NCBI GenBank assembly: GCA_903928965.1
Contig: CAIYSZ010000085.1
Span: 1 to 64,000, forward strand
Direction of reading: 5' to 3'
Origin: an uncultured Pseudomonadota bacterium
Lineage (GTDB): Bacteria; Pseudomonadota; Gammaproteobacteria; Methylococcales; Methylomonadaceae
DNA length: 64,000 nt
The translations under genes were made by a program, and so were the position numbers. Below are positions 1-64,000 of this stretch, piece by piece. Within the stretch, counting starts at the first letter, position 1; every line of letters starts with the position of its first letter. The notes under the pieces were generated by a model, which did not search any database, had not been told where the DNA came from, and saw only the letters and a list, made by a program, of their open reading frames with translations.

Positions 1-3000
1 TACCACCGCAATTTGTTCGCGCGGAATCCCTGTCTTGGCCAATTTGTCAATAATGTCTTTGGACACATTAAACGCCGCATGCCGGGTTTTGGTTTTGGAG
101 CCATCTTCTTGAGTTTTGGTTCGGGTGGTAAAATCTTCGTAACCCGTATCCATAAAAATCACTTGGGTTGCCAATGGATGCTCATGGTAATGTGTCAACA
201 CATTACGCACAGCACGGTTGATCTTGCTTTGTGGATGGTCTTCGGCGCTCAAATTATAACGGCGCAAATCAAACGCCGCTTTGGCGGCATTGCCTTCCAG
301 TATCACCGGACTGCGTTCATCACCTCGCAACATCATTTCGCGCCGATCTTTTTTGTCCGCTTCTTTAAATTCGCGCGCCATTTGAGAAAGGTGCTCTAAC
401 ACCGCTTTCTGGCCCGGACTCATGGGCGCTATGTCGTTTATCACTTTCTTGTAAGGCCGCCCTATTGGATTTGTGGTGCGCCCGTTCAACAGCACATCGC
501 GCTCCTTATCGGTCAAATCCGGCGCGTTATTGGTCTTGCCGTTAATCTCCCTGGGCTTAAACTCCGGCATATCGTCGGCGAACACAATGTCCATGTATTG
601 CCCGGCCATGCGCCGCAACTCCGCCACGTTAACAAACGACGACAGCCGAGTGGTAGCCTCATATTCGCCGGTGGATGTCAGTTCTACATCGGTGGCGGCA
701 TCGGAAAAGGTATTGAACCAAGCGTCCCAGGATCGCACCCCGGCGGCTTCCATTTCGTCGGCCATCACATAACGCATTTGGTTATAGATTTCGTTTAAGG
801 TGTTGGTGATTGGTGTACCGGTAAAAATATGTACACCTTTGCCGTTGTTCAGATCGCGAATATAACTAGCCAGTAGGTGTAAGCTGATACTTTCGCCGCT
901 AGGCGTAGTATTTAAGCCTTTTAAGCGCATTCTGGTCACCAATGGCGGCTTTTTAAACTCATGCGCTTCATCAATAATTAGCAAATCCACGCCTAGGTGT
1001 TCAAATGCAATTGAGTCCTCGCGGGATGCGCGCTGCGCCATTTCTTCGTTTTTCTTAATAATCTTGTTACGTGCCTTGACTAACTGCTTAGCGGTAACGC
1101 TGCGCACTTTTTTCATGGCTGTTTCGTCGTCCATCATCCCAATATCCAGTGACGCACCATCTTCTTGAGCGGCGGCTAGCGCTTCTTCTTCTAGTGCAAG
1201 AATGTCTTCCGCCGTCATGGCGTCCAGGGTTTCGCGCGTCAGGGCCAGACGATTAATCAGTGAGTGCGGCAACACCACGGCATCCCAATCGTCATTGGCA
1301 ATTTGGTACATCTTTTGTTTGATAGTGGCCGGAGACAGATTGTCTATATAAAGGATTTTTGAGCCGGGATACATTTGCTGGATTTCAGCGGCGACCGAAG
1401 CGCTATTGGCGTTATGGGCCAATATCATCGGTTTTTTGGCCAAACCGTAGCGGCGAGACTCCACGGCAATGCCGCCCATGGTCAAGGTTTTTCCGGTGCC
1501 AACTTCATGCGCATAAATGCCGCGTCCATTGGCAATGCCGCGCCAGATGGCGTTGACTTGGTGTTTGCGCAAATTGAATTCGTGCTGGCCGCGCATCAAC
1601 GCCATGCCGCTAAAAGTCAAAAAAGAGCCGTCGTAATTAGGTTCGGCAATTGCGTTCATGATTTCGTTATAGGCGTTTTCCAGCTCCATGCGCCTGTCAA
1701 TGTCGCGCCACACCCATTGCGCGAATTCATCCCGCAACGCGGCGGCTTTTTCATTGGCCTGCGCCGAAGCTTCTTCCAGAACAAACTCTTTGCCGTCGCT
1801 ATCCTTGCCCTTGATGACGATGGAAGTATTGTTCATTGCCGCATTAAACAGCTTGTTGAACGGGTAGCTTGTCACTCCCCAGGCGCTTGTAGCCTCCGGC
1901 TTTCTGTTTACCCAGGCAGGCATGGTAACGCGCCAGCCGTTGGGCATTAGCACCACGCCTAGTTCGTCAGTTTGTTCAGGCGTTAAATTTAACAAACCTT
2001 GAACAAATTGCTTGTAATAATCATTAGATACCCAAGTAGCGCCCAGTTTGGCTTCAATGGCGAAATAAGGAATGGTTGGCGGCAATACCTGCTTCAAGTC
2101 CTCAATGTTGCGTTGCATTGGCTGACCATTGTCTTGCGCATCTAAAGCTTCGCGCAATTTTCGACGTACATTCCCGGACAAATAAATATCGCGTACCTGA
2201 TAATTTCCCGCTGGTGTCAAATAAATCGCCCCGGAATCGGTCAAGGTTTTAATAACCTCGGATTCTGGTTGCTTAGCCAGCTCGGCAATTTTGCCAATGT
2301 CCACCGCCGCCACGTTGCTGTTGCGCACTAGAACAAAAGCATCGTTAATGCTTGGATTGTCAATTCTGACATTACCGCGTATGGTTGATTTGGTAAAAAT
2401 GTCCGCCGGCTCGTATTTGCCGTTTGCGTTTTTGCGCTCCAAAGCCGCAAGAGCCGGATACAACGGGTCGTCAACGCTTCGCAGGATTTTCAAACCAAAT
2501 GAATCGGTTAAAAATCCATGCTGATTAATAAAATTCTGATAATGATCGCGCAAAGAACGCCGCAAGGTTTCCACGTTTGTTTGATTGTGGCGTTCGCCGT
2601 CGATCAACGCGGCATAAGCTTTTTTGATTGCAATCACCTTGGTGATTTGATCTTCGCGTAATTGGGTTTCCTTTTCGTTTTTTACGCGGTAAGGCGCAAT
2701 ATCTTCCAGTTTTGCCAGTTGATCGCCTTTAACAACATAAAATTTACCATCGACATTAACGACGGAATTTTGCCGGTCGTCAGTGTTATTGCTGATGTAT
2801 TCAATATGCTTGGCGTCGCGCTCGGTAACAATATTTTTCGGCAGTCTTGAAGGCAATGCGGCCAGTTGTTCGGCAAAATTTGAAGCCCGTTCAACAATCA
2901 TGCCCTCCCGACCTTGTGTTGTGCCGTGGCCCACGGTCATTTTTCCTAGTACATGGCCGGGATGAGCTATCCAATATTCGTTTACTTTTACTTCGGTGCG

Positions 3001-6000
3001 ATCGCGGCGGCGGCCAAGCACATGGTTAGATGCAAGATAAGCCCCGGTTGATTGTGGCGGCGCAGCAATACCGTCACCTTTTTTCTGCAAAATAATAATG
3101 TCGGTCACTACACTGGTGCCCGCGTATTTCTCAAACGCTCCCATCGGCAAACGAAACGCGCCAACCAGCCACGCTTTTTTGTTCAGCTCGGCGCGAACCA
3201 AGCGCCCTTGCTTGTCCATGGTTCCGGCGCTGGTAATGCCGATGACCAAACCTCCAGGACGTACTTGATCTAGCGCCTTTAAAAAGAAGTAATCATGCAG
3301 GGTAGGCGACAGCTTGTTATAGCGCCGATCCGCCGGACCTTCGGCGGCAAACGGCCAGTTGCCGATTACCAGATCATAAAAATCATCAGCGGTTTTACTA
3401 TCCTGATAAGGTTTGATTTGAATATTCGCGTCGGGGTATAGCATTTTAGCCATGCCGCCGGTGGTGGCGTCCATCTCTATGCCGGTCAGATTGCTACGCT
3501 CCATTACATCGCGCGGCATCAGCGCAAAAAAGTTGCCAATACCCATGGATGGTTCAAGCACTTTTCCGCCTGTAAATCCCAATTCCCGCGCCATATCCCA
3601 CATTGCCTGCACAGTGGGTGGGTCGGTATAATGAGCGTTGATAATGGAGGCTTGCGCGGATTTCCACGCTGCCTCGCCTAAATGCTGGCGTAACCAATCG
3701 TTCTCTTCGCGCCAGCCATCACGGTAAACTGGATTATTCCAGGAACCTTGAAACAACTCCTGACCAAACGATCCCCAACCAATATAACTTGCTATGGCTT
3801 GCTGGTCTTCTGGCGTGGGTTGCGCCCCGTCATCCACTAAACGCTGATAAATTTCAATGGCGGTTTTGTTGCGCGCAAAACGCTGTTTAGGCGTACCACC
3901 AATTATCGACTCCGGGTCATCCAAATGAAAGTTTGAAGGCTTGGTCTGGTCTCCGCCGTCAACCTGCTCACGCTCGGCTGATTCGGTGGCGGATTCAGGG
4001 GTTAATCGCCGCTTTCCTCCTCTTGTTCCTCTGGATCGCGTATTAGCCAATCTTGTTCTGCCTGCTCCCGGCAATCCGGCCACGGCATCCCCGCTTTCTG
4101 ATAGGCTTCTTCCGCTTCCCGCATTTTGTTCTCCAGCACGAACGCCAGTTTCAGCGCTAGGTTGTACTGCTGAAGCCTCTGGAACATTTTCGGACGATTG
4201 TGTTTCCAAAATTCCACCATGTCCGTCACTCGCGGTGCCTTCATCGACAGGTACACGTCCCAGCTTTCCGTTATCAGTTTCGCTTCCGCGTTCACCCATT
4301 GGATGAATTTCGGCATCAGTTTTTGATTTTTGGGTGGGATTTTCATTTTTTTCTCCATTTTGCAAAAATTGCTCAATCTCTTGCGCCGACGACATCCCGG
4401 TATTGTCCACGCCAGGATAATGGCGGACGCCTTCATACCAGGAACGCAAAAAGGGCCGCGCCGTGTCGCCCAAATCCTCTATCATCGCCTTGGCGTATGC
4501 GCCAAACGAACGCGCCCCGGCCTCAATGTGGAAACCCGCCAGCGTGATACCGGCTTGCAGTATTTCCGGGTCGAGGCCGCTATTGAGTTGATTAAGCTTT
4601 TTCTTGAGCAACTCCCGCGCCTTAGCGGCGGAGTCCTCGGTAAAAATTTTGTTGGTTTTGCCGTAGCCTTCGGGTCGATGTTTGGCTTCGGGTTTTGATG
4701 CTGATACCTTTTTCTCATCGGCTTCTGGCGCTGATGAAGGCGCATTCGTCAAATCAGCCAAATCGCTCTGCCCGGAAAACCCCGGATGATCAGCAAACAG
4801 CGGCTCAGGCTCCGCGCCATTGCCTTGGCGTTTGCGGTCTTTTTGCAAGGCCAAGTCATGCGCGGCTTGCCGGGCCGCCAGTTTGCGCCGTTCTGGTTCG
4901 GTGTCGGCGAACAGATCGGTTTCGGTAGGTTGTTGCGGTTTGGGCTTAGGCGGGGCGGGTGGCGTTTGCGGGCTTAGCAACTCTTCGCCGGACTCGGCTT
5001 CGGCTTCATCTAGCTTTTGTTGTTGGCCTGCCGGGTGTGTTGGTGCAATGCGGTCAACGCCGGGCTGGCCGTGCCGTCCTCGTTCAGCGCCAGCCGACCA
5101 CGTTTGATCGCTTGTTTCAACAACAGGTGGCGTAGTTCCTGCGGCGTCAGTTGTTTCAATGCCTGTGCGATGCGTTGCCTGCGAGCTAAGTCCAAAGATG
5201 CGGTCGATGTCGTCATGGGTCGGTTCCTGATGGATGTGCGTGAATAGGTGATCGAATAATGCGTCGAATTCGTCATCGCGGGCGTCGTCGGCGTGGCTGT
5301 CGGCTTCCGCTTGAATCGCCTCACGCTCGGCGCGGGCTTCGGCGTCCGCTGCCGGGTCTAGCGCGGCTTGGGATGCGGCATTGGTGTCCTTAGCTGTTTC
5401 CTCGGACGATTGATCGCGCCATTGCTCAATCAGGTTGAGCATTTCGCTGACCATGCGCTTTTCCTTGGCGCTCATCGGCTCTCCGGCGATGGCTTTGTCC
5501 ACCGCGCTGACGGTGTCGCGGCCATTCAAGCGCGAATCGCTGGAGAGTTCCGCGTACCAGTCGGCATGCGGCAGCCATTGGGTGCGGCCCACCACGTTAC
5601 CATCCACATCACGCAGCAAACGCCCGCCGACCTCCGACCATCCGGCTTGGCGGGCCATGCCGCGCAACTCATCGGCAAAATCGCCAATGCGCGGATCGTC
5701 CAGCGGCTGCTGCCGGGTGGCGCGGGCTTGCAGGCGGGCGTTCTCGGCGGCCAGGCGGTCACTCTCCCGATCGTAAGAGGCTTGAATTACCAGGTCGCGG
5801 CCTTGCTTGGCTTGCTGGTTACGCGCGATTTTGTCTTGATTGGCCTGAATCTTGGCGGCGTCGGTAGGCGACAGTTCCGGGCTGGCTTCCGGTTGCGCGG
5901 GGGCGGGCTGACTGGAAGGGTTGGGCGTATTGGAGGCTGGCGGGCTAGGTTCCGCCGGAGCTGATACTTCCTCCATTGGCTCGTGCGGTTGCAGGTTGTC

Positions 6001-7347
6001 TTGCGACAACGCCTGATCTTGCAAACGGCTTTGCAACGCCGCCTGCAAGCCTTGGTACTCGTGTTGCTCGTCCGGGGTTAACGCTTGCTGCGCCTGAATG
6101 ATTTCCAGTTCTGACATTCTGTTCAGAATGCTGTCCATGCTCGGTGGCTTGGCGAATGGGTCATCCAATGTTGGCCCGGTCAAGCGCGGCAGGGTATTCA
6201 CCCGGCTGGCTTCGCCATCGATGGTGACGCCAGAGCGCGGCGCGTTGGGCTGGTGTGGTCGATTCGGCCCGCCGCCGGGTTGCCATTCGCCATGCAAGGC
6301 GTCGCCATTGCCAGTGGCAGCGCCGGAATCACCGTTATCGGCTTGATTAGCCGCAGACGGCCTACGCAAGGCGTTATAACCGCCGCCCGCCATGCCTAAT
6401 CCCGCGCCGGTCACTAATCCTAAGGCCGCTTGATTGCCAACGCCATCATAAAGATGGTCGCCTTGTTTACCTTGCGCCCAGTTCTGCCATAGCTGCTCTT
6501 GCGCTGATTGCGGCAACTCCTCGAACGCGCCTTCGGACACGCCGCTCAACACTAAATTTTTTAAAAAGCCGGTTTTCGCCGCCTTGGCGGTCACCGACAG
6601 CGGCCCGCCGTTGACAATCAGACTTTCAATATCGCCGTAGCCCAATTTAGACGCCAAGCGGCCCGCCGCCGCGCCGATGGCCGCCGTCACCGCGCCCGCG
6701 CCAACTGAAGCCAGGGCTTGATTTTTGGTTAAAAGTTTGTCAGGATTTTGCGAACGAATTTGCTCGGCCAAGTTGCCGGTGGTCATCGTGCCTTCGCCAA
6801 TACCGGCGGCCAAGGCGATAGCGCCTTTCTCGCCCAACACCTTGGTCAAACCTGGAATAAATTTAGACGCCACCCGTTCCGCCGCCAGCACGCCACGGCC
6901 TATGCCGCCACCGGCCAGCATTTGCGGAATGGACTCAATGCCCGAGAACACAGCGGCGCGCGGATGCTGTTTAATCGCCTCCAGCGTGCCGGTAAAACCC
7001 GAGGCGTTTTGCACTGCGTCATTAGCGGCTTGCGTCTCTGGGGAATACTGCTTGTCCAGATAGGCTTGAGCCCGGTTTAAATCAATGCCGGACTGCTCCA
7101 GACGCTTACCGGCTTCGCCGCCAGTGGCGAGATCAGCCAAACCCACCGCCGCTTGCGGCACGGCGACCAAGCCTTTGGCCATGGCTACCCCGGTGTCCTT
7201 GGCGGCGGTCTTGAGTTGCTGGCCCGAAGTAGGTTTAGGAGTTAGTAACGACTCGTAGTCGAACTCGTCCGAGCTTGAATCGGCGGCAGGCTCTGATTCC
7301 GGGTGGTAGTTTTTGCTGAGGAGGCTTTCGTAGTCGAAATCGGACAT
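1..7347 (-). CDS. Giant DarB-like polyvalent protein: adenine methyltransferase plus SNF2-like helicase (3' end missing)
   Basis: One frame stays open from the ATG at 7347 to the window edge, at least 2,449 codons. Residues 1-330 are rich in Gly/Ala with hydrophobic stretches, and residues 340-900 are largely Pro/Gln-rich linker. About 900-985 matches, from memory, a domain shared by large polyvalent phage proteins (AGITLAGFHIEAGARSF, ending in DNTGM). A methyltransferase follows, with motif I VLEPSMGIGNFFAL near 1263 and the catalytic tetrapeptide NWPF at 1330. The SNF2-like helicase has GTGKT at 1950, DEAH at 2126 and TGTPITN near 2175. P1 DarB has the same methyltransferase-helicase pairing, is packaged in the head and protects incoming DNA from type I restriction. 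A similar role here is inference. The N-terminal extension is longer than in DarB. An AGGCTAGG box lies 38 bases upstream. Confidence 0.88.
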   Translation of the reverse strand, partial: MSDFDYESLLSKNYHPESEPAADSSSDEFDYESLLTPKPTSGQQLKTAAKDTGVAMAKGLVAVPQAAVGLADLATGGEAGKRLEQSGIDLNRAQAYLDKQYSPETQAANDAVQNASGFTGTLEAIKQHPRAAVFSGIESIPQMLAGGGIGRGVLAAERVASKFIPGLTKVLGEKGAIALAAGIGEGTMTTGNLAEQIRSQNPDKLLTKNQALASVGAGAVTAAIGAAAGRLASKLGYGDIESLIVNGGPLSVTAKAAKTGFLKNLVLSGVSEGAFEELPQSAQEQLWQNWAQGKQGDHLYDGVGNQAALGLVTGAGLGMAGGGYNALRRPSAANQADNGDSGAATGNGDALHGEWQPGGGPNRPHQPNAPRSGVTIDGEASRVNTLPRLTGPTLDDPFAKPPSMDSILNRMSELEIIQAQQALTPDEQHEYQGLQAALQSRLQDQALSQDNLQPHEPMEEVSAPAEPSPPASNTPNPSSQPAPAQPEASPELSPTDAAKIQANQDKIARNQQAKQGRDLVIQASYDRESDRLAAENARLQARATRQQPLDDPRIGDFADELRGMARQAGWSEVGGRLLRDVDGNVVGRTQWLPHADWYAELSSDSRLNGRDTVSAVDKAIAGEPMSAKEKRMVSEMLNLIEQWRDQSSEETAKDTNAASQAALDPAADAEARAEREAIQAEADSHADDARDDEFDALFDHLFTHIHQEPTHDDIDRIFGLSSQATHRTGIETTDAAGTTPPVVETSDQTWSAGAERGRHGQPGVDRIAPTHPAGQQQKLDEAEAESGEELLSPQTPPAPPKPKPQQPTETDLFADTEPERRKLAARQAAHDLALQKDRKRQGNGAEPEPLFADHPGFSGQSDLADLTNAPSSAPEADEKKVSASKPEAKHRPEGYGKTNKIFTEDSAAKARELLKKKLNQLNSGLDPEILQAGITLAGFHIEAGARSFGAYAKAMIEDLGDTARPFLRSWYEGVRHYPGVDNTGMSSAQEIEQFLQNGEKNENPTQKSKTDAEIHPMGERGSETDNGKLGRVPVDEGTASDGHGGILETQSSENVPEASAVQPSAETGVRAGEQNAGSGRSLSESGDAVAGLPGAGRTRLANTRSRGTRGGKRRLTPESATESAEREQVDGGDQTKPSNFHLDDPESIIGGTPKQRFARNKTAIEIYQRLVDDGAQPTPEDQQAIASYIGWGSFGQELFQGSWNNPVYRDGWREENDWLRQHLGEAAWKSAQASIINAHYTDPPTVQAMWDMARELGFTGGKVLEPSMGIGNFFALMPRDVMERSNLTGIEMDATTGGMAKMLYPDANIQIKPYQDSKTADDFYDLVIGNWPFAAEGPADRRYNKLSPTLHDYFFLKALDQVRPGGLVIGITSAGTMDKQGRLVRAELNKKAWLVGAFRLPMGAFEKYAGTSVVTDIIILQKKGDGIAAPPQSTGAYLASNHVLGRRRDRTEVKVNEYWIAHPGHVLGKMTVGHGTTQGREGMIVERASNFAEQLAALPSRLPKNIVTERDAKHIEYISNNTDDRQNSVVNVDGKFYVVKGDQLAKLEDIAPYRVKNEKETQLREDQITKVIAIKKAYAALIDGERHNQTNVETLRRSLRDHYQNFINQHGFLTDSFGLKILRSVDDPLYPALAALERKNANGKYEPADIFTKSTIRGNVRIDNPSINDAFVLVRNSNVAAVDIGKIAELAKQPESEVIKTLTDSGAIYLTPAGNYQVRDIYLSGNVRRKLREALDAQDNGQPMQRNIEDLKQVLPPTIPYFAIEAKLGATWVSNDYYKQFVQGLLNLTPEQTDELGVVLMPNGWRVTMPAWVNRKPEATSAWGVTSYPFNKLFNAAMNNTSIVIKGKDSDGKEFVLEEASAQANEKAAALRDEFAQWVWRDIDRRMELENAYNEIMNAIAEPNYDGSFLTFSGMALMRGQHEFNLRKHQVNAIWRGIANGRGIYAHEVGTGKTLTMGGIAVESRRYGLAKKPMILAHNANSASVAAEIQQMYPGSKILYIDNLSPATIKQKMYQIANDDWDAVVLPHSLINRLALTRETLDAMTAEDILALEEEALAAAQEDGASLDIGMMDDETAMKKVRSVTAKQLVKARNKIIKKNEEMAQRASREDSIAFEHLGVDLLIIDEAHEFKKPPLVTRMRLKGLNTTPSGESISLHLLASYIRDLNNGKGVHIFTGTPITNTLNEIYNQMRYVMADEMEAAGVRSWDAWFNTFSDAATDVELTSTGEYEATTRLSSFVNVAELRRMAGQYMDIVFADDMPEFKPREINGKTNNAPDLTDKERDVLLNGRTTNPIGRPYKKVINDIAPMSPGQKAVLEHLSQMAREFKEADKKDRREMMLRGDERSPVILEGNAAKAAFDLRRYNLSAEDHPQSKINRAVRNVLTHYHEHPLATQVIFMDTGYEDFTTRTKTQEDGSKTKTRHAAFNVSKDIIDKLAKTGIPREQIAVV
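4002..4346 (-). CDS. Possible gene nested out of frame in the giant gene's linker
   Basis: In a different minus frame from the giant gene, this 114-residue reading frame starts at an ATG with GGAG six bases upstream. It encodes a hydrophilic, probably helical protein with several Trp and motifs such as VEFWKHNRPKMFQRL and MPWPDCREQAEQDWL, ending in an acidic tail. It looks like a folded protein. The giant gene's own frame over the same bases reads low-complexity Ser/Gly/Thr/Glu linker between the polyvalent domain and the methyltransferase. That contrast suggests overprinting. I do not recognise the family with certainty; a TnpV-like small protein is one possibility. It could still be a chance open frame in GC-rich DNA. 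Confidence 0.4.
   Translation of the reverse strand: MKIPPKNQKLMPKFIQWVNAEAKLITESWDVYLSMKAPRVTDMVEFWKHNRPKMFQRLQQYNLALKLAFVLENKMREAEEAYQKAGMPWPDCREQAEQDWLIRDPEEQEEESGD
5010..5216 (-). CDS. Possible second nested small gene in the giant gene's linker
   Basis: A 68-residue frame, in the same register as the nested frame at 4002-4346, begins at an ATG with AGGA about eight bases upstream. It predicts basic amphipathic helices (LARRQRIAQALKQLTPQEL and the following KRGRLALNEDG). The giant gene's frame here reads low-complexity Thr/Pro/Gly/Ala sequence. No family is recognised. The short length makes a chance frame quite possible. Confidence 0.25.
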   Translation of the reverse strand: MTTSTASLDLARRQRIAQALKQLTPQELRHLLLKQAIKRGRLALNEDGTASPALTALHQHTRQANNKS

Positions 7348-7384
7348 AACAAGCAATCGCTGAGGGAATGCTGGTTATGGTGGG

Positions 7385-7392
7385 AGGCTAGG
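7385..7392 (-). promoter_or_regulatory. AGGCTAGG box 1, upstream of the DarB-like gene
   Basis: On the transcribed strand this reads ACCTAGCCTCCCA, 38 bases before the start codon at 7347. It is one of five near-identical boxes, all in gaps just upstream of minus-strand late genes (7385, 11562, 15485, 27578, 28727). A late promoter or other late control element is inferred from position and conservation. Confidence 0.55.
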
Positions 7393-7536
7393 TGGTGGGG
7401 GGCAATGGCTGTTTACGACCCTTTGCGGTCTCTCATTCCATCTGGATCAATGTCCGCAATGGGAGCGTTTTACGACAACTGTTGTTTTCATTGGAATATG
7501 TTTAACATTATTGTTTTTTCTGCTCCCTAAAGCGTT

Positions 7537-8631
7537 ATGGCAAAGTTTTGTATTTTCTGCGGATGTCCACCGATAGACAAAAACAAAGAGCACGTTGTGC
7601 CACATTGGCTTATAAAAGCAACCGGAAACCCAAATAGAAAAGCTTGGTTTGGTTTCGTATTTAGCGCACAAGAACAAACTAAAGATAGGGAATTCGCGTT
7701 CGATCAGTTTACTTTTCCTGCATGCGAAAAATGCAATGACAAATATTCCGCGCTTGAGAGTAAAGTTCAAAAAATATTTACAACTATTCTGGATGAAGGG
7801 AAGATAAATTCAACAGAAGCCACATACATGTTGGATTGGTTTGATAAAGTTAGAGTGGGTTTATGGCTCGGATTTAATCAATTAGATAAGAATTTGTATG
7901 AAGTAGAGCCAAATTTCCACATCGAGAGAAGAATTGGTCAGTATGACAGAATTTTAATTATTGAAAAAACAGATTACAAGGAAAAAAGGTTAGGCTTTGC
8001 AGGCGTAAATACGCCTGCTTTCGCTTATACTCCTAGTGCATTTTCGCTCTCAGTCAATCAGTATTGTTTCACAAATATTTCTTACAACTTTCTTTTTGCA
8101 AGAAGAATAGGATTTCCATACCCTGACAAGTTGGAAATGATACCCGATAGAAATGAACTTCAATGCAATATTATGCCTGCCCGATGCCGAGTAATGAATC
8201 CTCTAATCCAAAGACATATAAAAGAAGTTGGGACAGTAATTTATCAGCCCATGTTTCCCCAAGGATTAATGTCTGAAAAATCTTCCGAGTATAATAATCA
8301 ATACGTAAAAGAGAAAAGCATTGATTTCGAAAGCGGCATTGGCAGGATATTTCTTCATTGCGAGGATGAGAAACCGTACTGGATTGATGATGATGAGGAG
8401 TTTTTTTTAACACCAAAAACAATACAACACGGTCACCAACAACACATCAAAGCCGCAATAAACATATCAGAATGGCAAAATTGGCTAAATAATGACAATT
8501 TCTCTGTTGATCAACTAGATTCGGAAAGTCGAAAATTCGTCCGAAGCAGGCAAAATATGGCTAAAAAAATCAATAATATATTGATTGACCACCATCAGAA
8601 TCTTCTTAAGAAGTATGGGTATAGTCAGTAG
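7537..8631 (+). CDS. HNH-like zinc-finger protein, cargo gene
   Basis: This 364-residue protein has an N-terminal CIFCG (C5, C8), then KEHVVPHWL (E18, H19, H23), then CEKCN (C63, C66). Two CxxC knuckles flanking a His-containing core is the layout of HNH/McrA-type nucleases. The remaining 290 residues carry no motif I recognise. The gene is AT-rich and runs head-on to the surrounding late genes, marking it as a moron between the portal and DarB-like genes. A defence or superinfection-exclusion nuclease is plausible but only inferred. It is not obviously a homing endonuclease, since no gene is interrupted. The ribosome binding site is weak. Confidence 0.75.
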   Translation: MAKFCIFCGCPPIDKNKEHVVPHWLIKATGNPNRKAWFGFVFSAQEQTKDREFAFDQFTFPACEKCNDKYSALESKVQKIFTTILDEGKINSTEATYMLDWFDKVRVGLWLGFNQLDKNLYEVEPNFHIERRIGQYDRILIIEKTDYKEKRLGFAGVNTPAFAYTPSAFSLSVNQYCFTNISYNFLFARRIGFPYPDKLEMIPDRNELQCNIMPARCRVMNPLIQRHIKEVGTVIYQPMFPQGLMSEKSSEYNNQYVKEKSIDFESGIGRIFLHCEDEKPYWIDDDEEFFLTPKTIQHGHQQHIKAAINISEWQNWLNNDNFSVDQLDSESRKFVRSRQNMAKKINNILIDHHQNLLKKYGYSQ

Positions 8632-8803
8632 GTAAACAACGCGTTCCACGCGTTCGCTCTTGGTACAGTCCATAAATTTATTATGTTCTACAAGCCAATT
8701 TCAGAATTTAACGGCAGGTTTCTGGCTTTCAACTGTCATTGAGCTGGAATAATTGATCGACAGAATTTGGCCGATACCAGACTCCGAATCACCAGAAAAC
8801 CAA

Positions 8804-11116
8804 CTATACATCTTTACCAAAACCCCGCCCAATCTCCCCAAGCCTTTCATGACTTTCCGCCTTCAACTCCGCAATCCGCAACTGCGTATCACTGTTAATC
8901 CCCGCAATCTCCAATTTAGTATCCGCATCCGCTTGAATCTGCACCGTGCGGCTGGCCATTTCCACTTGTAGCCGGTGCAATTCCGCCGTCAGCCGTTCGA
9001 TCTGGTCGGAGGTTTTCTTTTGCAGGTTTAAGTATGCATCACTTTGCGTCACATCGCCACTGTCTGATTTTGCCTTGGCTAAGGTTGCTTGGGCGCTGGC
9101 TTGCAGGTCGGCGATTTTGGCTTTTTGTTCTTCCAAGGCCAGTAGGGCTTGCTGTCTTTGCAACGCCAAAGCTTCCTGCTGCATGGCTTGTTGCTGTTGC
9201 GCGGCCTGGAGTTGTTCCGGTGACGGCGGCTGGTTGGGGTCGGGGTCGCCGGTCATTTTGCGGATTAGTTGCGCGATTTCGTCGTGGTTCGGCAAGTCGC
9301 TATAGTCCATGGCGATGGCGAACAATTTCAAGCCCACTTCCGGCGGCAGTTTTTGCACCAGTTGTTGCAGAGAGTCGAACATCACTTGCCGCAGGGTGCC
9401 GTTGTAATCAGCTTCATCCACCACAAAATCCGCTTTACTGGCGGTAATGTCGTTTAAAAAGTGTACGCTGCCGTCCGGTTGTATTTCCGGTTTATTGATG
9501 TGTATCCAGTTCAAGCCGCCTTTGGCGCCGCTGAGGCGGATGACTTTTTCCTCGCTGTAAAACTGTTCAGTCAGTGACAGTTGTTTTTCCCCGCTGACCT
9601 GTACCGCCAGCCGGTAGTTGTCGAATGGCTCGGTGGTGGACACTGAACCCTGGTTTTGCCGGGCTTGTATGGCCGCTCCGGAAATGGCGTTGGTTTCCCG
9701 GCCCAGGTTTTCGTTGTTGACGCCGCTGACCTTTTGGATAGTCTGCGAGGCCAAGCTCATCATGTTGATCTGGCCGGTGGCGGCGTCGGTGTCGCGGCGC
9801 AGTTCCACGTTCTTGCCGGTTTTCTTGATCATTACGCCGTCCGGGCGGTCGGCTTCGTCGCGAAAATGCTCTAAATCGTCTATCGCGCCTTCGTCGGCGA
9901 TAATCTGGTTGGTGTTGAGCATGAACAAGGCTTTGCTGGCGCGTTTGTTCAAATCCAGTTGTATATCCCTAATCCGGCGCACCACGCCATACGGCAAGCG
10001 GTCGCGTCCGCGCCGGTAGCACCAGAACGGCGTTAACGAAAACTGGTTATGCCGGTACGGCGATTCGCCGACACTGAGTAAATCGCTTTCGGTAAACACC
10101 GCCACATGCACCCGCATCATCAGTTTGTCGATGATCTGGTCGCCTGACTGGTTGACGCTGTTTAACAGGGTTTGGTCATGGGCGCGCACAAAAGACCCTT
10201 TCAACGGGCCGGACGATACGATTTTCACCAAAGCCGGTTGCCGGAACTGGCATTCGATTAGTTTTACGCGGTGACGCTTGGCGTTGTTCAATACGCCGCC
10301 ACTGCCATACGCACCCATGATACCGACACCGTGCCCGCCATCCATCGGATAAATATTTCCGGCGGGTTCCATCCTATTCTCGCCCAAATACCATAAGTCA
10401 TCGTTTTGCATGATGCCGTATTGCTGGTCACGGGCGGCTTTGTGAATTTTAGCGGCCTGGTTGGGAAACAAAGCAATGGCAATATCTTCATCCACCCAGC
10501 GCCAGCGGAAAATATAGCGGGCGTCGGATAAATCCAGTTCGTAGCTGTTGGAGTCCCACAGCACATTCCGCCAGTCCTCGTATTTGGAATACAACACATC
10601 CTGGGTCGGATCGTCGCGCGCGCCGTCATCCACCCAGCCCACGCCCACCTTGATGCAATCGGCGAAGGCGCGGGAACGCTGAAACGGCGCCCGATTCACG
10701 TCGCTGACGTATTTCAGGGTTTTGGTCTTAATGTCGGCAATCGCCACGTCATCCTGTAAACGCGGCAATACTTTCCAATCCACCCGCGAACGCCGCTCGG
10801 TGCCGATCAGCCAGTCCACCATCGGCGCAATCTCGTTATACACCAGCGGCAACTGGCCGCGCCCGCGCAAAATCGTCGCATCGGTTACATCCCATTGCTC
10901 CCCGTCGTAAAACAAGGCATCCATGGCCATTTCCAAGCGGTTGACTGCCTGCCGGTCGCGTTCGTAATAAAACCACTCCAGCAGTTGGCGGAATAGTTTT
11001 TGATATTCCGGCGTGTTCAGCGGGTCGTCGGTCTGTTCACAAAGACTATCAACAAAACCGGCGTCCAGCCACGGATTATCCGGTGACAGGCTATTGTCCT
11101 CAAAAGTGCTAGACAT
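8804..11116 (-). CDS. Portal protein, P22-like
   Basis: This is a 770-residue predicted portal, the dodecameric ring at the head vertex through which DNA is packaged and ejected. The N-terminal half carries features typical of P22-type portals, including an early YYERDRQAVNRLEMAMDALF stretch, WDV and PLVYNEIAPMVDWLIGTERR. The C-terminal 150 residues are a long Gln/Ala-rich coiled coil, comparable with the P22 portal barrel. The ATG at 11116 overlaps the end of the upstream gene by 8 bases; longer in-frame extensions read through that gene and look spurious. Its place after the ejection genes, about 17 kb from terminase and capsid, is unusual. Confidence 0.85.
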   Translation of the reverse strand: MSSTFEDNSLSPDNPWLDAGFVDSLCEQTDDPLNTPEYQKLFRQLLEWFYYERDRQAVNRLEMAMDALFYDGEQWDVTDATILRGRGQLPLVYNEIAPMVDWLIGTERRSRVDWKVLPRLQDDVAIADIKTKTLKYVSDVNRAPFQRSRAFADCIKVGVGWVDDGARDDPTQDVLYSKYEDWRNVLWDSNSYELDLSDARYIFRWRWVDEDIAIALFPNQAAKIHKAARDQQYGIMQNDDLWYLGENRMEPAGNIYPMDGGHGVGIMGAYGSGGVLNNAKRHRVKLIECQFRQPALVKIVSSGPLKGSFVRAHDQTLLNSVNQSGDQIIDKLMMRVHVAVFTESDLLSVGESPYRHNQFSLTPFWCYRRGRDRLPYGVVRRIRDIQLDLNKRASKALFMLNTNQIIADEGAIDDLEHFRDEADRPDGVMIKKTGKNVELRRDTDAATGQINMMSLASQTIQKVSGVNNENLGRETNAISGAAIQARQNQGSVSTTEPFDNYRLAVQVSGEKQLSLTEQFYSEEKVIRLSGAKGGLNWIHINKPEIQPDGSVHFLNDITASKADFVVDEADYNGTLRQVMFDSLQQLVQKLPPEVGLKLFAIAMDYSDLPNHDEIAQLIRKMTGDPDPNQPPSPEQLQAAQQQQAMQQEALALQRQQALLALEEQKAKIADLQASAQATLAKAKSDSGDVTQSDAYLNLQKKTSDQIERLTAELHRLQVEMASRTVQIQADADTKLEIAGINSDTQLRIAELKAESHERLGEIGRGFGKDV

Positions 11117-11525
11117 ACACCGCGCCCGGCTTGTCCAGCACCAGCTCAAACTCATCCACCACCACGCCGTTCTCGCGCAAAGCCACAGTCCCCATACTGC
11201 CCAACATCTTCTCCGGCTGCGGCGCAAACGGCATGCGGATTAAATCCGGCAAGCCTTCATGGATCACTTTGGCGATTTTGAACCAGTTTTCCGGCGCCGG
11301 GCGCATGCCCAGCACCTCAGCCGCAACCTTGCCTTGCATAGCTAAATAATTTGGGTCATCATACTTAAACGCCGCGCTATCCAGTACAATATACCAGCGG
11401 GCATACTTGCGGAAAGCGGGCAAAATCACCATCGCCCGTTCGTCGTTCATCCAGGTGAAGGCGATGATTAAGTCGCCGATATGGCGGGTCAGGTGGGCTT
11501 TGTCGAGGTCGAGGGTAAGGCTCAT
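11109..11525 (-). CDS. Phage protein of unknown function, coupled to the portal gene
   Basis: This 138-residue protein has mixed alpha/beta character and no transmembrane segment. No family is recognised. Its stop codon overlaps the portal start, so the two are translationally coupled and probably share a role in the head or connector. It is the first gene after the membrane-protein cargo, and an AGGCTAGG box sits 37 bases upstream. Confidence 0.75.
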   Translation of the reverse strand: MSLTLDLDKAHLTRHIGDLIIAFTWMNDERAMVILPAFRKYARWYIVLDSAAFKYDDPNYLAMQGKVAAEVLGMRPAPENWFKIAKVIHEGLPDLIRMPFAPQPEKMLGSMGTVALRENGVVVDEFELVLDKPGAVYV

Positions 11526-11561
11526 GGCGCAGTCCGGTGATGTACTGGCTGTGAGTTTGAG

Positions 11562-11569
11562 AGGCTAGG
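11562..11569 (-). promoter_or_regulatory. AGGCTAGG box 2
   Basis: Transcribed strand CGCCTAGCCTCTCA, 37 bases before the start at 11525 and directly after cargo DNA. The spacing to the start codon matches boxes 1 and 5 (38 and 39 bases). Confidence 0.55.
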
Positions 11570-11777
11570 CGGTGAGGGGCAAGTTTGGTTATAGAGCCGT
11601 GCTTTTGTGTAGCTTAAAAGCCAAGAATTCTGATAAAATTTTTATTCTGTGTAGCAAAAAACGACACCCAAACCGTTAATAGTTTATGCTTAATCACTTG
11701 ATTACAGATAAGTAACATTCTGATTGATAAATAGAAAACGTTAAAGAAGCTATTCAATCACTTATTAGAGAGCGTTG

Positions 11778-12056
11778 ATGTCATTAATCATAATTATTTT
11801 GTCTAGTGGGACGTTACTTACGGGTATCTTAGCCGTATATTATTGGTGGAAAGCAAGCAAGGTAATGGCAATGCCGATGTACAAAGAAAACGGAGAGTTT
11901 GTACCATTATCAATTGATACTAACCAGAGTGAGTGGCTATATGCTTTATTTCTTGGCATCAATAAAAGTGGGGCACTGAACAAAACCGCCGCTATATGGA
12001 CTGGAATTAGCGTTTCACTTGGTTCTTTATCTAGCATCATCAGCATACTTAACTGA
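11778..12056 (+). CDS. Small two-helix membrane protein, cargo gene
   Basis: The 92-residue protein has an N-terminal transmembrane helix (residues 1-22), a soluble middle with a PMYKENGEFVPL segment, and a C-terminal hydrophobic stretch beginning at LNKTAAIWTGISVSLGS. I recall small membrane proteins with a similar LNK-A-A-W-T C-terminus in many bacteria, without a known function. The ATG at 11778 is preferred over the TTG just upstream. It is AT-rich and opposite in direction to the late genes, so it is cargo. It lies 83 bases before the next membrane protein gene and may form a pair with it. Confidence 0.65.
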   Translation: MSLIIIILSSGTLLTGILAVYYWWKASKVMAMPMYKENGEFVPLSIDTNQSEWLYALFLGINKSGALNKTAAIWTGISVSLGSLSSIISILN

Positions 12057-12139
12057 TACACCTAACGAATAAGATTGGATTATGTTAGCAACACGAACAC
12101 AATCTGAACCGTTTATTAGATAAGCCTGGAAATCACACG

Positions 12140-12655
12140 ATGAGCACTTCTTCGATTCCTTCATCCTCCAACGAGTCACCGTGGATGGAGAAAAATCTCA
12201 GTTATATCCTTGGGGTAATACTACTGATTGCCGCAGTTGCTATCGTTGTGGTCGTCTCGTTATACGCGAACAATTTCTCCCGTTACTTTTCAACACAGAA
12301 CGATGCATGGGGACAATTTGGCGATTACATTGGTGGAACACTGAACCCACTTTTAAGTTTCCTCGCACTGATCGCATTGCTCCTCACGCTCTGGATTCAA
12401 GCGCGGTCCTTAGACACAGCGCGGCGACAAATGACACAACAGAGTGAAGTTGCATCACTTTCCGCTCAAATTTCGGCCATTACCGCACTGCTATCGAGCC
12501 TCAATGATCAGATTACACAAGACAATATCTATACATCAAATGGTGGAACCAATCACCTTAAAGGTAATAGGGTGAGACTTGATCGCCGAGAAGAATTATT
12601 GCTTCGCCTTGACAGCCTATATGAAAAATTGGCTAACACTCCATCAGCAAGCTAA
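12140..12655 (+). CDS. Two-helix membrane protein resembling Abi-type proteins, cargo gene
   Basis: The 171-residue protein has transmembrane helices at about 21-44 and 70-90. Between them lies WGQFGDYIGGTLNPLLSFLA, followed by a Gln/Arg-rich coiled coil and a cytoplasmic tail. The W-x-x-F-G-D-G-G-T-L-N-P-x-L-S-F signature followed by a coiled coil is the pattern I associate with putative phage abortive-infection membrane proteins. That suggests a superinfection-exclusion or defence role, which is inference. It lies head-on to the late genes, in the same cargo segment as 11778-12056. Confidence 0.7.
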   Translation: MSTSSIPSSSNESPWMEKNLSYILGVILLIAAVAIVVVVSLYANNFSRYFSTQNDAWGQFGDYIGGTLNPLLSFLALIALLLTLWIQARSLDTARRQMTQQSEVASLSAQISAITALLSSLNDQITQDNIYTSNGGTNHLKGNRVRLDRREELLLRLDSLYEKLANTPSAS

Positions 12656-12847
12656 CCTTTCCCCTAACTGCAACTCCAAAAAGCGATGCGTTTATTCCCC
12701 TGTCATCTCAAACGTTAAGCGGCAACGGTTAGATACTTTAGTGAAAGGAATAAACTGAACACAAGGTCGATACTTGCCAGTCATAGTGAATAAATCATCC
12801 GTCAATCTACCAATAATAATATAATCTTGGAAGATATCCCACTACCA

Positions 12848-14242
12848 CTACCAATCCCCATTCTCCCTCGCCTTCTCAATCACCCGCTCCGCCCCGGCCT
12901 GATCACCCTCCGCAATCGCCTTGGCGACAATATCCTTAACCCTAGATCGACGCGCATCCCGCTCGCCGCCGCCTTGCAGTTGCTCTTTCAGACCCGCCGC
13001 CACGGTTTTATTCACCGGCTTGCCTTTTTCGTCGTAGCCGGTGGATACGGTTTGCCCAGTGCGCTTGTCGGTTTGCAATAATGTACCGCCGCCCAGCGTA
13101 TTCGGCACGAACTTGGTTTCCACGCCGGATTCGCCGCTGCCTTGCGCACCCATTTTAACGCCGTGGGTTTTCATGTATTCCAGTTCCAGCCGGTTTTGTT
13201 CGGTTTGCGCTTGGTGGTTGGCGGCTGAGGCATTGCTGACCGCCGCCGAAGCGTTTGATTGCGCAATGTCGGCCTTGGCTTTTTGCATGTCCAGATTGTT
13301 TTTAATCAGCTTGTCAGCCTGTCCCAGCGTTTGCAGTTCGGCCAGCGTGTCGATGCTATGCACCTTGCCGTCCTTGCCCTTCAGTGTAATAACGCGGGAG
13401 GGCAAGCCGCTAGGCGTTTGGCTGATGCTGTCCGAGATCACTTGCTCCGGCTGCGCCTGCATTTGCCCGGTTTTGTTAAATTCCTCCAGCACTTGGTTAA
13501 TAGGCGCGCCTGCTTGCGCCACGTTCAAGGCTTTGGCGTAGCCTTCGTCGTTGACCATTTGCGCGGCTTTGCCCAAGGCCAGTATTTGCCCAGGGTCGGC
13601 CTTGCCGTGTTTGGCGGCGACGCTAAGCATTAAGGCGGCGTCCTTCAGGCTGTCGGCGTAGCTGAGATTCGGTTGCGTCGGCGCTTGCGGCGACATGCCT
13701 AGGGTTTGCGGATGCGCGCCGCTATTGAGTTTGGCTTGATAGTCGGCCAAATCTTGCTGGTACTGCTTTTTTTGCTGCAAGTAAGCGCTGTTCTTCTGAT
13801 ACCAGGATAGTTCCGGCGTAATATCCGCCAAGTCTTGTTGATAGGCTAGTTCCCGGTCTTGCGCGGCCTGCATTCTTTGCTCGGATTCGGCTTGGATGGC
13901 TTGATGCTGAAGTTGGAACGCCTTATCGGTTTCGCCATGGCTGAGCAGGTATTTGACGCCATTATTGATTTGCTGGCGTTGCAGGGATTGCGGTTGTGGA
14001 TTGGTTGGCGCTTCGGTGGGCGTGACTGTTTGTTGGCTTATTGGCTGTGGTGTGGGCGCGGGTTCGGTTTGGCTGTCATTTTCTATTTGGGGTTCGGGAT
14101 TCTGCTCAGGCGTGGCCGATAAGGCCTTGCCCAGCCCTTGCTTGATTGCCTCGTCCAGCTTGCGCTGTTTCAGTTCTTGCCCCAGCGCAATGGCGTGCAT
14201 GCCGTTGGCGAACGCCGCGTTAAACCCTTCCGCAAATCCCAT
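12848..14242 (-). CDS. Internal virion / ejection-type protein
   Basis: This 464-residue protein is rich in Gln and Ala. The N-terminus (GFAEGFNAAFANGMHAIALG) is Gly/Ala-rich and amphipathic, followed by a Pro/Gln/Thr linker (about 45-85) and long predicted helices, with YQQDLADI and YQQDLADYQ repeated near residues 130-155. The composition and the position directly after another Gln/Ala-rich protein and before the portal resemble ejection proteins of T7/P22-type phages, which leave the head to form a channel for DNA. No specific family motif is visible. An 11-base gap separates it from the upstream gene. Confidence 0.65.
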   Translation of the reverse strand: MGFAEGFNAAFANGMHAIALGQELKQRKLDEAIKQGLGKALSATPEQNPEPQIENDSQTEPAPTPQPISQQTVTPTEAPTNPQPQSLQRQQINNGVKYLLSHGETDKAFQLQHQAIQAESEQRMQAAQDRELAYQQDLADITPELSWYQKNSAYLQQKKQYQQDLADYQAKLNSGAHPQTLGMSPQAPTQPNLSYADSLKDAALMLSVAAKHGKADPGQILALGKAAQMVNDEGYAKALNVAQAGAPINQVLEEFNKTGQMQAQPEQVISDSISQTPSGLPSRVITLKGKDGKVHSIDTLAELQTLGQADKLIKNNLDMQKAKADIAQSNASAAVSNASAANHQAQTEQNRLELEYMKTHGVKMGAQGSGESGVETKFVPNTLGGGTLLQTDKRTGQTVSTGYDEKGKPVNKTVAAGLKEQLQGGGERDARRSRVKDIVAKAIAEGDQAGAERVIEKARENGDW

Positions 14243-14253
14243 GGCTTAGATCC

Positions 14254-15060
14254 CTACGCTAAAATGGCCGCCGCGCCCAAGGAACCGGCGAGTCCGGCGG
14301 CGGAGCCGAACATGCCCGAGGTATTGTTCATGGCTTCGCCGTATAAATTGGATTGACTGTTCAGGATGTTGCCCAAACCGTTTAACTGCATGCCCAGTCC
14401 CGAGCCGATGGTATTGGTTCCGGCATTCATGCCGTTCAATAAGGCGTTGCCGGGGGCCAAGGTGTTTTCACTTGCCGAGTTGCCCGCGCCGTTCGCCACG
14501 CTGTAAGCGCCATTGGCCGCGCCGCTGTTGCCGGTGCCAAGACCCGCCGCCGCCAGTTTGTTGGCAAAGCCCATTTGCACCGCGTTGTTACGGGCTTCGG
14601 TCATGGCGTTGGCTTCCCCGGCGGCGTTGGTAATGGCGTTTTGATTGGCCAGCGCCTTGAACTGGCCGGAGTTGGGATTCACGCCCATGGCCGCCATTTG
14701 CCTAGCCAGCGCCGCTTGGTTATTGCTGGCCGCCGCGCCGTAATTGGCGGCTGCGTTGCGGGCCTGTTGTTCCTGATAATCGGTGGTGTTAAAGTTGTTG
14801 GCTTGATCGACCACGCTTTTTTCCAGCGGGATGATCGAGTCTTTTTGCAACTGGTTTTCCGCCGCGCCCATGTCGGCTTCATTGCCCATGATTTTTTGCT
14901 GGCTGTTGGCGATGCCTTGCAGGATGGGTTTGTTGTCGGCGTATTGCTGCTTGGCCAGATTGATCTGCTGCTGCCCCAGGTTTTTCATCACATCGGCGGC
15001 ATGATCGGACGCGCTGGCCAGCGCCGTATAATCCGGGGCGGGCGCGCTATTGCTGCTCAT
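14254..15060 (-). CDS. Internal virion protein, Ala/Asn/Gln-rich
   Basis: The 268-residue protein has an N-terminal half of predicted helix (AADVMKNLGQQQINLAKQQY) and a C-terminal half rich in Gly, Asn and Ala with short hydrophobic runs, ending in GSAAGLAGSLGAAAILA. This resembles small ejection proteins of T7-like phages (gp14 type). The stop of the acetyltransferase gene overlaps its start by 14 bases, so it is co-translated in the late operon. The assignment rests on composition and context. Confidence 0.65.
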   Translation of the reverse strand: MSSNSAPAPDYTALASASDHAADVMKNLGQQQINLAKQQYADNKPILQGIANSQQKIMGNEADMGAAENQLQKDSIIPLEKSVVDQANNFNTTDYQEQQARNAAANYGAAASNNQAALARQMAAMGVNPNSGQFKALANQNAITNAAGEANAMTEARNNAVQMGFANKLAAAGLGTGNSGAANGAYSVANGAGNSASENTLAPGNALLNGMNAGTNTIGSGLGMQLNGLGNILNSQSNLYGEAMNNTSGMFGSAAGLAGSLGAAAILA

Positions 15061-15469
15061 GTTCTATCCAACGGCAAGTTTCGCGGCGCATCACCAGAAA
15101 AATCAGTTCGCCATCCGGCGCGCCATCGAGCATGACGAACTCATCCGTAAAACCAATATGCCGGTCAAAGGCCAGCACCTTCTCATTACTGGCGTCAACA
15201 AACGCGGTTAAGCGTTTTAGGCCGCACAGATTAAAGGCGTAATGGCAAAATGCCCGCAACAGCAAGACTAAATCCTTGCCGGGGCGCTCAATGGCGATAT
15301 GCGGAAAGGCGTTACGGCCATTAAAATTATCCATGACGATACCGGCCACAATTTCACCGTTACGTTCCACGCCCATGGCGTAGTGACCGGCAAACGGCAC
15401 CGCGCGGCCCATTTTTGCGGCCACCCAAGCGCTTACCCGTGCGGTTTGATCGTAGATGATAGTACCCAT
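15047..15469 (-). CDS. GNAT-family N-acetyltransferase-like phage protein
   Basis: The 140-residue protein has the beta-alpha-beta arrangement of GNAT enzymes: HYAMGVERNGEIVAGIVMDNF as the central strands, PGKDLVLLLRAFCHYAF as the helix after the acetyl-CoA loop, and DASNEKVLAFDRHIGF as the typical 'N-x-K-(S/V)-L' C-terminal segment. The canonical Q/R-x-x-G-x-G/A loop is not clear. Similar proteins occur among structural genes of some podoviruses; the substrate is unknown. It is the first gene after AGGCTAGG box 3. Confidence 0.72.
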   Translation of the reverse strand: MGTIIYDQTARVSAWVAAKMGRAVPFAGHYAMGVERNGEIVAGIVMDNFNGRNAFPHIAIERPGKDLVLLLRAFCHYAFNLCGLKRLTAFVDASNEKVLAFDRHIGFTDEFVMLDGAPDGELIFLVMRRETCRWIEHEQQ

Positions 15470-15484
15470 AGTGTTTATTCTGTA

Positions 15485-15492
15485 AGGCTAGG
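15485..15492 (-). promoter_or_regulatory. AGGCTAGG box 3
   Basis: Transcribed strand CGCCTAGCCTTACA, in the 31-base gap between the stop at 15501 and the start at 15469. It is only 16 bases from the start codon, closer than the other copies, so if it is a promoter the leader would be very short or absent. Confidence 0.5.
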
Positions 15493-15500
15493 CGGTTAAG

Positions 15501-15902
15501 TCAAAGCCTGGATACGGCGTTATTGAACGCGACTTCCGCATCGTAAACTGCCTTGCCGTCCATGGCCGCCTTGAGCGCTGCTAAGGCTTGCTGCCTCGCG
15601 GCTTCGATCTGTGCGCCAACGCTGTGCCAGCGTTGACCAGCCGCGATAATCAGCTCCGCGACCGCTTGTGGCGTTTTGCCGGTGGCCGTGGCCTCGGCAT
15701 TAATCCACGGATAGGCGCTGGCGGGCATCGGATAGCCTGCCGCCTGATAAGCTTGCGCGTCCATCAGTTTGCACAAATAGGTTAATGCCTGCCCCGTCCC
15801 CGGCGTCAGATACTGACCGCGTATTGTCTCGGCTTGCTGGTTGACGCGGGCGATGGCATCGGCTTGCAATTCAGCGATGGGTTTGGTCATTTCAAACGGC
15901 AT
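15501..15902 (-). CDS. Probable tail-fibre-associated / assembly protein
   Basis: The 133-residue protein is helical. It starts with repeated hydrophilic helices (IAELQADAIARVNQQAETIRG), and QALTYLCKLMDAQAY and VYDAEVAFNNAVSRL are similar to phage tail-fibre-associated proteins that follow receptor-binding genes. No transmembrane segment. The assignment rests on this resemblance and on the position just after the tail genes. An internal ATG five codons in is an alternative start. Confidence 0.6.
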   Translation of the reverse strand: MPFEMTKPIAELQADAIARVNQQAETIRGQYLTPGTGQALTYLCKLMDAQAYQAAGYPMPASAYPWINAEATATGKTPQAVAELIIAAGQRWHSVGAQIEAARQQALAALKAAMDGKAVYDAEVAFNNAVSRL

Positions 15903-15905
15903 AAG

Positions 15906-16325
15906 CTAACTCGCGGTAATGGTTTGCACAAAATCCAGATACGGCCAGCAACTGACCGTTAGCTTAATCTGGCCTTTCATGGTGCTGGTAAAGCTGTCCG
16001 CGCCGCTGATGCTGCCGCTGATTTGATTGCCGCTGGTCAAATTCAACGCTGTCAGCGTCGAGTTGGCGGGCGCATGACTCAATTGAATGGCGTCCACGCC
16101 GTTGGCGGTGAGGGTGGTTTTATCCAACGTGGTGGGATTGGCGGGCCGCGCCAGCAAGCTCTTTTGCGTGAAATCGTAGTAATAACTGGCCCCGGCGTTG
16201 GCGTCGTTGGCTAGGCTGCCAAAGACTTCAGCGTCCACCGGGATGCAGCAGACGATGGAATTGCCGTTGGCTTGCACAAAGCCGATAATCTGGCCGTTTA
16301 AATCGGTTTGCACTGCTAAGTTCAT
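15906..16325 (-). CDS. Small virion-type protein of unknown function
   Basis: The 139-residue, beta-rich protein has Thr/Ser-rich strands (STLTALNLTSGNQISGSISG). The start overlaps the stop of the large tail protein gene (ATGA), indicating translational coupling. A tail or fibre accessory role is inferred from context; no family is recognised. Confidence 0.65.
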   Translation of the reverse strand: MNLAVQTDLNGQIIGFVQANGNSIVCCIPVDAEVFGSLANDANAGASYYYDFTQKSLLARPANPTTLDKTTLTANGVDAIQLSHAPANSTLTALNLTSGNQISGSISGADSFTSTMKGQIKLTVSCWPYLDFVQTITAS

Positions 16326-17914
16326 TTAAGCACCTCCAGGGTGTTAATTACATAACCGCTGGTCGAGCCGTTATTGGCGACCGCGCTCAAGCTGATGGCG
16401 ACCGTGCCGCTAAAGCCGATGGTCATGGTGGTCATCACCACGCTGGTGACGCCGATGCCATTGCCGCCGCCTCCGTAAGAGGCGCTGTCTTGCGACACCA
16501 CGGAACCGGTAACGCCGGTCGTGGTGTTGTGGGTCTGGGTTTGCAGCGTCAACGAACCGCTGTCGCCGTTCTGTTGCGCCTTGGCGATAATAATCAACGA
16601 GGTGTTGTTGCCGCTGGAGCCATGCACATTAATCGTTAAGGTGGATGAGCTGGCCTTGGTCACATAGCTGATGGCGTTGTTGGCGATTTTGACGGTGCCG
16701 ATGGTTAAGTCCGCGATATAAGCGTCGCTGATGGCGGAACTGGCGATAAAGGTGCTGATATTGGCGTTGGTGATCAGTGGAAAGTTATACACCGCGTTCC
16801 AGTTCACCCCGGAGCCCGAGACTAAAATGGGGTTGCCGCTGCTGTCGGTAATGCTCACCGTGCCGTCATTGGCCACTTTGAAGCGTGAGTTGATATTGAT
16901 GCTGCCGCCAGTGATTTGGCCTTTGAACACCGCGTTACCGGCGTTATCAACATAAAACAAACCGTTGCTGGTGTTAACATCGCCTTGACCGTACCAGAGC
17001 GGATAGGTCGCGCCCGCCTGGATTTGCACGTAATAGCTGCTGCTCGGCGCGGTCTGGATGGTTCCAGCGGTGACCGTGCCGAGATTCGCGGAAATGGCCG
17101 ACAAGGCGCTGACGTTCAGTTTGTCGGCGCTAATCGTGTTACTGTTGATTCTATCGGCGGATAAGTAACCCGCGTTAATCGTCCCTGCGTTCACGCTGGC
17201 GATTTTGGCGCTGTCGATGGTGGCGTTGGCGATTTGCGCGTTGGTGATGCTGCCGTTCAAAATATACGCCGCATTCATATACACCCCCGCCGGGACGCTG
17301 ACGCCGTTGACCGTGGTGGCGCTGGTGACTATCGTAAACGGGGTGATCGCCGCTTGGGTTCCCGCCGGGTCAATAATCTTGATGGCGTTACCCGGAAGAT
17401 TAAGCGGCTCGTTGCTGGAGACGTTTTGCAGCACGCTGATTAAATACGCCGGGTCGGCGCCAGTCGCGCCGAGTGTGCCATTGGTGCTATTAAACGGCCC
17501 GATGGCGAAATCCTGATTGACGAACCTGACCCAGTAATAATAGGTCGCGGCTTGACCGACGTTATGCACAAACACCGCCCCCGGCGACATGCCCACCATC
17601 ACCGCCAAGCTCAAGTTATCGGTTTGCGCGGCAAAAATCTGCGCGTAAGCATAGCCGTCAAAACTCGGCGCGTCCCAGCTGACAATGATATTGGCCAATG
17701 CCCCGGAGGCGCTCAAGCCCGTCGGCGCGGGCGGCGTGGCGAAGCTGATTTTAGTGGCGTTACTATTTGCATTCGCGTATACACCGCTTTGCAAATCGTT
17801 GACGCTGACCAGTTTGTCGCCGCCGCTGGCCGACAAGGCTTCACGCACCCGATCCAGGAAGCTCCTAACATCCTGCGGTATGGCGCTGGTGATGCTCGGA
17901 AAGCCCTTAGCCAT
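16322..17914 (-). CDS. Tail protein with FnIII-like and lambda gpJ-type central region
   Basis: The 530-residue protein has a short helical N-terminus, a fibronectin-III-like domain at about 60-145 (PPAPTGLSASGALANIIVSW), and then a stretch of 'TINAGYLSADRINSNTISA' type repeats. Those repeats are typical of the central region of lambda host-specificity protein J and related fibres. The C-terminal third is a Gly/Ser/Thr-rich beta region. It is probably a fibre or tip protein that contacts the cell. Finding J-like modules in a short-tailed gene set is notable. It overlaps the upstream gene by 8 bases. Confidence 0.72.
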   Translation of the reverse strand: MAKGFPSITSAIPQDVRSFLDRVREALSASGGDKLVSVNDLQSGVYANANSNATKISFATPPAPTGLSASGALANIIVSWDAPSFDGYAYAQIFAAQTDNLSLAVMVGMSPGAVFVHNVGQAATYYYWVRFVNQDFAIGPFNSTNGTLGATGADPAYLISVLQNVSSNEPLNLPGNAIKIIDPAGTQAAITPFTIVTSATTVNGVSVPAGVYMNAAYILNGSITNAQIANATIDSAKIASVNAGTINAGYLSADRINSNTISADKLNVSALSAISANLGTVTAGTIQTAPSSSYYVQIQAGATYPLWYGQGDVNTSNGLFYVDNAGNAVFKGQITGGSININSRFKVANDGTVSITDSSGNPILVSGSGVNWNAVYNFPLITNANISTFIASSAISDAYIADLTIGTVKIANNAISYVTKASSSTLTINVHGSSGNNTSLIIIAKAQQNGDSGSLTLQTQTHNTTTGVTGSVVSQDSASYGGGGNGIGVTSVVMTTMTIGFSGTVAISLSAVANNGSTSGYVINTLEVLK

Positions 17915-19541
17915 GGCCTAATTCATCCATGCTGGTGGCTAACGCCACCGCGAACACCTCGACAGCGCCATGCAACTCTACTTCCCAGTCCCGCGCCGCC
18001 ACGGCGGGCAGCCGGAACGGGAACCGGTCGTTGACGGTTTGCGTCAACACTAGATTGCCGTCGGCATAGAACAAGGCGGTGAGCGGATAATCCTCGGCTT
18101 GCACTTTGGCGGCGACGTAATTCACCGGATACGGGTGGGTAAAACGTTTGGACTTCCACACATAAGTCTTGGCCGCGCCTTGCAGCCATTTTTTAACGCT
18201 GCGGTCGGCGAACGCCAGGTATAAAGTATCCTGCACCCGGTCGTAATAGCCCGCCACGGCGTGGGTGTCGATCATCTGAAAGGTGTTGCTGACAAAATCG
18301 AATAAAAAGCCGCCCGGCGCGCCGTTGTTGTAAAAGCCGATATACTGCGACTCAAACTGAAACGCGCTGATCGAGGCCGGATTTAACGCCTGCCACTGGG
18401 CGCGTTTAAACAACTTCTCGGTAAGCAACGACGAGCCGTTTATATTCAACACCGCCAAGCCGTCCGGCCCGGCGTACACCACCACCCCCAACATGGAGAC
18501 GATACTACGCTTGCTGACACAGGCTTGGTTAATGTCGGCGGGCAACACGGTGACGTTGGCGGGGTCGGCCCCTTGTATCCAATACGGCTGGCCCTTGGTC
18601 AACACACACAGCGTGGTGTTCATCACCCCTAGGCCCACCACCGGATAATCCATCGGTTGGATATTCGCCACCGGCCAGGCGAACGGATGAAACGGATCGG
18701 ACAAATACACATCGCGCTCCACAAACCCGGCCAGAAAACCGTTGGGCATTAAGACCAGCCCCGTCAACGCGGCGGGCGGCGGCAGCCAAGTGAGTGACGG
18801 GCAAGCTTCGCCCAAGGCTTCAGCCAATAGCGTATCGGAATAGACTATCCCCGGCGAGGCGGTTTGCGCTTGCGCCAAAGTGATCTCAGCCACCAGCAAA
18901 AACGTGCCGGAAGTCGAGCGATAGATGCGGCAACTCGCCAGCGGATACGCGCCGGACGGTGGCAGATCGAACGCGCTGAGATTCACGGTCTGGCCGGGCT
19001 GCACGCTGACAATATCCGAAGGCGGCGATGGCGCGGACTCCTCGCCCCACGCAGTGACCCAGGTATAGACATAAGTGCGCGACTCGGCGATGGGATTGGA
19101 GCCGGTGGCGGAACCGACCACCGCCAGCGTCGGGGCCAGAGTTGGCGCGGGCACGCCCAAGCGGTGATACGCCGCCGGATACTGCACCGCGCCGCTCAAG
19201 GCCAGCGTGTTGTCCGTCACCTTGGGATACTCGCCATCGCAGTAATAGGTGCGCTCGGTGTCGTCGCCGTGTATCGGCCCGCGCACCACATTCACATCAT
19301 GGTTCCAGACAAACCAATATTCGGTGTCGGATAGCGTATCCAGGCCAAAGCGGTAAATGGTTTGCGGCCCGCCGCTACCGGGCAGGGTAAACCCTAAGCC
19401 AATCTCACCCACATCCAACAACGGCTGTAAGGAGCCATAAAACATCGGGCAGTTAACCGCCACCTGCGCCTGATACTCCGCCAGTTGCCTAGGCGGGATA
19501 CTGGGGGCGATTCCGGTAAACTTCTGGATGCTAATCAACAT
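17907..19541 (-). CDS. Tail hub / nozzle protein, beta-propeller-like
   Basis: The 544-residue, beta-rich protein starts with SIQKFTGIAPSIPPRQL and has repeated aromatic strands, an FnIII-like segment near 145-240 (ESRTYVYTWVTAWGEESAP), and repeated GPDGLAVLN / YWIQG motifs. The length and pattern fit the tail hub/nozzle proteins of podoviruses (P22 gp10, T7 gp12 type), which close the short tail. The ATG shares its A with the upstream TGA. The assignment is by architecture and context. Confidence 0.65.
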   Translation of the reverse strand: MLISIQKFTGIAPSIPPRQLAEYQAQVAVNCPMFYGSLQPLLDVGEIGLGFTLPGSGGPQTIYRFGLDTLSDTEYWFVWNHDVNVVRGPIHGDDTERTYYCDGEYPKVTDNTLALSGAVQYPAAYHRLGVPAPTLAPTLAVVGSATGSNPIAESRTYVYTWVTAWGEESAPSPPSDIVSVQPGQTVNLSAFDLPPSGAYPLASCRIYRSTSGTFLLVAEITLAQAQTASPGIVYSDTLLAEALGEACPSLTWLPPPAALTGLVLMPNGFLAGFVERDVYLSDPFHPFAWPVANIQPMDYPVVGLGVMNTTLCVLTKGQPYWIQGADPANVTVLPADINQACVSKRSIVSMLGVVVYAGPDGLAVLNINGSSLLTEKLFKRAQWQALNPASISAFQFESQYIGFYNNGAPGGFLFDFVSNTFQMIDTHAVAGYYDRVQDTLYLAFADRSVKKWLQGAAKTYVWKSKRFTHPYPVNYVAAKVQAEDYPLTALFYADGNLVLTQTVNDRFPFRLPAVAARDWEVELHGAVEVFAVALATSMDELGHG

Positions 19542-20443
19542 CAGAACATCCTCGGCCTTGACCTGACCGGCGCGCTTTGCACATCCCGGCGCAAGGCACG
19601 GTCGATACCGGTCTCAAACAGGTTCTGGTGATAGATGGCCAGCTCGGAACTGCTCCAACTCTTGCCGGGCTTTGCCGCCAAGCGGTAAATCGCGCCCGAG
19701 GCGATAACTTCGGCATAATTGTCGAATAAAAACCCATCCAGGCCAGCCGCGTTACGGCCAGGCTTAAAACAAGCGCTGAGCTTGACCCGGTAAACCGCGT
19801 CAGGGGTTGGGTACAGCCGGATAGCGCTGTCGTTGACTTGCGCAAAGGCGCGTGGCCGACCGCAATGCTGACTGGCCGTGGCGCTCAAACCAAAACCGCT
19901 GGCCGGAGACAGATTAATCATCCCCGGCAGCAACCAACTCACCCACACCCCATTCACCGCCGTGACTGTCGCACCACCGTTATACTGATTTGAAGTATCG
20001 CCGTTAATCCACAGCGTATCGCCCACTGCCAGCGCGGGTGGATAAGCAAACACCGCCGTGGCCGTTGACGACGCGCCATCGGCATTGTTCTGGGCGGTGA
20101 TCTGGTTAACCGGCTCGGGCAAATGGTTGCGCAATGCCTGTACAAACTGGGTATTGACCCGCTCCAGCTCGCGGCAACCGCCGACCACGCCAATATGCCA
20201 GACATGCTCCAGCAATCCCGGCAGCTGCGGCGCGTAATCGCACAAGCCCGGCACGGTGAGAATGTCCGGCGGCTCGCCGCGCCACACATTGGAACGAACG
20301 CAAAACGCATTCGCCGCCCAGGCCAGCATCTCGGTGATGGACGCCCACGGACAACCCGGCAAGTCCGGCTTGACCAGGGGCTCGAAGGCGTCCCAGGTCA
20401 CCTGCGGCGCGAAGGCGGATTGATCAAGCGTTAATAGCGGCAT
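19541..20443 (-). CDS. Head-tail connector or tail accessory protein
   Basis: The 300-residue protein has a mixed helical N-terminus (TWDAFEPLVKPDLPGCPWASI), a central beta insertion (about 120-185) and a C-terminal helical part ending in RALRRDVQSAPVRSRPRMF. Such proteins sit next to the tail hub in related prophages and probably belong to the connector. No catalytic motif is visible. The start overlaps the tiny membrane ORF upstream by 20 bases. Confidence 0.65.
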   Translation of the reverse strand: MPLLTLDQSAFAPQVTWDAFEPLVKPDLPGCPWASITEMLAWAANAFCVRSNVWRGEPPDILTVPGLCDYAPQLPGLLEHVWHIGVVGGCRELERVNTQFVQALRNHLPEPVNQITAQNNADGASSTATAVFAYPPALAVGDTLWINGDTSNQYNGGATVTAVNGVWVSWLLPGMINLSPASGFGLSATASQHCGRPRAFAQVNDSAIRLYPTPDAVYRVKLSACFKPGRNAAGLDGFLFDNYAEVIASGAIYRLAAKPGKSWSSSELAIYHQNLFETGIDRALRRDVQSAPVRSRPRMF

Positions 20444-20534
20444 GGCGTTTTAACGCGGTTCTGGCAATATGACAGACCAGATACGTGCCGGCGGCGACAA
20501 TCACAAATAAGGCAAAGCAATGAATAAGGCACAT
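20424..20534 (-). CDS. 36-residue single-helix membrane protein
   Basis: A short frame starts at an ATG with an AGGAG-type ribosome binding site at 20543-20547. It encodes one hydrophobic helix (FALFVIVAAGTYLVCHI) followed by a basic tail (RTALKRH). The gap between the SGNH hydrolase and connector genes is otherwise unexplained. It could be a pinholin-like or anchoring peptide. No homologue is recognised. Confidence 0.5.
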   Translation of the reverse strand: MCLIHCFALFVIVAAGTYLVCHIARTALKRHAAINA

Positions 20535-20559
20535 GGTTTAATCTCCTGTTGTGAGTGAA

Positions 20560-21843
20560 CTAAGGCGCGCCGGACGCATAGATATACCCTGCCAAGGCGG
20601 CGTATCCGGCAGCCGAGCAATGCACGTTATTGGCGACGCTGAGCCAATTTTTGCCGCTGGCGTAGCTGTTATTCAAAAACGCGGCCATGGCGTCCACAAA
20701 CAGACAACCGTTGCTTCTGGCTAGTTGCCAGAGCGCGTTCTTGTAGAGCTGAACGACGCTATTACTGGCCCCGTTGACCAGCGGCGGAAAAACCAGCAGC
20801 ACATCGCCGCCAGTGGGATTGGTGGATGACATTTGCAAGGCGGTAATCAAGGCTTGCATATTGCTGATGTATGCGCTGAGGCCGCCAGAGCCATTATTGA
20901 TCATGTCGTTCGCGCCGACTTGCAGCACGTATAAATGCACCGGATTACTGGTTTTAATAAAATTCAAACAGTCTAGGCTATGCCAGTTGCTACCGGTGGC
21001 CGTCCAATCCGCCGAAGTGCTGGAGCCCAAACCTAGTTTTAATACGTTCAGCTTGGGCGAGGTGGTTGAGTAAAAATCCAAGCCGACGATATGATTCTCA
21101 TTGGTTGGCGTCAGTGTGATCGCGCCGGTTCCATAAGACTTGCTAAAGGAATCGACGTTGACGCCGCTGGCGCTGAAACCGCCGCTGTTGATGGTGCCGC
21201 TAACCGCGCCACTTAAGGTCAGCGAGCCATAGCCGCTTTCCTTGATGCTGTAAATATCGACTTTGTCCCAAGCCTCGACCGGGGAAAACGTCAAGGTGGC
21301 GGTTGCGCCTATCGCATCAAAGTTCGCGCCAATGGTGGGATAGCCGATGTAATAGGTTTGCCAGCCGATGCCCGCGCCTTGGCTGATGCGCGTGTCATAG
21401 CTCAGCATATGGCTCAAGCCCGCCGCGCCGGTATCCGACTTTTGCACGCCGCCGAAAAAGGTACTGTCCGTGCCAGCCAACAACCCAGCCAACAAGGCGG
21501 AGAGGCTTGATTGATAAGGCGCGCCTTGATACCACGGCTGGCCGCTGGTGTTCGCCTGGGCGAATTGGCCGACGCTCAAGCTATCGCCGATGATGGCGAT
21601 TCGGCAAGGACTAAAGCCTGCCTGCTGAAGCTGCAAGGCATTCCAGTACGTGGGTAAAAATTGCTTGAGCCGGTTGTTTCGCAAGTCGCCCGCGATGTCA
21701 GCCAGGATGTGCCAATTCAAAAAATCCAAGCCTTGCACCGCCGCGCCGTCATCGTAATACAGGCGCGCGCTGGCGTCCTTGCAATAACCCAGCCCCAGCG
21801 CCGTAGCGCCATCACTGATCGGAAGCGTAGACAGATAACCCAT
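20560..21843 (-). CDS. SGNH/GDSL-type hydrolase, probable tail esterase
   Basis: The 427-residue protein has about 80 residues of N-terminal domain, then block I IAIIGDSLSVG (Ser at 88), block III LQVGANDM and block V NNVHCSAAGYAAL. SGNH enzymes often deacetylate polysaccharide. Next to a beta-helix tailspike, an exopolysaccharide O-deacetylase on the virion is plausible. The usual block V is D-x-x-H; here Asn replaces the Asp, so the enzyme may act with a catalytic dyad or be impaired. A beta-rich region interrupts blocks I and III. The ATG at 21843 follows the tailspike stop closely; a GTG six bases earlier is an alternative. Confidence 0.8.
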   Translation of the reverse strand: MGYLSTLPISDGATALGLGYCKDASARLYYDDGAAVQGLDFLNWHILADIAGDLRNNRLKQFLPTYWNALQLQQAGFSPCRIAIIGDSLSVGQFAQANTSGQPWYQGAPYQSSLSALLAGLLAGTDSTFFGGVQKSDTGAAGLSHMLSYDTRISQGAGIGWQTYYIGYPTIGANFDAIGATATLTFSPVEAWDKVDIYSIKESGYGSLTLSGAVSGTINSGGFSASGVNVDSFSKSYGTGAITLTPTNENHIVGLDFYSTTSPKLNVLKLGLGSSTSADWTATGSNWHSLDCLNFIKTSNPVHLYVLQVGANDMINNGSGGLSAYISNMQALITALQMSSTNPTGGDVLLVFPPLVNGASNSVVQLYKNALWQLARSNGCLFVDAMAAFLNNSYASGKNWLSVANNVHCSAAGYAALAGYIYASGAP

Positions 21844-21850
21844 AAACACC

Positions 21851-24022
21851 CTACACCCAGGCGCTATCCGCCGCCGAATAGGTAAAATCGCGGCTGTAGC
21901 CCGCCGAAACGCTGGCCGGAAAACCGATTACCGTAGCGCCGCTCACGCTAAGCGCGGTAATGGCTTGGGTGAACGCCACGCTTCTGACTTCGCCATCCAC
22001 CGCCGAACCCGGAAACGCCAGCGTCAACGCCGCCAACGTCCCGGCGGGGGCGATGATGACTTTATCCCGCCCCGTTAAACCGCTTAAGGTCACCGTGCCG
22101 CCGGTCGTAGGCGTGACTCGCTGTTTCTTGGCCGCGCCGCGCCATTCTTTCAGCGTCACGTTAGCCATGGTTTGCGTGACAAAAAGAGCTTGCCCGGCGG
22201 GACAGTCCACGCCAAACCCGGATAAGGCCACGGCGTTCGTGCCATAGATGTTGAATACCGGATTTACGCCGATTTTACCGCCGATGACGTTGACATCCAG
22301 ACTCGCGGAGCCGCCGATACTCAAGGCCCAGCCGCCCGAGGCGTTGACCCAGTTCGACATATCGGCGTCCTTGAGGGTGAGTAACGGCGTATTGCTCCAG
22401 TTCACGCCATTGGTGGAGGTCAGGATATTAAAATTATTGTTGCCGCCAGTTGTCACCGGATTGGTCACGATGAAATTCGAGACGTTGGCGTAACAGGCGA
22501 TACCAATCACGCTATTGGCGGCGCTGGTGTTGAAGGTGGGATTATCCAGATGAAACGTCGTAATCTGCGCAGTGTTCTGGATCACGAACGGCGTGTACCG
22601 GCTGGGAGTCAAAACAGTGGTGGGCGTATCCACGTTGGGGCGAACAATATCCACGCTATCGATTTTGATGTTGCCAAGGTTGATGCTTAACGCAGTCTTT
22701 TGTCCTGCCACGACGTTAGTCCATTTATCGATAACCAGCTTATGCACACTGATTGCAGGCCCCGCGCCGTTATCCAAGGATATGTCGCCGAAACAATCGC
22801 TGAGCGTCAAGCGGTCGATAACCACACTGGCGAACGGCACGTAACCATTACCCATGCGAAACGCCGGGGATGAGCCCAAGCCGTTGCCGCCGTTATTCGG
22901 ATCTTCATGGCCGCAATTATCAATGGCGTAACTGCCATATAAACCGTAACCTAAATCCGCCGCTGCGCCGGAGGCGGGATAAAACGCCACCGAAGCCGTG
23001 TTTTTACTCCACTTGGGCCGCACCTTACGGATTTTAGCGCCGCCAAAGAATGAACCGCCGGAATATGGCGGCATCCATGGCAAATAGGATGGGCCATCAA
23101 TCGGCTGGATGATGACGCTATCATCCCCAAACACGCCGGTCACTCCGTCAATCTCGACATTTCCCCAGCACGGGCCGTAAATATGTATACCGTCCTTGGG
23201 CACATTGCCGTGAATGTTACGGATAACCGGCGATTGCAGATTCGCGCCGCAAATAAAATATTCCAGCGTATCCCAGCCTTCCAAGCCGTCAATCAGCAAG
23301 CCGGTGACGTTATTGAACACGATGGCGTGCTCATTGTAGTTATTGGTGCGAGTCAGTCCGCCGTTGGTGGCGTTGCCGCTGATGCGGCCGCCGCCGGTTA
23401 CCGTGATAATGCCATCCGCCGGTTTTGCGGTCATACTGGCGGTAATGGTCTGCGGCAGGGTATCGTAGCCTTGGGACAGATACAACGTCACCGTATTCAA
23501 GGAGGCGTTCACCGCACTGACTTTAAAAATGCCGATGAACTTGGCGTTTGGGTCACCTTGCAGCTCAATAAAATCCCCCACCACAAAACCCGTCGGCGCA
23601 GCGGAGAAGGTGACGGTCGCCGCCATTTTGTAACCGTTTGGCACGGTCACCGCCGCCAGCGCGATGCTGGACACAGCCTGCGGTGCTTGGTTGGCATTGA
23701 AATTGGTCAGCACGTTATGCGCCGCGCCGGTGGCGTGACATAACTCTACACCGGGATCAATCACCAGCATGGTGTAGGACGGCAGCACCAGCGCGGCAGC
23801 CAGTAAATATTTGGGATTCGTGCCGTCGTTGACGATACGCACCGCGCCGCGTTGCGTTAATGCGGCGTTAATCAGCGCAGCGTTACTGACGCCGGAATCG
23901 GCGGCGGACAAACCCCCGACGCAGGCGACTTTACCGGCGTTTAAATTATTGAAATTATCGTCCAGATAACTGAGCGGAATGGACGAAGTGGAGCCCGCGA
24001 AACTATGAGGTAAAAGCGTCAT
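21851..24022 (-). CDS. Tailspike with right-handed beta-helix (depolymerase-like)
   Basis: The 723-residue protein has a short N-terminal adaptor, a pectate-lyase-like entry (AADSGVSNAALINAALTQ) and a long series of short beta repeats with Asn/Ile/Val ladders (about 200-620: NNVTGLLIDGLEGW, PVIRNIHGNVPKDGIHIYG). The C-terminal cap is rich in Gly and Thr. This is the architecture of tailspikes that bind and cleave capsule or exopolysaccharide. The substrate cannot be read from sequence. The ATG comes two bases after the upstream stop, so it is coupled. Confidence 0.82.
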   Translation of the reverse strand: MTLLPHSFAGSTSSIPLSYLDDNFNNLNAGKVACVGGLSAADSGVSNAALINAALTQRGAVRIVNDGTNPKYLLAAALVLPSYTMLVIDPGVELCHATGAAHNVLTNFNANQAPQAVSSIALAAVTVPNGYKMAATVTFSAAPTGFVVGDFIELQGDPNAKFIGIFKVSAVNASLNTVTLYLSQGYDTLPQTITASMTAKPADGIITVTGGGRISGNATNGGLTRTNNYNEHAIVFNNVTGLLIDGLEGWDTLEYFICGANLQSPVIRNIHGNVPKDGIHIYGPCWGNVEIDGVTGVFGDDSVIIQPIDGPSYLPWMPPYSGGSFFGGAKIRKVRPKWSKNTASVAFYPASGAAADLGYGLYGSYAIDNCGHEDPNNGGNGLGSSPAFRMGNGYVPFASVVIDRLTLSDCFGDISLDNGAGPAISVHKLVIDKWTNVVAGQKTALSINLGNIKIDSVDIVRPNVDTPTTVLTPSRYTPFVIQNTAQITTFHLDNPTFNTSAANSVIGIACYANVSNFIVTNPVTTGGNNNFNILTSTNGVNWSNTPLLTLKDADMSNWVNASGGWALSIGGSASLDVNVIGGKIGVNPVFNIYGTNAVALSGFGVDCPAGQALFVTQTMANVTLKEWRGAAKKQRVTPTTGGTVTLSGLTGRDKVIIAPAGTLAALTLAFPGSAVDGEVRSVAFTQAITALSVSGATVIGFPASVSAGYSRDFTYSAADSAWV

Positions 24023-24023
24023 A

Positions 24024-24554
24024 TCAATCCCACGCAATAATAGAGTTGGAAGCGTTCAGCCAATTCAGCGTGACGCCGTTGGCGTTAATAAAAGCCACGC
24101 CCGATGGCGGGACGGTTGGCGCTGTACCCAGCACCCAGCCGGTAGTGGCGGTTTGTTTGCCGTTCGTCCAGGTGTCGGTTTTGAAATAGGCGTTACCGTT
24201 GTAGGTGGCGGTCGTTGTGATTAAATGGCCGTTGGCGTCGTAACTAAAGGCTTGCGGCAAACTGTCAACCGGTAGCCAGACGCCATCCGAAGCCTGCACC
24301 ACCGTGGTCATTTGCAAAGGACTGCTCGCCGTAATCGCTAACGGCATATCGGCGATCACCGATAACGGATTAGCCGCCGTCACGCTCAATGGCGTCATCA
24401 CCGCCACCGGCAACGGGTTGCTGGCGCTGACGTCGCCGTTATCAAAATCCCGGTTGCCGACTACCAGCTTCACCCGTTGCAGATAGGCGGCCAGCGCCGG
24501 TATCAGTTCGGCGTCAATCACCATGCCGTTGAGGAGTGGCACGCCATCTCTCAT
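24024..24554 (-). CDS. Virion protein with 8-residue PLxVxAxx repeats
   Basis: This is a 176-residue protein. After a helical N-terminus, residues 47-86 are five tandem 8-residue units beginning with Pro-Leu (PLPVAVMT, PLSVTAAN, PLSVIADM and so on). The C-terminal half is beta-rich with aromatic residues. The ATG overlaps the adaptor stop as ATGA. It is likely a tail or collar component connecting adaptor and spike; no family is recognised. Confidence 0.7.
   Translation of the reverse strand: MRDGVPLLNGMVIDAELIPALAAYLQRVKLVVGNRDFDNGDVSASNPLPVAVMTPLSVTAANPLSVIADMPLAITASSPLQMTTVVQASDGVWLPVDSLPQAFSYDANGHLITTTATYNGNAYFKTDTWTNGKQTATTGWVLGTAPTVPPSGVAFINANGVTLNWLNASNSIIAWD
24297..24416 (-). repeat. 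Five tandem 24-base repeats coding PLxVxAxx
   Basis: Residues 47-86 of the 24024-24554 protein form five in-register 8-residue units, each starting with Pro-Leu and alternating hydrophobic and small residues. This pattern is expected for short stacked beta strands. The number of units could vary between related phages. Confidence 0.7.
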
Positions 24555-25237
24555 GCCGCCCCCGGTTGGTCTGCCTTGTCCGAGGCGGTCTTGCCGCCCA
24601 GGCATTGATTAAAGGCGTTGAAATGCGCCACGGCGCGCCCCGCGTTGCTGGGGTCGCCCGCGTCCTTGGTGTAGCACTGGTATTTGATGTACTCCAGGCA
24701 AGCGTTGGCGTAGGCGTCCACCAGATTAATGGTGTCCGGCGTGGCGGGGTTCTGCAATTGCGCCAAGCTCAAGGCGTGCGGCAGAGGAGTCACTGAATAA
24801 GCAACCTCAAGCTGCGCGCCAATAGCAGCCGGTGGATACACCAGAAACTGCCACGGCACGCGCGGGTCGTAGATAAAATGCTCGATGTTTAGTGAGACTG
24901 GATCATTCGGCCAACCGCGGCGTTGATCGTCCAGCGTCTTGCGCTCAATCTGAATCACCGCCTGCTGATTACTCTCGGCGGCCAGATTGCGGTAGACCTC
25001 GACCAGTTTCACCGCGTTTGGAAAATTACCCGCCGAAGTCAAATCCTGTCTAACACCCGGCACGCAGGTGTACACACCAATGTCGGTGCTGGCGTCCGGA
25101 CGGATGTTGACGATTTCCCGGTAGGCGGCGTTCAGATAGGTCTGCAACTCCGGCAGGCTGAAGCGGGTTTGCGCCGTGTCCACCAGGGTGAGCTGCACTT
25201 GCGCCAACAAATCGACCACGCGGATAGTGGCGTCCAT
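24551..25237 (-). CDS. Head-tail adaptor protein
   Basis: The 228-residue protein is mostly helical at the N-terminus (LLAQVQLTLVDTAQTRFSLPELQTYLNAAYREIVNIRPDAS in broken segments). It then has a middle with QFLVYPP and an ACLEYIKYQCY helix. The opening 'D-L-L-x-x-V-x-x-x-L-x-D-x-x-x-x-R-x-s-x-x-E-L-x-x-x-L-N-x-A' pattern is characteristic of podoviral adaptor / tail-tubular-A-like proteins that sit under the portal. A GGAG site lies six bases before the ATG. Confidence 0.75.
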   Translation of the reverse strand: MDATIRVVDLLAQVQLTLVDTAQTRFSLPELQTYLNAAYREIVNIRPDASTDIGVYTCVPGVRQDLTSAGNFPNAVKLVEVYRNLAAESNQQAVIQIERKTLDDQRRGWPNDPVSLNIEHFIYDPRVPWQFLVYPPAAIGAQLEVAYSVTPLPHALSLAQLQNPATPDTINLVDAYANACLEYIKYQCYTKDAGDPSNAGRAVAHFNAFNQCLGGKTASDKADQPGAA

Positions 25238-25239
25238 GC

Positions 25240-25518
25240 CTAACTCCGTTTACGCGGTTTGGGAGGCTGGCGGCTCTCGATCAATGGCGCGGCGATAGCG
25301 CCGCTTTCACTCAAATCAAGTTCCGGCACAGGTAAACTGTCCTTGTCGTCGTAGGCGTAAAAATGCCCGGTATCCAGCAAATGCAAGGCATGTTCGTCGT
25401 CGCTAACCTCCGCCACCAGCAAGCCTTCCGTATCAGATTCAAACAAATAGCCCACCGCGCCGAATTCCGCCAACAGCGTACCTTCCAGTGTCGGTTCCAG
25501 GGTTGAGATCAGTTTCAT
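25240..25518 (-). CDS. Small acidic phage protein of unknown function
   Basis: The 92-residue acidic protein has alternating hydrophobic residues in the first 60 positions and a basic PKPRKRS tail. The gene lies tightly between the putative decoration protein and the adaptor (gaps of 4 and 2 bases), so it is part of the head operon. No family is recognised. Confidence 0.65.
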   Translation of the reverse strand: MKLISTLEPTLEGTLLAEFGAVGYLFESDTEGLLVAEVSDDEHALHLLDTGHFYAYDDKDSLPVPELDLSESGAIAAPLIESRQPPKPRKRS

Positions 25519-25522
25519 GCGC

Positions 25523-26347
25523 TTAAGCCTCGCGATAAAACAAGGTCAAGCCCAATTCCAGCGTGGTTCCAAGCGTTGCGTTGGCGGTGGCTGGGACCGC
25601 CGTAACTTGCAAACCCAGGATGCGGTCGTAGTTCACCGCCTTGCAGCGCGCCATGGGATAGGTAAACAGCGGGTTGTTGATATTGCTGGCCGACTCCACG
25701 GCAAAGGCGGCGGTCGGATCGGCGGCCAACTGGCCGGTTTTTAGGCCGGTGGCCCACACGCCGCCGCCATCTTGGGCTAACGTAGACAAGCCATAGCCGG
25801 TAAACAACACCGGCGCGGTGGCGCTGCCCAGGGTTTGGCTGGCGCTGACGGTCATGGTTCCGGTGGCGCCGACGTTAATCGTGGTTCCTGATGCAATGGT
25901 CGTGCCTTGAACGACTTGGTTAGCGCCGCTGTTGCTGCCCAGCACCGGCGCGGTGGTCAACACCAAGCCGGAGGTCACCGCGCCGCCGCTGTCCGATTGC
26001 GCTAATAGCTGGCTGTTGCTTAACACTTGCAACACGGCTAATGTCGTGCCATTGATGTAACCCCAGAACTCGCATTTGGGAGCCATGACGCCTAAACTGA
26101 ATTGCAAGGTCGGCGTGGCGTTGCTGTCCAGCAAATCGGCGTCCAGGGTAATGAATTTAGGAATCGCCGCCGCGGGCAGAATACCCACCGCGCCGATATT
26201 GTTCAGCGTCAAATCCCCGGCCACGGTGGCGGCGGTGACGGCGCTGTTGTTCCAGTCCAAGGTGAAACGCGCTTCCTGTAAACTGACGGTGTCGTTAGTC
26301 AGCACGGCTTTTTGTTGCAGCAAATACGGGTTATTGGCGGTAAACAT
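25523..26347 (-). CDS. Probable head decoration or minor virion protein
   Basis: The 274-residue, Ala/Thr/Leu-rich, beta-predicted protein follows the capsid gene by 10 bases. A near-perfect AAGGAGG site precedes the ATG at 26347, which implies high expression and fits an abundant virion component. The reading frame extends further upstream but only through the capsid gene. Decoration protein or head fibre is inferred from position and composition. Confidence 0.65.
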   Translation of the reverse strand: MFTANNPYLLQQKAVLTNDTVSLQEARFTLDWNNSAVTAATVAGDLTLNNIGAVGILPAAAIPKFITLDADLLDSNATPTLQFSLGVMAPKCEFWGYINGTTLAVLQVLSNSQLLAQSDSGGAVTSGLVLTTAPVLGSNSGANQVVQGTTIASGTTINVGATGTMTVSASQTLGSATAPVLFTGYGLSTLAQDGGGVWATGLKTGQLAADPTAAFAVESASNINNPLFTYPMARCKAVNYDRILGLQVTAVPATANATLGTTLELGLTLFYREA

Positions 26348-26357
26348 GAAATCCTCC

Positions 26358-27503
26358 TTAGGCTTGCTGTCTGCTGGTGGCGGTATCGAGCGCGAACACG
26401 CCGAAATCCTGCGGTGAGGAGCCCAAGCCGCCGGAGTAGTCGAAGGTGCATTTTTTGACACCGAAAATGGTGGAGGTGGAAATCACCACCTTGTCGCCGT
26501 TATCCCGCGCTTCCTCGTACCAATCAAAACGCATATTGGTGCCGGGCGAGCCGAAAGCGATCACCGCCGCCTGATTGCCCAGGAACAAGGCCCGCGCTCC
26601 CCAGACGTTGCCCGCCGCGCCCCAGTTGTTGTAGCGGATGACGTTGCGGTGCGAGTGCAGAATCACGCCCCGGTACATACCCAGCGAACCCTTGAACAGA
26701 TTGCTGCTGTAGCCGGTGCTTTGGGTAGCGGCTTTGTTAATGTCCAGCCACTGGCCGGTTTGGGTGTTGGTACGTAAATCGTTTTCCTGATAGGTGTTCA
26801 TCACGCAGACAAAGGTCTCTTCGCCATTGAACTTGCAGGGCTGTAAGACCGGAATGCCGGTGCCGCCACCGCCTTGGGCGTCGGCTTGGGATTTGGCGCG
26901 GTCGATGAGTTCCAACGCAAACACGTTTTGCGTGGTGATGCTGGCGTCTGAGGTTGGCGTGGAGCCGGTGGCTATGCCGTACAGCTGGTGGTTGGCGTCC
27001 GGGGCGGTGAAGGCGTTATTGGCCCGTCCGGCGTAACCGAGCGGGAAATAGTAGTTGGGATTAACACCGCGCCCGCCGGACAAATACATGAATATTTGCT
27101 GGTCGAACACTTGCGCCCAGTAGTCGGAGAGTTTTTTCTTGGCGACTTCGCGCAGGTTATGCAAGGTGCGCTTGCGCGTCATGCGGCCGCCAGTGTTGAC
27201 GCCTTGCCGGGCCTGGTCGATATAAACCTGATCGGAATAAAAGCGCAAGCCTTCTTCCTTGCCTTCCTGAATATCCTCGCCTTCAATCGGCGCGGTGCGC
27301 AGTTCCGCGACCAGATCGTAATCGATCATCTCGCCGGCGTCGGACTCCAAATCAGTCAGAATCTGAATCGGCATGCCGGACTGCGGCCCTGTGCCCATGA
27401 AACGGCTGGAAAAATAACTTTGCTGGGAAACGTCATAGGCTAAATTGCCAGACCAGCGCTTGACTGATTTACTGTCATTCAACCCCACAATCGTGCGAGC
27501 CAT
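26358..27503 (-). CDS. Major capsid protein
   Basis: The 381-residue protein begins ARTIVGLNDSKSVKRWSG, then ESDAGEMIDYDLVAELR and GGRMTRKRTLHNLREVAKK. I recall these features from the N4-gp56/DUF4043 family of major capsid proteins. It would form the head shell. GAGGT lies 8 bases before the ATG at 27503; an upstream TTG is less likely. AGGCTAGG box 4 lies 75 bases upstream. Confidence 0.88.
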   Translation of the reverse strand: MARTIVGLNDSKSVKRWSGNLAYDVSQQSYFSSRFMGTGPQSGMPIQILTDLESDAGEMIDYDLVAELRTAPIEGEDIQEGKEEGLRFYSDQVYIDQARQGVNTGGRMTRKRTLHNLREVAKKKLSDYWAQVFDQQIFMYLSGGRGVNPNYYFPLGYAGRANNAFTAPDANHQLYGIATGSTPTSDASITTQNVFALELIDRAKSQADAQGGGGTGIPVLQPCKFNGEETFVCVMNTYQENDLRTNTQTGQWLDINKAATQSTGYSSNLFKGSLGMYRGVILHSHRNVIRYNNWGAAGNVWGARALFLGNQAAVIAFGSPGTNMRFDWYEEARDNGDKVVISTSTIFGVKKCTFDYSGGLGSSPQDFGVFALDTATSRQQA

Positions 27504-27577
27504 AATCAATACCTCGTATGCGGTAAAAATAATGGAGCACTCTTGCGCGTCCGAAAAAGATTAAGCGCCAGTCTGCA

Positions 27578-27585
27578 AGGCTAGG
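27578..27585 (-). promoter_or_regulatory. AGGCTAGG box 4
   Basis: Transcribed strand GCGCCTAGCCTTGCA, in the gap between the CsrA-like gene (stop at 27595) and the capsid start (27503). A separate promoter here would allow extra capsid expression. The leader would be about 60 bases. Confidence 0.55.
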
Positions 27586-27594
27586 CGCAAACGA

Positions 27595-27762
27595 TCAAGC
27601 CGGTGTGTGACTTTTTATCAGTTCGATCTTCTCATCCTTGGGCGCGACGAAACGCAGCCGCGCCTTGTTGCCGGATTTACGCACCAGCTCCAGCTTGAGG
27701 CCGGAACGAGTGACCACGGTATCGCCGGGGCGGATTTCCAAAACCAGGGTGGACTCATCCAT
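27595..27762 (-). CDS. CsrA-like 55-residue protein
   Basis: The small protein aligns without gaps to E. coli CsrA (alignment recalled, not computed). LVLEIRPGDTVV matches the LILTRRVGETLM strand and KSGNKARLRFVAPKD matches VKGNQVRIGVNAPKE. Shared positions include R11, G13, T15, G31, N32, R35, A40, P41 and K42 (CsrA numbering minus 4). CsrA is a dimeric RNA-binding translational regulator. The CsrA RNA-contact residue R44 is replaced by Leu (L48) and R6 by Ile, so RNA binding may differ. The ATG overlaps the scaffold stop (TAATG), so it is translated with scaffold, just before the capsid gene. A structural SH3/KOW-like phage protein is the main alternative. Confidence 0.6.
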   Translation of the reverse strand: MDESTLVLEIRPGDTVVTRSGLKLELVRKSGNKARLRFVAPKDEKIELIKSHTPA

Positions 27763-28688
27763 TAGCCGCCCCGCAAATACACGTCACGGTCGGCGGGCGA
27801 CATTCGCGCCAGCGCCATCTCCAAATCCAGACCGTCCAGCTTGTCCAGATGCTCAAAGCGGCCATGAATCTCGGCGGCGTCATCACTGCCCGGCACATGC
27901 GCCAGGGTTTGCGGTAAATCACCCACCGGCGGCTTACGTGCGTCCTTAGCAGATTGGCGGGACTGCGCTGGTTTAAGCGCCACGCCATGCAGCGCCAATG
28001 TGCGTTTGTGCGCTTCGGACAAAAACCAGTCCATCGGCTTATCGCCATTCGCCGGGTTGTTGGCCAGCATTTTAATGAAGGCGTCAAAGTCGCTGGCCTT
28101 CGCGCCATCGGCGCTATAGTCAATCTCCGCCTTCACCTGACCGACAAACGACTTAACCTTAGCCTCCCAGATTTGCTGGGCGTTCTGCGCGTTCATCTCC
28201 TGGGAAATGCTGGCTTTCAGTTGCAGCTCGCGCAAAGCCTGCGCCTTGCCGGCCAAGGCCTCGCGCTGCTCCTCGTACTCATCAAAATCCAGCTCGCCGT
28301 TTTTGTACTGCTCTTTTAACGCCGCGCGCTCGGTCTTGACCTGGTCGAGTTGCTGCTCGTAATCGTCGGGGAGTTTGGCGTCGTAGCGGGGAGCGGTGTC
28401 GGTGGGAACTACAGGCTTGGCGTCGGTGACTGGAACATCAGCGGCGACAGGATCGCCAGAGCTATCGGCAATGACTGTGGGTTTATCAACCGCTGCCTGG
28501 GCCGAATCATCGGCTGAACCCTCAATCGTCTCTTTGGTATTCAGTGCCTCTTCATCGTCGGCGTCATCGGGAAACAGCGCCGCGTCCTCGGCTTGTCGCA
28601 TGGTGATCAGCTCATCCGGGGACGGCTCCGCCTGAATGGCGTCAATCTCTTCCTGCGTGAGCAGGGAATAGTCGGGTTCGGTGGACAT
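27762..28688 (-). CDS. Scaffolding protein
   Basis: The 308-residue, strongly acidic N-terminal half is low in structure (PDDADDEEAL). It is followed by a long coiled coil (about 105-165) and a charged helical C-terminus. The position directly before the capsid gene plus the acidic, coiled-coil composition is typical of a phage scaffold that templates the procapsid. A GAGGT site precedes the ATG by about six bases. No protease motif is seen. Confidence 0.8.
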   Translation of the reverse strand: MSTEPDYSLLTQEEIDAIQAEPSPDELITMRQAEDAALFPDDADDEEALNTKETIEGSADDSAQAAVDKPTVIADSSGDPVAADVPVTDAKPVVPTDTAPRYDAKLPDDYEQQLDQVKTERAALKEQYKNGELDFDEYEEQREALAGKAQALRELQLKASISQEMNAQNAQQIWEAKVKSFVGQVKAEIDYSADGAKASDFDAFIKMLANNPANGDKPMDWFLSEAHKRTLALHGVALKPAQSRQSAKDARKPPVGDLPQTLAHVPGSDDAAEIHGRFEHLDKLDGLDLEMALARMSPADRDVYLRGG

Positions 28689-28726
28689 GCGCCAGACCTC
28701 TTAACAGTGGAAAACTGTAGTATGTG

Positions 28727-28734
28727 AGGCTAGG
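28727..28734 (-). promoter_or_regulatory. AGGCTAGG box 5
   Basis: Transcribed strand CACCTAGCCTCACA, 39 bases before the scaffold start at 28688 and downstream of the 28767-28800 hairpin. The order hairpin, then box, then gene suits a terminator followed by re-initiation. Confidence 0.55.
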
Positions 28735-28766
28735 TGATTGGTGAGAAGGGGTAGCTATCGGCCAAT

Positions 28767-28800
28767 AGCCGACATTGGTTTTTAAATTTCAATGTCGGCT
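28767..28800. terminator. 11-bp perfect hairpin, possible terminator
   Basis: Arms agccgacattg (28767-28777) and caatgtcggct (28790-28800) flank a 12-base AT-rich loop. It lies in the gap between the small unknown gene and scaffold. There is no clear T-run on the transcribed strand, so it may instead be an operator or RNA-processing site. Confidence 0.45.
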
Positions 28801-28973
28801 TAAGAACCGATTTTGATCATTGATGTTGCAAAAAGGTTAAGTTTTACGACAAACGTTAGACACAAAAAAAACGCCACACTGAAGGTTTTTTAGTCGGCGA
28901 CATTAGTTAAATAGACCGTGCCGTTTTGTCTTATGTTCAAGCCAGAAGTGGTAGATTAAAATTTATTATTACG

Positions 28974-29258
28974 TTATCCGCAAGTAAGTTTTTTATTGAT
29001 ATTTCTAAGAATATCATTCCACCTAAATGATTTGAAGAAGGGATGCCATTTATCCGGGGCAATAAACGCGTGGCTATTTCCCACACGCCAAACAGGTACT
29101 ACTGTACCCGCCAACCCTGCCGATGATGCGCAATCTTGTAATGAGTTTATTATTTCGTTTTGATCCCTTTTGGATTTACTACCGAATGCGGAATCAAGAG
29201 GTACAATGATGAGATCAACTCCTTGCTCTCTGATGTGTGCTATTTCAAAAGAAGCCAT
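28974..29258 (-). CDS. Small unknown protein between terminase and scaffold
   Basis: The 94-residue protein (VDLIIVPLDSAFGSKSKRDQNEI, with WRVGNSHAFIAPDKWHPFF near the end) reads as a compact alpha/beta fold. AGGA lies about eight bases before the ATG. It is flanked by about 280 AT-rich bases on each side, so it looks like an insertion into the head operon, although it has the same orientation. I do not recognise it; a moron of unknown function. Confidence 0.6.
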   Translation of the reverse strand: MASFEIAHIREQGVDLIIVPLDSAFGSKSKRDQNEIINSLQDCASSAGLAGTVVPVWRVGNSHAFIAPDKWHPFFKSFRWNDILRNINKKLTCG

Positions 29259-29539
29259 GATTTTTTCCTATGTAAAAATTAAGCATCTTTGATATAGGGA
29301 CAACTTTAAATTTTTCAAGCTCTTGTAACAAATTTTTTGTCGCACAAACGGTAAGTTTTGCAACAGAACAAGTGCGCTTTAATATCAATACCTTAAATGT
29401 TGCATATATTTGTCGCAGCATTTAACTTCCCTGCGTGATACCGTTTTCACGACCATTACGAATGGCAGCTTTAGATTACTATTTTGCCGTTTGCGCGACA
29501 AAACGTTCGTCTGCTCTGGGTCGAATCCTGCCATTCAAG

Positions 29540-30955
29540 TTAAACCGCCATCGGCGACCCCCGCCGCTTAAAAACCACCTGTTTCGGTTTCGTGATGGCA
29601 AACCGCTTCATCATCACAGCATACCGAGCCGCGCAAATCAGATCATCCATTTCCTTAGCGATTTTACCGTCTTTCCGATGATAAAGGCGAAATTCCTCGA
29701 AAAAATCCGTTAGATGCCGGAATACCTTGAACCTGCCGGTCTGCATGCGCTCCAGCATGTCCAGCACCCCTGCTTCAACGCCATTTCCGCCATCTTCAAA
29801 GGTAGCTCGTTCCTCCAGCATATTCAATCCAGTGGCGCGATATTGTTCGGCCAATTGTTCACCACTGCCTTTGTCATGTTGCAAGCCGTCATGCGGCCAG
29901 GCGACGGGTATCCATTCGCCCCAGGCTTTAATTGCCGGGGCGAATAATACCGGCGTTTGTTCTCTTGCCCTGTGAGTGTGCGTAAGATAGATACAGTCAG
30001 CGTCTCTATCCCAGGCCAGTCTTGCCGCTGCCGCCGGATGATCCCAGCCAAAATCCAGGCCGATAATCTGCACCCAATGCGCGGGTATCGGGAATGCATC
30101 CACGCTGATGTCCTCTTCGGCCACCGGAAAGATTCTGCCGGAACCCAGGGTAGGTATGCCCTTGGCCCGCGCTTCGCGTTCGTGTGCTGGAAAGCTGGCG
30201 ATAATCCGCGCACGTTCCGCCGCCGGGATGTGTTCGGCGTCCTCGATGGTCATGTTGATGTCGGCCCGGTCAGGCGTTTTGTCCTTGCCTAAAAAGCGCA
30301 GCACCACGCTGGACATGCCTTGTAATGGGGTAAAGGTCATGGCCGCCATACCGCCGGTGGCGATAGTCCGCGCCAGTCCTTCATCGTAAATGTCTTCTGG
30401 CGGTTCTTCGTCAAACCAAACAAAATCCACTGGCGGGCCTTGCCATTTACGGCGGCCTTGGGCGTAGTATTTAAACCGCAGCAACGACCAGCCGCCGGAC
30501 ACATGCTTGATTTTCACATAGTCATATAGCGACGCCGTACCCATTGCCATGCCGTGCTCACCGATGCAGCGTAACGGAATCGCACCGGTGCCTTCTTCTT
30601 TGGGTGGGCCGAGTAGCACCCGTTGCGGATTGTCGCGGGTGGCTTCGCCGGTTTCGCCGGACGCCCACACCACGGTGGGCCTGTCCCAGCGCCGACCTTC
30701 CCACCAATCAGGATATTCACCAGTCAAATGATAAGAAGCTTCAGCGCCCGCACAAAAGCTTTTGCCGTTTTGGTTGCCAGCCCTTAGCAGGCGTTCCCGG
30801 TGAGTCAGACCGGCGGCGTGAAACTGCTTTTGTTTGGCGTATGGGGCGTAACGGGCGATTTTGCCTCTATCCATGTGGTAGTGAACATTCGCTTCCAGCG
30901 ACAAAATACCCTCATTCGACAGGTTTTCAATCCAGTCTAAATCGACTAAATCCAT
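29540..30955 (-). CDS. Terminase large subunit
   Basis: The 471-residue packaging motor has Walker A-like LLRAGNQNGKSFCAG near 58-72, Walker B VDFVWFDEEPP near 185, the coupling motif TFTPLQGM, and a nuclease domain opening with IIGLDFGWDHP near 300 and acidic residues further on (EMDDLICAARYAVMM). This is a full-length TerL of the Terminase_6 type. It hydrolyses ATP to pump DNA through the portal and cuts the concatemer. It follows the small subunit by 2 bases. Confidence 0.92.
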   Translation of the reverse strand: MDLVDLDWIENLSNEGILSLEANVHYHMDRGKIARYAPYAKQKQFHAAGLTHRERLLRAGNQNGKSFCAGAEASYHLTGEYPDWWEGRRWDRPTVVWASGETGEATRDNPQRVLLGPPKEEGTGAIPLRCIGEHGMAMGTASLYDYVKIKHVSGGWSLLRFKYYAQGRRKWQGPPVDFVWFDEEPPEDIYDEGLARTIATGGMAAMTFTPLQGMSSVVLRFLGKDKTPDRADINMTIEDAEHIPAAERARIIASFPAHEREARAKGIPTLGSGRIFPVAEEDISVDAFPIPAHWVQIIGLDFGWDHPAAAARLAWDRDADCIYLTHTHRAREQTPVLFAPAIKAWGEWIPVAWPHDGLQHDKGSGEQLAEQYRATGLNMLEERATFEDGGNGVEAGVLDMLERMQTGRFKVFRHLTDFFEEFRLYHRKDGKIAKEMDDLICAARYAVMMKRFAITKPKQVVFKRRGSPMAV

Positions 30956-30957
30956 GA

Positions 30958-31503
30958 CTACGACAAATTCCGCTGTTGTTTGACCTGAATCAGCCGTTCC
31001 TTGATCAACTGCAATACTTCCTGAGACAGTTCGCCTACCGGGTTTTTCTGCCGGTTATCGGCCTCGTACAAGCCCTTAATCCGGCAAGCCTTATCAATCG
31101 CGCCGAGTTTGTCGTGAAACTTGTATTTGACCTTGCCTTTTTCCGGGTCGAATTCAAACGACTCCACCGCCGCCGCTGTTTTGTCATCCAGTTCTTGAGG
31201 CATTAACACCTTGCCGTCAGCGCCAATGATATTTTTCACCGACGCCATCATCACATGGTCGATCTGTTCAATAATCGTGGTGGTTTCGAGTAATGCGCGT
31301 TCGTTGATGACTTCCCGCAATTCACTAACCCTTAGTACAACCTTAGTATTGTTGAGCAGTTTCGAAGCGGTGACGTTTACCGATTCCGGCTTCCATTCCC
31401 TGGCTGCGGGATAAGCCTCCCGATAGGCTTCCGAGGCATTGCCGGTGCGAATGAAGGCATGACAAAATGCCTCCTGTTGCTTGCTAAGCTTTGTTCCGTT
31501 CAT
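30958..31503 (-). CDS. Terminase small subunit
   Basis: The 181-residue protein starts with KLSKQQEAFCHAFIRTGNASEAYREAYP, the HTH-bearing opening of Terminase_2 proteins, followed by VNVTASKLLNNTKVVLRVSELRE. It recognises pac/cos DNA and hands it to the large subunit. The ATG at 31503 is chosen because the family motif begins right after it; the start overlaps the upstream winged-helix gene by 20 bases. Confidence 0.88.
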   Translation of the reverse strand: MNGTKLSKQQEAFCHAFIRTGNASEAYREAYPAAREWKPESVNVTASKLLNNTKVVLRVSELREVINERALLETTTIIEQIDHVMMASVKNIIGADGKVLMPQELDDKTAAAVESFEFDPEKGKVKYKFHDKLGAIDKACRIKGLYEADNRQKNPVGELSQEVLQLIKERLIQVKQQRNLS

Positions 31504-31795
31504 CGCGGTACTGGTATTGTTTGTAGAGTGGAGAGCGCTTGTCAAGGGCGGAGTGGCCGCGGATTTTGCCGAGCGCTTGCAGATAATTGAGCGACCAATC
31601 AATCGACTTTGGCGGAACGTCGAGCCGCTTGACGATTTGGGCGCGCGTGAGATATTTTGGGTGCTCCTCCTTGAGCAAGTTCAGTACCTGATCGGAACTG
31701 CTGCCGGGCTTAATCTCACCCCGGTTGGTGCGTCTTTCTCGCCGCCGAACCGGATGTTGAAGGCGTTGAGTATACCTATAGAATGACTCGTACAT
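31484..31795 (-). CDS. Small winged-helix DNA-binding protein
   Basis: The 103-residue, strongly basic protein has a winged-helix pattern at about 33-90 (SDQVLNLLKEEHPKYLTRAQIVKRLDVPPKSIDWSL in broken helices). A strong AGGAGG site sits five bases before the ATG. Its place directly before the terminase genes suggests a late activator or packaging accessory, which is inference. Confidence 0.7.
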   Translation of the reverse strand: MYESFYRYTQRLQHPVRRRERRTNRGEIKPGSSSDQVLNLLKEEHPKYLTRAQIVKRLDVPPKSIDWSLNYLQALGKIRGHSALDKRSPLYKQYQYRDERNKA

Positions 31796-31810
31796 TTGGC
31801 CTCCTAGTTT

Positions 31811-31930
31811 TTAAACGCCAAAGGGGATATTCCAGATTCTGGCAAACCACAAAGCGAATCGCCGGCAATCCATCGGCAACTCGATCATGATTTGGGTTAA
31901 TCGGTGTAATAGCGGTTTAACAGTTTTCAT
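31811..31930 (-). CDS. 39-residue ORF between origin and winged-helix gene
   Basis: A short frame with GGAG seven bases before its ATG encodes KTVKPLLHRLTQIMIEL and a hydrophobic C-terminus (FALWFARIWNIPFGV). It fills the space between the iteron array and the next gene. It may be a real peptide, possibly membrane-associated, but the evidence is only position and ribosome binding site. Confidence 0.4.
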   Translation of the reverse strand: MKTVKPLLHRLTQIMIELPMDCRRFALWFARIWNIPFGV

Positions 31931-31963
31931 GACGGCTCCATATTGATGGACAAATCTTGTTAA

Positions 31964-32208
31964 GGTTGAACAGGTTGAACGCCAGGTTGAACGTCTGGAC
32001 GACTTGGTATATCTGGGTTTGTTCAACCTGTTCAACCTCGTTCAACCTTTTCGATGAGATTATTAATAAATAAGTGGTTACCGCTTGTGTGGGGTGTTTT
32101 GCGAAAATATTTAAAATACTAGCCAAGGTTAAACAGGTTGAACGAATCCAGCCGTGGCGCGCGTTTGCGGGTTGTACGGGGTTGAACTCAGGTTGTACCA
32201 AGTTGAAC
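31964..32208. repeat. GGTTGAAC iteron array, candidate replication origin
   Basis: Exact GGTTGAAC lies at 31964, 31973, 31985, 32136 and 32180. The inverted form GTTCAACC lies at 32021, 32030 and 32040. Near-copies lie at 32127, 32170, 32191 and 32201. The first two triplets face each other around about 32006. AT-rich stretches sit at 32056-32074 and 32104-32118 between the clusters. No gene is predicted here, and the VapE-type replication gene ends at 32210. This is the layout of an iteron origin with an unwinding element; function is inferred. Confidence 0.6.
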
Positions 32209-32209
32209 G

Positions 32210-34291
32210 TCAGAAACGGTGATAACGCCATACGCGCTGCCCTCCGACCGTGTCATTCTTTTTCTTCCACTTAAACCGATTCATGATATGGCCGACACGG
32301 GTCAACTCGCTTCTGCCATGCTTGGCAACTTCGATGCCGAGGGCGTTTTCAAGGATTTCTCCTGTGGTTACGATTGTTTTCCCAATCAACCATTGAGCAA
32401 TTTTTTCCTCCCAGGATTCGTCGGAGTCATAACGCAATTCCTGCTCTTCTTGAGCATTAGGAATTTCCCACCACGTAGCGCCGTTTTGGTATAAAAACAG
32501 CGCCTCCGCCCAGAGCTGATCCCGGTCTCGTTTGATGGATTCCAGATTAATTTTATTGCTGGCAATCGGCAAATAGCGCCGGGCTCCTGTTGCATCTCGC
32601 AGATAGGTGTTGTTGTTAGTCGTACCCATGAAAATGTTTTGCCTTTGAAAATCCTGGCTACGCTTGCCGTAGGAAGGCCGATACCTGTCAGAGCGTATGG
32701 TGAGAATCTGCTTGATGTGATCGCTGTCTGCGCGGGTGATGCCAGCCATTTCGCCGAATTCCATGACCCATTTGCCGTTAAGATTTTGAAAAAAATCCTT
32801 GTCGGTGACGCTGGCCTGGGTTTCCGCATGCCATGGCAAGGAAAATAATTCGATAATTGCCGTTGATTTGTATGAACCTTGTTCACCTTCCAGCACCACC
32901 ATGGTGTCTACTTTACACCCAGGCTTCATGACTCTGGCGATAGCTGAAACTAGCAAGGATTGAGATACCGCTCGGACATAATCGCTATCTTCCGCGCCAA
33001 AATAGTCGGTAAAAAGCTGCATAACTCTGGGTTTGTCATCCCAGCTAAGCGCAATCAGATAATCACGCACCGGATGAAATTGATTTTCCTTGGCCACAAC
33101 CTGGATAGCTTCCTCCAAATCCTTAGTTGGCAATTTGTCAGGGATGTATTTTTTTTCCAGTTCGGCCTTGATCGTGTATAGAGCTGAATCGTCTAGGCTA
33201 TTTCCATCAATCTCAATCTGATTGGTGAAATTATTGAACCGCACACGCCCCTTGAAATCCGGTGTGTGCTTTAGGAATAGGATGAGGTTATGCACACGGC
33301 ATAAGACAGTTTGTGTGCCATCGGGCTTATGTTTGACGATCAAGTTGTTGCGCCAACCACTGTCTTGTTGAACTATGGGGGCAAATGCTTGGCGCACAGC
33401 TTCAACACCAGCGGCGACATGGACATCGTTCCAGTCTTTTGAGTCTGGGGCTTCAATAAGTCGGCCATCAACGGCCTTGGCGGCTTTCGCTGAATGCAAA
33501 CGTCCGGTCTTATCGCCGTCAACTGCTATGAGAATTTCCGTCTGGGCATTTTTTCCGCGCGCCATTTGCGCTACTTTTTCTAGGTTATTGGCGGAAAACG
33601 CCACTAGAACCGGCAATCCGGTGCATTGATGTATGGATTGCGCGGTCGCTAGGCCTTCGGCGATGACGATAATCGTAGCTTCCTTCCAATCGCCAATCCC
33701 AAACCAGCCACCACCTGTACTGCCGCCTTTCATAAATAATTTTTTGCCGTTATCCAGAATCAATTGGAGAGAGGCAATATCTCCGGCGGGTGAGTAGATC
33801 GGAACCAATAAACCGGATAGCGGCTTGCCTTTCTTGAACCCGAGTGTTTCCGTGTTCAAGTCAACGGCAAATCGGACGCTCGTAGGTAGATCAATGGCTT
33901 TAGTATTCAGATAAGCGCAAGTTCCGGCTTCACTGGCTGCTTGATAAATGTCGGTAGCTCTTTTAATAGCTTCGGTTTTGGCGTTACGCCGTGCTGTCTC
34001 GGCATCTTTGCGTTTTTGATCAATATCGGCCAGTTCAGACGCACTAAGCTGGCGAGCGTTATTGCTTGTCCAAGTAATTTTGATGTTTTCTCGCCAGCTA
34101 CCAAAAGCGCCCGCGCGGCCACTGGCATCATCAAACCCAACGTACCAACCATCCTTGGAATGTTTTTTATGCGGATCAGTGGCGAAGCGATGAATATTGC
34201 CGTCCAATATTACCGAGTCAGGGGGATGGTAGCCGTAAGCGGCTATTGCGTCGGATAGGCAAGAAAAATTATTGAGCTTAGTGTCGATCAC
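32210..34291 (-). CDS. Primase-helicase with TOPRIM and VapE-type ATPase domains
   Basis: The protein is about 693 residues. A TOPRIM-like primase segment carries VIAEGLATAQS and IAVDGDKTG, and a C-terminal VapE (superfamily 3-like) ATPase carries the Walker A LEGEQGSYKST. It probably drives prophage DNA replication from the adjacent iteron array. The start is taken as the GTG at 34291, with GGAG about ten bases upstream; a TTG at 34327 lacks such a site. No stop lies within the domains. Confidence 0.85.
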   Translation of the reverse strand: MIDTKLNNFSCLSDAIAAYGYHPPDSVILDGNIHRFATDPHKKHSKDGWYVGFDDASGRAGAFGSWRENIKITWTSNNARQLSASELADIDQKRKDAETARRNAKTEAIKRATDIYQAASEAGTCAYLNTKAIDLPTSVRFAVDLNTETLGFKKGKPLSGLLVPIYSPAGDIASLQLILDNGKKLFMKGGSTGGGWFGIGDWKEATIIVIAEGLATAQSIHQCTGLPVLVAFSANNLEKVAQMARGKNAQTEILIAVDGDKTGRLHSAKAAKAVDGRLIEAPDSKDWNDVHVAAGVEAVRQAFAPIVQQDSGWRNNLIVKHKPDGTQTVLCRVHNLILFLKHTPDFKGRVRFNNFTNQIEIDGNSLDDSALYTIKAELEKKYIPDKLPTKDLEEAIQVVAKENQFHPVRDYLIALSWDDKPRVMQLFTDYFGAEDSDYVRAVSQSLLVSAIARVMKPGCKVDTMVVLEGEQGSYKSTAIIELFSLPWHAETQASVTDKDFFQNLNGKWVMEFGEMAGITRADSDHIKQILTIRSDRYRPSYGKRSQDFQRQNIFMGTTNNNTYLRDATGARRYLPIASNKINLESIKRDRDQLWAEALFLYQNGATWWEIPNAQEEQELRYDSDESWEEKIAQWLIGKTIVTTGEILENALGIEVAKHGRSELTRVGHIMNRFKWKKKNDTVGGQRVWRYHRF

Positions 34292-34337
34292 TTGCCGGTT
34301 ACTCCATAAAAACCGTAAAGAGTTCAACTATCAATTT

Positions 34338-34577
34338 TTATCTACCAGCCTTGCCGCACTGAGCTGTGCTGACAGCAGCGCCCCTGGATAGCCATTCATC
34401 TAAGTCTTTCTGGAAGTAAAAAATCCGACCACGCTTAATGAAGCGAGGACCGGTGCCTTTGCACCGCATCATTGCAAGCGTTTTTTCACTGAGGCCTACG
34501 TATTCCGAGGCGTCTTTAGCATTCATGCGACCATCGGGGAAAAGGCGAATTTGTACTGCTGATACTGACAATGTCAT
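34338..34577 (-). CDS. Excisionase-like helix-turn-helix protein
   Basis: The 79-residue protein has a MerR/AlpA-like HTH: MNAKDASEYVGLSEKTLAMM, then the wing RCKGTGPRFIKRGRIFYFQKDLDEWL. Such proteins act as excisionases or as early activators. The ATG at 34577 is preferred because AAAGGA lies just upstream; the longer frame starts in the control region. It is divergent from the regulator and integrase genes. Confidence 0.78.
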   Translation of the reverse strand: MTLSVSAVQIRLFPDGRMNAKDASEYVGLSEKTLAMMRCKGTGPRFIKRGRIFYFQKDLDEWLSRGAAVSTAQCGKAGR

Positions 34578-34641
34578 TAAGTTTTCCTTTTGTATCCATT
34601 TACGGCTCAATCATAATACTAAATTCTTCGTGTGTAAAGTC

Positions 34642-34660
34642 AGCACATGTATGCTAGAAT
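34642..34660 (+). promoter_or_regulatory. Divergent control region: palindrome and extended -10
   Basis: AGCACATGTATGCT (34642-34655) is an imperfect palindrome with AGCA/TGCT arms. It overlaps TGCTAGAAT (34652-34660), a good extended -10. The start codon of the RHH gene follows at 34698 with GAGGTG at about 34687. A repressor on this palindrome would block the -10, and the RHH protein itself is the obvious candidate for autoregulation. Confidence 0.45.
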
Positions 34661-34697
34661 AAACAGGAACTTTATAGAACATTTGATGAGGTGATTA

Positions 34698-35324
34698 ATG
34701 AAAAAAAAGGAAACGAGTAGTGAAAGTGGCGGCAAGCTTAATCGTTCTGAAACGGTATCTGTACGTTTGGATCAAAAATTAAGGTATTTAGCGGACTTAG
34801 CCGCAAGAAAGCAACGCAGAACAGTATCAAGCTTTATTGAATGGGCTGTGGAACAGAGCTTAAGAGAAGTAAAGCTTTATATCGGTTCTGGATTTCAAGG
34901 AGATCAAGATGTGTCTGTAGAAGACGAGGCTAACCAACTTTGGGATGTTGATGAATCCGAACGTTTTGTTCGATTAGCGATTAGGTATCCAGAGCTTTTG
35001 ACCCATCAAGAACAGGAAACTTGGAAATTATTGCTAGATAGTACGTTGCTACATCCCGCACGTTCAAGGCGAAATAACGTAGTTCATTGGGATTGGGGAG
35101 TGCTAGAAGACATGGTTTTTCCAAAATTGAGAAAGCATTGGCCTGATTTGACAGCGGCTTATTCGCAAGGCATGCCGACAGCACGTCAATGGGTTGAAAA
35201 AATGGAATCCGAAGTTGCCAGCGGATCGGTATATCCAAAATTGGCAGCTCCTGGGCCTAAAAAAAACGTTCCTCTTCAACCAGTTCAGTCTTTTGACGAA
35301 TTTGATGATGATATTCCGTTCTGA
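34698..35324 (+). CDS. Ribbon-helix-helix regulator with SSB-like C-terminal tip
   Basis: The 208-residue protein has an N-terminal CopG-type RHH (about 14-60: NRSETVSVRLDQKLRYLADL, then RRTVSSFIEWAVEQSL). A Trp-rich helical domain follows, and the protein ends in FDEFDDDIPF. The last six residues, DDDIPF, are the same as the tip of E. coli SSB, the docking point for PriA, RecQ, exonuclease I and other partners. The tip is read directly from 35305-35324 just before the stop. The stop codon is followed at once by the integrase ribosome binding site, so both genes are co-expressed. The RHH part probably regulates the integration operon; the tip suggests it also touches the replication or repair machinery. 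Confidence 0.82.
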   Translation: MKKKETSSESGGKLNRSETVSVRLDQKLRYLADLAARKQRRTVSSFIEWAVEQSLREVKLYIGSGFQGDQDVSVEDEANQLWDVDESERFVRLAIRYPELLTHQEQETWKLLLDSTLLHPARSRRNNVVHWDWGVLEDMVFPKLRKHWPDLTAAYSQGMPTARQWVEKMESEVASGSVYPKLAAPGPKKNVPLQPVQSFDEFDDDIPF

Positions 35325-35335
35325 GGAAAATACAA

Positions 35336-36541
35336 ATGGGATTAAAGTTTTCAACATTAACCAGAACCAATGTCAGGAAGTTAACTTCCGGGCAAAAACT
35401 GCACGAACATGGAATTACTTTCGAACGACTAGCTAACGGAGATGGTCGCTATACCGTCAACGTTATGGTGGATGGTCAGCGCATACATCGAGTCATTGGC
35501 AAAGAGAGTGAAGGCGTTACTCGCGAACAAGCCGAAAACTTTATTGAACAGGCCCGGACAGACGCACGACAGCAGCGATTAAGCTTACCTAAGGGGCGGA
35601 AATTAGCGCTAGGTTTTCGAGAAGCCGCCGATAATTATTTGGAAAAACTGGAACATGAAGGTGGCAAAGATATTCCAAGTAAACGCCAAAGACTTAGTCA
35701 GCATCTGATACCGTTTTTTGGTTCAATGCCGTTGGAAAAAATTACATCATCCGAGATCGAGCGCTATAAGAAAAAACGATTGCAGGATACTTCGCTTCAT
35801 GGGGGTGACAAAATTGGAAAAAATGGCCAGGCTGGCGCAAGAGTTACCCCAGTAACGCCAGGAACAGTGAATCGCGAATTAGCCGTGCTATCCCATCTCC
35901 TTAATAAAGCAGTTGAATGGAAATGGCTGGATTTAAAATCTGCACAAGTCAAGCGTCTAAAAGTTGAAAACAGCCGAATAACGTATTTGACTACGGAACA
36001 GATTTCTCGTTTGATAGATTCGGCCAAGGACGATCAGAATCGGGATATATATCCATTCATCGTAATCGGTTTGGAAACGTCAATGCGAAAAATGGAGATT
36101 CTCAGTATTCGGCTTGAAAATATTGATATTAACCGGCAGGTTATTTTTATACCAAAGGCTAAAGCCGGTGCAAGAGAGCAACCGATAACAAAGCACTTGG
36201 CCGACTTTTTGAAAGCGTATCTTGATGCGGCTGAACCTGAACAAGTTTGGTTATTCCCGTCGCCGTCATCCAAGACAGGGCATACTATCAGTATTGAGAA
36301 ACCGTTTAGGAGGGTAGTTGCCGAGGCAGGGCTTGATGTTAAGCAGGTTCTCAGGCATACGCTAAGGCATACAGCGATTACCCATCTTGTTCAGGCTGGC
36401 GTTGATCTGCCAACCGTTCAGCGAATTAGTGGTCATAAAACATTGCAGATGGTTGTGCGATACAGTCATCAAAATGGCGAGCATATTCGTGACGCCATGG
36501 AAAAGCTAGAACAACGCTATCGAACCACGGAAAACTCTTAG
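35336..36541 (+). CDS. Tyrosine-family phage integrase
   Basis: The 401-residue recombinase has a core-binding domain (about 85-190) and a catalytic domain with R251 (ETSMRKMEI), HxxR at 341-344 (HTLRHT), H367 (SGHKTL) and the nucleophile Y376 (VVRYSH). All key residues are present. It sits 104 bases from the 3' end of tRNA-Lys, which it presumably targets. The ATG has GAGG about eight bases upstream, overlapping the previous gene's end. Confidence 0.93.
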   Translation: MGLKFSTLTRTNVRKLTSGQKLHEHGITFERLANGDGRYTVNVMVDGQRIHRVIGKESEGVTREQAENFIEQARTDARQQRLSLPKGRKLALGFREAADNYLEKLEHEGGKDIPSKRQRLSQHLIPFFGSMPLEKITSSEIERYKKKRLQDTSLHGGDKIGKNGQAGARVTPVTPGTVNRELAVLSHLLNKAVEWKWLDLKSAQVKRLKVENSRITYLTTEQISRLIDSAKDDQNRDIYPFIVIGLETSMRKMEILSIRLENIDINRQVIFIPKAKAGAREQPITKHLADFLKAYLDAAEPEQVWLFPSPSSKTGHTISIEKPFRRVVAEAGLDVKQVLRHTLRHTAITHLVQAGVDLPTVQRISGHKTLQMVVRYSHQNGEHIRDAMEKLEQRYRTTENS

Positions 36542-36598
36542 TTAAAACTTTTGCCGCAATTACACCAGAATTACACACGCAAATGTCAGGCATAAAAA

Positions 36599-36627
36599 AA
36601 GCAGCTTCGCTTTCACGATAACTGCTT
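36599..36627 (-). terminator. Rho-independent terminator downstream of tRNA-Lys
   Basis: On the minus strand AAGCAG (36627-36622) pairs with CTGCTT (36604-36599), followed by a run of T residues opposite the A-run at 36594-36600. It lies between the integrase stop and the tRNA 3' end, on phage DNA, so the element may supply the terminator for the tRNA gene it entered. It could also end integrase transcription. Confidence 0.5.
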
Positions 36628-36645
36628 AATTTGTATTGCATTTGA

Positions 36646-36690
36646 TGGTGGGTCGTGTGCGATTCGAACGCACGACCATCGCATTAAAAG
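36646..36690. other. Probable attachment-site core in the 3' half of tRNA-Lys
   Basis: Integrases of this type recombine within the 3' half of a tRNA gene, and here the integrase lies directly next to that end. The T-arm, variable loop and 3' part of the anticodon arm are expected to recur as a direct repeat at the far end of the prophage, outside this window. The exact limits cannot be seen. Confidence 0.55.
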
Positions 36691-36721
36691 TGCGGTGCTC
36701 TACCGGCTGAGCTAACGACCC
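36646..36721 (-). tRNA. tRNA-Lys (anticodon UUU)
   Basis: The 76-base gene folds as a standard cloverleaf: acceptor GGGTCGT with ACGACCC, TTCGAATC T-loop, anticodon loop CTTTTAA with anticodon at 36688-36686, and an encoded CCA end. The 3' end faces the integrase. The gene remains intact after integration. Confidence 0.96.
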
Positions 36722-36735
36722 TATGTATTCAGACT

Positions 36736-36763
36736 ATTATACAGTATTTTTTTAACAACTCAA
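36736..36763 (-). promoter_or_regulatory. tRNA-Lys promoter
   Basis: On the minus strand, TTGAGT at 36763-36758 and a perfect TATAAT at 36741-36736 are 16 bases apart and 15 bases from the tRNA 5' end. This is a typical sigma-70 promoter. Confidence 0.75.
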
Positions 36764-36851
36764 GCATTCTTACAGATTTTTGACATCTTTTTTTCATCCC
36801 GGCGGGTCCAACGTGGATTTAGCGCCGACACAAGGTATTGTTAACTAAGCG

Positions 36852-36881
36852 CTCCGGCGCAAATAAACCTCCGCGCCGGAG
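36852..36881. terminator. Hairpin downstream of ilvD
   Basis: Arms ctccggcgc (36852-36860) and gcgccggag (36873-36881) form a 9-bp GC-rich stem with a 12-base loop, just after the ilvD stop. There is no long T-run, so termination strength is uncertain. Confidence 0.5.
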
Positions 36882-36894
36882 AACACGCCATTTA

Positions 36895-38583
36895 TTAATT
36901 GTCGGTCACCGCGCCGGTAGAAGCGGAACTCACCAATTTAGCGTATTTGGCCAATACGCCGCGCGTGTAACGCGGGGCCGGCTGCTTCCATTTTTCCAGG
37001 CGGCGGGCGATTTCGTGTTCGTTGACGTGCAAGGTCAGCAATTTGTTTTCGGCGTCGATGGTAATTTCATCGCCGTCTTGCACAATGGCCAGCGTCCCGC
37101 CGGCAAAGGCTTCAGGTGTAATGTGGCCCACCACGAAGCCGTGCGTGCCGCCGGAGAAACGGCCGTCGGTTATCAAGGCCACCTCCTTGCCCAAGCCCTT
37201 GCCCATGACGGCGGAGGTAGGCGACAACATTTCGCGCATGCCGGGGCCGCCCTTAGGCCCTTCATAACGGATGACTATCACATCGCCCTTGACGATATCG
37301 CCATTCAAAATGCTTTGCAAAGCCTGTTCCTCGGCCTCAAACACTTTCGCCCGGCCGGTGAACACCAAGCCTTCCTTGCCGGTGATTTTCGCCACCGCGC
37401 CTTCGGTGGCCAAATTGCCGTACAGAATCGCCAAATGACTATCCTTTTTAATCGGGTCGGCCAACGAGTGAATCATGTCTTGCCGCTCGGGATAATCCGG
37501 CGCATCCGCCAAATTTTCCGCCAAGGTCTTGCCGGTCACGGTCAGGCAATCGCCGTGCAGCAAGCCTGCTTGCAACAGGGTTTTCATCAACGGCGCGATT
37601 CCGCCGATGCTCACCAGCTCCTCCATCGAGTAACGGCCGCTGGGGCGCAAGTCGGCAAGCATGGGAGTGCGCGCGCCGATGCGGCTGAAATCGTCCAAGC
37701 TGAGCTCAACATCGCAGGCATTAGCCATGGCCAATAAATGCAGCACCGCATTGGTGGAACCGCCCAGCGCAATAACCACGGTAATGGCGTTTTCAAACGC
37801 CGGCTTGGTCATGATGTCGCGCGGCTTGATATTTTTTTGCAACAAGTCCAGCACCGCCGCGCCGGCGCGTTCGCAATCCAAACGTTTATCGTCGGAAATG
37901 GCGGCCTGCGCCGAACTATTCGGCAAGCTCATGCCTAAGGCCTCAATGGCAGAGGCCATGGTGTTGGCGGTATACATGCCGCCGCAGGAACCCGCGCCCG
38001 GAATGGCCTTGGCCTCAATCGCGGCCAATTCCGCGTCGTCGATTTTTTGGTTGGCGCGCGCGCCGACCGCCTCGAACACCGACACGATATCCAACTTTTT
38101 ATCGTTATGGCAACCGGTCAAAATAGTGCCGCCGTAAACAAAAATAGCGGGACGATTCAAGCGCGCCAGGGCAATCATGCAGCCGGGCATATTCTTGTCG
38201 CAACCACCGATGGCGACCAAGCCGTCAAAGCCTTGACAGCCGGCCACCGTTTCAATCGAATCGGCGATCACCTCGCGCGACACCAAGGAATATTTCATCC
38301 CCTCGGTCCCCATGGAAATGCCGTCGGAAATAGTAATGGTATTGAATATCACCGCCTTGCCGCCGGCGTTGTCCGCGCCGCGGGCGGCGTCCTCCGCCAA
38401 ACGGTTGATGTGCATATTGCAAGGCGTCACCATGCTCCAGGTGGAAGCGACCCCGATTTGCGGCTTATTAAAATCCTCGGGCTTAAAACCTACCGCGTAC
38501 AGCATGGCGCGGCTAGGCGCGCGCTCCATGCCGTCAACCACGAGAGAGGAAAAAGTTCGGTTTGAATGATCTTGTACGGACAT
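36895..38583 (-). CDS. ilvD: Dihydroxy-acid dehydratase
   Basis: The 562-residue enzyme of the IlvD/Edd family converts 2,3-dihydroxy acids to 2-keto acids in isoleucine and valine synthesis. Iron-sulfur ligands are visible in [13 protein letters not shown] and [22 protein letters not shown]. Also seen are [11 protein letters not shown] and [15 protein letters not shown], both typical. Full length and no interruption. It is the first host gene to the right of the prophage. Confidence 0.96.
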
Positions 38584-38622
38584 GCGGAAGGGTTTCCTGA
38601 ATAGAATAATTATAATTATGAA

Positions 38623-39264
38623 TTAAAACGTATCGCCCCAACCGCTGGAGCGGCGGCGCCAGCTCATGCGCGGCAAAATGAAACCCAGCAACACGCCGGA
38701 CAAGGCCAGACCGCCGCCGTAGAGAAACCAGTCTTGGTTGCTGGTATCGCTCAGCGCTTGATTTTCACGCTTTAATTGCTGCAATTCGCGTTCGATGCCG
38801 ACCACTTGCTCTTGCAATTGGTCCCGTTGTTGTTTCAACTGAATGGCGTTGGCGGCGGTTTGTTGCAGTTCGCTCAGCTCCGCGCTCACTCTGTCGCGTT
38901 CCTTAACGACGTCTTGATTAGCAAGTTGCGCGGCTTTTAACTGTTTATTCTCCTCCAGCAATTGCTCAAGCTTTTTGCTTGCGCCTTCCAATTGCGTGCG
39001 GCTGCCGGGTTCATTGCTTAGAAACCTAGTCAGGATAAAGCCTTCCACCCCATTAGCGATCTGCACATAGCTATAGCCGTTTTCATTGCTGTCCTGCAAA
39101 ATATTGACCGGCGTGCCGTTGCCGAGAATTTTGACTATCTTGCTGCGTTCGCTATCGAAACTGCGCAAGGGGATTTCCACATTGTCGGTCACATAGGCGG
39201 TGCGGGCCTGGGCTAGCTGAGCGACGCTGCATAACAATAAGGTTAAAGCCAAGGTGTTTTTCAC
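38623..39264 (-). CDS. SH3-domain / coiled-coil membrane protein (TIGR04211, YgiM-like)
   Basis: The 213-residue protein has a signal peptide (residues 1-21, ending AQA), a bacterial SH3 domain at about 23-90 (AYVTDNVEIPLRS, GTPVNILQDSNENGYSYVQI, GVEGFILTRFL), a coiled coil at about 95-170 and a C-terminal transmembrane helix at about 180-200. This is the architecture of E. coli YgiM and relatives. It is presumably anchored in the inner membrane with the SH3 domain in the periplasm, where it may bind peptidoglycan. Confidence 0.85.
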   Translation of the reverse strand: MKNTLALTLLLCSVAQLAQARTAYVTDNVEIPLRSFDSERSKIVKILGNGTPVNILQDSNENGYSYVQIANGVEGFILTRFLSNEPGSRTQLEGASKKLEQLLEENKQLKAAQLANQDVVKERDRVSAELSELQQTAANAIQLKQQRDQLQEQVVGIERELQQLKRENQALSDTSNQDWFLYGGGLALSGVLLGFILPRMSWRRRSSGWGDTF

Positions 39265-39470
39265 AATGTTAATCCTGTAACGGGGTTAATAACCAGAACT
39301 CTTTTCGCGCCGGCGGCAGTAGAAACGCGGGGATACAAGCCGGGCGGCAAATTACGGTTCACGCGGCGCGATAAGCCGCTAATTTTAGCGGATTTAAGCA
39401 TAAACCGCGAATTAATCCCTATTCGCCCAGGTTCGCGCTGGGCCGCCAAGTACAAGGCCGGCCGCGGAAT

Positions 39471-40370
39471 TTAAGGTTTGATTAAAAATTCCAGCAAGGC
39501 TTTTTGAGCGTGCAAGCGATTTTCCGCTTCCGGGAATACCACGCTCTGCGGACCGTCTATCACTTCGGCGGCGACTTCCTCGCCGCGGTGCGCCGGCAAG
39601 CAGTGCATGAATAAGGCATCCGATTTAGCCGCATCCATGACGGCGCGATTGACTTGAAAATCCTTAAACGCAATCTCGCGCTTGGCTTGTTCCTCTTCTT
39701 GGCCCATGCTGGCCCAAACGTCGGTAACGATCAAATCCGCGTCTCGCGCGGCCAGCAGCGGATCGGCGTAAAGAGCGACCCTGTCGGCGGCGGAGGCGAC
39801 AATGTCCGGCAGGGGTTGATAATCCTTGGGGCTCGCAATATTCAGCTTAAAATCGAATTGGCGGGCGGCGTCGATATAAGAGTGGCACATATTATTGCCG
39901 TCGCCGATCCAGGCCACCGTTTTACCGGCGATATCGCCGCGCAGCTCAAAAAAGGTTTGCATATCGGCCAATAATTGGCAAGGGTGATGCAAATCGGTCA
40001 AGCCGTTAATAACCGGGGCGCGAGAATATTCCGCAACCGTGGTCACGGTTTCATGGCTATTGGTGCGCAGCATAATGCCGTCCACCATGCTGGAAATAAC
40101 CCGCGCCGTATCGGACAAGGGTTCGCCGCGGCCTAATTGCGTGTCGCGCGGCGATAAAAATAAAGCCGAGCCGCCGAACTGCGCCATGGCCACTTCAAAC
40201 GAAATGCGGGTGCGAGTGGAGGATTTTTCAAAAATCATCGCCAGCACCTTGCCTTTAAGCGGTTGATAATCCCTGTCGGGATGATGCTTCAAATGAATGG
40301 CGCGTTGAATCAATGCGCGCAACTCGTCGCGGCTTAAGTCCAGCAGGGTCAAAAAATGTCTTGGTTGCAT
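39471..40370 (-). CDS. argF: Ornithine carbamoyltransferase
   Basis: The 299-residue enzyme joins carbamoyl phosphate and ornithine to citrulline in arginine synthesis. It has the carbamoyl-phosphate motif STRTR in [17 protein letters not shown] in [13 protein letters not shown] and the ornithine-side motif [11 protein letters not shown]. It lies 9 bases after argD and is likely transcribed with it. Confidence 0.95.
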
Positions 40371-40379
40371 GAGTATGGG

Positions 40380-41552
40380 TTATTGAAAATTTTCTTGGAT
40401 GAGTTCCGTCAACGTTTGCGCCAAAAGCTCCAGTTGCGCATGATCAATCACTAACGGCGGCAACAGGCGCACCACTCTGTCGGCGGTGACGTTAATCAGC
40501 ACCCCCTTGGCCAGCGCCTTGGCCACCAAGGCGGCGCAAGGTTCGGACAGCGTCACGCCTATCATTAAACCGAAATGCCGGATGTCGACGACCGCCGCAT
40601 GCCCCGCCAAGCCGGATTGCAGCAAGCGGCAAAAATACGCGCCCTTGTCGGCGGCTTGAGCGATCAAATCGCTGTTTTCCAAAGTCTCCAAAACCGCCAA
40701 CGCCGCGCTGCACGCCAATGGATTGCCGCCAAAAGTAGAACCATGACTGCCGGCGGTCAAAATTTCCGCCGCCGCGCCGCGCGCCAGACAAGCGCCGATC
40801 GGCACGCCGTTGCCCAAGGCCTTGGCCATGGTGCAGACGTCCGGCAAAATAGCATTATGCTGATAAGCCAAGAAACGCCCGGTGCGGCCAACGCCGGTTT
40901 GAATTTCATCGGTCATCAACAACAATTGCCGCTGATCGCACAGTTCGCGCAAGCGGTTCAAATAATCGGCGTCCGGCAGGTTGACGCCGCCCTCCCCTTG
41001 CGCCGGCTCCACCAAAATGGCAACCAGATTGGGATTATCATGCGCCAATTCGGCCATTGCATTCACATCGTTATAAGGGGCATGGACGAATCCCTGCACT
41101 AGCGGAGCAAACCCTTGTTGAATTTTCGGGTTGCCGGTCGCGCTCAGGGTAGCCATGGTACGGCCGTGAAAACTGCTGTGCGCCGTGGCGATCAAAGGCC
41201 GATCTATGCCGCGCTGGTGACCGTATTTACGGGCGAGTTTAATCGCCGCTTCGTTGGCTTCCGCCCCGGAATTACAAAAAAACGCGTTATCCATGCCGCT
41301 GAGCCGGGTCAATTTATCCGCCAGCCGGCTTTGCAAAGCCACCTGATACAGATTGGAGGTATGGATTAATAAGCCGCTTTGCCGGCAAATAGCATCCCGC
41401 ACCGCCGGATGGGCATGCCCAAGATTACAAACCGCAATGCCGGCCAAGGCGTCCAAATAGCGCGCGCCTTGATCATCCCACAGCCATGCGCCTTCACCAT
41501 GCGTAAAGGTGATAGCTTGTCTTGCGTAAGTCGGCATTAAATGCGTGGTCAT
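40380..41552 (-). CDS. argD: Acetylornithine aminotransferase
   Basis: The 390-residue class III PLP aminotransferase makes N-acetylornithine in arginine synthesis. Motifs include FCNSGAEANEAAIKLARKYG, LLMTDEIQTGVGRTG (the Asp binding the PLP ring nitrogen) and MAKALGNGVPIGA with the PLP lysine. It is full length and sits upstream of argF on the same strand. Confidence 0.94.
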   Translation of the reverse strand: MTTHLMPTYARQAITFTHGEGAWLWDDQGARYLDALAGIAVCNLGHAHPAVRDAICRQSGLLIHTSNLYQVALQSRLADKLTRLSGMDNAFFCNSGAEANEAAIKLARKYGHQRGIDRPLIATAHSSFHGRTMATLSATGNPKIQQGFAPLVQGFVHAPYNDVNAMAELAHDNPNLVAILVEPAQGEGGVNLPDADYLNRLRELCDQRQLLLMTDEIQTGVGRTGRFLAYQHNAILPDVCTMAKALGNGVPIGACLARGAAAEILTAGSHGSTFGGNPLACSAALAVLETLENSDLIAQAADKGAYFCRLLQSGLAGHAAVVDIRHFGLMIGVTLSEPCAALVAKALAKGVLINVTADRVVRLLPPLVIDHAQLELLAQTLTELIQENFQ

Positions 41553-41720
41553 GTAGATTTTAAAGTATGAAAAAGAGGGTTTTACGCCTTGGGAAAAAAG
41601 CGCGCGATTATATGAAGTTAGCAGATAAATTGCAAGAAATTAAACTTTGCCGCAAACAGAATGCACGCGGCCGGCAATAGGCGTCACGCAAGCTATTGCT
41701 CGGCCAGCGTATTTTGAGGC

Positions 41721-42053
41721 TTAAAATTTTACCCGCGACAAAATGGCATCGTAGATTTGATTGCTGAACTGAATCGAAGACCGAATGATCTGCATGTCAA
41801 TCTCGGTGCGTTGCGCGCCGGGTTTTTTAAACCGTTCCCCGGCCTCCTTGCCCGCCTTGATGGCTTGAGTGCATTTTTCATCGCCGAACAAATTATTTTT
41901 GGCGGCCACCCGCTCGGCGAGATCGGTTAAAAACCGGTTATCGGTGACCTCGTAAAAGCCCGCGACCGCGCACAAGGTAAAATCTCTATCGCCCGCGAAT
42001 CCGGCGCGCGATGCGAAAAAGATGAATAGAAAGCACAGAACCTTACGTTTCAT
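41721..42053 (-). CDS. Small secreted protein of unknown function
   Basis: The 110-residue protein has a clear signal peptide (KVLCFLFIFFASRAGFA, cleavage near residue 20) and a helical, charged mature part with two Cys (CAVAG and CTQAI) that could form a disulfide. It stands alone between argD and the acyltransferase gene. No family is recognised. Confidence 0.7.
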   Translation of the reverse strand: MKRKVLCFLFIFFASRAGFAGDRDFTLCAVAGFYEVTDNRFLTDLAERVAAKNNLFGDEKCTQAIKAGKEAGERFKKPGAQRTEIDMQIIRSSIQFSNQIYDAILSRVKF

Positions 42054-42379
42054 AATGTTACGCCTTTATCTTCTATTAGGTTATTTTGGATGCCATCCCG
42101 TTGCGCGCTTAAACGCGCGGAGCGGAATTGACGCCAGCTAAGCGCTAAACATACTAATCTTACCGAGGCCGCCGCCGAAGGGCAACCATTGTTATACATC
42201 CAGGCCCATGCAAGCAAAAGTTGCGGCTACATCAGCGCCTTAATGTGAGCGGGGCTTAACTTCCCGCCATGCAAACGGCGGGGCTAACCGCCATGCCATA
42301 AATTTTATGTTAATATTTATTTCCTCAAATTGTTGCTATTTTTAAACATAGCTTTTTTCATGGGCGAACCTAATTCATT
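42054..42379. other. Gene-free stretch between secreted protein and acyltransferase genes
   Basis: No convincing gene is seen. A short hairpin, cccgcc (42263-42268) with ggcggg (42277-42282), lies within it, between two similar cggggct segments. The last 80 bases are AT-rich and presumably hold the promoter of the + strand acyltransferase gene. Confidence 0.5.
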
Positions 42380-43432
42380 ATGCGAGTAAAATTACTTGAT
42401 TTGACGCGCGGTATTTTAATGCTTTACATCGTCTTTATTGTGCATGGGCTGTTTTGGTTGCGGTTGCTGCCGCAATCAATAAGCTCATTGTTTTTATTTG
42501 AAATGCCGGCGATGTTCATTATTTCCGGATACGCCTATTTTCAATACGAAGACTCAAGAGCCAGAAAATTAATCCCGTTTGGAGCAAGGGAATATTTCTT
42601 TTTCATAGTATCCAGGTTTACCAGAATTTTAACGCCTTACTTGGTTTACGCGCTCGCCTGTATTGCACTATTATACTTTTGGCCGGGGCTAGGAAAATTC
42701 GGAGAGTATAATTTTTGGAGTTTATTTATCGCTTGGATAAACCCGTTCAACTTCGGCAAGGGCTTTACCTCAAATTTGCTGGATTTACATCTATGGTTTA
42801 TTCCGGTATTCTTGTTCGTATCCGCGTTGCTGCCATTCGCCGCAAAATTGCGGCCGTTCAAGAATCCAAATTTTTTACTGTTGCTCCTAGGCATCGCCAT
42901 CCTGGCCTATGCATCAACCAAAATTCAATTTACCGGCTCGGATTTTGCCAAAAAAATTCTCTTTTACCTGCTCTTCGCCTTGTTTGGCTATTACTTGGCG
43001 CGTTCCGCCGACTATTTTTCCCGCGCCAGATTCGGCTTGATCGCGCTGGCATCACTTTTATTGATGGTAGGTTTGGTTGCCCTCAATGACTGGAATCTCA
43101 AAGTCATGGACATGCAAGTCAACAAATTCCCCCCTAATCACATCTTTTTTATTTTTTCATGTTTTTGGATTTCACTTTTCCTTTTTTTGGGATACAGGTC
43201 CACCGGAATTCTCAAAAAAATGGAATCTTGCATAGATCAATTTTGGTTAAGCCCATTTGTCAAGGCGGGTTACTCCATATATCTATGGCAAGGCATCGGC
43301 TACACCCTGGCGGTTGAAGCTGGAAAAGCTCTTGACATCAATAAAATAGTGGTATGGTTCGCGGCGGTTCTGCTATCGGTCATCCTAGGCGGCCTCGCCG
43401 CGCCCATGGAGAGAATCAGGCTGCGGGTTTAA
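42380..43432 (+). CDS. Acyltransferase family 3 membrane protein
   Basis: The 350-residue protein has about ten transmembrane helices. It opens with [21 protein letters not shown], the short catalytic-His region typical of the acyltransferase-3 family, then [12 protein letters not shown] and [13 protein letters not shown]. Such enzymes O-acetylate or acylate exopolysaccharide or lipids at the inner membrane. The substrate is unknown. No glycan gene cluster is nearby. Confidence 0.82.
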
Positions 43433-43545
43433 GCGCAAAAGCGCGCCTTAAGCCAAGCCAAACGGAACAACCGGCTTGGCTTTCTTGGGTTTATCGGCGC
43501 ATCCTGGTAAAATTAAAGGTTTCCCAACGTGCTCTAAACAAGAAA

Positions 43546-45837
43546 ATGGATGTTATTCAACGAATTGCAGAAGAATTAAACGTCAATCCGCGACAAGTCG
43601 CCGCCGCCGCGGAACTACTGGACTCAGGTTCCACGGTGCCGTTCATCGCCCGCTACCGCAAAGAAGCCACCGGCGGATTGGACGACACCCAACTGCGCAC
43701 CCTGGAGGACCGGCTATTTTACCTGCGTGAACTGAACGAACGCCGGCAAACCATCATTGACAGCATCCGCAATCAAGGCAAGCTGACGCCGGAACTGGAG
43801 CAAAGCCTACTCGCCGCCGAAACCAAAACCCTATTGGAAGACTTGTACCTGCCCTACAAGCCCAAACGCCGGACCAAGGCGCAAATCGCCCGCGAAGCCG
43901 GCCTGGAGCCATTGCTCGACGCCTTGCTGGCAGACCGAGGCTTGATACCGGAACAAGCCGCCTTGGCCTATTTGAATCCCGAGCAGCAGATTAACGACGC
44001 CGCGGAAGCATTGGAAGGCGCGCGGCAAATCCTGATGGAGCGCCTTTCCGAGGACGCCGAATTACTGCACGCGCTGCGCGAACGAATTTGGGAACGAGGC
44101 GTCCTGCAAGCCTCCGTGGCGACGGGCAAAGCCGAGCAAGCCGCCAAATTCAAGGATTATTTCGATTACCGCGAACCGATTGCGAAAATACCCTCGCATC
44201 GGGCCTTGGCCTTGTTTCGCGGTCGCAATGAGGACCTGCTCAATCTGACTCTGCTAGCGGCGGCGGACGACCCAACAGAACAGCAACTCTGCGCCCAATT
44301 CACCGCGCAACGCCTGCCCGCGGACCCCAACGGCTCACCGGCCGACGTCTGGCTAGTTGAAAGCGCGCGCCTAGCCTGGAAAATCAAACTCTTCACCCGC
44401 ATTGATCTGGACTTGAAACAACGCCTGCGCGAAGCGGCGGAACAAGAAGCCATCAAAGTCTTCGCCAAAAATCTGCGCGATCTGCTCCTGACCGCCCCGG
44501 CCGGACCGAAAACCACCCTCGGTTTAGACCCCGGCATCCGCACCGGCGTCAAGGCCGCGGTGGTGGACGCCACCGGCAAATTGCTGGCCACCGCGACCAT
44601 TTACCCGCACCAGCCGAAAAATCAATGGCGCGAATCCATCGCCACGCTGGCGCAATTGGTCCAAACGCACCAAGTCAATCTGATCAGCATCGGCAACGGC
44701 ACCGCCTCGCGCGAAACCGATCAACTGGTCGCGGACCTATTCAAGCAACACCCTGAAATCAAGGCGCAAAAAATCACGGTTTCCGAAGCCGGGGCCTCGG
44801 TTTACTCCGCTTCAGAATTGGCGGCCAAGGAATTTCCCGAACTAGACGTCTCCCTGCGCGGCGCGGTATCCATCGCCCGCCGCCTGCAAGACCCGCTGGC
44901 GGAACTGGTCAAAATCGAGCCCAAGGCCATCGGCGTCGGCCAATACCAGCACGACGTCAACCAAACCCAATTGGCGCGCACGCTCGACGCGGTGGTGGAA
45001 GACTGCGTAAACGCCGTCGGGGTAGACGTCAACACCGCCTCGGCCGCCTTGCTGCGGCAAGTCGCCGGCCTCAACGGCAGTATCAGCGAAAACATCGTCG
45101 CCTACCGCGACGCGAATGGCCCATTCGTCAACCGGCGGCAGTTGAAAAACGTCAACCGTTTCGGCGAAAAAACCTTTGAACAAGCCGCCGGCTTCCTGCG
45201 CGTCATGCACGGCGACAACCCGCTGGACGCCTCGGCGGTGCATCCGGAGGCCTATCCGCTAGTCAACACCATCCTCGACGATACCGGCAAAACCATAAAC
45301 GAACTCATCGGCCAAAGCCAATTCTTACGTTCCTTAAACGCCGCCAATTACACCACCGCCGACTTCGGCTTGCCCACCGTGACCGACATATTGCGCGAAC
45401 TGGAAAAACCCGGCCGCGACCCGCGCCCTGAATTCAAAAGCGCGCAATTCAAGGCAGGCGTGGAAAAAATCACCGACCTCAAACCCGGCATGCAATTAGA
45501 AGGCATGGTCACTAACGTGGCCAATTTCGGCGCATTCGTCGATGTCGGCGTGCACCAAGACGGCCTGGTGCATATCTCGCATCTAGCCGACGAATTCGTC
45601 AAAGACCCGCATCAAGTCATTAAAACCGGCGATCTGGTCAAAGTCACGGTGCTGGAAGTCGATTTGGCGCGGCAACGCATCTCCCTCAGCATGAAGAAAA
45701 ATCCGGACCGCTCCGACATAGCGTCCGCCGAAAAGCCGCAAAAAACCCCAGGAAAAGCGCAAAAAACCGTTCAGCCGGCGACGCCCAGCGCCTTGGGCGA
45801 CGCCCTGGCCAAGGCCTTGTCGAAAAAATCCGGCTAA
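43546..45837 (+). CDS. tex: Tex-family RNA-binding transcription accessory protein
   Basis: The 763-residue protein opens with [31 protein letters not shown], the usual Tex N-terminus. It has a YqgF/RNase H-like domain with [17 protein letters not shown] near 325, helix-hairpin-helix repeats ([21 protein letters not shown]) and a C-terminal S1 domain ([22 protein letters not shown]). The ATG at 43546 is chosen because the family sequence starts there; upstream extensions overlap the acyltransferase gene. Tex-family proteins bind RNA and affect transcription. Confidence 0.93.
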
Positions 45838-45847
45838 ATTTTGGTTA

Positions 45848-45870
45848 GCCGCCGCCGGAATGGCGGCGGC
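45848..45870. terminator. Strong hairpin between convergent genes
   Basis: A 9-bp perfect GC stem, gccgccgcc (45848-45856) with ggcggcggc (45862-45870), has a 5-base loop. It lies between the ends of tex (+) and the DSALRRHY-repeat gene (-), so it probably serves both. Confidence 0.6.
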
Positions 45871-45889
45871 GATAAACTAAACCTTCAAA

Positions 45890-46558
45890 TTAAGCCGTCA
45901 ACTCGCGCAAATACGCGTCCAGCTTGCTTTGCACCAGCGTTTGGTAATGCCGCCGCAACACGCTGTCGCTGGGTTTCGGCGGCAATTCGGCTTCGATTTG
46001 CGAGCGCAACAAGCTCAGGAAATGCCGCCGTAAAGCAGAATCCTCGGGAATGACCGCCTTGGCCTCTGGCGGGACGGACTTAACGTCAACCACCGGTGCC
46101 GCCGCGGCTTCCGGCGCGGATACCGCCGTCAAGCCAAGCGCGGGTTTCGTGGCGCCCAGCCAATTGGCCGCTTGCGTATCGTAATGCCGCCGCAACGCGG
46201 AATCGGTGGGATAAGGATTGCTAAGCGCCAACTTGCGGGCCGCTTTTTCAGATAAATAATGCCGTCTTAAAGCGGAATCCTCCGGAATCCACTCTTCAGC
46301 CGGCGCGGCTATCCCGCCCGCCGTTGGCTCAGCCGGCTTCTGGGTCAGACCCGCCACCGCTTCATTCAAGGCTTCCTTAGCGGCGCGCGGCGCGGAAACG
46401 CCGGATGAATCCTCTGACGGTCGAATAGCGGGCGAATGACGGTTAATGCCGACCTCCCGCTGCAAATCCTGCGACTCATTTTGCTTTTGTTTACGCAAAA
46501 AAAACGCAACCGCGGCCAATACCGCCGCAAAAATTGTCAATCCGATGATTATTTTCAT
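45890..46558 (-). CDS. Membrane-anchored protein with four DSALRRHY repeats
   Basis: The 222-residue protein has an N-terminal transmembrane anchor (residues 3-21) and a long Ala/Pro/Glu-rich region. Four copies of a P-x-D-S-(A/V)-L-R-R-H-(Y/F) motif start at residues 92, 117, 171 and 196. The motifs come as two pairs, each spaced 25 residues, with a Pro-rich linker between the pairs. The repeats are strongly conserved while the rest is not. I do not know a named family for it; a peptide-binding or scaffold role near the inner membrane is a guess. Confidence 0.75.
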   Translation of the reverse strand: MKIIIGLTIFAAVLAAVAFFLRKQKQNESQDLQREVGINRHSPAIRPSEDSSGVSAPRAAKEALNEAVAGLTQKPAEPTAGGIAAPAEEWIPEDSALRRHYLSEKAARKLALSNPYPTDSALRRHYDTQAANWLGATKPALGLTAVSAPEAAAAPVVDVKSVPPEAKAVIPEDSALRRHFLSLLRSQIEAELPPKPSDSVLRRHYQTLVQSKLDAYLRELTA

Positions 46559-46754
46559 GATGCTCCTCCAAATAGATATGATTCAGCGTGAACCTAATCC
46601 GTGCGTCCGCCGAACTTAAGTTATTATATTAACTACCCCGCTCATGAGGCGTCATTTCATTATTTACAGCGGCTCATTTTATAGCATAAGCTCGCCGAAT
46701 TGGCCTAAGAGAAATTAACGTCCGCCAGTCCCTAAAACGCCCGGAGCCAAATCC

Positions 46755-48014
46755 ATGAATTCACCCCGCCCCAACCGGCAAACCCTGCATGTCGCCCTGG
46801 GCCTAATCCTAGGCATTTTCATCGGCGAGGGCTTAAATCTGGCCTTGGCCCCGTCCGGTGCTGACAGTCCGCCGCTCTCGGCCATCATGGAAGTATGCCG
46901 GATACTGACGGATATATTTCTGCGCCTGGTAAAAATGATTATCGCGCCGCTGGTGTTCTCCACCCTGGTGGTTGGCATAGCCCGGATGGGAGACGCGCAC
47001 GCGGTGGGGCGCATCGGCCTAAAGGCCATCCTCTGGTTTTTCACCGTATCGCTCATCAGTTTACTGCTGGGCATGCTGTTGGCCAACGCCCTGCAACCCG
47101 GCGTCGGCTTGCAAATGCCGCTGCCCGGCGGGCAAGAAGCCGCCGACCTGCCCACGGTCAAACCCTCCCTGGCCGGATTCACGGAACACGTGTTTCCCAA
47201 AAGCATCATCGAGGCCATGGCCAACAATGAAATTTTGCAAATCGTGGTGTTTTCCCTGTTTTTCGGCTCGGCCTGCGCCGCGGTGGGAGAACCGGCCAGC
47301 CCCGTGATAGCCGCGTTGGATGCTTTGTCGCATATCACGCTCAAAATCACCAGCTACGTCATGCACTTCGCCCCGGTGGCCGTCTGCGCCGCGCTGACCT
47401 CCATCATCGCCCAAAAAGGCTTGGGAGTGCTGCTCGTTTACGGCCGCCTCATCGTCGATTTTTATTTCGGCTTGCTATTGTTGTGCGCCTTGCTGGCGGC
47501 GGCGGCAGCCCTGATTTTAGGCAAACGCTGTTTAAGCTTGTTCCGCCACATCCGCGAACCGATGCTGCTGGCTTTCGCCACCGCCAGCAGCGAAAGCGCC
47601 TATCCCTTATTACTGCGCCAATTGGAGCGCTACGGCTGCGACGCCAAAATATGCGGTCTGGTGCTGCCCCTGGGTTATTCGTTCAACCTGGACGGCAGCA
47701 TGATGTACATGACCTTCGCCGTGCTATTTATCAGCCAAGCTTACGGCATGCAACTGCCCCCGCACGACCAAATACTCATGCTGCTGATATTACTGTTCAC
47801 CAGCAAAGGCATGGCCGGGGTTCCCAGAGCCTCGCTGGTGGTGATCGCCGGAACCCTCTCCATGTTCCACATCCCGGAAGCCGGCCTATTATTACTGCTG
47901 GGCATAGACCAATTGCTGGACATGGGACGCAGCGCCGTCAACATGTTCGGCAATAGCATGGCCACAGCGATTATTTGTCGCTCCGAGCAACGCGGCAAAC
48001 AGCCGGGGTCTTGA
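46755..48014 (+). CDS. Dicarboxylate/amino acid:cation symporter (DAACS family)
   Basis: The 419-residue protein has multiple transmembrane segments and family motifs such as FLRLVKMIIAPLVFSTLVVGIA, AFATASSESAYPLLLRQLE (the serine-rich re-entrant loop) and GYSFNLDGSMMYMTFAVLFI. DAACS carriers take up succinate, fumarate, glutamate or aspartate with Na+ or H+. The substrate cannot be fixed from sequence. It stands alone. Confidence 0.92.
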   Translation: MNSPRPNRQTLHVALGLILGIFIGEGLNLALAPSGADSPPLSAIMEVCRILTDIFLRLVKMIIAPLVFSTLVVGIARMGDAHAVGRIGLKAILWFFTVSLISLLLGMLLANALQPGVGLQMPLPGGQEAADLPTVKPSLAGFTEHVFPKSIIEAMANNEILQIVVFSLFFGSACAAVGEPASPVIAALDALSHITLKITSYVMHFAPVAVCAALTSIIAQKGLGVLLVYGRLIVDFYFGLLLLCALLAAAAALILGKRCLSLFRHIREPMLLAFATASSESAYPLLLRQLERYGCDAKICGLVLPLGYSFNLDGSMMYMTFAVLFISQAYGMQLPPHDQILMLLILLFTSKGMAGVPRASLVVIAGTLSMFHIPEAGLLLLLGIDQLLDMGRSAVNMFGNSMATAIICRSEQRGKQPGS

Positions 48015-48142
48015 GCCGAGCCGATTTAAAGCGGGTGAATATTGACGCAATGGGATGCCGTGGACATAAGCCGCAATCACCGGGCTAACCGCCGCGCAAA
48101 TAGCTCACTTTACCCGGAAAATAATCCCGCAAACTTAAGGTA

Positions 48143-49042
48143 TTACGTCCTCGCCCGCGGCGCTTGCGCCAATATCTCGTTAATGAAATATTTTAAATAG
48201 GTCGGCAAGTACAAATGCTTCAAATAAGCGATCTTGGTCACCGAGCGCGGTATCACATGCGATAAATCCATGGCCGCCAAATCGCTATCGTTACCCTCTT
48301 CATACGCCATGCTGGAAATAATGCCCACCCCTAGGCCCAGCCTAACATAAGTCTTGATGATATCTGAATCGGCCGCCGCCAAGGTGATGTCCATTTTCTC
48401 CCCGGCTTGCCGAAAGGCCCGCTCAATGTTCGAGCGACCGGTGAACCCCTGCGAATAAGTCAATAGCGGATAAGTCGCCAAGCGTTGCAGCGTCAACTCG
48501 CCTTGGGCAAGCGGATGCCGCGGCGGGGCCACGGCGATATGGCTCCATTCATAGCAGGGCTTAATCACCAACTTTTCATCCTCGTCCACTTTTTCGGTGC
48601 AAATTGCGATATCCGCCCGATGATGATGCAAATGCTGAATCAACTCATCCGGCGACGATTGAATCATATAAATACTCATATCCGGATACCGCTCGCGAAA
48701 TCTTTGCACGGGTCCCGGCAGCAAATACTTGGCTTGCGTATGCGTGGTGGCGATATGCAAACACCCGTTGCGGTTATCCCTAAAATCGTCGGCGATGGCA
48801 TGAATATTTTTTTTCGCTTGATTGATCGACTCCACCTGCTCCATGATGCGTTCGCCCAAGGCGGTCAAACCCAGCAATTTTTTCCCGTGCCGCTCGAATA
48901 ACGGCGAACCTAATTCCTCCTCGAATAATTGCAATTGCCGGCTGGCCGCCGATTGCACGACATTCAATCTTTCCGCCGCCTTGGATTGATTGAAATTGGT
49001 CTCTTGCAAAATCCGCAAAAGTTCAATTTGGTTAAGATTCAT
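48143..49042 (-). CDS. CysB-family LysR-type regulator
   Basis: The 299-residue protein has an N-terminal winged HTH (LNQIELLRILQETNFNQSKAAERLNVVQSAASRQL in segments) and a substrate-binding domain with TTHTQAKYLLP near 100, the CysB/Cbl signature around the sulfate/acetylserine site. CysB regulates sulfur assimilation. No cys genes are adjacent. The N-terminal sequence departs a little from E. coli CysB, so CysB versus Cbl is not settled. Confidence 0.85.
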   Translation of the reverse strand: MNLNQIELLRILQETNFNQSKAAERLNVVQSAASRQLQLFEEELGSPLFERHGKKLLGLTALGERIMEQVESINQAKKNIHAIADDFRDNRNGCLHIATTHTQAKYLLPGPVQRFRERYPDMSIYMIQSSPDELIQHLHHHRADIAICTEKVDEDEKLVIKPCYEWSHIAVAPPRHPLAQGELTLQRLATYPLLTYSQGFTGRSNIERAFRQAGEKMDITLAAADSDIIKTYVRLGLGVGIISSMAYEEGNDSDLAAMDLSHVIPRSVTKIAYLKHLYLPTYLKYFINEILAQAPRART

Positions 49043-49254
49043 TGAATTAGACGTTCCTATTTGTCAAACGTATCATGATTGAAACCGCTACGCCGAAAAA
49101 AAACAAACCCTGCACGGCGCGGCGGCATGCCCTATGCGCCGAAAACGTTCAAAGCGTCCCTCGGCGCGGGCGGTATTTCAATATTATGAAAAACTTGAAT
49201 CTAGGTAAAATGGTTATTACAGAAAAGTATATCTAACTATTAGATAATGAACCG

Positions 49255-49740
49255 CTAGTCCGCCAATAAATTTTCAATATCGGCGCTCAAGGCCAGCGGT
49301 GGAGTCATTGGGCTATAACGCCGGAACACCGAACCGTCGCGGCGGACCAGAAACTTCGTGAAATTCCACTTGATTGCAGTGCTGCCGAACAATCCCGGCG
49401 CTTGCCGGCGTAAAAACTGAAACAGCGGCGCGGCCGCCGGCCCGTTGACCTCCACTTTGGAGAACAGCGGCAAGCTCAAGCCGAATTGAGTGGCGCAAAA
49501 AGCCTGAATCCCGGCATTCGCTTCAGGCTCCTGCCCGCCAAATTGATTGCACGGAAACGCCAGCACCGAAAATCCGCGCTCCCGGTAGCGTTGCTGCAAA
49601 ACTTCCAAGTCCGCGTATTGCGGAGTAAAACCGCAGCGGCTAGCGGTATTCACAATCAACAACACCTGACCGCGCCACGCGCCCAGGCTAACCATGCGAT
49701 CATGGATATCCATCACCGTAAAATCATAAACTCCGCTCAT
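49255..49740 (-). CDS. Glutathione peroxidase family protein
   Basis: The 161-residue thioredoxin-fold peroxidase has active-site Cys in NTASRCGFTPQY, Gln in FPCNQFGGQEP and Trp in IKWNFTKFLV. All catalytic positions are present, with Cys instead of selenocysteine. It reduces peroxides, often with thioredoxin. It lies 24 bases after nhaD, possibly co-transcribed. Confidence 0.93.
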   Translation of the reverse strand: MSGVYDFTVMDIHDRMVSLGAWRGQVLLIVNTASRCGFTPQYADLEVLQQRYRERGFSVLAFPCNQFGGQEPEANAGIQAFCATQFGLSLPLFSKVEVNGPAAAPLFQFLRRQAPGLFGSTAIKWNFTKFLVRRDGSVFRRYSPMTPPLALSADIENLLAD

Positions 49741-49764
49741 TCCCGCTCCCCGGCTCAGGCCCGA

Positions 49765-51213
49765 CTAAAATGCATCCGCGTTCAACAAGAAGTGAACGCC
49801 TATGCTGATGAAATAACCTAGCAAAATCACCGGAAACCACTTCATGTGACTGCTAAAGGTATAAGCGCCCTTGGCCTGCCCCAGCAAACCAATGCCCGGC
49901 GCGGAGCCTATCGCCAACAAACTGCCGCCCACGCCCAAGGTCAAGGTCAACAGCAACCACTGGCCGGGCGGAATATCCGGATGCATGGTCAACACCGCAA
50001 ACATCAAGGTGCCGTTATCCACAAACGCGGAGGACAAACCGATCAAAATATTCGCCAAAGTCGGGCTAAACTGCCCGTACAGCATCTGCGAAATGGCGTC
50101 CAGATAACCGATGTAACCCAAGCCGCCAATGCCCATCATGGCTCCGTAAAAAAACAATAAGGTATCCCACTCCAAACGGCCCACTTTCTCGAAAATATCC
50201 AAATTTTCTTCGCCCAGCAAGGCCTTATTCATATCGCCGCCACCAAAAAACATGGCGTAATTCGCCTTGGCGACATCTTGTTTATCCACCGTTTGTTTGT
50301 CGCCGGTTTTTTGTAAATAGAAATAAAAAAACTGTAGCAAGGACAAACCGGCCATCATGCCCGCCGCCGCCGGCAGATGTAAAACCATGTCGAAACCGAC
50401 CGCAAGGCTTATGGTCAAGGCAAACAAAGCCATCACGCTAAACGCCCCGCGCGGCAAAACCACCTGCTCGGCGCTGATGACCGGTTTGCCCTTGGGCAAT
50501 ACCCAATGCATCACCGTCGCCGGAACCAAAAAATTCACCATGCACGGAATGAACAACTTAAAAAATTCGGTAAACGACAACATGCCGTGCTGCCAAACAA
50601 ACAAAGTGGAAATGCCCCCTAACGGACTAAACGAACCGCCGGCATTGGTCGCTACCACGATATTGATGCAGGCCAGGGCGGTAAACCGCGGGTTATCCTT
50701 GCCGACCGCCACCGCCACCGCCCCCATCAGCAAACCGGCGGTCAAGCCGTTCACCACGCTGGAAATAAAAAACACCAACCAGCCGGTAATCCAAAACAAT
50801 TGCCTATAACTTAAATTCTTGCGCACCAGCCAAGCTTTTAACGCCTCGAAAATCCGCATATCCTCCATGGCGTTCAAATAAGTCATCGACACCATGATAA
50901 ACAGCAGCAATTCTATATAGGTTTGCAGATTGCTCTTGAACGCCGCCACCGCCAAACCGTCGCCGCCCTGCTGGCGATAGGCCAAAACAATCACAAACCA
51001 AATCAACGCCGCCGCCGCCAGCATCGGCTTGGATTTGCGTAATTCAGTGGCCTCCTCGAACATGGCGGCGATATACGCCGCAACCATCACCGTCAGCGAA
51101 AAATAGCCGGCCCAATGATGAGTTAAATCCAAGGGCCGCGACGCTTCCGCGGCGCGCGCCAAATCCGGCGCCAGCCACATTGCCGCGCCCAACAGGCCTA
51201 AAAGCTTGAACAC
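49765..51213 (-). CDS. nhaD: Na+/H+ antiporter NhaD
   Basis: The 482-residue protein has about twelve transmembrane segments, with NTNAGGSFSPLGGISTLFVW-like and FYGAMMGIGGLGYIGYL motifs and LSSAFVDNGTLMFAVL. These are characteristic of the NhaD family, which expels Na+ in exchange for H+. It starts with a signal-like segment ending in ARAAEA. Typical of alkaliphilic, halotolerant or marine gammaproteobacteria. Confidence 0.9.
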   Translation of the reverse strand: MFKLLGLLGAAMWLAPDLARAAEASRPLDLTHHWAGYFSLTVMVAAYIAAMFEEATELRKSKPMLAAAALIWFVIVLAYRQQGGDGLAVAAFKSNLQTYIELLLFIMVSMTYLNAMEDMRIFEALKAWLVRKNLSYRQLFWITGWLVFFISSVVNGLTAGLLMGAVAVAVGKDNPRFTALACINIVVATNAGGSFSPLGGISTLFVWQHGMLSFTEFFKLFIPCMVNFLVPATVMHWVLPKGKPVISAEQVVLPRGAFSVMALFALTISLAVGFDMVLHLPAAAGMMAGLSLLQFFYFYLQKTGDKQTVDKQDVAKANYAMFFGGGDMNKALLGEENLDIFEKVGRLEWDTLLFFYGAMMGIGGLGYIGYLDAISQMLYGQFSPTLANILIGLSSAFVDNGTLMFAVLTMHPDIPPGQWLLLTLTLGVGGSLLAIGSAPGIGLLGQAKGAYTFSSHMKWFPVILLGYFISIGVHFLLNADAF

Positions 51214-51312
51214 AAAAACTCCTAAAAAACGTCAAATCCGTAACGGCGATTATACCAGCCTATCTCCATTTAACAGGTATAATACCCGGTTTGCCGCCTT
51301 TGGAGACAGATC

Positions 51313-51516
51313 ATGCGATTTACCCCATGTCAAGACCAATGCAACCAAGAGGGCGAATATTGCACCGGTTGCGGCCGTTCGCTGCAAGAAATCGCGGACA
51401 CCAAACAACTAGCGACCCAAGTAGCCGCTTTCATCAAGCAACAAGCTTACGAAAATCCGGAAGACTTTATCGCCGCGCTAAGCAAAAGCATACACAAACG
51501 CCTAGCCAAGGACTGA
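51313..51516 (+). CDS. DUF1289 small Cys-rich protein
   Basis: The 67-residue protein starts FTPCQDQCNQEGEYCTGCGRSLQEI, the C-x-x-x-C...C-x-G-C pattern of DUF1289, probably a small metal-binding protein. It lies just upstream of tgt on the same strand. Function unknown. Confidence 0.85.
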   Translation: MRFTPCQDQCNQEGEYCTGCGRSLQEIADTKQLATQVAAFIKQQAYENPEDFIAALSKSIHKRLAKD

Positions 51517-52674
<1,158 letters not shown>

Positions 52675-52677
52675 TTT

Positions 52678-53190
52678 ATGTCCGCGCCGCCCATCATTCA
52701 CGGCTTTCCGCCGCTAATTGGCGAAAACCCGCGCCTACTGATCCTCGGCAGCATGCCCAGCGTCGCCTCGCTAGACGCCGCCCAATATTACGCTCATCCG
52801 CGCAACCAATTCTGGCCCATACTCGGCCAACTAACCGCCGCCGGCCCCGGCCTCGGCTACCCGGAACGCTGCCGGCGGCTCACCGAAAGCGGCATGGCCT
52901 TGTGGGACGTACTGCAAAGCTGCCGCCGCCGCGGCAGCCTGGACAGCGACATCCAAGCCGACGACCGGCAATGCAACGACATAGCCGGCCTGCTCCGCGC
53001 CCATCCCACGCTAATACACATCTACTGCAACGGCGGCGCGGCCGCGGCCCTGTTCCGCAAACACATACTCCCCGGCCTGCCGGCCGGCTACCCCCACACT
53101 CAACTGCCCTCCACCAGCCCAGCCAACGCCCGCCTGAACGCCGCCGAGAAACTAGAAATCTGGCGCGCCCACTTGCAGCCCTGGCTCTAA
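52678..53190 (+). CDS. DNA-deoxyinosine / mismatch-specific DNA glycosylase
   Basis: The 170-residue uracil-DNA-glycosylase-superfamily protein has ILGSMPSVASLDAAQYYAHPRNQFW (the GSMPS active loop, in two parts) and a C-terminal LPSTSPANAR motif. Such enzymes remove hypoxanthine or mismatched uracil. It starts 4 bases after the tgt stop, so it is probably co-transcribed. Confidence 0.88.
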   Translation: MSAPPIIHGFPPLIGENPRLLILGSMPSVASLDAAQYYAHPRNQFWPILGQLTAAGPGLGYPERCRRLTESGMALWDVLQSCRRRGSLDSDIQADDRQCNDIAGLLRAHPTLIHIYCNGGAAAALFRKHILPGLPAGYPHTQLPSTSPANARLNAAEKLEIWRAHLQPWL

Positions 53191-53255
53191 AAAAGCAAAC
53201 TCCGCCCGCCGGAACGTCAAACGTCATCCAGCGGATTGAGTTTCATCCCATGGCC

Positions 53256-55826
53256 TCAATCAATATGCAAACCAAGCCCGTCCGCGTCCACTTTGATCGT
53301 ATCCCCCGGCGCATAGCGGCCGGACAACAAGGCGTTGGCCAACGGATTCTCCAACTGGCGCTGTATCGCCCGTTTCAACGGCCGCGCGCCGTATACAGGG
53401 TCGAAGCCGGCCTCGCCCAATAAATCCAGCGCCGCGTCGGACACTTCCAAACCAATATCCTTATCCTGCAAGCGCCGTTGCAGCAAGCCGATTTGGATTT
53501 TGCTAATCTCGCGGATTTGCGCCTCGTCCAGCGGATGAAACACCACCGCCTCGTCGATGCGGTTGATGAATTCCGGCCTGAAATGTTGCGACACCACACC
53601 CATGACCGCCTCCTTCATCGCCGCGTAGTTTTCCGAACCGGCCAACTCCTGAATCAAATACGAACCCAGGTTAGAAGTCATCACCACCACCGTGTTCTTG
53701 AAATCCACGGTGCGGCCCTGGCCGTCGGTCAAACGTCCATCGTCCAGCACTTGCAGCAAGATATTAAACACGTCGGCGTGCGCCTTTTCTATCTCATCCA
53801 GCAAAATCACCGAATAAGGCTTGCGCCGCACCGCTTCGGTCAGGTGTCCGCCCTCTTCATAGCCGACATAACCCGGCGGCGCGCCGATCAAGCGCGCCAC
53901 GGAATGCTTCTCCATGAACTCCGACATATCAATGCGCACTATCGCTTCCTCGGTGTCGAACATAAACTCGGCCAAAGCCTTGCACAACTCGGTTTTACCC
54001 ACCCCGGTCGGCCCCAAAAACAGGAACGAACCGTTCGGCCGGTTCGGATCGGACAAGCCGGCGCGCGAGCGGCGGATAGCGTTGCTCACCGCTTTCAGCG
54101 CTTCGCGCTGGCCGATGACCCGTTTACCCAACTCATCCTCCATGCGTAGCAATTTTTCCCGCTCGCCCTCCATCATTTTCGAAACCGGAATGCCGGTCCA
54201 TTTAGACACGATTTCCGCGATTTCCTCTTCGGTAACCTTGCTGCGCAGCAAAGTCGTTCCATGCTGCTCGGCTTGCGAGGCTAGGACTAATTCCTTCTCC
54301 AGCCTAGGAATCTCGCCATACTGCAATTCGGACATGCGCGTGTAATCCTGCGCCCGCCGCGCCGCCTCCAGCTCCAGTCGAGCATGCTCCAGCCGCTCCT
54401 TCACCGTCGCCGCGCCTTGCAGCGCCGCTTTCTCAGATTTCCAAATCTCTTCCAAATCCGAATATTCCTTCTCCAACTCGCCGATTTCCTGCTCCAGCAC
54501 GCTCAAGCGTTTTTTCGACGCCGCATCGGCCTCGTTCTTCAAGGCCTCGCGCTCTATCTTCAACTGAATCAAGCGCCGATCCAACTTGTCCATGGACTCC
54601 GGCTTGGAATCCATCTCCATGCGTATGCGGCTGGCCGCCTCATCCACCAAATCAATGGCCTTGTCCGGCAATTGACGATCGGAAATATAACGGTGCGACA
54701 ACACCGCCGCCGCCACGATGGCCGGATCGGTAATTTCCACGCTGTGGTGAATCTCATATCGCTCTTTCAAGCCGCGCAAAATAGCGATGGTATCCTCCAC
54801 CGTCGGCTCGTCCACCAACACTTTTTGAAACCGCCGCTCCAGAGCCGCGTCTTTTTCTATATATTTCCGGTACTCGTCCAAGGTGGTCGCGCCGACGCAG
54901 TGCAATTCGCCGCGCGCCAGCGCCGGCTTCAACATATTGCCGGCGTCCATCGCCCCTTCCGCCTTGCCGGCCCCGACCATGGTATGCAACTCGTCTATGA
55001 ACAAAATAACCTGACCCTCCTGCTTGGCCAAATCGTTCAACACCGCTTTCAGGCGTTCCTCGAACTCGCCGCGGAATTTAGCGCCGGCGATCAAGGCCGC
55101 CATGTCCAAAGCCAGCACTTGCTTACCCTTGATACCCTCCGGCACCTCGCCGTTGACGATGCGCTGCGCCAAACCCTCCACAATCGCCGTCTTGCCGACG
55201 CCGGGCTCGCCGATCAATACCGGATTATTCTTGGTGCGGCGCTGCAACACCTGTATGGTGCGCCGAATCTCGTCGTCGCGGCCGATCACCGGGTCCAGCT
55301 TGCCCTGCTCCGCGCGCTCGGTCAGATTAATGGTGTATTTCTTCAAGGCCTGGCGTTGATCCTCGGCCCCGGCCTCGTTCACGTTTTGCCCGCCGCGCAT
55401 GTGCTCAATCGCCTTTTCGGCGGCTTGGCCGGTCAGACCGGCTTTCTTCAGCAAGCTTTGCAGCGCGCCCGGCGTCTCCAAGGCCGCCAACAGAAACAAC
55501 TCGCTGGAAATAAACGCATCCTGGCGTTGCTGCGCTAGCTTATCGGTCACGTTCAACAAACGCGCCAAATCTTGAGAAATCTGCACGTCGCCGGCCGTGC
55601 CGCTGACCTTGGCCAAACGCTCCAACTCACGCAGCAATTCTTGCCGAAAAGTCTGCACCACCACGCCGGCCTGCGCCAATAACGGCCTCATGCTACCGCC
55701 TTCTTGATCCAATAAAGCCAGCATCACGTGCAAAGGATCGATAAACTGATTATCCCGGCCTATCGCCAAGCTTTGCGCGTCGGCCAAGGCCAACTGAAAT
55801 TTACTGGTTAATTTGTCCATTCGCAT
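53256..55826 (-). CDS. clpB: ATP-dependent chaperone ClpB
   Basis: The 856-residue disaggregase has an N-domain ([16 protein letters not shown]), AAA-1 with [15 protein letters not shown] and [10 protein letters not shown], a coiled-coil middle domain, and AAA-2 with [15 protein letters not shown] and [16 protein letters not shown]. It refolds aggregated proteins with DnaK. The ATG at 55826 has GAGGTG just upstream and gives the usual ClpB start (MRMDKL). No sigma-32 site was recognised with confidence. Confidence 0.96.
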
Positions 55827-56238
55827 AAAGCGCACCTCAATAAAAAAACTGCCATGCCACTGATATAGGTAGTTACCTGCGACTTTTCAAGTCCAGGCTA
55901 GCCCTAAAAAATTTATAACCGCGTTAACAAAAGCTTAGCATCAAAAACTCCCGCGCGCCGCGCGCCGCCTAGCTATCGCAAAAAAATCCCGGTAAAATGC
56001 AGCCGCTCGAAATGCTTTATTGAATGATATGTCAAACGTAGTCTGATCATTGCGGCGCCTACCGGCTAGCACGGAAAATCCCGCATCGTAAGCCCTAAAA
56101 ATAGCTTAACTGTAACCATCTCCCTGCTCCCCGCTCGCCGTAACGGTCTGATATTGCGCCGGCTGACATGCCGGCAGAGTCACGTCAATAACCGCACTTC
56201 GATTTTTCTTAAGTATATTTGTAAGGAGCTTTCAAAAT
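55827..56238. other. Gene-free stretch between clpB and cold-shock gene
   Basis: No protein gene is seen in 412 bases. The part near 56238 is AT-rich and ends in AAGGAG before the cold-shock start. Cold-shock mRNAs typically have a long leader, so much of this could be the 5' UTR; no classical cold box is clear. Confidence 0.5.
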
Positions 56239-56442
56239 ATGGCGACAGGTACAGTGAAATGGTTTAACAACACCAAAGGGTTTGGCTTCATTCAGCCCAA
56301 TGAAGGAGCCGAGGATGTATTCGTACACCACTCGGTCATATTAGGCGAGGGCTTCAAAACCCTATCGCCTGGTCAAAGCGTGGTATTTGAAATCGTTTCC
56401 GGCCCAAAAGGCTTAACCGCGACCAATGTGCAGGGTAAATAA
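56239..56442 (+). CDS. CspA-family cold-shock protein
   Basis: The 67-residue protein has RNP1 KGFGFI and RNP2 VFVHHS motifs in [20 protein letters not shown]. It is a single OB-fold that binds single-stranded RNA/DNA. AAGGAG precedes the ATG. A strong hairpin terminates it at 56506-56532. Confidence 0.95.
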
Positions 56443-56505
56443 AGCAGCCTTTTTTACGCCCGACGCCGATTGTTAACAGACCAACTAATTCTCTGTGAGA
56501 TGAAA

Positions 56506-56532
56506 ATACAGCGGCTTTTTGAGCCGCTGTAT
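56506..56532. terminator. 11-bp hairpin terminator between csp and PEP-CTERM gene
   Basis: Arms atacagcggct (56506-56516) and agccgctgtat (56522-56532) flank a 5-base loop beginning with four T residues. Placed between convergent genes, it can serve both directions. Confidence 0.7.
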
Positions 56533-56552
56533 CGGTTACAGGCTTATGGAAT

Positions 56553-57167
56553 TTAAGCTGGACGGCGTTTGCCGAAACCCAACAAACCCAAACCCGCGCT
56601 AGCGAACAACCAAACGCTGGCCGGAACCGGCACCGCGTTGATTTGTACGCCAAAGTTGTAGGCGTTGCCGGTAATGGCATTGTAGCCGCCGGTAGTGGTT
56701 GGATCGTTCCAAGCCACCGCTTGCATGGCATTGGCCACGGAGACCGGCAGCAAGCCTTGCAAGGAGTTGCTTGAATTGACTTCAAACGCCACCCAATAGC
56801 TGCCTGGGTCCAACACCTGGGTCAAACCGCTCAAACCATTCCAGCCATCGGCGGTATAAGTAGCTTGCTGGCTGAACAATGGGTTGGTCAAATCCGGTGC
56901 ATTGCCAGTAGTAGTATTGCCATAAATGGAAATAGTGAAGCTAGCATTATCCGGATTGCCGGCGTCAGCCAAAATATAGCCGTTAATGCCGGTAATCTCT
57001 TCTTCCTGCGTAGTAGTGAACTCACCTGCCCACCACTCGCCGCTATTCAACACCAATGGAAAACCGGTTAAACTAGGCGCGCCGGTATCCACCAACACAT
57101 CGGCTTGGGCTGGTTGCGTCAATACAACCGCCAAAGCCAATGCGGAAAGTGCATATAATGATTTCAT
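56553..57167 (-). CDS. PEP-CTERM sorting-domain protein
   Basis: The 204-residue protein has a signal peptide (KSLYALSALALAVVLTQPAQA), a beta-rich middle with repeated Gly/Asn, and a C-terminal PEP-CTERM tag: VPVPASVWLFASAGLGLLGFG then the basic KRRPA. These proteins are sorted by an EpsH/exosortase, usually to the cell surface or exopolysaccharide. The gene lies 21 bases after the phosphoesterase gene. The ATG at 57167 is preferred to one five codons upstream because the signal peptide starts there. Confidence 0.9.
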   Translation of the reverse strand: MKSLYALSALALAVVLTQPAQADVLVDTGAPSLTGFPLVLNSGEWWAGEFTTTQEEEITGINGYILADAGNPDNASFTISIYGNTTTGNAPDLTNPLFSQQATYTADGWNGLSGLTQVLDPGSYWVAFEVNSSNSLQGLLPVSVANAMQAVAWNDPTTTGGYNAITGNAYNFGVQINAVPVPASVWLFASAGLGLLGFGKRRPA

Positions 57168-57188
57168 AATATAGCCTTCCAAAAATGA

Positions 57189-58511
57189 TTATTGGGTATT
57201 GGTCAAGGTAAAAGTACCCAATTTACTGACCGGGCTGTTTGAAGTAGGTGCGAAGCCATAGGTGTTCAAGACCACTTTACCGCTTTGGTAAATGGTTACG
57301 GTCGCCCAAGAATACAAACGGTCGGTAGGCGCGGTGCCAGTGGCGGCGGCATCTTCAAACGGTGAGCCGCCCGCGCCGACGATTACTTGGTAGGAAGCGC
57401 CGCCGTTAGGTTGAGATACGTTGTAAATATGCTCGTGACCAGAGAAATAAGTCGCTTTGTATTGGGTGATCAAATTCCAGAAAGTGCTGGCGGAAGAAGC
57501 GCTCTTATTATTCAAGGAAGAAGTCGAGCTCGGGCTGGAGCCGTTGAAAGCGTAATAATAGGCTGGTTTATGACCAAATACGAAAATGTGCTTTTGGCCG
57601 TTGCCGTAAGCGGTTGCTAAATCGTTGCCCAACCATACGTTAGGCGCGTGACCATCGTTACCCACTGGATCGGTATTGATCACCACGAAATGCGATGCAC
57701 CGATATCAAAGGAATAGCTCAATTGTTTTTGGCTAGTGTTCAATCCATCGGCGGAGCCGGGATAATTGTTTACATTCCAGGTAGAGGCATTCAAGGTCAA
57801 ATTGTTAGGCAGCACGGCGTTCAAGCGCGCTTGATCCAAAATCAAATCGCCCATGTTGTCCACCCAAGCGGCTTCATTCACGGCTTGAGAGGCTTTACCG
57901 CAACGTTTACATTCGGTTTCATGGTTGCCTGGAACCGGAACCACGTAAGTGCCGGTTTCAATCAAATTGGCCACCATGCCGCGCCAGAAGCCGTATTGTT
58001 GATAAAATTGCATCAAGTCGGAGCCGACGATGTCGGAAACAGCCGGGCTGGTAATAGGGGCTTCGCTGGCTACGCCGGAGGAAGAAGTGGCGCGAGAGGC
58101 GACAGGCACGCCGGCTTTACCGTAACCCATGACCATGTCGCCGTTAAAGAACAACAGGTTTGGTTTTTGGGCTTGGATGTTGCGGATGATTTTTGCCCAT
58201 GCCGCGGAGTTTTGCTGCCATTTGCAATCCTGGCCGGTCAAGCCTGGGTTAGGATTCAAGCCATTGTTTTGGATAACATTACCATTGCTATCGGTAATCG
58301 GGAAAGTAACAGGGCAAGCACCCACGCCAACCAAGGCAGGGTTAATCGCGGTTGAATCCGGAGCTACCGGGTCTTGTCTGGAGTCGCCCACGGTGGAGAA
58401 AGTTAAAATAACAGGATCAGTGGCGGCAAAGCTGGAGGCGCTGATTAATCCGCCGGCCAAAACGCCGAAAGCGGCAGCCAAGATTTTTTTAGGCAGTTTT
58501 ACTTGCAACAT
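57189..58511 (-). CDS. Secreted calcineurin-like metallophosphoesterase
   Basis: The 440-residue protein has a signal peptide (about 1-28) and all five metal-binding motifs of the calcineurin-like fold: FSTVGDSRQDP, LLFFNGDMVMG, VPGNHETE, FVFGHKPAYYY and YFSGHEHIYNV. It is likely a periplasmic or surface phosphatase or phosphodiesterase. Its position just before the PEP-CTERM gene suggests a joint surface function. Substrate unknown. Confidence 0.9.
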   Translation of the reverse strand: MLQVKLPKKILAAAFGVLAGGLISASSFAATDPVILTFSTVGDSRQDPVAPDSTAINPALVGVGACPVTFPITDSNGNVIQNNGLNPNPGLTGQDCKWQQNSAAWAKIIRNIQAQKPNLLFFNGDMVMGYGKAGVPVASRATSSSGVASEAPITSPAVSDIVGSDLMQFYQQYGFWRGMVANLIETGTYVVPVPGNHETECKRCGKASQAVNEAAWVDNMGDLILDQARLNAVLPNNLTLNASTWNVNNYPGSADGLNTSQKQLSYSFDIGASHFVVINTDPVGNDGHAPNVWLGNDLATAYGNGQKHIFVFGHKPAYYYAFNGSSPSSTSSLNNKSASSASTFWNLITQYKATYFSGHEHIYNVSQPNGGASYQVIVGAGGSPFEDAAATGTAPTDRLYSWATVTIYQSGKVVLNTYGFAPTSNSPVSKLGTFTLTNTQ

Positions 58512-58780
58512 GTCGAATATCCAATTTCAAGAGTTAAAGATTAGTTTTAATTTATAGTAGGCATAGCTAAGCTAATAAATTTTAAACCAACTAAAATGAC
58601 AACTTGATGACGACGCAAGTTGAATGCCGGCTTAAAGCCGCACCCTTACCCTCCACATAAATAATCAACTTAACCGATAAACTAACCTTAATCAAAAAAA
58701 AATCTTGCATACCCTCACAAATTTTGCAACGCGCATTGTAACTTTAATAACATTTGGCAATAAATGTCCCGGCGCCTGCT

Positions 58781-59089
58781 TCAATGCTTACCCGTGAGCT
58801 GATTTTCTCGAGCCTCCTTGATCCTCTTTTCCGCTTCCTCGCGCTCCAAGGCCTCTTCTTCCACCTCATCCATTACCGAAAAACCGGAATTGCCCTGCCC
58901 ATCCACGCAAGTCTTGCCGATCAAAACCGGCTCCTTGTCACTCAAGTTTTCCGTTTGACCCTCTTTGGGGCCGGAATTGTAGGCGCACAACGTTGATTTT
59001 TGTCCAGGTTTCGGTTTCACCGCGCTGGCTTGAGTCATGGCGGGCGTTAAAACCAATAAACCACCCAAAAAATATGCAAATACATTCAT
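58781..59089 (-). CDS. Small periplasmic protein of unknown function
   Basis: The 102-residue protein begins at an ATG with a signal peptide (NVFAYFLGGLLVLTPAMTQASA), followed by two Cys (STLCAY and GKTCVDG), a Glu-rich helix (VEEEALEREEAEKRIKEA) and a short tail. An upstream start adds a basic, non-signal stretch and is less likely. It is separated from the phosphoesterase gene by about 270 bases. No family recognised. Confidence 0.65.
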   Translation of the reverse strand: MNVFAYFLGGLLVLTPAMTQASAVKPKPGQKSTLCAYNSGPKEGQTENLSDKEPVLIGKTCVDGQGNSGFSVMDEVEEEALEREEAEKRIKEARENQLTGKH

Positions 59090-59748
59090 GCGATAACACC
59101 TATTTTGTAATATATATGTAACAATCTGTTTACGTAACCTAGCCACTGTAACAAAAAAAACCTAGCCGCGCATCTTGTACAAAATCCAGCGACCCTTCCA
59201 AGCCGGAACAAACCTCAATTGTCAAGCCAACTACTATTTAATTAAGTAAAAGCGTGTAACCGTTTTTAAATAGCGCCGCATCAACAGCACATTGAGATTT
59301 TGGTTGACGGCGTTCTTCACATAAGGCAAATTTTAAAATGCTTGCGCACTCTTACTTATTTTAAGGAATATTTATTTTCCAAATATCACCGCCCATAATC
59401 CTCTATCTAGATTAATTATTATTGAAAAGCCTCATTGATTATATACAACCGTATATATCGAAAATCCACCGAAATTCCCCGCCTCACCCTTGCCGCCGAC
59501 AAATCCAAGCAAATCCCCTACCCAAAAAAAACCATATAAAATTAATCATTTAACAAAAAAAAATATCATTTATAATATGCATGCAATCTGTTCACCAACC
59601 GGAACTTATCATCAAGCCGTTGATCTATAAGTGCTACACCCACGGCGATTTTGTCAGCCTCGGAACGGTTGCCATACTCCATTGCAAAACATGGTAACTT
59701 CATGTTTTAATACGCGGCGCAAAATTTTTGTCATTTTTAACCGAGCCG
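59090..59748. other. Long AT-rich region upstream of the fds operon
   Basis: No convincing gene lies in these 659 bases. Several A/T runs occur at 59221-59250, 59360-59470 and 59525-59580. The final 200 bases presumably contain the fds promoter and leader; no clear -35/-10 pair can be assigned by eye. Confidence 0.6.
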
Positions 59749-60225
59749 ATGATGCAAGACTACCAAACTCAACAAGCCACAGTGCAAGCAATTTTAACTG
59801 CTCATAAAGACCAGCCGGGCAGTTTGTTGCCGATATTGCATGGCATACAGGACAATCTGGGCTATATCCCGGCCGCCGCCGTCGCCGATATCGCCAGCGC
59901 ATTGTACCTATCGCAAGCCGAGGTGCATGGCGTCATCAGCTTCTACCATTACTTTCGCACCACGCCGCCCGGCCGCCACACCTTGCACATCTGCCGCGCT
60001 GAATCCTGTCAATCCATGGGTTCCAAAGCCTTGGAGCAACACGCCAAGCAAACCTTAGGCATTGATTATCACGACACTACCGCGGATGGCCTATTCAGCC
60101 TGGAACCGGTTTATTGTCTCGGCAATTGCGCCTGCTCGCCGTCCGTGACTATAGACAAGCAAGTTTACGGACGCGTGACCCCTGAAAAACTCGATCAACT
60201 GCTTGCAACCTACCAAGGCGCTTAA
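59749..60225 (+). CDS. fdsG: NAD-dependent formate dehydrogenase gamma subunit (NuoE-like)
   Basis: The 158-residue protein binds a [2Fe-2S] cluster with [13 protein letters not shown] and [11 protein letters not shown] as the ligands, like NuoE. With the beta and alpha subunits it forms the soluble formate dehydrogenase that oxidises formate to CO2 and makes NADH. The ATG at 59749 is chosen, with another ATG right after it. The stop overlaps the next gene's leader. Confidence 0.9.
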
Positions 60226-60226
60226 T

Positions 60227-61774
60227 ATGACCCGCTTGTTTATTTCCCGAGACTCCACTGCATTATCCCTAGGCGCTGAACAAGTCGCCCAAGCCGTTCA
60301 AGAGCATGCCGCCGCCGAGAAATTGAATGTGGAAATCGTGCGCAACGGCTCGCGCGGACTATTTTGGCTAGAGCCCCTGATCGAGGTAGAAACCAATACC
60401 GGCCGCGTCGCCTATGGCCCGGTGCAAGCCTCCGATATTCCCGGCCTATTCGCCGCCGGCCTATTGTCCGGCGCGGAACACCCTTTATACGTTGGGGACA
60501 TCGAACAACTGCCGTACTTCAAAAACCAGCAACGCTTGACCTTCGCCCGCGTCGGCCTCACCGACCCGGTCAGCCTGGACGACTATCTAGCGCATGAAGG
60601 CTACCGCGGCCTGCGCAATGCCTTAGGCTTGCAACCGGCCGACATCGTCAAACAAATCACCGACTCCGGCTTGCGCGGACGCGGCGGCGCGGCGTTTCCG
60701 ACCGGCATCAAATGGAACACCGTGCTCAACGCCCCCAGCGAACAAAAATACATCGTCTGCAACGCCGACGAAGGCGACTCCGGCACCTTCTCCGACCGCA
60801 TGATCATGGAAGGCGACCCGTTCGTACTCATTGAGGGCATGACCATCGCCGGCCTAGCGGTTGGAGCCACCCAGGGTTATATTTATCTACGCGTCGAATA
60901 TCCGCACGCGCAACTGGCATTGAACCAAGCCATCGCCGCCGCCAACGCCGCCGGTTATCTCGGCGAAAATATTCTGAACAGCGGCAAAACCTTCCACTTG
61001 GAAGTCCGCCTCGGCGCGGGCGCTTATATCTGCGGCGAGGAAACATCCTTACTGGAAAGCCTGGAAGGCAAACGCGGCATGGTGCGCTTCAAGCCGCCGC
61101 TGCCGGCCATCGTCGGCTTGTTCGGCAAACCGACCGTGGTCAACAACGTGATTTCCCTAGCCTCCGTACCCATCATTCTTGATCGCGGCGGCGAATACTA
61201 CCGCGACTTCGGCGTCGGCCGCTCGCGCGGCACCTTGCCGCTGCAACTAGCCGGCAACATCAAACATCCCGGCTTGTTCGAGGCCGCTTTCGGCATGACC
61301 CTGCGTGAACTGCTGTACGATTACGGCGGCGGCTCCGCCAGCGGCCGGCCCATACGCGCCGTGCAAGTCGGCGGGCCATTAGGCGCTTATGTGCACGAAA
61401 GCCAATTCGACACCCCATTGGATTATGAAGCCTTCGCGGCCGTTTCCGCCGTCCTCGGCCACGGCGGCGTCGTCGTCCACGACGACACGGTCGACATGGC
61501 CGAAATGGCGCGCTACGCAATGGAATTTTGCGTGGAAGAATCCTGCGGTAAATGCACGCCCTGCCGCATCGGCTCAACCCGCGGCGTTGAAGTGATAGAC
61601 CGCATCGTTAACGGCGAGCGAAAACAGCAAAACGCCGAGTTATTACGCGACCTTTGCAACACCATGACTTTCGGTTCGCTCTGCGCCATGGGGGGCATGA
61701 CCCCTTATCCGGTGCTGAGCGCGCTGAATCACTTTCCAGAAGACTTTGGCCTGCAAACCCCCGTCAAAGCCTAA
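60227..61774 (+). CDS. fdsB: NAD-dependent formate dehydrogenase beta subunit (NuoF-like)
   Basis: The 515-residue protein is NuoF-like with a NuoE-like N-terminus. It has GLRGRGGAAFPTGIKW (NAD/FMN site), CNADEGDSGTFSDR, GAGAYICGEETSLLES and the [4Fe-4S] ligands ESCGKCTPCRIGSTRG. It passes electrons from formate to NAD+. The ATG follows the fdsG stop by one base. Confidence 0.94.
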   Translation: MTRLFISRDSTALSLGAEQVAQAVQEHAAAEKLNVEIVRNGSRGLFWLEPLIEVETNTGRVAYGPVQASDIPGLFAAGLLSGAEHPLYVGDIEQLPYFKNQQRLTFARVGLTDPVSLDDYLAHEGYRGLRNALGLQPADIVKQITDSGLRGRGGAAFPTGIKWNTVLNAPSEQKYIVCNADEGDSGTFSDRMIMEGDPFVLIEGMTIAGLAVGATQGYIYLRVEYPHAQLALNQAIAAANAAGYLGENILNSGKTFHLEVRLGAGAYICGEETSLLESLEGKRGMVRFKPPLPAIVGLFGKPTVVNNVISLASVPIILDRGGEYYRDFGVGRSRGTLPLQLAGNIKHPGLFEAAFGMTLRELLYDYGGGSASGRPIRAVQVGGPLGAYVHESQFDTPLDYEAFAAVSAVLGHGGVVVHDDTVDMAEMARYAMEFCVEESCGKCTPCRIGSTRGVEVIDRIVNGERKQQNAELLRDLCNTMTFGSLCAMGGMTPYPVLSALNHFPEDFGLQTPVKA

Positions 61775-61795
61775 TCGATTACAGGAGATATCTTT

Positions 61796-64000
61796 ATGTC
61801 AGCCACTCAAGAAATTGATTACGGAACCCCCGCCAGCGCCGCGCTTGATCTAGTCACGCTGGAAATCGACGGGCGCTCGGTCACCGTCAAGGCCGGAACC
61901 TCGGTCATGCGCGCCGCCGCCGAAGCGGGAATATCCATTCCCAAACTCTGCGCCACCGACAGCCTCAACCCATTCGGCTCCTGCCGTTTGTGCTTGGTGC
62001 AAATAGAAGGCGCGCGCGGCTATCCGGCGTCTTGCACCACACCGGTCGGCCCAGGCATGAAAGTCTGCACGCAAAATCAAAAATTGGCCGACATCCGCCG
62101 CGGCGTCGCCGAACTGTATATCTCCGACCACCCGCTGGACTGCCTGACCTGCGCCGCCAACGGCGACTGCGAACTGCAAGACGCGGTCGGCGCGGTCGGC
62201 TTGCGTGAAGTGCGCTACGGCTATGCCGGTGAAAACCACCTGTCCGCCGAAAAAGACCACAGCAACCCCTATTTCAGCTTCGACCCGGCCAAGTGCATCG
62301 TCTGTTCGCGTTGCGTGCGCGCCTGCGAGGAAGTGCAAGGCACTTTCGCCCTCACCATCTCCGGCCGCGGCTTCGAGTCGCACGTGTCTCCCGGCCAAGA
62401 TCAACCGTTCATGTCGTCTGAATGCGTTTCCTGCGGCGCATGCGTGCAAGCCTGCCCCACCGCCACGCTGATGGAAAAATCCGTTATCGACCATGGCCAG
62501 CCGGAGCACAGCGTCATCACCACCTGCGCCTATTGCGGCGTCGGCTGCTCCTTCCGCGCCGACATGAAAGGCGAACAATTGGTGCGCATGGTGCCGGATA
62601 AAAACGGCGGCGCCAACCACGGCCACTCCTGTGTTAAAGGCCGCTTCGCCTTCGGATACGCCACGCACAAAGACCGCATCACCACCCCTATGATCCGCGA
62701 CAAAATCAGCGAACCGTGGCGCGTGGTCAGCTGGGATGAAGCGATTCAATACGCCGCCAGCCGTTTAAAACAAATTCAAGCCAAACACGGCCGCCATTCC
62801 ATCGGCGGCATCACCTCCTCGCGCTGCACCAATGAAGAAACCTTCCTGGTGCAAAAATTAATCCGCGCCGGCTTCGGCAACAATAACGTAGACACCTGCG
62901 CCCGGGTTTGCCATTCGCCTACCGGCTACGGCCTGAAAACCACGCTCGGCGAATCCTCCGGCACTCAGACGTTCGACTCGGTGAAACAATCCGACGTGAT
63001 TCTGGTCATCGGCGCCAACCCAACCGACGGTCATCCGGTATTCGGCTCCTTGATGAAACGCCGTCTGCGCGAAGGCGCTAAACTGATCGTCGTCGACCCG
63101 CGCGGCATTGATCTGGTGCGTAAAAGCCCGCACGTCAAGGCCGATTATCACCTGAAACTGCGCCCCGGCACCAATGTGGCTGTGGTCACCGCCATGGCCC
63201 ACGTCATCGTCACCGAAGGCCTGATGAACGAAAGCTTCGTCAACGAACGTTGCGACGTCGAGTCCTACCAAAAATGGAAAACCTTCGTCGCGCTGCCGCA
63301 AAACTCTCCCGAAGCCATGGCCGAAATCACCGGCGTACCGGCAGAAGAGTTGCGCGGCGCGGCCCGCCTTTACGCCACCGGCGGCAACGCGGCCATCTAT
63401 TATGGCCTAGGCGTCACCGAGCATAGCCAAGGCTCAACCACCGTCATCGGCATCGCCAACCTGGCCATGGCCACCGGCAATATCGGCCGCGAAGGCGTCG
63501 GCGTCAACCCATTGCGCGGCCAAAATAACGTGCAAGGCTCATGCGACATGGGCTCGTTCCCGCACGAATTCGTAGGCTACCGCCACGTGTCCGACACCGC
63601 CACCCGCACCCTGTTTGAACAAGCCTGGGGCGTGCCTCTGGAATCCGAGCCCGGCCTGCGCATCCCTAATATGTTCGCCGCCGCCATCGAAGGCAGTTTC
63701 AAAGGTTTGTACGTACAAGGCGAGGACATCGCGCAATCCGATCCCGACACCCAACACGTGCTGCACGCCCTACGTGAACTGGAATGCCTGATCGTGCAGG
63801 ATTTGTTCCTGAACGAAACCGCGAAATTCGCGCACGTGTTCCTGCCGGGCTCCTCCTTCCTGGAGAAAAACGGCACCTTCACCAACGCCGAGCGCCGCAT
63901 TTCGCCGGTGCGCAAGGTCATGACCCCGCTGGCCGGCAAGGAAGATTGGGAAGTGACCCAAATGCTGTCCAACGCCCTGGGCTATCCGATGAACTACCAG
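61796..64000 (+). CDS. fdsA: NAD-dependent formate dehydrogenase alpha subunit (right end outside window)
   Basis: At least 735 residues. An N-terminal [2Fe-2S] domain (GSCRLCLVQIEG) and an His/Cys cluster site (DCLTCAANGDC) are followed by two [4Fe-4S] ferredoxin motifs (CIVCSRCVRACEEVQG, CVSCGACVQACPTAT), then the Mo-bisPGD domain (CAYCGVGCSF) and the active-site Cys in CARVCHSPTGYG. Cys, not selenocysteine, is used. An AGGAG site lies seven bases before the ATG at 61796. It continues past base 64,000. Confidence 0.95.
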   Translation, partial: MSATQEIDYGTPASAALDLVTLEIDGRSVTVKAGTSVMRAAAEAGISIPKLCATDSLNPFGSCRLCLVQIEGARGYPASCTTPVGPGMKVCTQNQKLADIRRGVAELYISDHPLDCLTCAANGDCELQDAVGAVGLREVRYGYAGENHLSAEKDHSNPYFSFDPAKCIVCSRCVRACEEVQGTFALTISGRGFESHVSPGQDQPFMSSECVSCGACVQACPTATLMEKSVIDHGQPEHSVITTCAYCGVGCSFRADMKGEQLVRMVPDKNGGANHGHSCVKGRFAFGYATHKDRITTPMIRDKISEPWRVVSWDEAIQYAASRLKQIQAKHGRHSIGGITSSRCTNEETFLVQKLIRAGFGNNNVDTCARVCHSPTGYGLKTTLGESSGTQTFDSVKQSDVILVIGANPTDGHPVFGSLMKRRLREGAKLIVVDPRGIDLVRKSPHVKADYHLKLRPGTNVAVVTAMAHVIVTEGLMNESFVNERCDVESYQKWKTFVALPQNSPEAMAEITGVPAEELRGAARLYATGGNAAIYYGLGVTEHSQGSTTVIGIANLAMATGNIGREGVGVNPLRGQNNVQGSCDMGSFPHEFVGYRHVSDTATRTLFEQAWGVPLESEPGLRIPNMFAAAIEGSFKGLYVQGEDIAQSDPDTQHVLHALRELECLIVQDLFLNETAKFAHVFLPGSSFLEKNGTFTNAERRISPVRKVMTPLAGKEDWEVTQMLSNALGYPMNYQ

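Follow-up and report, generated by a model that had tools for sequence, protein, structure and literature searches.

The ribbon-helix-helix (RHH) protein described here, encoded by a prophage, ends in a tail that is probably a working SSB-Ct docking motif, a reading for which the sequences of the protein and its relatives give good support. This short tag, with which bacteria bring in replication and repair enzymes, is kept by the nearest phage relatives while the remaining tail changes, which suggests that the phage may reach those host enzymes by it. Bacterial genome maintenance has a central docking point in the SSB tail, which PMC10143822 calls an appealing antimicrobial target. If our reading is true, such proteins would give phages and mobile elements one way to access replication and repair enzymes and would separate the recruitment function of SSB from single-stranded DNA. 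The RHH protein also makes a direct test case: is the tip alone, held on double-stranded DNA, enough for recruitment?

The gene and its prophage surroundings

The window—the whole stretch of 64,000 nucleotides that was analysed—contains an ORF at 34698-35324 on the plus strand, with an ATG start, a 208-residue product and a stop codon at 35322-35324. GAGG, resembling a ribosome site, precedes the ATG and, because an in-frame TGA lies two codons ahead of it (34692-34694), the ATG at 34698 is the sole ATG start in its frame. The C-terminus reads ...PVQSFDEFDDDIPF* (last ten residues FDEFDDDIPF). This ending, at these coordinates, is as a sequence-only reading of the window had given it, and the gene does lie just upstream of the integrase, whose ATG at 35336 comes 11 bases past the RHH stop codon. 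The features are as follows:

32210..34327, minus strand: Toprim/VapE-like primase-helicase of the prophage (PF05272, E 2e-72; PF13362, E 2.3e-13)
34338..34610, minus strand: HTH_17/excisionase-like gene, divergent from the RHH gene (PF12728, E 1.4e-7; phrog_66, E 1e-7)
34698..35324, plus strand: RHH protein with SSB-type C-terminal tip (ORF, 208 aa, stop codon within span)
34728..34871, plus strand: predicted RHH DNA-binding domain, residues 11-58 (AlphaFold helices; identity 0.72 in the closest group)
34917..35231, plus strand: second, mostly helical domain, residues 74-178, of no known family (pLDDT 89-98 by block)
35232..35303, plus strand: linker, residues 179-202, disordered from about residue 181 (pLDDT 52-58; identity 0.17)
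35304..35321, plus strand: SSB-type tip DDDIPF, residues 203-208 (IPF invariant in six proteins; absent from 100 shuffles)
35336..36541, plus strand: tyrosine integrase, next gene after the RHH gene (PF00589, E 1.1e-30)
36646..36721, minus strand: tRNA-Lys(TTT), possible attachment gene (ARAGORN)

Farther along the minus strand, a Pfam profile search found genes for the small and large terminase subunits, and the remaining ORFs down to about 8.8 kb resemble, by eye, tailed-phage structural genes. Given the integrase, tRNA-Lys, excisionase-like, primase-helicase, terminase and structural-type genes, this region is the integration end of a prophage. No att repeat was found: a 260-base stretch across the end of the integrase and tRNA-Lys had no second copy longer than 15 bases in 83.9 kb of the contig. 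The prophage encodes no PF00436-type SSB, though it has its own primase-helicase, and this fits reliance on host SSB partners. One PF00436 SSB was detected in the prophage's own genome (91.9% complete), on a contig other than that of the window.

Predicted fold

An AlphaFold2 model of the window protein, built on 20 rows, has a mean pLDDT of 85, with confident blocks at residues 21-60 and 71-180 and values of 52-58 over residues 181-208. The RHH helices (residues 26-38 and 43-56) lie in blocks of pLDDT 91-98; residues 11-20 stand at 66. DSSP assigns no strand ahead of the first helix in this monomer model; in RHH proteins the strand pairs within the dimer.

Foldseek matches in the PDB included AmrZ, Arc, TacA1 and CopG (probability 0.92-0.99 over 38-47 columns, E-values 1-3). 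Among the best 50 matches each from the PDB and BFVD, the confident named ones are of RHH type, covering about 40-65 columns at E >0.5. It is the Foldseek probability to solved RHH proteins that places the protein structurally in the RHH superfamily; no curated RHH profile was passed, the matches to Pfam RHH_6 (E 0.026) and to RHH_5 (E 0.033) lying below the cut-off. The RHH identity first assigned by eye stands as a prediction from AlphaFold and Foldseek, accompanied by these weak Pfam matches. A sequence search of the PDB with the window protein gave one match, at chance level.

For the second domain, profile searches of the window protein and its relatives gave no family match, and of the best 50 of 74 fold matches in the PDB and the best 50 of 246 in BFVD, none lying beyond the RHH part was confident. 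Likeness to regulators of the Arc, CopG and AmrZ type lies in the predicted RHH part, residues 11-58, whereas the extra helical domain of about 105 residues and the SSB-type tail set the window protein apart from them. The RHH part also matches the 42-position model of the YlcI/YnfO family (NF041551), to which 11 of 20 family members scanned align at E up to 0.1 (best 1.2e-4); the window protein scores 13.8 bits, under the curated cut-off of 30 bits.

The tip and the SSB tail

The E. coli SSB-Ct is DDDIPF in PMC8509808, which agrees with the identity of the two tips proposed at the outset. PMC10143822 gives the wild-type octapeptide as DFDDDIPF, with an IPF motif that is required and is the part resolved in crystals, and an upstream Phe as second contact; the EFDDDIPF of the RHH protein differs from it by one D/E exchange and retains both Phe contacts. 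For RecO, PriA, PriC and chi, peptide binding is explained by the acidic tip alone (PMC7145534). The single SSB detected in the host genome ends FDDFDDDIPF.

The RHH protein resembles SSB (PF00436) in having a disordered linker, here with pLDDT 52-58 from residue 181, followed by an acidic C-terminal stretch with terminal IPF-COOH. It differs from SSB in its body: PF00436 is absent and the tip is carried by a predicted double-strand DNA-binding RHH domain. No OB-fold ssDNA-binding domain was found: PF00436 was not among the Pfam matches up to E 0.1, and the model is mostly helical. An NCBIfam SSB model covers just residues 183-208, in an alignment that is insignificant (E 0.04). The PriB-SSBc chimera (PMC8509808) likewise bears the SSB tail on another protein, but is man-made and has an OB-fold body, whereas the window protein is natural and has an RHH body. 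With the terms used, searches of the open-licence literature listed no report of an SSB tip on an RHH protein or on any other regulator that binds DNA, in keeping with the initial impression that the combination was unfamiliar.

Degenerate DNA encoding D-D-I-P-F-stop was found at one place in the window but in none of 100 shuffles; IPF-stop as raw DNA is not rare (1 found vs 0.87 expected). Among 718 distinct stop-to-stop ORFs of at least 150 aa from the collected loci, 20 end in [IVL]PF, namely 11 SSBs, eight members of the RHH family and one phage recombination protein. As the loci had been chosen for SSB, the RHH family or its integrase, the useful background is one in the 699 other ORFs. 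We rejected a chance match on the shuffles, the 718-ORF background, the identity in the closest group and the recurrence in the family.

In six of the seven genomes with both tails read, the residue before IPF/VPF is the same as in the host's strongest SSB match (D/D in G000, G1329 with locus L004, G705 and G1116; E/E in G1214 and G1025), the other pair being T/D in G1330, the genome of L005. This comparison takes the strongest SSB match per genome and does not include the SSB tail of G692; second SSBs in G705 and G1214 end DADEPF and LDDEIPF, respectively. That the tip's preceding residue may follow the host SSB is suggestive only, six of seven being too few.

Relatives and conservation of the tip

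Scans of genomes, IMG/VR, plasmids and phages yielded 27 distinct usable rows. Left out were L036, which runs off its contig; L090, a 70-residue frame; L031, in which the RHH part is missing and the tip present, and which counts only among the loci scored for integrase; L007, L011, L012, L026 and L041-L044 as short or barely related, all tip-less; and L001, L008, L025, L028, L037, L045, L047, L075, L076, L078, L080-L089 and L091 as repeats. L022, also without an RHH part, stays counted.

The family is thinly spread, with matches in 2/201, 5/369, 10/398, 5/289, 1/20, 3/147, 3/250, 1/5 and 7/48 genomes of overlapping sets, which differ in thresholds and queries and include the genome searched around. 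In INPHARED, tblastn with the window protein or L033 found no relative, L079 matched three records solely through an extra Arc-like N-terminus, and the window integrase had no match at E 1e-40. Plasmids gave distant matches in Aeromonas and Alcaligenes, the two that were read both lacking the tip, and no match to L034.

When the last ten residues are removed before tree building, the window protein groups with L004, L005, L033, L034 and L079 (support 97/92), together with L039, a short row that is tip-less and also lacks most of its helical domain. The five members then known grouped at 100/99 in an earlier 26-row tree, with no other row among them. The six full-length proteins of this closest group come from this prophage, two beta-proteobacterial MAGs and three IMG/VR contigs; the others are 51-56% identical to the window protein, and all six end in IPF. 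Mean pairwise identity among them is 0.25 for the N-terminus, 0.72 for the RHH part, 0.38 for the loop, 0.48 for the helical domain, 0.17 for the linker, 0.63 for the last six residues and 1.0 for IPF. The stretch from helical domain to IPF measures 27 residues in the window protein, 18 in L004, 0 in L005, 23 in L033, 19 in L034 and 27 in L079; thus IPF is kept though its distance is not. Acidity varies too, with a single Asp near the tip of L005 and DADIPF in L033.

Across the tip-bearing genes the tip is written with Pro codons CCG, CCC, CCT and CCA, Ile codons ATT and ATC and Phe codons TTC and TTT. Because these codons vary synonymously, it is the peptide rather than the DNA that is under conservation. 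Nor does the tip merely reflect a ribosome site for the gene that follows, since L033, L034 and L079 carry it with no integrase following; conservation of the DNA as an integrase ribosome site was rejected on both grounds.

The wider family is mixed. Ten of the 27 rows end in [IV]PF—the window protein, L004, L005, L033, L034, L079, L019, L022, L046 and L032—and the tip is absent from the other 17. The expectation of the sequence-only reading that the tip would be more conserved than the linker is therefore borne out in the closest group and does not extend beyond it. Homologues ending in unrelated residues, which that reading held would speak against its proposal, occur in the wider family and are absent from the six full-length closest-group members. 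L032, a remote relative, has the end DDEVPF, and the row nearest to it, L030, is tip-less; L038 ends LDDMDLNVFE, perhaps a decayed tip. Tip state changed at least five times on the 27-row tree, which has several long rows and many open deep branches, and three of the changes are forced by well-supported branches. With both states so distributed among the rows, the tip appears to mark part of the family and to have been gained or lost several times.

Gene context

An integrase of the same family directly follows the RHH gene in 15 of 26 loci. They divide into 7 of the 11 loci with a tip and 8 of the 15 without one, so tip and integrase are not coupled. Five loci counted as lacking it (L019, L023, L024, L030 and L077) had about 1.4 kb downstream covered, and 19.5 kb around L019 (stretch L048) contained none; in L033 an integrase-like gene lies far off, elsewhere in the locus and on the opposite strand. 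The suggestion that the tip serves the att site or integrase in particular is not supported as it stood: four tip-bearing loci have no adjacent integrase, and synteny gives an att-site role no support, as tip and integrase linkage do not covary. In L033 and L034 the RHH gene is divergent to an AntA antirepressor gene. What the loci have in common seems to be a DNA binder of the phage early region more than a partner of the integrase.

In L022 and L031 the helical domain and tip remain, with no RHH part in any frame of the strand over 600-700 bases upstream. Both look decayed, given a split integrase in the former and an IstB-like frame upstream of the latter. At L022 (1402-1809, G692), where 600 bases upstream hold no RHH part, the integrase that follows is in two frames. 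In L050 (about 9000-10100, G1116), which contains the same gene as L031, the upstream frame is, by eye, of IS21 type.

In L035 (925-4631) a tip-less RHH gene lies ahead of genes for an Erf annealing protein and a YqaJ exonuclease, with all three on one strand, and a later small ORF ends DDLAF. VPDIPF is the end of a phage recombination protein in L040 (6733-7644; phrog_7838 'exonuclease', E 9.3e-50); the RHH protein of that contig is short and tip-less.

Proposed function and alternatives

We think it somewhat more probable than otherwise that the window protein is a phage early-region DNA binder whose SSB-Ct tail recruits host SSB partners to phage DNA. The predicted RHH part would dimerise and bind specific double-stranded sites on phage DNA, leaving free tips to dock in pockets on the SSB partners of the host, for example PriA, PriC, chi, RecO, RecQ or ExoI. 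Host replication-restart or recombination enzymes would thereby be concentrated on phage DNA even where single-stranded DNA is absent. The tip-less majority, the single Asp of L005, an upstream palindrome in the window that is no better than shuffles and the lack of an RHH part in L022 and L031 weigh against recruitment; however, L022 and L031 look decayed, so that the missing RHH part of L022 leaves the odds of the readings unchanged. The basic job of the family would be independent of the tip, because 17 of 27 rows are tip-less and 8 of 15 tip-less loci keep the integrase. A broader proposal, that a family of RHH proteins from phages and mobile elements provides sequence-addressed platforms that seed double-stranded phage DNA with the SSB interactome of the host, with tips that may follow the residue pattern of the host SSB, we advance tentatively, at slightly less than an even chance.

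Recruitment is the most economical reading, and a decoy role comes next. A decoy tip would fill SSB-Ct pockets, compete with SSB and restrain ExoI, RecQ, RecO and others—nucleases and helicases that would harm phage DNA or recombination intermediates—with regulation through DNA binding as a role of its own. The evidence from the tip is identical for both, and a decoy would also suit the decayed loci that retain helical domain and tip alone, the tip-less RHH gene ahead of Erf and YqaJ in L035 and the VPDIPF end of the recombination protein in L040, a contig with a tip-less RHH protein. It would, however, have to be abundant, and 9 of the 11 tip-bearing loci have the tip joined to a conserved RHH part; we regard a decoy as unlikely. 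Rather less likely again is self-regulation, in which the acidic tail, as a DNA mimic, folds back on the RHH domain and adjusts its DNA binding, no partner protein being involved. There is precedent in SSB, whose tail is described as a competitor for its own DNA-binding domain and as a possible DNA mimic (PMC7145534 and PMC8509808), but what the relatives keep is the hydrophobic IPF and not the acidity: L005 has almost none, and L033 has DADIPF. Least of all do we expect a functionless passenger, copied from the host ssb by illegitimate recombination. Over its final 33 coding bases the window gene matches the end of the host ssb at 28 positions, and 17 of 27 rows manage without a tip; the base match fits capture from an ssb gene and also fits shared codon preference, and nearly identical residues can by themselves yield it. 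A passenger is also hard to square with a tip kept at 51-56% identity to the window protein while the linker is scrambled and the codons vary.

Further observations

Near-perfect palindromes lie upstream of the RHH gene in L004, L009, L034 and L038, for example TGTATTGAAAGACAATACA in L004. Across 13 upstream regions, the best palindromes in these four were equalled in 11-14 of 200 shuffles each, that of the window in 178 of 200 and those of the other eight regions in 99-159 of 200. The four are possible operators, of weak significance.

In L048 (9101-10015, G705) a tip-bearing RHH protein stands in one frame behind a DnaG zinc-ribbon (PF01807, E 7.8e-31), possibly an element inserted in dnaG or an effect of assembly. 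L079 (4845-5579) begins with an additional RHH domain of Arc-like type and has the C-terminal end SGFDDMDDEIPF. Genome G647 carries two closely similar copies (L020 and L027) of a tip-less RHH and integrase pair.
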